A stretch of DNA of 6,587 bases, taken from NCBI GenBank assembly GCA_025454125.1, contig JALOPA010000332.1:1-6587 (forward strand), given 5' to 3'. Within the stretch, counting starts at the first letter, position 1; the number at the start of each line of letters is the position of its first letter. Both the position numbers and the translations under genes were made by a program. Below are positions 1 through 6,587 of the stretch, in pieces. The notes below the pieces were generated by a model. That model was not told where the DNA came from and searched no databases. It was given only the letters and a program-made list of their open reading frames with translations. The stretch comes from Thermodesulfobacteriota bacterium (lineage in GTDB: Bacteria > Desulfobacterota > DSM-4660 > Desulfatiglandales > HGW-15).

Positions 1-156
1 GCAGCCCCCGGCCAGGGAAAGGGAGAGGAACCGAAACAACCGGCTTCCGTCGAGAGCAAGCTTGCAGAGAAGGTGGTCCACCAAGTCCCCGGCGTCAAGC
101 AGGTCATGGAGGTGAAAGACAAGGTCGACAAGGTGAAGGAACTCATGAAATCCTGA
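1..156 (+). CDS. C-terminal fragment of an unidentified protein (5' end outside window)
   Basis: The frame is open from the first base and ends at a TGA at 154-156, giving 51 residues. It begins with a Gly/Pro/Lys/Glu-rich stretch that looks like a flexible linker, followed by a charged helical segment (AEKVVHQVPGVKQV, then a Lys/Asp/Val-rich tail ending KELMKS). The phrase VPGVKQV resembles the end of a BON-domain repeat, where a Val-x-Gly-Val motif precedes the last strand, but too little is present to assign a family. The next gene starts 32 bp downstream on the same strand, so co-transcription is likely. The reading frame is supported by a good Shine-Dalgarno for the next gene directly after this stop. 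Function not recognised. Confidence 0.6.
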   Translation, partial: AAPGQGKGEEPKQPASVESKLAEKVVHQVPGVKQVMEVKDKVDKVKELMKS

Positions 157-174
157 CGCAGAAATGAACGTGGC

Positions 175-181
175 AAGGAGG
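175..181 (+). promoter_or_regulatory. Shine-Dalgarno site of the exported protein
   Basis: AAGGAGG lies 7 nt before the ATG at 189. It decides the start over the out-of-frame ATG at 164, which has no such site. Confidence 0.8.
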
Positions 182-188
182 CATACTC

Positions 189-707
189 ATGGCAAAAAAG
201 AAGCTGTTGTTTTTGATGATGGTCGTCTTTCTCGTCAGCCCGGTGGTCAACGCCCAAGCGCAGAAGGTGGCCGACCAGCTGCTGGCCGGGCTTACAACCG
301 TGAACCTGCGGATCATGTATTCCGACGAGTCGGGCATGAAATCCACCGGCTCAGAGTCCAGCCAGCTGACCTCGGATACGGAACGGCAACTGAGCGATGC
401 GGGCCTCAAGGTGGTTTCTTCCGGCGAGTTTGATCGTTTGATTGCCTCCCGGGGTTATCCCATCGCCCTCCTGGATGTGGAGGTGAGAACCGGCAAGATC
501 AAAGACACGGAGTTGAAAGTCTACAACCTCAGCATCAGGCTTCGACAACTCGCCTATGTGGCAAGAATGCCTACGCTCCGGTTCCTCGGAGGCACCTGGG
601 ACGTGACCGATTTTGGGGTCTTTGATGACTTCTCGTTCCTCAGGCAAAGACTCAGTGCAGTCATTGCCCGGCTGGTGAGCGACTACAAATCAGAAAACCC
701 GAAATAA
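189..707 (+). CDS. Exported protein of unknown function, 172 aa
   Basis: The start ATG at 189 has a strong Shine-Dalgarno (AAGGAGG, 175-181) with 7-nt spacing. Residues 1-24 form a classical Sec signal peptide: KKK at 3-5, a hydrophobic core (LLFLMMVVFLV) and a signal peptidase I-type site around VNA-QA or AQA-Q (residues 20-25). There is no Cys lipobox, so a soluble periplasmic protein is likelier than a lipoprotein. The mature part looks alpha/beta: a strand at about 38-45 (VNLRIMYSD), a helix near 62-72, the segment AGLKVVSSGEFDRLIASRGY (about 71-90), strands at 92-99 and 109-120, and a C-terminal amphipathic helix (FLRQRLSAVIARLVSDY). I see no catalytic motif and recognise no family. The upstream gene fragment is 32 bp away on the same strand, consistent with an operon; the 3' end meets an inverted octamer array. 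Certain as a gene, unknown in function. Confidence 0.88.
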   Translation: MAKKKLLFLMMVVFLVSPVVNAQAQKVADQLLAGLTTVNLRIMYSDESGMKSTGSESSQLTSDTERQLSDAGLKVVSSGEFDRLIASRGYPIALLDVEVRTGKIKDTELKVYNLSIRLRQLAYVARMPTLRFLGGTWDVTDFGVFDDFSFLRQRLSAVIARLVSDYKSENPK

Positions 708-714
708 GCGGAGA

Positions 715-864
715 ATTGGAGTACTGGAGGAATGGAGTATTGGAGTACTGCAACAGCGGAAGATCCATGGCTTTTGGTTCTGCCATTACTCCATTACTCC
801 ATCATTCCAACATCCCAGTATTCCAGAATCCCAGAATCCCAGAATTCCAGTATTCCAGAATCCC
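715..864. repeat. Octamer (8-bp) tandem repeat array with inverted arms, region A
   Basis: The left arm (715-750) has four and a half 8-bp units in strict register: ATTGGAGT, ACTGGAGG, AATGGAGT, ATTGGAGT, ACTG. A 34-nt non-repetitive spacer follows (751-784). The right arm (785-864) has ten further units in the opposite sense: ATTACTCC twice, ATCATTCC, AACATCCC, AGTATTCC, AGAATCCC twice, AGAATTCC, AGTATTCC, AGAATCCC. Read as reverse complement, the right units fit GGRRTNNT, the same family as the left arm. The arms can fold into a long imperfect hairpin. The array starts 8 bp after the stop of the exported protein and ends 4 bp before the stop of the convergent acyl-CoA synthetase, so it could serve as a bidirectional 3' structure. 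No U-tract is present. Function unknown. Confidence 0.9.
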
Positions 865-868
865 CCTC

Positions 869-2428
869 CTACTTCCCGTACTCCTTCTTGGCCATCTCCG
901 CCAATTTGAATTTCTGCACCTTCCCCGAGCGCGTCATGGGGAACTCCTTGACGAATTTGAAATGATGCGGGGCCATGGTCTTGTCGATCTTTCTTTTGGC
1001 ATAACGGGCCAGGGCCTCTAGGGTGAGTTTGGCGCCCTTTTTCAATTTGATCCAGGCTGCCACCTCCTGGCCGAGTTCTTCATCGGGAAAACCGAAAACC
1101 TGGACCTCTGAAACTTCAGGCAAGCCATACAGGATCTCCTCCACTTCGGCCGGATGGATCGGCACTCCGGCCCTGAGGATGACGTCTTTCAGGCGGCCGG
1201 TGATTTTCACGTACCCCTTCTCGTCGATTTCCCCCAGGTCCCCCGTGTGAAACCATCCCTGTTTGTCCACCGCAGAGGCTGTGGCGGCAGGCATCCTGTA
1301 ATACCCCTTCATGAGCAGGCCCTTGACGCAGAGCTCTCCCTGGGTGTTCGGCGGGAGGGTCCGGCCTGCTGCGGGATTGACGATCTTCACCTGGTTGCAC
1401 TCCAGGGGCGTGCCGATGGTGGAGGCTCTCGTCTCCAGCGGGTCCCCCGGATGGGTCATGGTGATCCAGGAGCTGGCCTCTGTGCTGCCGTAGGCAACGG
1501 CAAGGGCTGTGACGCCCAGACCTTCCACCATCCTTTTCATCAGTTCCATGGGGCAGGGCGCCCCTCCGATGACCCCTCTTTTCACGGTAGCCCACCGCTT
1601 GCCTTTGAATTCGGGGTGATCCAAGAGCGCACGGATCATGCTGGGCGTTCCGTAAACCGCGGTGGCTTTTTCTCTGTAAATGGCCTTCAGCACCTTGGAG
1701 GGATAAAAAGAGAGACCCGGCATGACCAGGGTCGCGCCGGTCAAGAGCCCGGTCAGGGCAATGCAGGTGTTCCCAAACATGTGAAAGAGAGGGAAGAAAA
1801 GACAAAGCCGGTCCTCCCCGGTCAGACCTTGGCGCTTGGCAGAGGCCAGAGACTTGTTGATCAATCCGAGGTGATCCAGCATCACCCCCTTGGGCGCGCC
1901 CGTTGTCCCTGAGGTGTACATGATGGCCACCGTGTCCTCCGGGCTGACCTGGCTCTCTCTTTGGTCCAGATCCTCGGAATCGGGGTCATCGCCCATGCCC
2001 AAAAGCTCGGTCCAGAGCATCATCTCCGGTCGCGACTCCCTCGCGATCAGGATGATATGTTCAAGGGTATGAGCCTGGTCTCTGGCCTCGAGAATGAGAT
2101 CCACGTATTCGTCTTCCTCGACGCCTCTGGCCATGATGATGGCCTTGGATTCCGACTGCTCAAGCACATACTGCAGGTCCCTCAGCCCTGCGCCCGGATC
2201 CACAGGCACGAAGATCGCGCCAATTTTGATGAGGGCCAGTTGGGCCACGATCCACTCGGGGATGTTTGGAGCCCACAACGCCACCCGGTCCCCCGGATCA
2301 ATGCCCATTCGGATTAAGCCCTTGGCCGCCCGGTCCGCCTCCCAGAGAAGAAGGGAGTAGTTGTAGCGGAGGGCTTTGGCGGCAATTTCGCTGACCATCC
2401 GGCCGATTGTTTTGCGCACGATCTTCAT
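869..2428 (-). CDS. AMP-forming acyl-CoA synthetase (fatty-acyl-CoA ligase family), 519 aa
   Basis: A member of the adenylate-forming (ANL) superfamily, expected to activate a carboxylic acid with ATP to an acyl-adenylate and transfer it to CoA in the cytoplasm. Core motifs are intact: the P-loop YTSGTTGAPKGV (171-182), FPLFHMFG (212-219), the adenine-binding YGSTE (313-317), HTGDLG with the ribose-binding Asp397, the hinge GRLKDVILRAG (411-421), and the C-terminal catalytic lysine region TRSGKVQK (Lys503). The overall pattern fits medium/long-chain FadD-like ligases, but the chain length of the substrate cannot be read from the sequence. The ATG at 2428 is preceded by AGGAGGT (2435-2441, minus strand) with 6-nt spacing. 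Oddity: between IAAK (residue 17) and LRYNYS (residue 19 on) the roughly 13-residue segment usual in relatives (pattern PDxxAxx-x-G) is absent, which makes the protein short for the family. It lies downstream of the methyltransferase on the same strand with a 216-bp gap, so linkage is uncertain. Confidence 0.93.
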   Translation of the reverse strand: MKIVRKTIGRMVSEIAAKALRYNYSLLLWEADRAAKGLIRMGIDPGDRVALWAPNIPEWIVAQLALIKIGAIFVPVDPGAGLRDLQYVLEQSESKAIIMARGVEEDEYVDLILEARDQAHTLEHIILIARESRPEMMLWTELLGMGDDPDSEDLDQRESQVSPEDTVAIMYTSGTTGAPKGVMLDHLGLINKSLASAKRQGLTGEDRLCLFFPLFHMFGNTCIALTGLLTGATLVMPGLSFYPSKVLKAIYREKATAVYGTPSMIRALLDHPEFKGKRWATVKRGVIGGAPCPMELMKRMVEGLGVTALAVAYGSTEASSWITMTHPGDPLETRASTIGTPLECNQVKIVNPAAGRTLPPNTQGELCVKGLLMKGYYRMPAATASAVDKQGWFHTGDLGEIDEKGYVKITGRLKDVILRAGVPIHPAEVEEILYGLPEVSEVQVFGFPDEELGQEVAAWIKLKKGAKLTLEALARYAKRKIDKTMAPHHFKFVKEFPMTRSGKVQKFKLAEMAKKEYGK

Positions 2429-2434
2429 GGGCCC

Positions 2435-2441
2435 ACCTCCT
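2435..2441 (-). promoter_or_regulatory. Shine-Dalgarno site of the acyl-CoA synthetase
   Basis: On the minus strand AGGAGGT sits 6 nt before the ATG at 2428. This near-perfect site fixes the start, which matters because the N-terminus appears to lack a family-typical segment: the missing residues are internal and are not explained by a misplaced start. Confidence 0.8.
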
Positions 2442-2466
2442 CTCCCGCATCAAGCAGGGATGTTCC

Positions 2467-2499
2467 CATCCTCGCGGCGCCGCAAGGCTCCGCGGGATG
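2467..2499. repeat. GNRA-capped inverted repeat (hairpin) upstream of the acyl-CoA synthetase
   Basis: On the + strand CATCC-T-CGCGG (2467-2477) pairs with CCGCGGGATG (2490-2499), leaving T2472 as a bulge. Inside, after a C/T mismatch, GCC (2479-2481) pairs with GGC (2486-2488) around a GCAA loop (2482-2485), a GNRA-type tetraloop on the + strand. The total is about 13 base pairs. No T-run follows on either strand, so it is not a standard intrinsic terminator. It could be a 5' leader structure of the synthetase mRNA (39 nt before its start codon) or a REP-like palindrome. No function is proven. Confidence 0.6.
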
Positions 2500-2630
2500 A
2501 GCCGGGTTTATTCCAGTCATGGCAGGTGTGTTTTTTCGTTGGAGAACGCAAACGTGTACCCGGCCTGCTCCTCATGGAAACAAACCGTAAAGCCATCATA
2601 TGAAAAACTCCGTCACAAAGCAACCTGAAG

Positions 2631-2643
2631 GAGGCACCGCCTC
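2631..2643 (-). terminator. Small stem-loop just after the methyltransferase stop
   Basis: GAGGC (2631-2635) and GCCTC (2639-2643) form a 5-bp stem with a 3-nt loop that begins one base after the minus-strand stop codon at 2645-2647. There is no U-tract downstream on the minus strand, so its role as a terminator is doubtful; it may be a weak 3'-end structure or chance. Confidence 0.25.
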
Positions 2644-2644
2644 A

Positions 2645-3226
2645 TCACCCGCGCAATGACAAAAGCGCGGTATGGCTCATGAATATTCTGGGGTTTTCCG
2701 TGGCGGTAAAACCGGTCTCTTCCGCCCTTTTCAGAGTCTGTTCGAACATCGACCGAGTGACGTGAATCGCAGGCTCGGCCACCAGGAATTTCCCTCCCGG
2801 TTTGAGAAGGAGTTGTATCTCTCGAAAAAGCTTGCTCTGATCCGGGACCTCGTGCACCATCCAGAAGGCAAGCGCAAAGTCAACAGGCTCCTGGATGCCG
2901 ATGGAATCCGCCTTGCAGAGATGGGGCACGATGCGTTGTTCCAAGCCCTGCTTGGCCGCCCTTCTCTTGAGAGACTCCAGCATCGAGGCCTGGACGTCCG
3001 CAGCGATCACTTTGCCTTTTTCCCCGACCATCCGTGCGAGAGGGATGGAAAAATACCCCATGCCCGGCCCCACATCCAGCACCGTGTCCCCTTCACGAAC
3101 ATAAGGGCCAAGCATTTCCTCCGGGTTGTGAAAGAGCTTCCGGAGGACATTGTCAAAGGTAAAGCAGACCCACGAGGGACACACGTGTGGTTCATCGGAA
3201 AAAAGGTGGCGGAAGGGATTTTTCAT
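2645..3226 (-). CDS. Class I SAM-dependent methyltransferase, 193 aa
   Basis: A Rossmann-fold methyltransferase predicted to transfer a methyl group from S-adenosylmethionine; the acceptor cannot be told. Motif I is VLDVGPGMGYF (49-59), the glycine-rich SAM loop; VIAADVQASM (73-82) provides the acidic residue (Asp77) that usually binds the ribose; VDFALAFWMVHEV (115-127) is the motif IV region; LKPGGKFLVAEP (141-152) is the conserved post-motif strand. Before the core is a distinctive lead segment with HVCPSW (14-19), CFTFDN (21-26) and LFHNPE (31-36), which I associate with a subfamily of small methyltransferases in anaerobic bacteria and archaea (recollection, not verified). Length is normal for a single-domain enzyme. 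A modest AGAGGA (3230-3235, minus strand) precedes the ATG closely. It diverges from the ABC-F gene across 84 bp and is followed by the synthetase on the same strand. Confidence 0.9.
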   Translation of the reverse strand: MKNPFRHLFSDEPHVCPSWVCFTFDNVLRKLFHNPEEMLGPYVREGDTVLDVGPGMGYFSIPLARMVGEKGKVIAADVQASMLESLKRRAAKQGLEQRIVPHLCKADSIGIQEPVDFALAFWMVHEVPDQSKLFREIQLLLKPGGKFLVAEPAIHVTRSMFEQTLKRAEETGFTATENPRIFMSHTALLSLRG

Positions 3227-3310
3227 CGTTCCTCTTTTATGTTAGGGTATCCACGATGCTTGAGGAAAGCAAGAAGATCTCTGTTTGAATGAAGGGTTGA
3301 CTGATTTGAT
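3227..3310. promoter_or_regulatory. Divergent intergenic region between methyltransferase and ABC-F genes
   Basis: This 84-bp spacer must hold at least one promoter if the two divergent genes are transcribed from here. It is more AT-rich than the flanking genes. I see no good -35/-10 pair: on the minus strand TTGCTT (3267-3272) stands 17 bp from TACCCT (3244-3249), a poor -10. On the + strand the only purine-rich Shine-Dalgarno candidate for the ABC-F gene, GAAGGG (3291-3296), is 14 nt from its ATG. No operator palindrome was seen. Confidence 0.35.
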
Positions 3311-5290
3311 ATGAGTCTGGTTACCGTTCTTAACTTGTCGCTCACTTTTGTGGGGAGGGAAATCCTTAAGGACGTCAATTTCCAGGTCGAGCCGGGGGAC
3401 CGGATCGGCCTGGTGGGCCCTAACGGATCCGGGAAAACGTCGCTCCTCAGGATGATTGTGGGAGAACTCCACCCGGACAAAGGGGAAATCCGGGTCACCA
3501 AAGGCGTCCGCCTGGGCTATTTGCCCCAGGATATTTACGAAACCCTGTCCGGCGGTCTTCTCCAGTTCATGGTGGACTCTGTCCCATCCCGGGTGCAACT
3601 GAAGGAGCAGTTGGTGAGTCTTGAGGCCTCCCTGGGAAATCACCCGGATCCGCAAATCCAGTCAAAACTCGCGGCCCAGCTGGCGGAGGTCCACCACAAA
3701 ATCATCGACCTCGATGCCCAATATCCCCTTCACCTCGCCGAAAAAATCCTCCTGGGTCTCGGGTTCAAGCCTGAGGACTTTGAAAGGCCCATGAGTTCCC
3801 TGAGCGGCGGCTGGAAAATGAGGGCGGCCCTGGCCAGCCTGCTCTACCAGAGCCCTGACCTGCTTCTTTTCGACGAGCCCACCAACCACCTCGACGTGCC
3901 GTCCGTGCACTGGCTTGAGGATTTTCTGCGGTTCTACAAAGGCGCCATGATCCTGATCTGCCATGACAAGGAGTTCCTCAACCGCCAGAGCGAGAGGACC
4001 ATCAGTTTCGAACCTGAAGGGCTGAGGTTCTACAGCGGGAACTACGAGCACTATCTCAAGGCCCGGGAGGAGGAGGCCAGGGTTCTCGAATCAAGGGCGA
4101 AACACCAGGAGCAGAAGGTCAAAGAGGCTGAGCGGTTCATCGAGCGGTTCCGGTACAAGGCCTCCAAGGCAAGGCAGGCCCAGAGCAAAATCAAGCTCGT
4201 TAAAAAGATGGAGCTTGTGGAAACCTTTCAGAAGCGCAAGACCATCCGCTTCTCTTTCCCGGAAGTGCCCAGGAGCGGAAGAGAGGTGCTTTCGATCCAG
4301 GGCCTCACCAAGAGCTTCGGCCCCCTGACCCTTTACAAGGATCTCAACCTGGGAGTGATGCGCGGGGAGAGGGTCGCCATCATCGGCCCCAACGGCGCAG
4401 GCAAGACGACCCTCCTTCGCCTGATTGCAGGGGAGATCCGGCCCGACGAGGGCCGGGCCACGCTCGGGCACAACGTCACCATGAGCTACTATGCCCAGCA
4501 CCTCTCGGAAATGCTTGACCCCAACAAAACCATCCTCGCCGAGGTCTACCAGGTCGTGCCTCACGAGACCATAAGCTTTGTCCGGGGGGTGTGCGGAGCA
4601 TTCCTTTTTTCCGGGCCTGACGTGGACAAGTCCGTGGGGATACTCTCCGGCGGAGAGCGGGCAAGGGTTTCTCTTGCAAAAATCCTGGTCAAGCCCGGCA
4701 ATTTCATGGTCATGGACGAACCGACCAATCACCTGGACATCATCTCCTCGGAGATGCTCATCGATGCCTTGCAGGAGTTCGACGGCACTCTCCTCTTTGT
4801 CTCCCACAACCAGTCCTTTGTGAACCGGCTCGCCACGAAAATCTGGGACATGCGGGACAGGGCGATTGTCGAGTACCCGGGAACTCTGAATGAATATTTC
4901 GAACACCTTGCAGGAAAGGAAGCGGAGGCAGCAGCAGAAACGGACCGGCGGGAGGAGGCCGAGGCGGACGATGCGCCTTCCCGGCAGAAGGGGAAGGCTT
5001 TGAGAAAGGAAAAAGCGGAGAAACGCAGTCTCATCAGTACCGCGCTCAAACCCATTCAGACAAAGCTCAAGCAGCTTGAAGAACGAATTGACGAGATGGA
5101 GAAAAGAAGAACAGAGCTGGAACGCCTTCTCGCAGATCCCGACCTGTTCAAAGACAAGAGCAAGAGCGTTCCTCTGCTCAATGAATACGGCGAGGTGAGG
5201 AAAAAGCTGGACGAACTCATGGGGAGATGGGAGTATCAACAGGGGCAGCTGGAGTCGGCCAAGAAGGAACTGGGGATTACGAATCCGTAA
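3311..5290 (+). CDS. ABC-F family ATPase (Uup-like, with C-terminal coiled coil), 659 aa
   Basis: A soluble protein with two ATP-binding cassettes and no membrane segments, as in ABC-F factors, which act at the ribosome on stalled or tRNA-bound states. NBD1: Walker A GPNGSGKT (36-43), signature LSGGW (164-168), Walker B/D-loop LLLFDEPTNHLD (184-195) with catalytic Glu189, switch His218. NBD2: Walker A GPNGAGKT (359-366), signature LSGGE (445-449), FMVMDEPTNHLD (465-476) with Glu470, switch His499. Both ATPase sites look intact. Between them is a charged helical linker (about 245-315, RFIERFRYKASKARQAQSK), the position of the P-site tRNA-interaction motif. Residues about 575-655 are a heptad-like coiled coil (KLKQLEERIDEMEKRRTELE), as in the Uup C-terminal domain, which in E. 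coli binds DNA. The Arm insert in NBD1 looks short, so a housekeeping role is likelier than antibiotic resistance; this is inference. The ATG at 3311 matches the family N-terminus, though its Shine-Dalgarno is weak. Confidence 0.96.
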   Translation: MSLVTVLNLSLTFVGREILKDVNFQVEPGDRIGLVGPNGSGKTSLLRMIVGELHPDKGEIRVTKGVRLGYLPQDIYETLSGGLLQFMVDSVPSRVQLKEQLVSLEASLGNHPDPQIQSKLAAQLAEVHHKIIDLDAQYPLHLAEKILLGLGFKPEDFERPMSSLSGGWKMRAALASLLYQSPDLLLFDEPTNHLDVPSVHWLEDFLRFYKGAMILICHDKEFLNRQSERTISFEPEGLRFYSGNYEHYLKAREEEARVLESRAKHQEQKVKEAERFIERFRYKASKARQAQSKIKLVKKMELVETFQKRKTIRFSFPEVPRSGREVLSIQGLTKSFGPLTLYKDLNLGVMRGERVAIIGPNGAGKTTLLRLIAGEIRPDEGRATLGHNVTMSYYAQHLSEMLDPNKTILAEVYQVVPHETISFVRGVCGAFLFSGPDVDKSVGILSGGERARVSLAKILVKPGNFMVMDEPTNHLDIISSEMLIDALQEFDGTLLFVSHNQSFVNRLATKIWDMRDRAIVEYPGTLNEYFEHLAGKEAEAAAETDRREEAEADDAPSRQKGKALRKEKAEKRSLISTALKPIQTKLKQLEERIDEMEKRRTELERLLADPDLFKDKSKSVPLLNEYGEVRKKLDELMGRWEYQQGQLESAKKELGITNP

Positions 5291-5350
5291 TCAGTCATCC
5301 CTTCGACGCTGCTCAGGGCCTTCGGCAGTCATCAGTGAACAGAAAGGAAC

Positions 5351-5380
5351 GGTGCAAGGTACAAGGTACACGGTGCACGG
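5351..5380. repeat. Heptamer array GGTRCAM
   Basis: Four 7-bp units in register: GGTGCAA, GGTACAA, GGTACAC, GGTGCAC, then GG. No inverted partner for this unit family is evident nearby. Confidence 0.8.
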
Positions 5381-5389
5381 AAGAAAATC

Positions 5390-5417
5390 AGTGACAAGTG
5401 ACGAGTAACGAGTGACA
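5390..5417. repeat. Heptamer array AGTGACA/G, first copy
   Basis: Four 7-bp units: AGTGACA, AGTGACG, AGTAACG, AGTGACA. It is directly repeated at 5542-5562 and is the reverse-complement family of the array at 5580-5607. Confidence 0.85.
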
Positions 5418-5423
5418 AGAAGA

Positions 5424-5444
5424 AGACAGTAGACAGAATAGAAA
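5424..5444. repeat. Short heptamer run AGACAGW
   Basis: AGACAGT, AGACAGA and a degenerate ATAGAAA follow in 7-bp register. Only two units are close matches, so this is the weakest of the arrays. Confidence 0.45.
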
Positions 5445-5462
5445 ACAAAATATGGAAGCAAT

Positions 5463-5518
5463 CACGAAAACACGAAACTTGCCCGCCGTTAATTTGGCGG
5501 GGGACGAAAGCACGAAAG
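5463..5518. repeat. CACGAAA copies flanking a hairpin
   Basis: Two CACGAAA copies (5463-5469, 5471-5477) and, after the hairpin, ACGAAAG at 5504-5510 and CACGAAAG at 5511-5518 surround a stem in which CCCGCC (5482-5487) pairs with GGCGGG (5496-5501) over an 8-nt AT-rich loop. Unlike the other arrays, the flanking units are in the same orientation on both sides. Confidence 0.65.
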
Positions 5519-5541
5519 AAGAGGGGGTTATATAGAAACCC

Positions 5542-5607
5542 AGTGACAAGTGACAAGTAACAAACAAAAAGGCTTTCTCTCGTCACTCGTCACTCGTGAC
5601 TCGTTAC
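5542..5607. repeat. Heptamer inverted-arm cassette AGTGACA / TCGTCAC
   Basis: The left arm has AGTGACA, AGTGACA, AGTAACA and a degenerate AACAAAA (5542-5569). A 10-nt spacer follows, then the right arm TCGTCAC, TCGTCAC, TCGTGAC, TCGTTAC (5580-5607). The right units are reverse complements of GTGACGA-type units, so the arms can pair imperfectly. All units keep a strict 7-bp period. Confidence 0.85.
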
Positions 5608-5614
5608 TGAACTT

Positions 5615-5670
5615 ACAACGGACAACTGGCAACCTGCGACCTGCCACTGGCCACCTGCCGCCCGCTACGG
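5615..5670. repeat. Degenerate GC-rich heptamer array
   Basis: Eight 7-bp units in unbroken register: ACAACGG, ACAACTG, GCAACCT, GCGACCT, GCCACTG, GCCACCT, GCCGCCC, GCTACGG. The units drift from AC-rich to GC-rich along the array. The last unit ends 2 bp before the AAAAGG Shine-Dalgarno of the 107-aa gene. Confidence 0.75.
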
Positions 5671-5686
5671 GGAAAAGGTTTCTTTT

Positions 5687-6010
5687 ATGGAGATTGATGA
5701 AAAGCACAAGAGCCTCTTGATGGCCATGGGTCTCAAAGATGACGACTTTACTCTCTTCGACGGCAAAACCGTGACCTATGAGGTCGACCCGGAAAAAGGG
5801 GTTCGCCTCTACGACCCCTATTACGCCACTTCCTACTCGGAGTACATCGATGTGGACGGCTGGACATCTTGGAGCACGGAGCAGGACACCTTCACCTCCG
5901 ACATCCTGGCCGAAGCGAAAGCCGAGGCGGAGCGCAGGGAAAAGCTGAGCCCCAAGCCCACCCAGGACGAAATCTCCCATTCGATCAAGGTGAAGTTCGG
6001 AAAGGAGTAA
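5687..6010 (+). CDS. Conserved-looking hypothetical protein, 107 aa
   Basis: A small soluble protein with no signal peptide, membrane segment or Cys. The ATG at 5687 follows AAAAGG (5673-5678) at 8-nt spacing. Residues 1-16 (MEIDEKHKSLLMAMGL) look helical; the middle is rich in Asp, Tyr and Trp with DGKTVTYEVDPEKGVRLYDP (25-44), then YYATSYSEYID and DGWTSWSTEQDTF, suggestive of a compact beta fold; the end (SDILAEAKAEAERREKL, then a short basic tail) is a charged helix. I recall similar proteins in deltaproteobacterial genomes but no assigned function. It stands alone: repeat arrays run up to its Shine-Dalgarno on one side and begin 31 bp after its stop on the other. Codon use and base composition look like real coding sequence, in contrast to the flanks. 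Confidence 0.85.
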   Translation: MEIDEKHKSLLMAMGLKDDDFTLFDGKTVTYEVDPEKGVRLYDPYYATSYSEYIDVDGWTSWSTEQDTFTSDILAEAKAEAERREKLSPKPTQDEISHSIKVKFGKE

Positions 6011-6013
6011 ACT

Positions 6014-6035
6014 GCTGTCGGCTAGAGCCGACAGC
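6014..6035. terminator. Perfect 10-bp stem hairpin after the 107-aa gene
   Basis: GCTGTCGGCT (6014-6023) and AGCCGACAGC (6026-6035) are exact reverse complements separated by AG, so in RNA a stem of about 9 bp with a TAGA loop is expected. It begins 3 nt after the stop codon, as a 3'-end structure would, but the downstream sequence (TTGAGGGG) is not a U-tract. It may be a Rho-dependent 3' end protector, a non-canonical terminator or a REP-like palindrome. Confidence 0.6.
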
Positions 6036-6041
6036 TTGAGG

Positions 6042-6220
6042 GGTAAAGGGACAGATGAACACAGGCACAAGGGCACAGAGGGCCAAAGGGACAGAGCAAA
6101 ACGATTTTTCTGCTTTGTGACTTTGCGATTTTGTCCCCTTGCCTCTTTCTTTGTGCCTTTGCACCTTTGCCACTTTGTCCCTTTCTTACTTTGTGCCTTT
6201 GTGCCTTTGCGACTTTGTGC
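6042..6220. repeat. Octamer (8-bp) tandem repeat array with inverted arms, region C
   Basis: The left arm has seven 8-bp units in register (6042-6097): GGTAAAGG, GACAGATG, AACACAGG, CACAAGGG, CACAGAGG, GCCAAAGG, GACAGAGC. A 15-nt spacer follows. The right arm (6113-6220) has thirteen units of the complementary family: CTTTGTGA, CTTTGCGA, TTTTGTCC, CCTTGCCT, a 4-bp half unit CTTT, then CTTTGTGC, CTTTGCAC, CTTTGCCA, CTTTGTCC, CTTTCTTA, CTTTGTGC twice, CTTTGCGA, CTTTGTGC. The period is exactly 8 apart from the half unit. Left arm purine-rich, right arm pyrimidine-rich, as in region A, but the unit sequence is different. Its role is unknown. Confidence 0.9.
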
Positions 6221-6299
6221 CTACGTTGTAACCTAGAAACCAAACTGAAGTCTGCGCCCAAAGGCGAAGGCTGTTACGTGTCCCGAGAGTGATCATAAA
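6221..6299. other. Leader of the helicase gene
   Basis: This 79-bp non-repetitive segment lies between the octamer array and the GTG start. GAGAGTGATC (6285-6294) matches the extended anti-Shine-Dalgarno complement (GAGGTGATC) with one extra base and lies 5 nt before the GTG. No clear promoter hexamers were seen. Confidence 0.4.
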
Positions 6300-6587
6300 G
6301 TGGAACTGACCGACTTTGTTCATGTCCTCAGGAGCGATCTCGATTACGGGCAAGCCCTGGTCCATCACCGCTCCATCCCCCCCCAGGAAGCGGATTACGG
6401 GGAGGACACGGAGCTACCGGCTGAAATCGCCGGGCTCCTCCCTCACCTCGGCGTGAGGAGACTTTTCAGCCATCAGGTCGACGCCATGCGGAGCATCCGG
6501 CAGGGGGCTAACGTGCTGGTGTCCACTCCGACCGCGAGCGGCAAAAGCCTGATCTACAACCTCTCCTTCGTCGAGATGCTGCTCCGG
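6300..6587 (+). CDS. DEAD/DEAH-box helicase, N-terminal 96 aa (MrfA/YprA-like), cut by window end
   Basis: From a GTG at 6300 the frame is open to the window end. The nearest in-frame upstream stop is a TGA at 6246-6248, and the only alternatives are a CTG at 6252 or an ATG at 6486 that would cut into the helicase core. The fragment opens MELTDFVHVLRSDLDYGQAL, typical of the lead-in to superfamily 2 helicases of the MrfA/YprA (DUF1998-containing) type, then LFSHQVDAM (55-63) as the Q-motif and VLVSTPTASGKSLIYNL (72-88), where TASGKS (78-83) is motif I (Walker A) with Lys82. In the Bacillus relative MrfA the protein acts in mitomycin-damage DNA repair. The C-terminal zinc-binding DUF1998 region would lie outside this window, so the subfamily is an inference from the N-terminus. 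Confidence 0.85.
   Translation, partial: MELTDFVHVLRSDLDYGQALVHHRSIPPQEADYGEDTELPAEIAGLLPHLGVRRLFSHQVDAMRSIRQGANVLVSTPTASGKSLIYNLSFVEMLLR

Follow-up and report, generated by a model that had tools for sequence, protein, structure and literature searches.

Three intergenic stretches of the window (the whole 6,587-nucleotide stretch of DNA analysed here, from a Thermodesulfobacteriota bacterium) carry degenerate tandem words of 7 or 8 bp in inverted arms, and we tentatively assign them to a class of intergenic word arrays found at high density in certain genomes of the group. An array of this class would consist of a single 7-9-mer word repeated degenerately in tandem, with several words per lineage and many places for each; at gene boundaries, arrays would often form two inverted arms with a spacer between them, the G-rich arm leading. 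They would be copied from a pool of their own word that spans the genome, as one piece in some families and arm by arm around resident DNA in others, and slippage of units would alter them afterwards. This spread from a pool followed by unit-wise slippage is a plausible reading that falls somewhat short of probable.

The arrays were located with a period scan (periods 4-30, cut-off score ≥ 10; Table 1) and lie far above chance. Over periods 4-30, 13 hits were scored altogether in twenty shuffles that kept the base composition of the window, none of them at period 7 or 8, and TRF returned concordant periods and positions; one further scan hit, at 6121-6176, has period 28. The inverted arms pair at 716-743/783-810 in cassette 1 (28 nt, 82% complementary), 5388-5425/5573-5610 in cassette 2 (38 nt, 82%) and 6047-6096/6173-6222 in cassette 3 (50 nt, 72%). 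An automatic pairing rule recognised the pairs of cassettes 2 and 3, missed that of cassette 1, and also scored one direct pair within cassette 2. RNA folding gave z-scores of -4.0, -4.0 and -4.3 for the three stretches, as complementary arms would give, and no Rfam family matched the window at gathering score. An earlier note on this DNA had described inverted arrays of 8, 7 and 8 bp in three gaps, with a common architecture and differing words, and scan, shuffles, TRF and arm complementarity bear out this description. The period it called strict is indeed 8, 7 and 8 bp but not perfect, as TRF reports 14% indels for 6064-6096, and its spacers of 34, 10 and 15 nt become 32, 5 and 52 nt here, values that depend on the arm ends chosen. 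All three cassettes run purine-first, as it stated, and also G-first; in cassette 1, however, the A-T balance is equal in both arms, which differ in G/C only.

Table 1. Word arrays and associated features of the three cassettes in the window
Feature	Position	Strand	Scan hit: period (position)	Description and evidence
Cassette 1 left arm	710..750	+	8 (710-750)	degenerate octamer GGAGTAYT, G-rich on +; period scan, TRF
Cassette 1 spacer	751..782	.		GGCTTTTGGTT.CTG in common with TGGAATRA elements of G071, same place; by-eye comparison
Cassette 1 right arm	783..864	-	8 (783-864)	complementary octamers, CCATTACT to CCAGTATT; scan, TRF, arm comparison
Cassette 2 outer left array	5351..5380	+	7 (5351-5380)	heptamer GGTGCAA; TRF, period scan
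Cassette 2 left arm	5390..5419	+	7 (5390-5419)	heptamer AGTGACR; TRF, arm comparison, period scan
Cassette 2 inner CACGAAAA words	5463..5520	.		around CCCGCC/GGCGGG hairpin; by eye, hairpin present in fold
Cassette 2 second AGTGACR array	5542..5570	+	7 (5542-5570)	TRF, period scan
Cassette 2 right arm	5576..5608	-	7 (5576-5608)	heptamer YCGTCACT; TRF, arm comparison, period scan
Cassette 2 outer right array	5610..5665	-	7 (5610-5665)	heptamer AACCTGC; period scan
Cassette 3 left arm	6039..6096	+	8 (6039-6096)	octamers of CACAAAGG type, with indels; TRF, arm comparison, scan
Cassette 3 right arm	6113..6222	-	8 (6149-6222)	octamer CTTTGTGC; regular from 6149 (scan), looser upstream of 6149 (by eye)

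The right arm of cassette 1 ends 4 bp from the stop codon of the AMP-ligase gene. About 15 bp of the cassette 1 spacer, together with related arms, also occur in a dispersed element of the relative G071, and by this likeness the cassette most likely arose as a copy of a dispersed non-autonomous element and has since diverged. In cassette 2, several word arrays are nested. The stretch 5542-5563, previously taken for its partner arm, did not hold that place, the best partner of 5573-5610 being 5388-5425. The canonical outer word GGTGCAA occurs once in the set of relatives, in L134 of G081. No match to cassette 2 was found in the G071 sample, and a search of 72,556 plasmid records, weakened by low-complexity filters, gave one weak match (E 0.07); partial matches to the ABC-F gene were seen in 83 plasmid records. 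The word of cassette 3 is CACAAAG. This cassette has two matches in the G071 sample, to array units only, and none at E ≤ 0.01 among 50,697 phage records, a weak negative owing to the same kind of filters. Intrinsic terminators have a T run directly behind a G+C-rich stem; by eye, such a run is absent after the right arm of both cassette 1 and cassette 3.

Genome-scale counts were made in relatives. The 775-kb sample of G071, a near relative picked because an array had already been seen in its orthologous gap, holds 100 arrays of period 7-9 (or 14, 16, 18), about one per 8 kb, and one triplet shuffle of the sample gave none. With gene boundaries taken from our own codon-model gene calls, 96 arrays could be placed, and 83 of these are extragenic. 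Arrays were present in 46 of 234 tandem, 12 of 57 convergent and 5 of 64 divergent gaps, and are scarcer in divergent gaps than in the rest (p = 0.019). Unpaired arrays showed no orientation bias relative to the nearest gene end (19/35 and 7/16 in G071; 7/13 and 2/7 in G322/G362), and a link of the G-rich strand to the sense strand of the nearest gene was not seen for them. When all arrays are counted, those near gene starts in G322/G362 lean to a C-rich sense strand (G-rich in 2 of 12, p = 0.039).

The predicted excess of inverted arms was recovered in four samples. Among neighbouring arrays of one word, inverted and direct pairs stand at 22:17 in G071, at 20:4 in the G322 family, a count that takes in orthologous loci, and at 53:13 and 145:54 in samples A and B from the viral collection, whose pairs were found via one word each and are thus not independent. 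G070 gave 3:0, and the excess is absent from G007 (0:7, with 7 of its 20 stretches on contigs picked by word hits) and G081 (0:0). The order of the arms is polar, with G-first to C-first counts of 16:4 in G071, 39:7 and 104:21 in samples A and B, 15:4 in the G322 family and 3:0 in G070; the CACAAAG family is C-first. Inverted repeats outside arrays, used as a control, gave 35:30 in G071 and 13:15 in G007; the same controls in G081 and G070 are uninformative because these samples contain many N (2,999 and 31,669, respectively). Counted by word, the viral samples gave 14:3 and 12:2, and these fall to 6:4 and 6:1 once the search words are removed, as against 9:3 in G071 after the same removal. 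Purine-first counts were 12:5, 37:14 and 102:24, with 0:3 in G070. Summed with search words removed, G-first stands at 47:14, purine-first at 44:17 and A-first at 27:31, although A-first had reached 74:38 in sample B before the removal. Since A-first is near even without the search words, the purine-first excess rests on G. Of the consistent purine-first order expected earlier, the purine excess and the G-first order thus stand while A is not in excess, and the rule is refined to G-first, not refuted.

The earlier note had taken the words for unrelated local seeds. This is not supported, as CACAAAG, AGTGAC and TGGAATRA recur across genomes or loci. The words of the relatives have many copies within their genomes. 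Among 297 genomes in the phylum of G001, 13 contain CACAAAG, as do 3 of 149 in that of G088, and its reversed form is in no genome of this two-phylum set; CTTTGTG x3 was present in 7 stretches of the viral collection. In relatives the word belongs to a dispersed palindromic element of ~130 bp, with 86% identity over 155 bp between two G073 loci and 87% over 188 bp between two G485 loci, and with at least 10 other places each in G322 and G362 among the matches listed. Within the order, 4 genomes out of 85 contain AGTGAC, and one contains the reversed word, matched 11 times; specificity of AGTGAC in contigs of the viral collection was not shown, the reversed word being commoner there (98 vs 58 stretches). 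TGGAATRA is part of a dispersed G071 element of ~270 bp whose best pairs share 76-88% over ~280 bp, and a 23-mer of the TGGAAT word had no match in the viral collection.

The comparison of orthologous gaps that had been suggested was run on a related family, with each gap represented by 15-16 genomes, and revealed gain or loss, extension and word replacement: empty sites, whole-unit gain, exchange of one word for another, and arms around a resident promoter-like stretch. The promoter-like stretch, the CACAGAG elements and the palindromes of G538 and G532 were read by eye. In G322, arms AGTTCAA/TTGAACT enclose the promoter-like stretch, which G362 has without arms; G534 and G536 have other words around the same stretch, the right arm of G536 being read by eye. 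A single unit-like remnant lies in G362 where G322 has the array (by eye), and the difference may reflect arm loss in G362 and not gain in G322. Elsewhere, one arm of orthologous elements in G322 and G362 differs by 8 bp, and one gap holds GGGGAAAA, AGTGGYC or AGTTTCG depending on the species. The gap between the ABC-F gene and the small ORF, 396 bp in the window, is 0-12 bp in 7 of the 13 relatives having both genes and 62-305 bp without detected arrays in 5 of the 13; extra gap length is therefore not always due to arrays.

A seed word could also slip in place and then yield its inverted arm through fold-back or template switching, with no part played by other loci. The unit-length change between the G322 and G362 elements, the unit-like remnant in array-free G362 and the drift of units along arrays (the last two by eye) speak for such a local origin, as does the gap C cassette of G534, where variants follow an identical outer-to-inner order in both arms (by eye). 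Template switching between inverted repeats has moreover been reported to homogenise arms (PMC8604942, PMC8794818; available parts of both papers). In our samples, however, homogenisation inside a cassette was not observed, the arms being no more similar within than between cassettes of one word (0.904/0.917, n = 9; 0.860/0.849, n = 23; 0.876/0.888, n = 148). Of 83 pairs, 2 had a mirrored unit order at p ≤ 0.1, as did 1 of 16 in the G322 family at p < 0.05, with 6 of these 16 leaning the opposite way, though these tests have little power on short arms. Local fold-back copying is thus without support in unit order or arm similarity. The unmirrored order and the equal likeness of arms across cassettes speak for word families that span the genome and against locus-by-locus fold-back; with the words recurring across loci, genera and phyla, a local origin appears somewhat unlikely. 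An assembly artefact is hardly credible: the named relatives are metagenome-assembled, but identical words and orthologous cassettes occur in separate assemblies, arrays lie within a 2.6-Mb contig of G070, and the available text of two reports describes such arrays in Geobacter metallireducens (PMC2700814) and Xanthomonas (PMC4692102).

Between transcription units, the cassettes may serve as hairpins or as paired binding sites. Reading of each word by a DNA- or RNA-binding factor dependent on two inverted copies, with selection preserving word and orientation and with factor and word changing together, would account for genome-wide words, inverted pairs, variable spacers, resident DNA and placement at gene boundaries, and IHF/HU have been proposed for such pairs in G. 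metallireducens (PMC2700814, in the part available). Many factors would nevertheless be needed, since a genome uses several words and one gap can exchange its word for another, orthologous gaps are often array-free, and unpaired arrays lack orientation toward the nearest gene end, the C-rich lean near starts in G322/G362 notwithstanding; we regard this as rather unlikely. Hairpins selected as bidirectional terminators or mRNA 3' stabilisers, with pairing selection maintaining arm complementarity, are very unlikely. Stable folds (z ~ -4), the rarity of arrays in divergent gaps, one compensatory pair in the CACAAAG core of G322 versus G362, and CACAGAG in both arms of the G537 and G534 elements at the same gap (by eye) would agree with them, although the z-scores are weak support because complementary arms fold well by construction. 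Conversely, the existing unit order pairs no better than shuffled units, arms may flank a promoter-like stretch on both sides, and many relatives lack arms at the same gap. For spread from a same-word pool, dispersed homologues of non-array sequence were sought in G071 and found for 27 of 62 array gaps, against 68 of 265 array-free gaps overall (p = 0.008) and 51 of 156 of those ≥ 200 bp (p = 0.16). One-piece spread is not clearly above background since the excess over long array-free gaps is non-significant, and for this reason the pool remains our best explanation at less than even confidence. A small per-lineage dictionary of 7-9-mers, written by trans-acting machinery at gene boundaries as G-first inverted pairs around resident DNA, with the word set by the pool and not by the other arm and with other arrays or an RNA as shared template (as in a telomerase-like reverse transcriptase) in place of local fold-back, is a conjecture to which we give slight credence.

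Dispersed, non-autonomous palindromic elements between genes are familiar as MITEs and REP/BIME, a description that fits the CACAAAG and TGGAATRA families of the relatives; here, however, the arms are tandem word arrays, and resident DNA lies between them in some cassettes. REP/BIME have a short hairpin with a conserved tetranucleotide, and a RAYT gene. MITE-type sharing of arms and internal sequence is seen in the G071 TGGAATRA and the relatives' CACAAAG elements, while cassette 1 shares only part of its spacer. Cyanobacterial STRR are degenerate tandem heptamers between genes, for which we know of no inverted pairing. Arrays of this class were known piecemeal before, and those of the window differ in their words; a literature search with the array strings gave no match, and neither the polarity rule nor orthologous turnover was found in the literature searched, which lacks most subscription papers. 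In the available part of its report, G. metallireducens has multicopy classes 1-3 (tandem 8-mers GTTGCTYN, TCTCCGTS[Y] repeats and 7-mers MTYCTGA), mostly as opposite-strand pairs at variable distance (PMC2700814). Like the window cassettes, these are two tandem 7-/8-mer arrays on opposite strands, intergenic, with a variable spacer; by eye, none of the published consensus words is among the window words, and in that portion of the text IHF/HU are suggested while polarity rule, orthologous turnover and cross-phylum sharing were not found. The accessible part of the Xanthomonas study lists 186 (Xcc) and 183 (Xac) patterns of degenerate GGGAATC 7-mers, with 70 and 75 convergent two-site cases, which amount to inverted, G-first pairs (PMC4692102). 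Cassette 2 resembles them as a convergent heptamer pair with the G-rich arm first, whereas cassettes 1 and 3 have period 8; the work available there treats a single word, studied for G-quadruplexes, compared with several 7, 8 and 9-bp words here, and GGGANTN is absent among the window words (by eye). TAACTGA direct repeats, likewise intergenic tandem heptamers common to distant lineages, are reported for Beggiatoaceae, Cyanobacteria and Bacteroidetes, with no evident transfer mechanism in the part of the source at hand (PMC4679880).

The ~8-kb spacing in G071 and the differences between related species at the same gap point to a process that acts strongly on the intergenic DNA there. Any mechanism must account for two things, the polarity with G first and the result on the pool. 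With the orthologous series, an old curiosity of Geobacter, Xanthomonas, Beggiatoaceae and cyanobacteria becomes a testable question: whether the word comes as a copy from another place in the genome, and what makes that copy.

A period scan found degenerate tandem arrays of one word, of periods 8, 7 and 8, in the three gaps named by the earlier note, and TRF and a repeat finder concurred; the same scan yielded no period-7 or -8 arrays in 20 shuffles of the window, which holds six genes. The arrays form inverted arms in all three cassettes (complementarity 72–82%, repeat finder), and the purine-rich arm comes first in each, as does the G-rich arm. The second gap does contain arrays, but its content is more complex than the earlier note had it, with nested arrays of GGTGCAA, AGTGACR, CACGAAAA (seen by eye), YCGTCACT and AACCTGC. 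An inverted repeat directly ahead of cassette 3 begins 3 bases 3' of the small-ORF stop codon and is not followed by a T run. A further stretch after the ABC-F gene resembles a motif of many bacterial intergenic regions.

Genes, cassettes and further features of the window
Feature	Position	Strand	Remark
Lipoprotein-like ORF	189-707	+	from sequence reading; without Pfam family
Cassette 1	710-864		
AMP-ligase	869-2428	-	
Methyltransferase	2645-3226	-	
ABC-F ATPase	3311-5290	+	
CCCTTCGAC...CTCAGGGCCTTCGG	5299-5325		
Cassette 2	5351-5665		
107-aa ORF	5687-6010	+	without Pfam family
GCTGTCGGCT AG AGCCGACAGC	6014-6035		perfect 10-bp inverted repeat
Cassette 3	6039-6222		
DEAD-box-like protein, 5' part	from 6300	+	weak match, under family cut-off

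The ABC-F protein shares 70% identity with its counterpart in a Deltaproteobacteria MAG (locus L001, genome G001) and 58–64% with those at ten further loci (titled Deltaproteobacteria, Desulfobacteraceae or Desulfobacterales); by these titles the phylum of G001 is taken to be Desulfobacterota. Gene order around the gene is partially conserved among relatives. The 107-aa ORF, between the ABC-F and DEAD-box-like genes, is conserved, at 52–63% identity, in 14 loci among those searched in relatives, frequently almost abutting the ABC-F gene. The gap that separates these two genes spans 396 bp in the window versus 0–12 bp in 7 of the 13 relatives with both genes; in one, the near relative G071, its 139 bp hold an AATGTCC array alongside a CACAAAGA/CTTTGTGA cassette; in the other five (62–305 bp) arrays were undetected. 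Thus, the content of this gap is lineage-specific, and added length is not invariably arrays. The next gap carries CAATATT and GGATTGGG arrays in G047 and a GTTAAGTG/AACCATTC pair in G040, and the CACAAAG word lies one gap farther on in the window relative to G071.

In the 775 kb sampled from G071, period 7 accounts for 61 arrays, period 8 for 17, period 9 for 10 and periods 14, 16 or 18 together for 12, against 12 for all remaining periods; a single triplet shuffle of the sample contained none. Most placeable arrays (83/96) fall outside genes. Among gaps of at least 60 bp, arrays occur in 46/234 tandem, 12/57 convergent and 5/64 divergent ones, the divergent gaps being less often array-bearing than the rest (p=0.019). 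Such arrays are sparser elsewhere: G081 has 6 in 158 kb, G070 has 12 in 400 kb (31,669 N) and G007 has 11 in 314 kb, a sample partly selected by word hits. The earlier note gave unit lengths of 7 and 8 alone. Period-9 arrays of a similar general kind (TGGTCTRTC and TTTGGTTTG types) were seen at L007:43-175, L007:5150-5301 and L173:13860-14229.

The proposed excess of inverted arms was recovered in part. Neighbours of one word were inverted versus direct at 22:17 in G071, 53:13 and 145:54 in the two viral-collection samples, 20:4 in the related G322 family and 3:0 in G070; the excess is missing from G007 (0:7) and G081 (0:0). The purine-first order of inverted pairs is real (G071 12:5; viral samples 37:14 and 102:24; G070 contrary, 0:3; G322 family left out of these counts). 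It is carried by G, not A: the G-rich arm is first at 16:4, 39:7, 104:21, 15:4 and 3:0 in G071, the viral samples, the G322 family and G070, versus A-first ratios of 11:9, 25:21, 74:38, 11:5 and 0:3. Control inverted repeats outside arrays were G-first at 35:30 in G071 and 13:15 in G007. After removal of the search words, the viral samples gave 18:7 and 13:3 (G-first), 19:9 and 13:3 (purine-first) and 10:15 and 6:7 (A-first). Support is moderate once each word counts singly, with G-first ratios of 14:3 and 12:2 in the viral samples (6:4 and 6:1 without search words) and 9:3 in G071. The CACAAAG family, C-first and A-first, is the exception.

Cassettes in orthologous gaps of the G322 family differ between related species: arrays are gained or lost, swapped for other words or, in one arm, altered by 8 bp. 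Gap (i), which separates a DUF177/YceD-like gene from rpmF (both named by sequence reading), holds a CACAAAG element in both G322 and G362 (77–89% in chained alignment blocks), the core differing by one compensatory pair and two central bases; the 8-bp arm difference is found here, and one base lies between. Both flanks were found at 16 of 19 loci. The CACAAAG element is present in 3 of the 16 (G322, G362, G535); matching ends with CACAGAG in both arms and a different core in 2 (G537, G534); other 7-mer arrays in 2; other palindromes in 2; and arrays are absent from 7, six of them 91–100 bp. Gap C was compared in 15 genomes: 2 carry GGGGAAAA pairs, 4 AGTGGYC pairs and one an AGTTTCG pair, while one has the right arm alone, one a short run and 6 no arrays. 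Gap B (15 genomes) has a recurring promoter-like stretch, flanked by AGTTCAA/TTGAACT arms in G322 and by different words in G534 (loose match) and G536 (right arm by eye), with an array pair on one side only in G537 and no arms in G362. Arms were gained at, or lost from, both sides of this resident DNA; the cassette was therefore not delivered as a single piece. In a fourth gap, the AGTTCAA word is common to G322 and G362, with spacers differing in length and sequence. Further elements, of types TCATCCTGAGCGAAGCGAAG...CTCAGAATGACA and TTCCCAAGC..GCTTGGGAAC, are nested between the arms in gap B and C spacers (L445, L446, L465, L466; cassettes of G537, G535, G362).

Judged by sequence matches, the TGGAATRA and CACAAAG word families are dispersed elements. 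TGGAATRA cassettes of G071 match with flanks and spacer taken in (L183 versus L196, 88% over 274 bp; L188 versus L196, 77% over 281 bp), and L174 and L175 match partially. The spacer-edge pattern beside the right arm recurs at 11 loci in G071 and at none in the order's other 84 genomes. Cassette 1 has related arms, with GGCTTTTGGTT.CTG at the matching place ahead of the right arm. CACAAAG copies have arms and core in common (two loci in G073, 86% over 155 bp; two in G485, 87% over 188 bp), and both G322 and G362 carry the element at 10 or more further places. By eye, it consists of CCACAAAG words, a core (often a hairpin) and CTTTGTGG, and at some loci begins a few bases 3' of a stop codon. 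Three copies of a ~155-bp element in G073 (L364, L376, L377) have AATATTGA..TCAATAT-like ends outside the CACAAAG words, possibly a terminal inverted repeat.

Three tandem copies of CACAAAGN occur in 13/297 genomes of G001's phylum, 3/149 of the phylum that includes the Phycisphaerae MAG G088 and 0/7 additional genomes; the reversed word is absent from the 297 and the 149. AGTGACN in triplicate was found in 4/85 genomes of the order (13 matches), and its reverse in 1/85 (11 matches). In viral-collection contigs AGTGAC is not special, since its reverse is commoner (98 versus 58 stretches). Five CACAAAG matches cluster within ~3.5 kb of G440, from the phylum of the Phycisphaerae MAG (contig C6 125294-128813; L392, L395, L397, L399).

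Copying of one arm from the other predicts unit variants in mirrored order. This was seen in only 2/83 pairs at p<=0.1 and, in the G322 family, in only 1/16 at p<0.05 with 6/16 leaning the contrary way (p>=0.95), in tests whose power is limited by short arms; the gap C cassette of G534 looks mirrored by eye. In the AGTTCAA cassettes at L428:8598-8729, L432:6863-7091 and L438:10547-10695, G/A variants shift alike 5'-3' along both arms, the reverse of a mirror. Local homogenisation predicts arms closer within a cassette than between cassettes of one word, which three comparisons did not show (within versus between 0.904 versus 0.917, n=9; 0.860 versus 0.849, n=23; 0.876 versus 0.888, n=148, where p=0.077 points against the prediction). 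The word would appear to belong to the genome-wide pool.

Published accounts describe tandem 8-mers and 7-mers in classes, paired on opposite strands at variable distance, in Geobacter metallireducens (PMC2700814), GGGAATC patterns in Xanthomonas, 186 and 183 of them, including 70 and 75 pairs in convergent orientation (PMC4692102), TAACTGA direct repeats in Beggiatoaceae (PMC4679880) and multicopy direct repeats of 6–42 nt in G. bemidjiensis (PMC2996986). Given these precedents, the architecture of the window, alike to the Geobacter and Xanthomonas pairs, is already known; its words differ from the published ones. Within the literature searched, the generality, polarity, orthologous turnover and pool result seem new.

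The arrays could be paired binding sites, as proposed for IHF/HU at the Geobacter metallireducens pairs (PMC2700814), or selected hairpins. RNA folds of the three cassettes reach z ~-4, which is not decisive for hairpins because complementary arms fold so anyway. Non-array sequence with a dispersed homologue is present in 27/62 array gaps of G071 versus 51/156 long array-free gaps (p=0.16) and 68/265 of all array-free gaps (p=0.008); one-piece spread therefore accounts for part at most. We favour a reading in which genome-wide word families would spread through copying, either whole or one arm at a time, with unit slippage coming afterwards.
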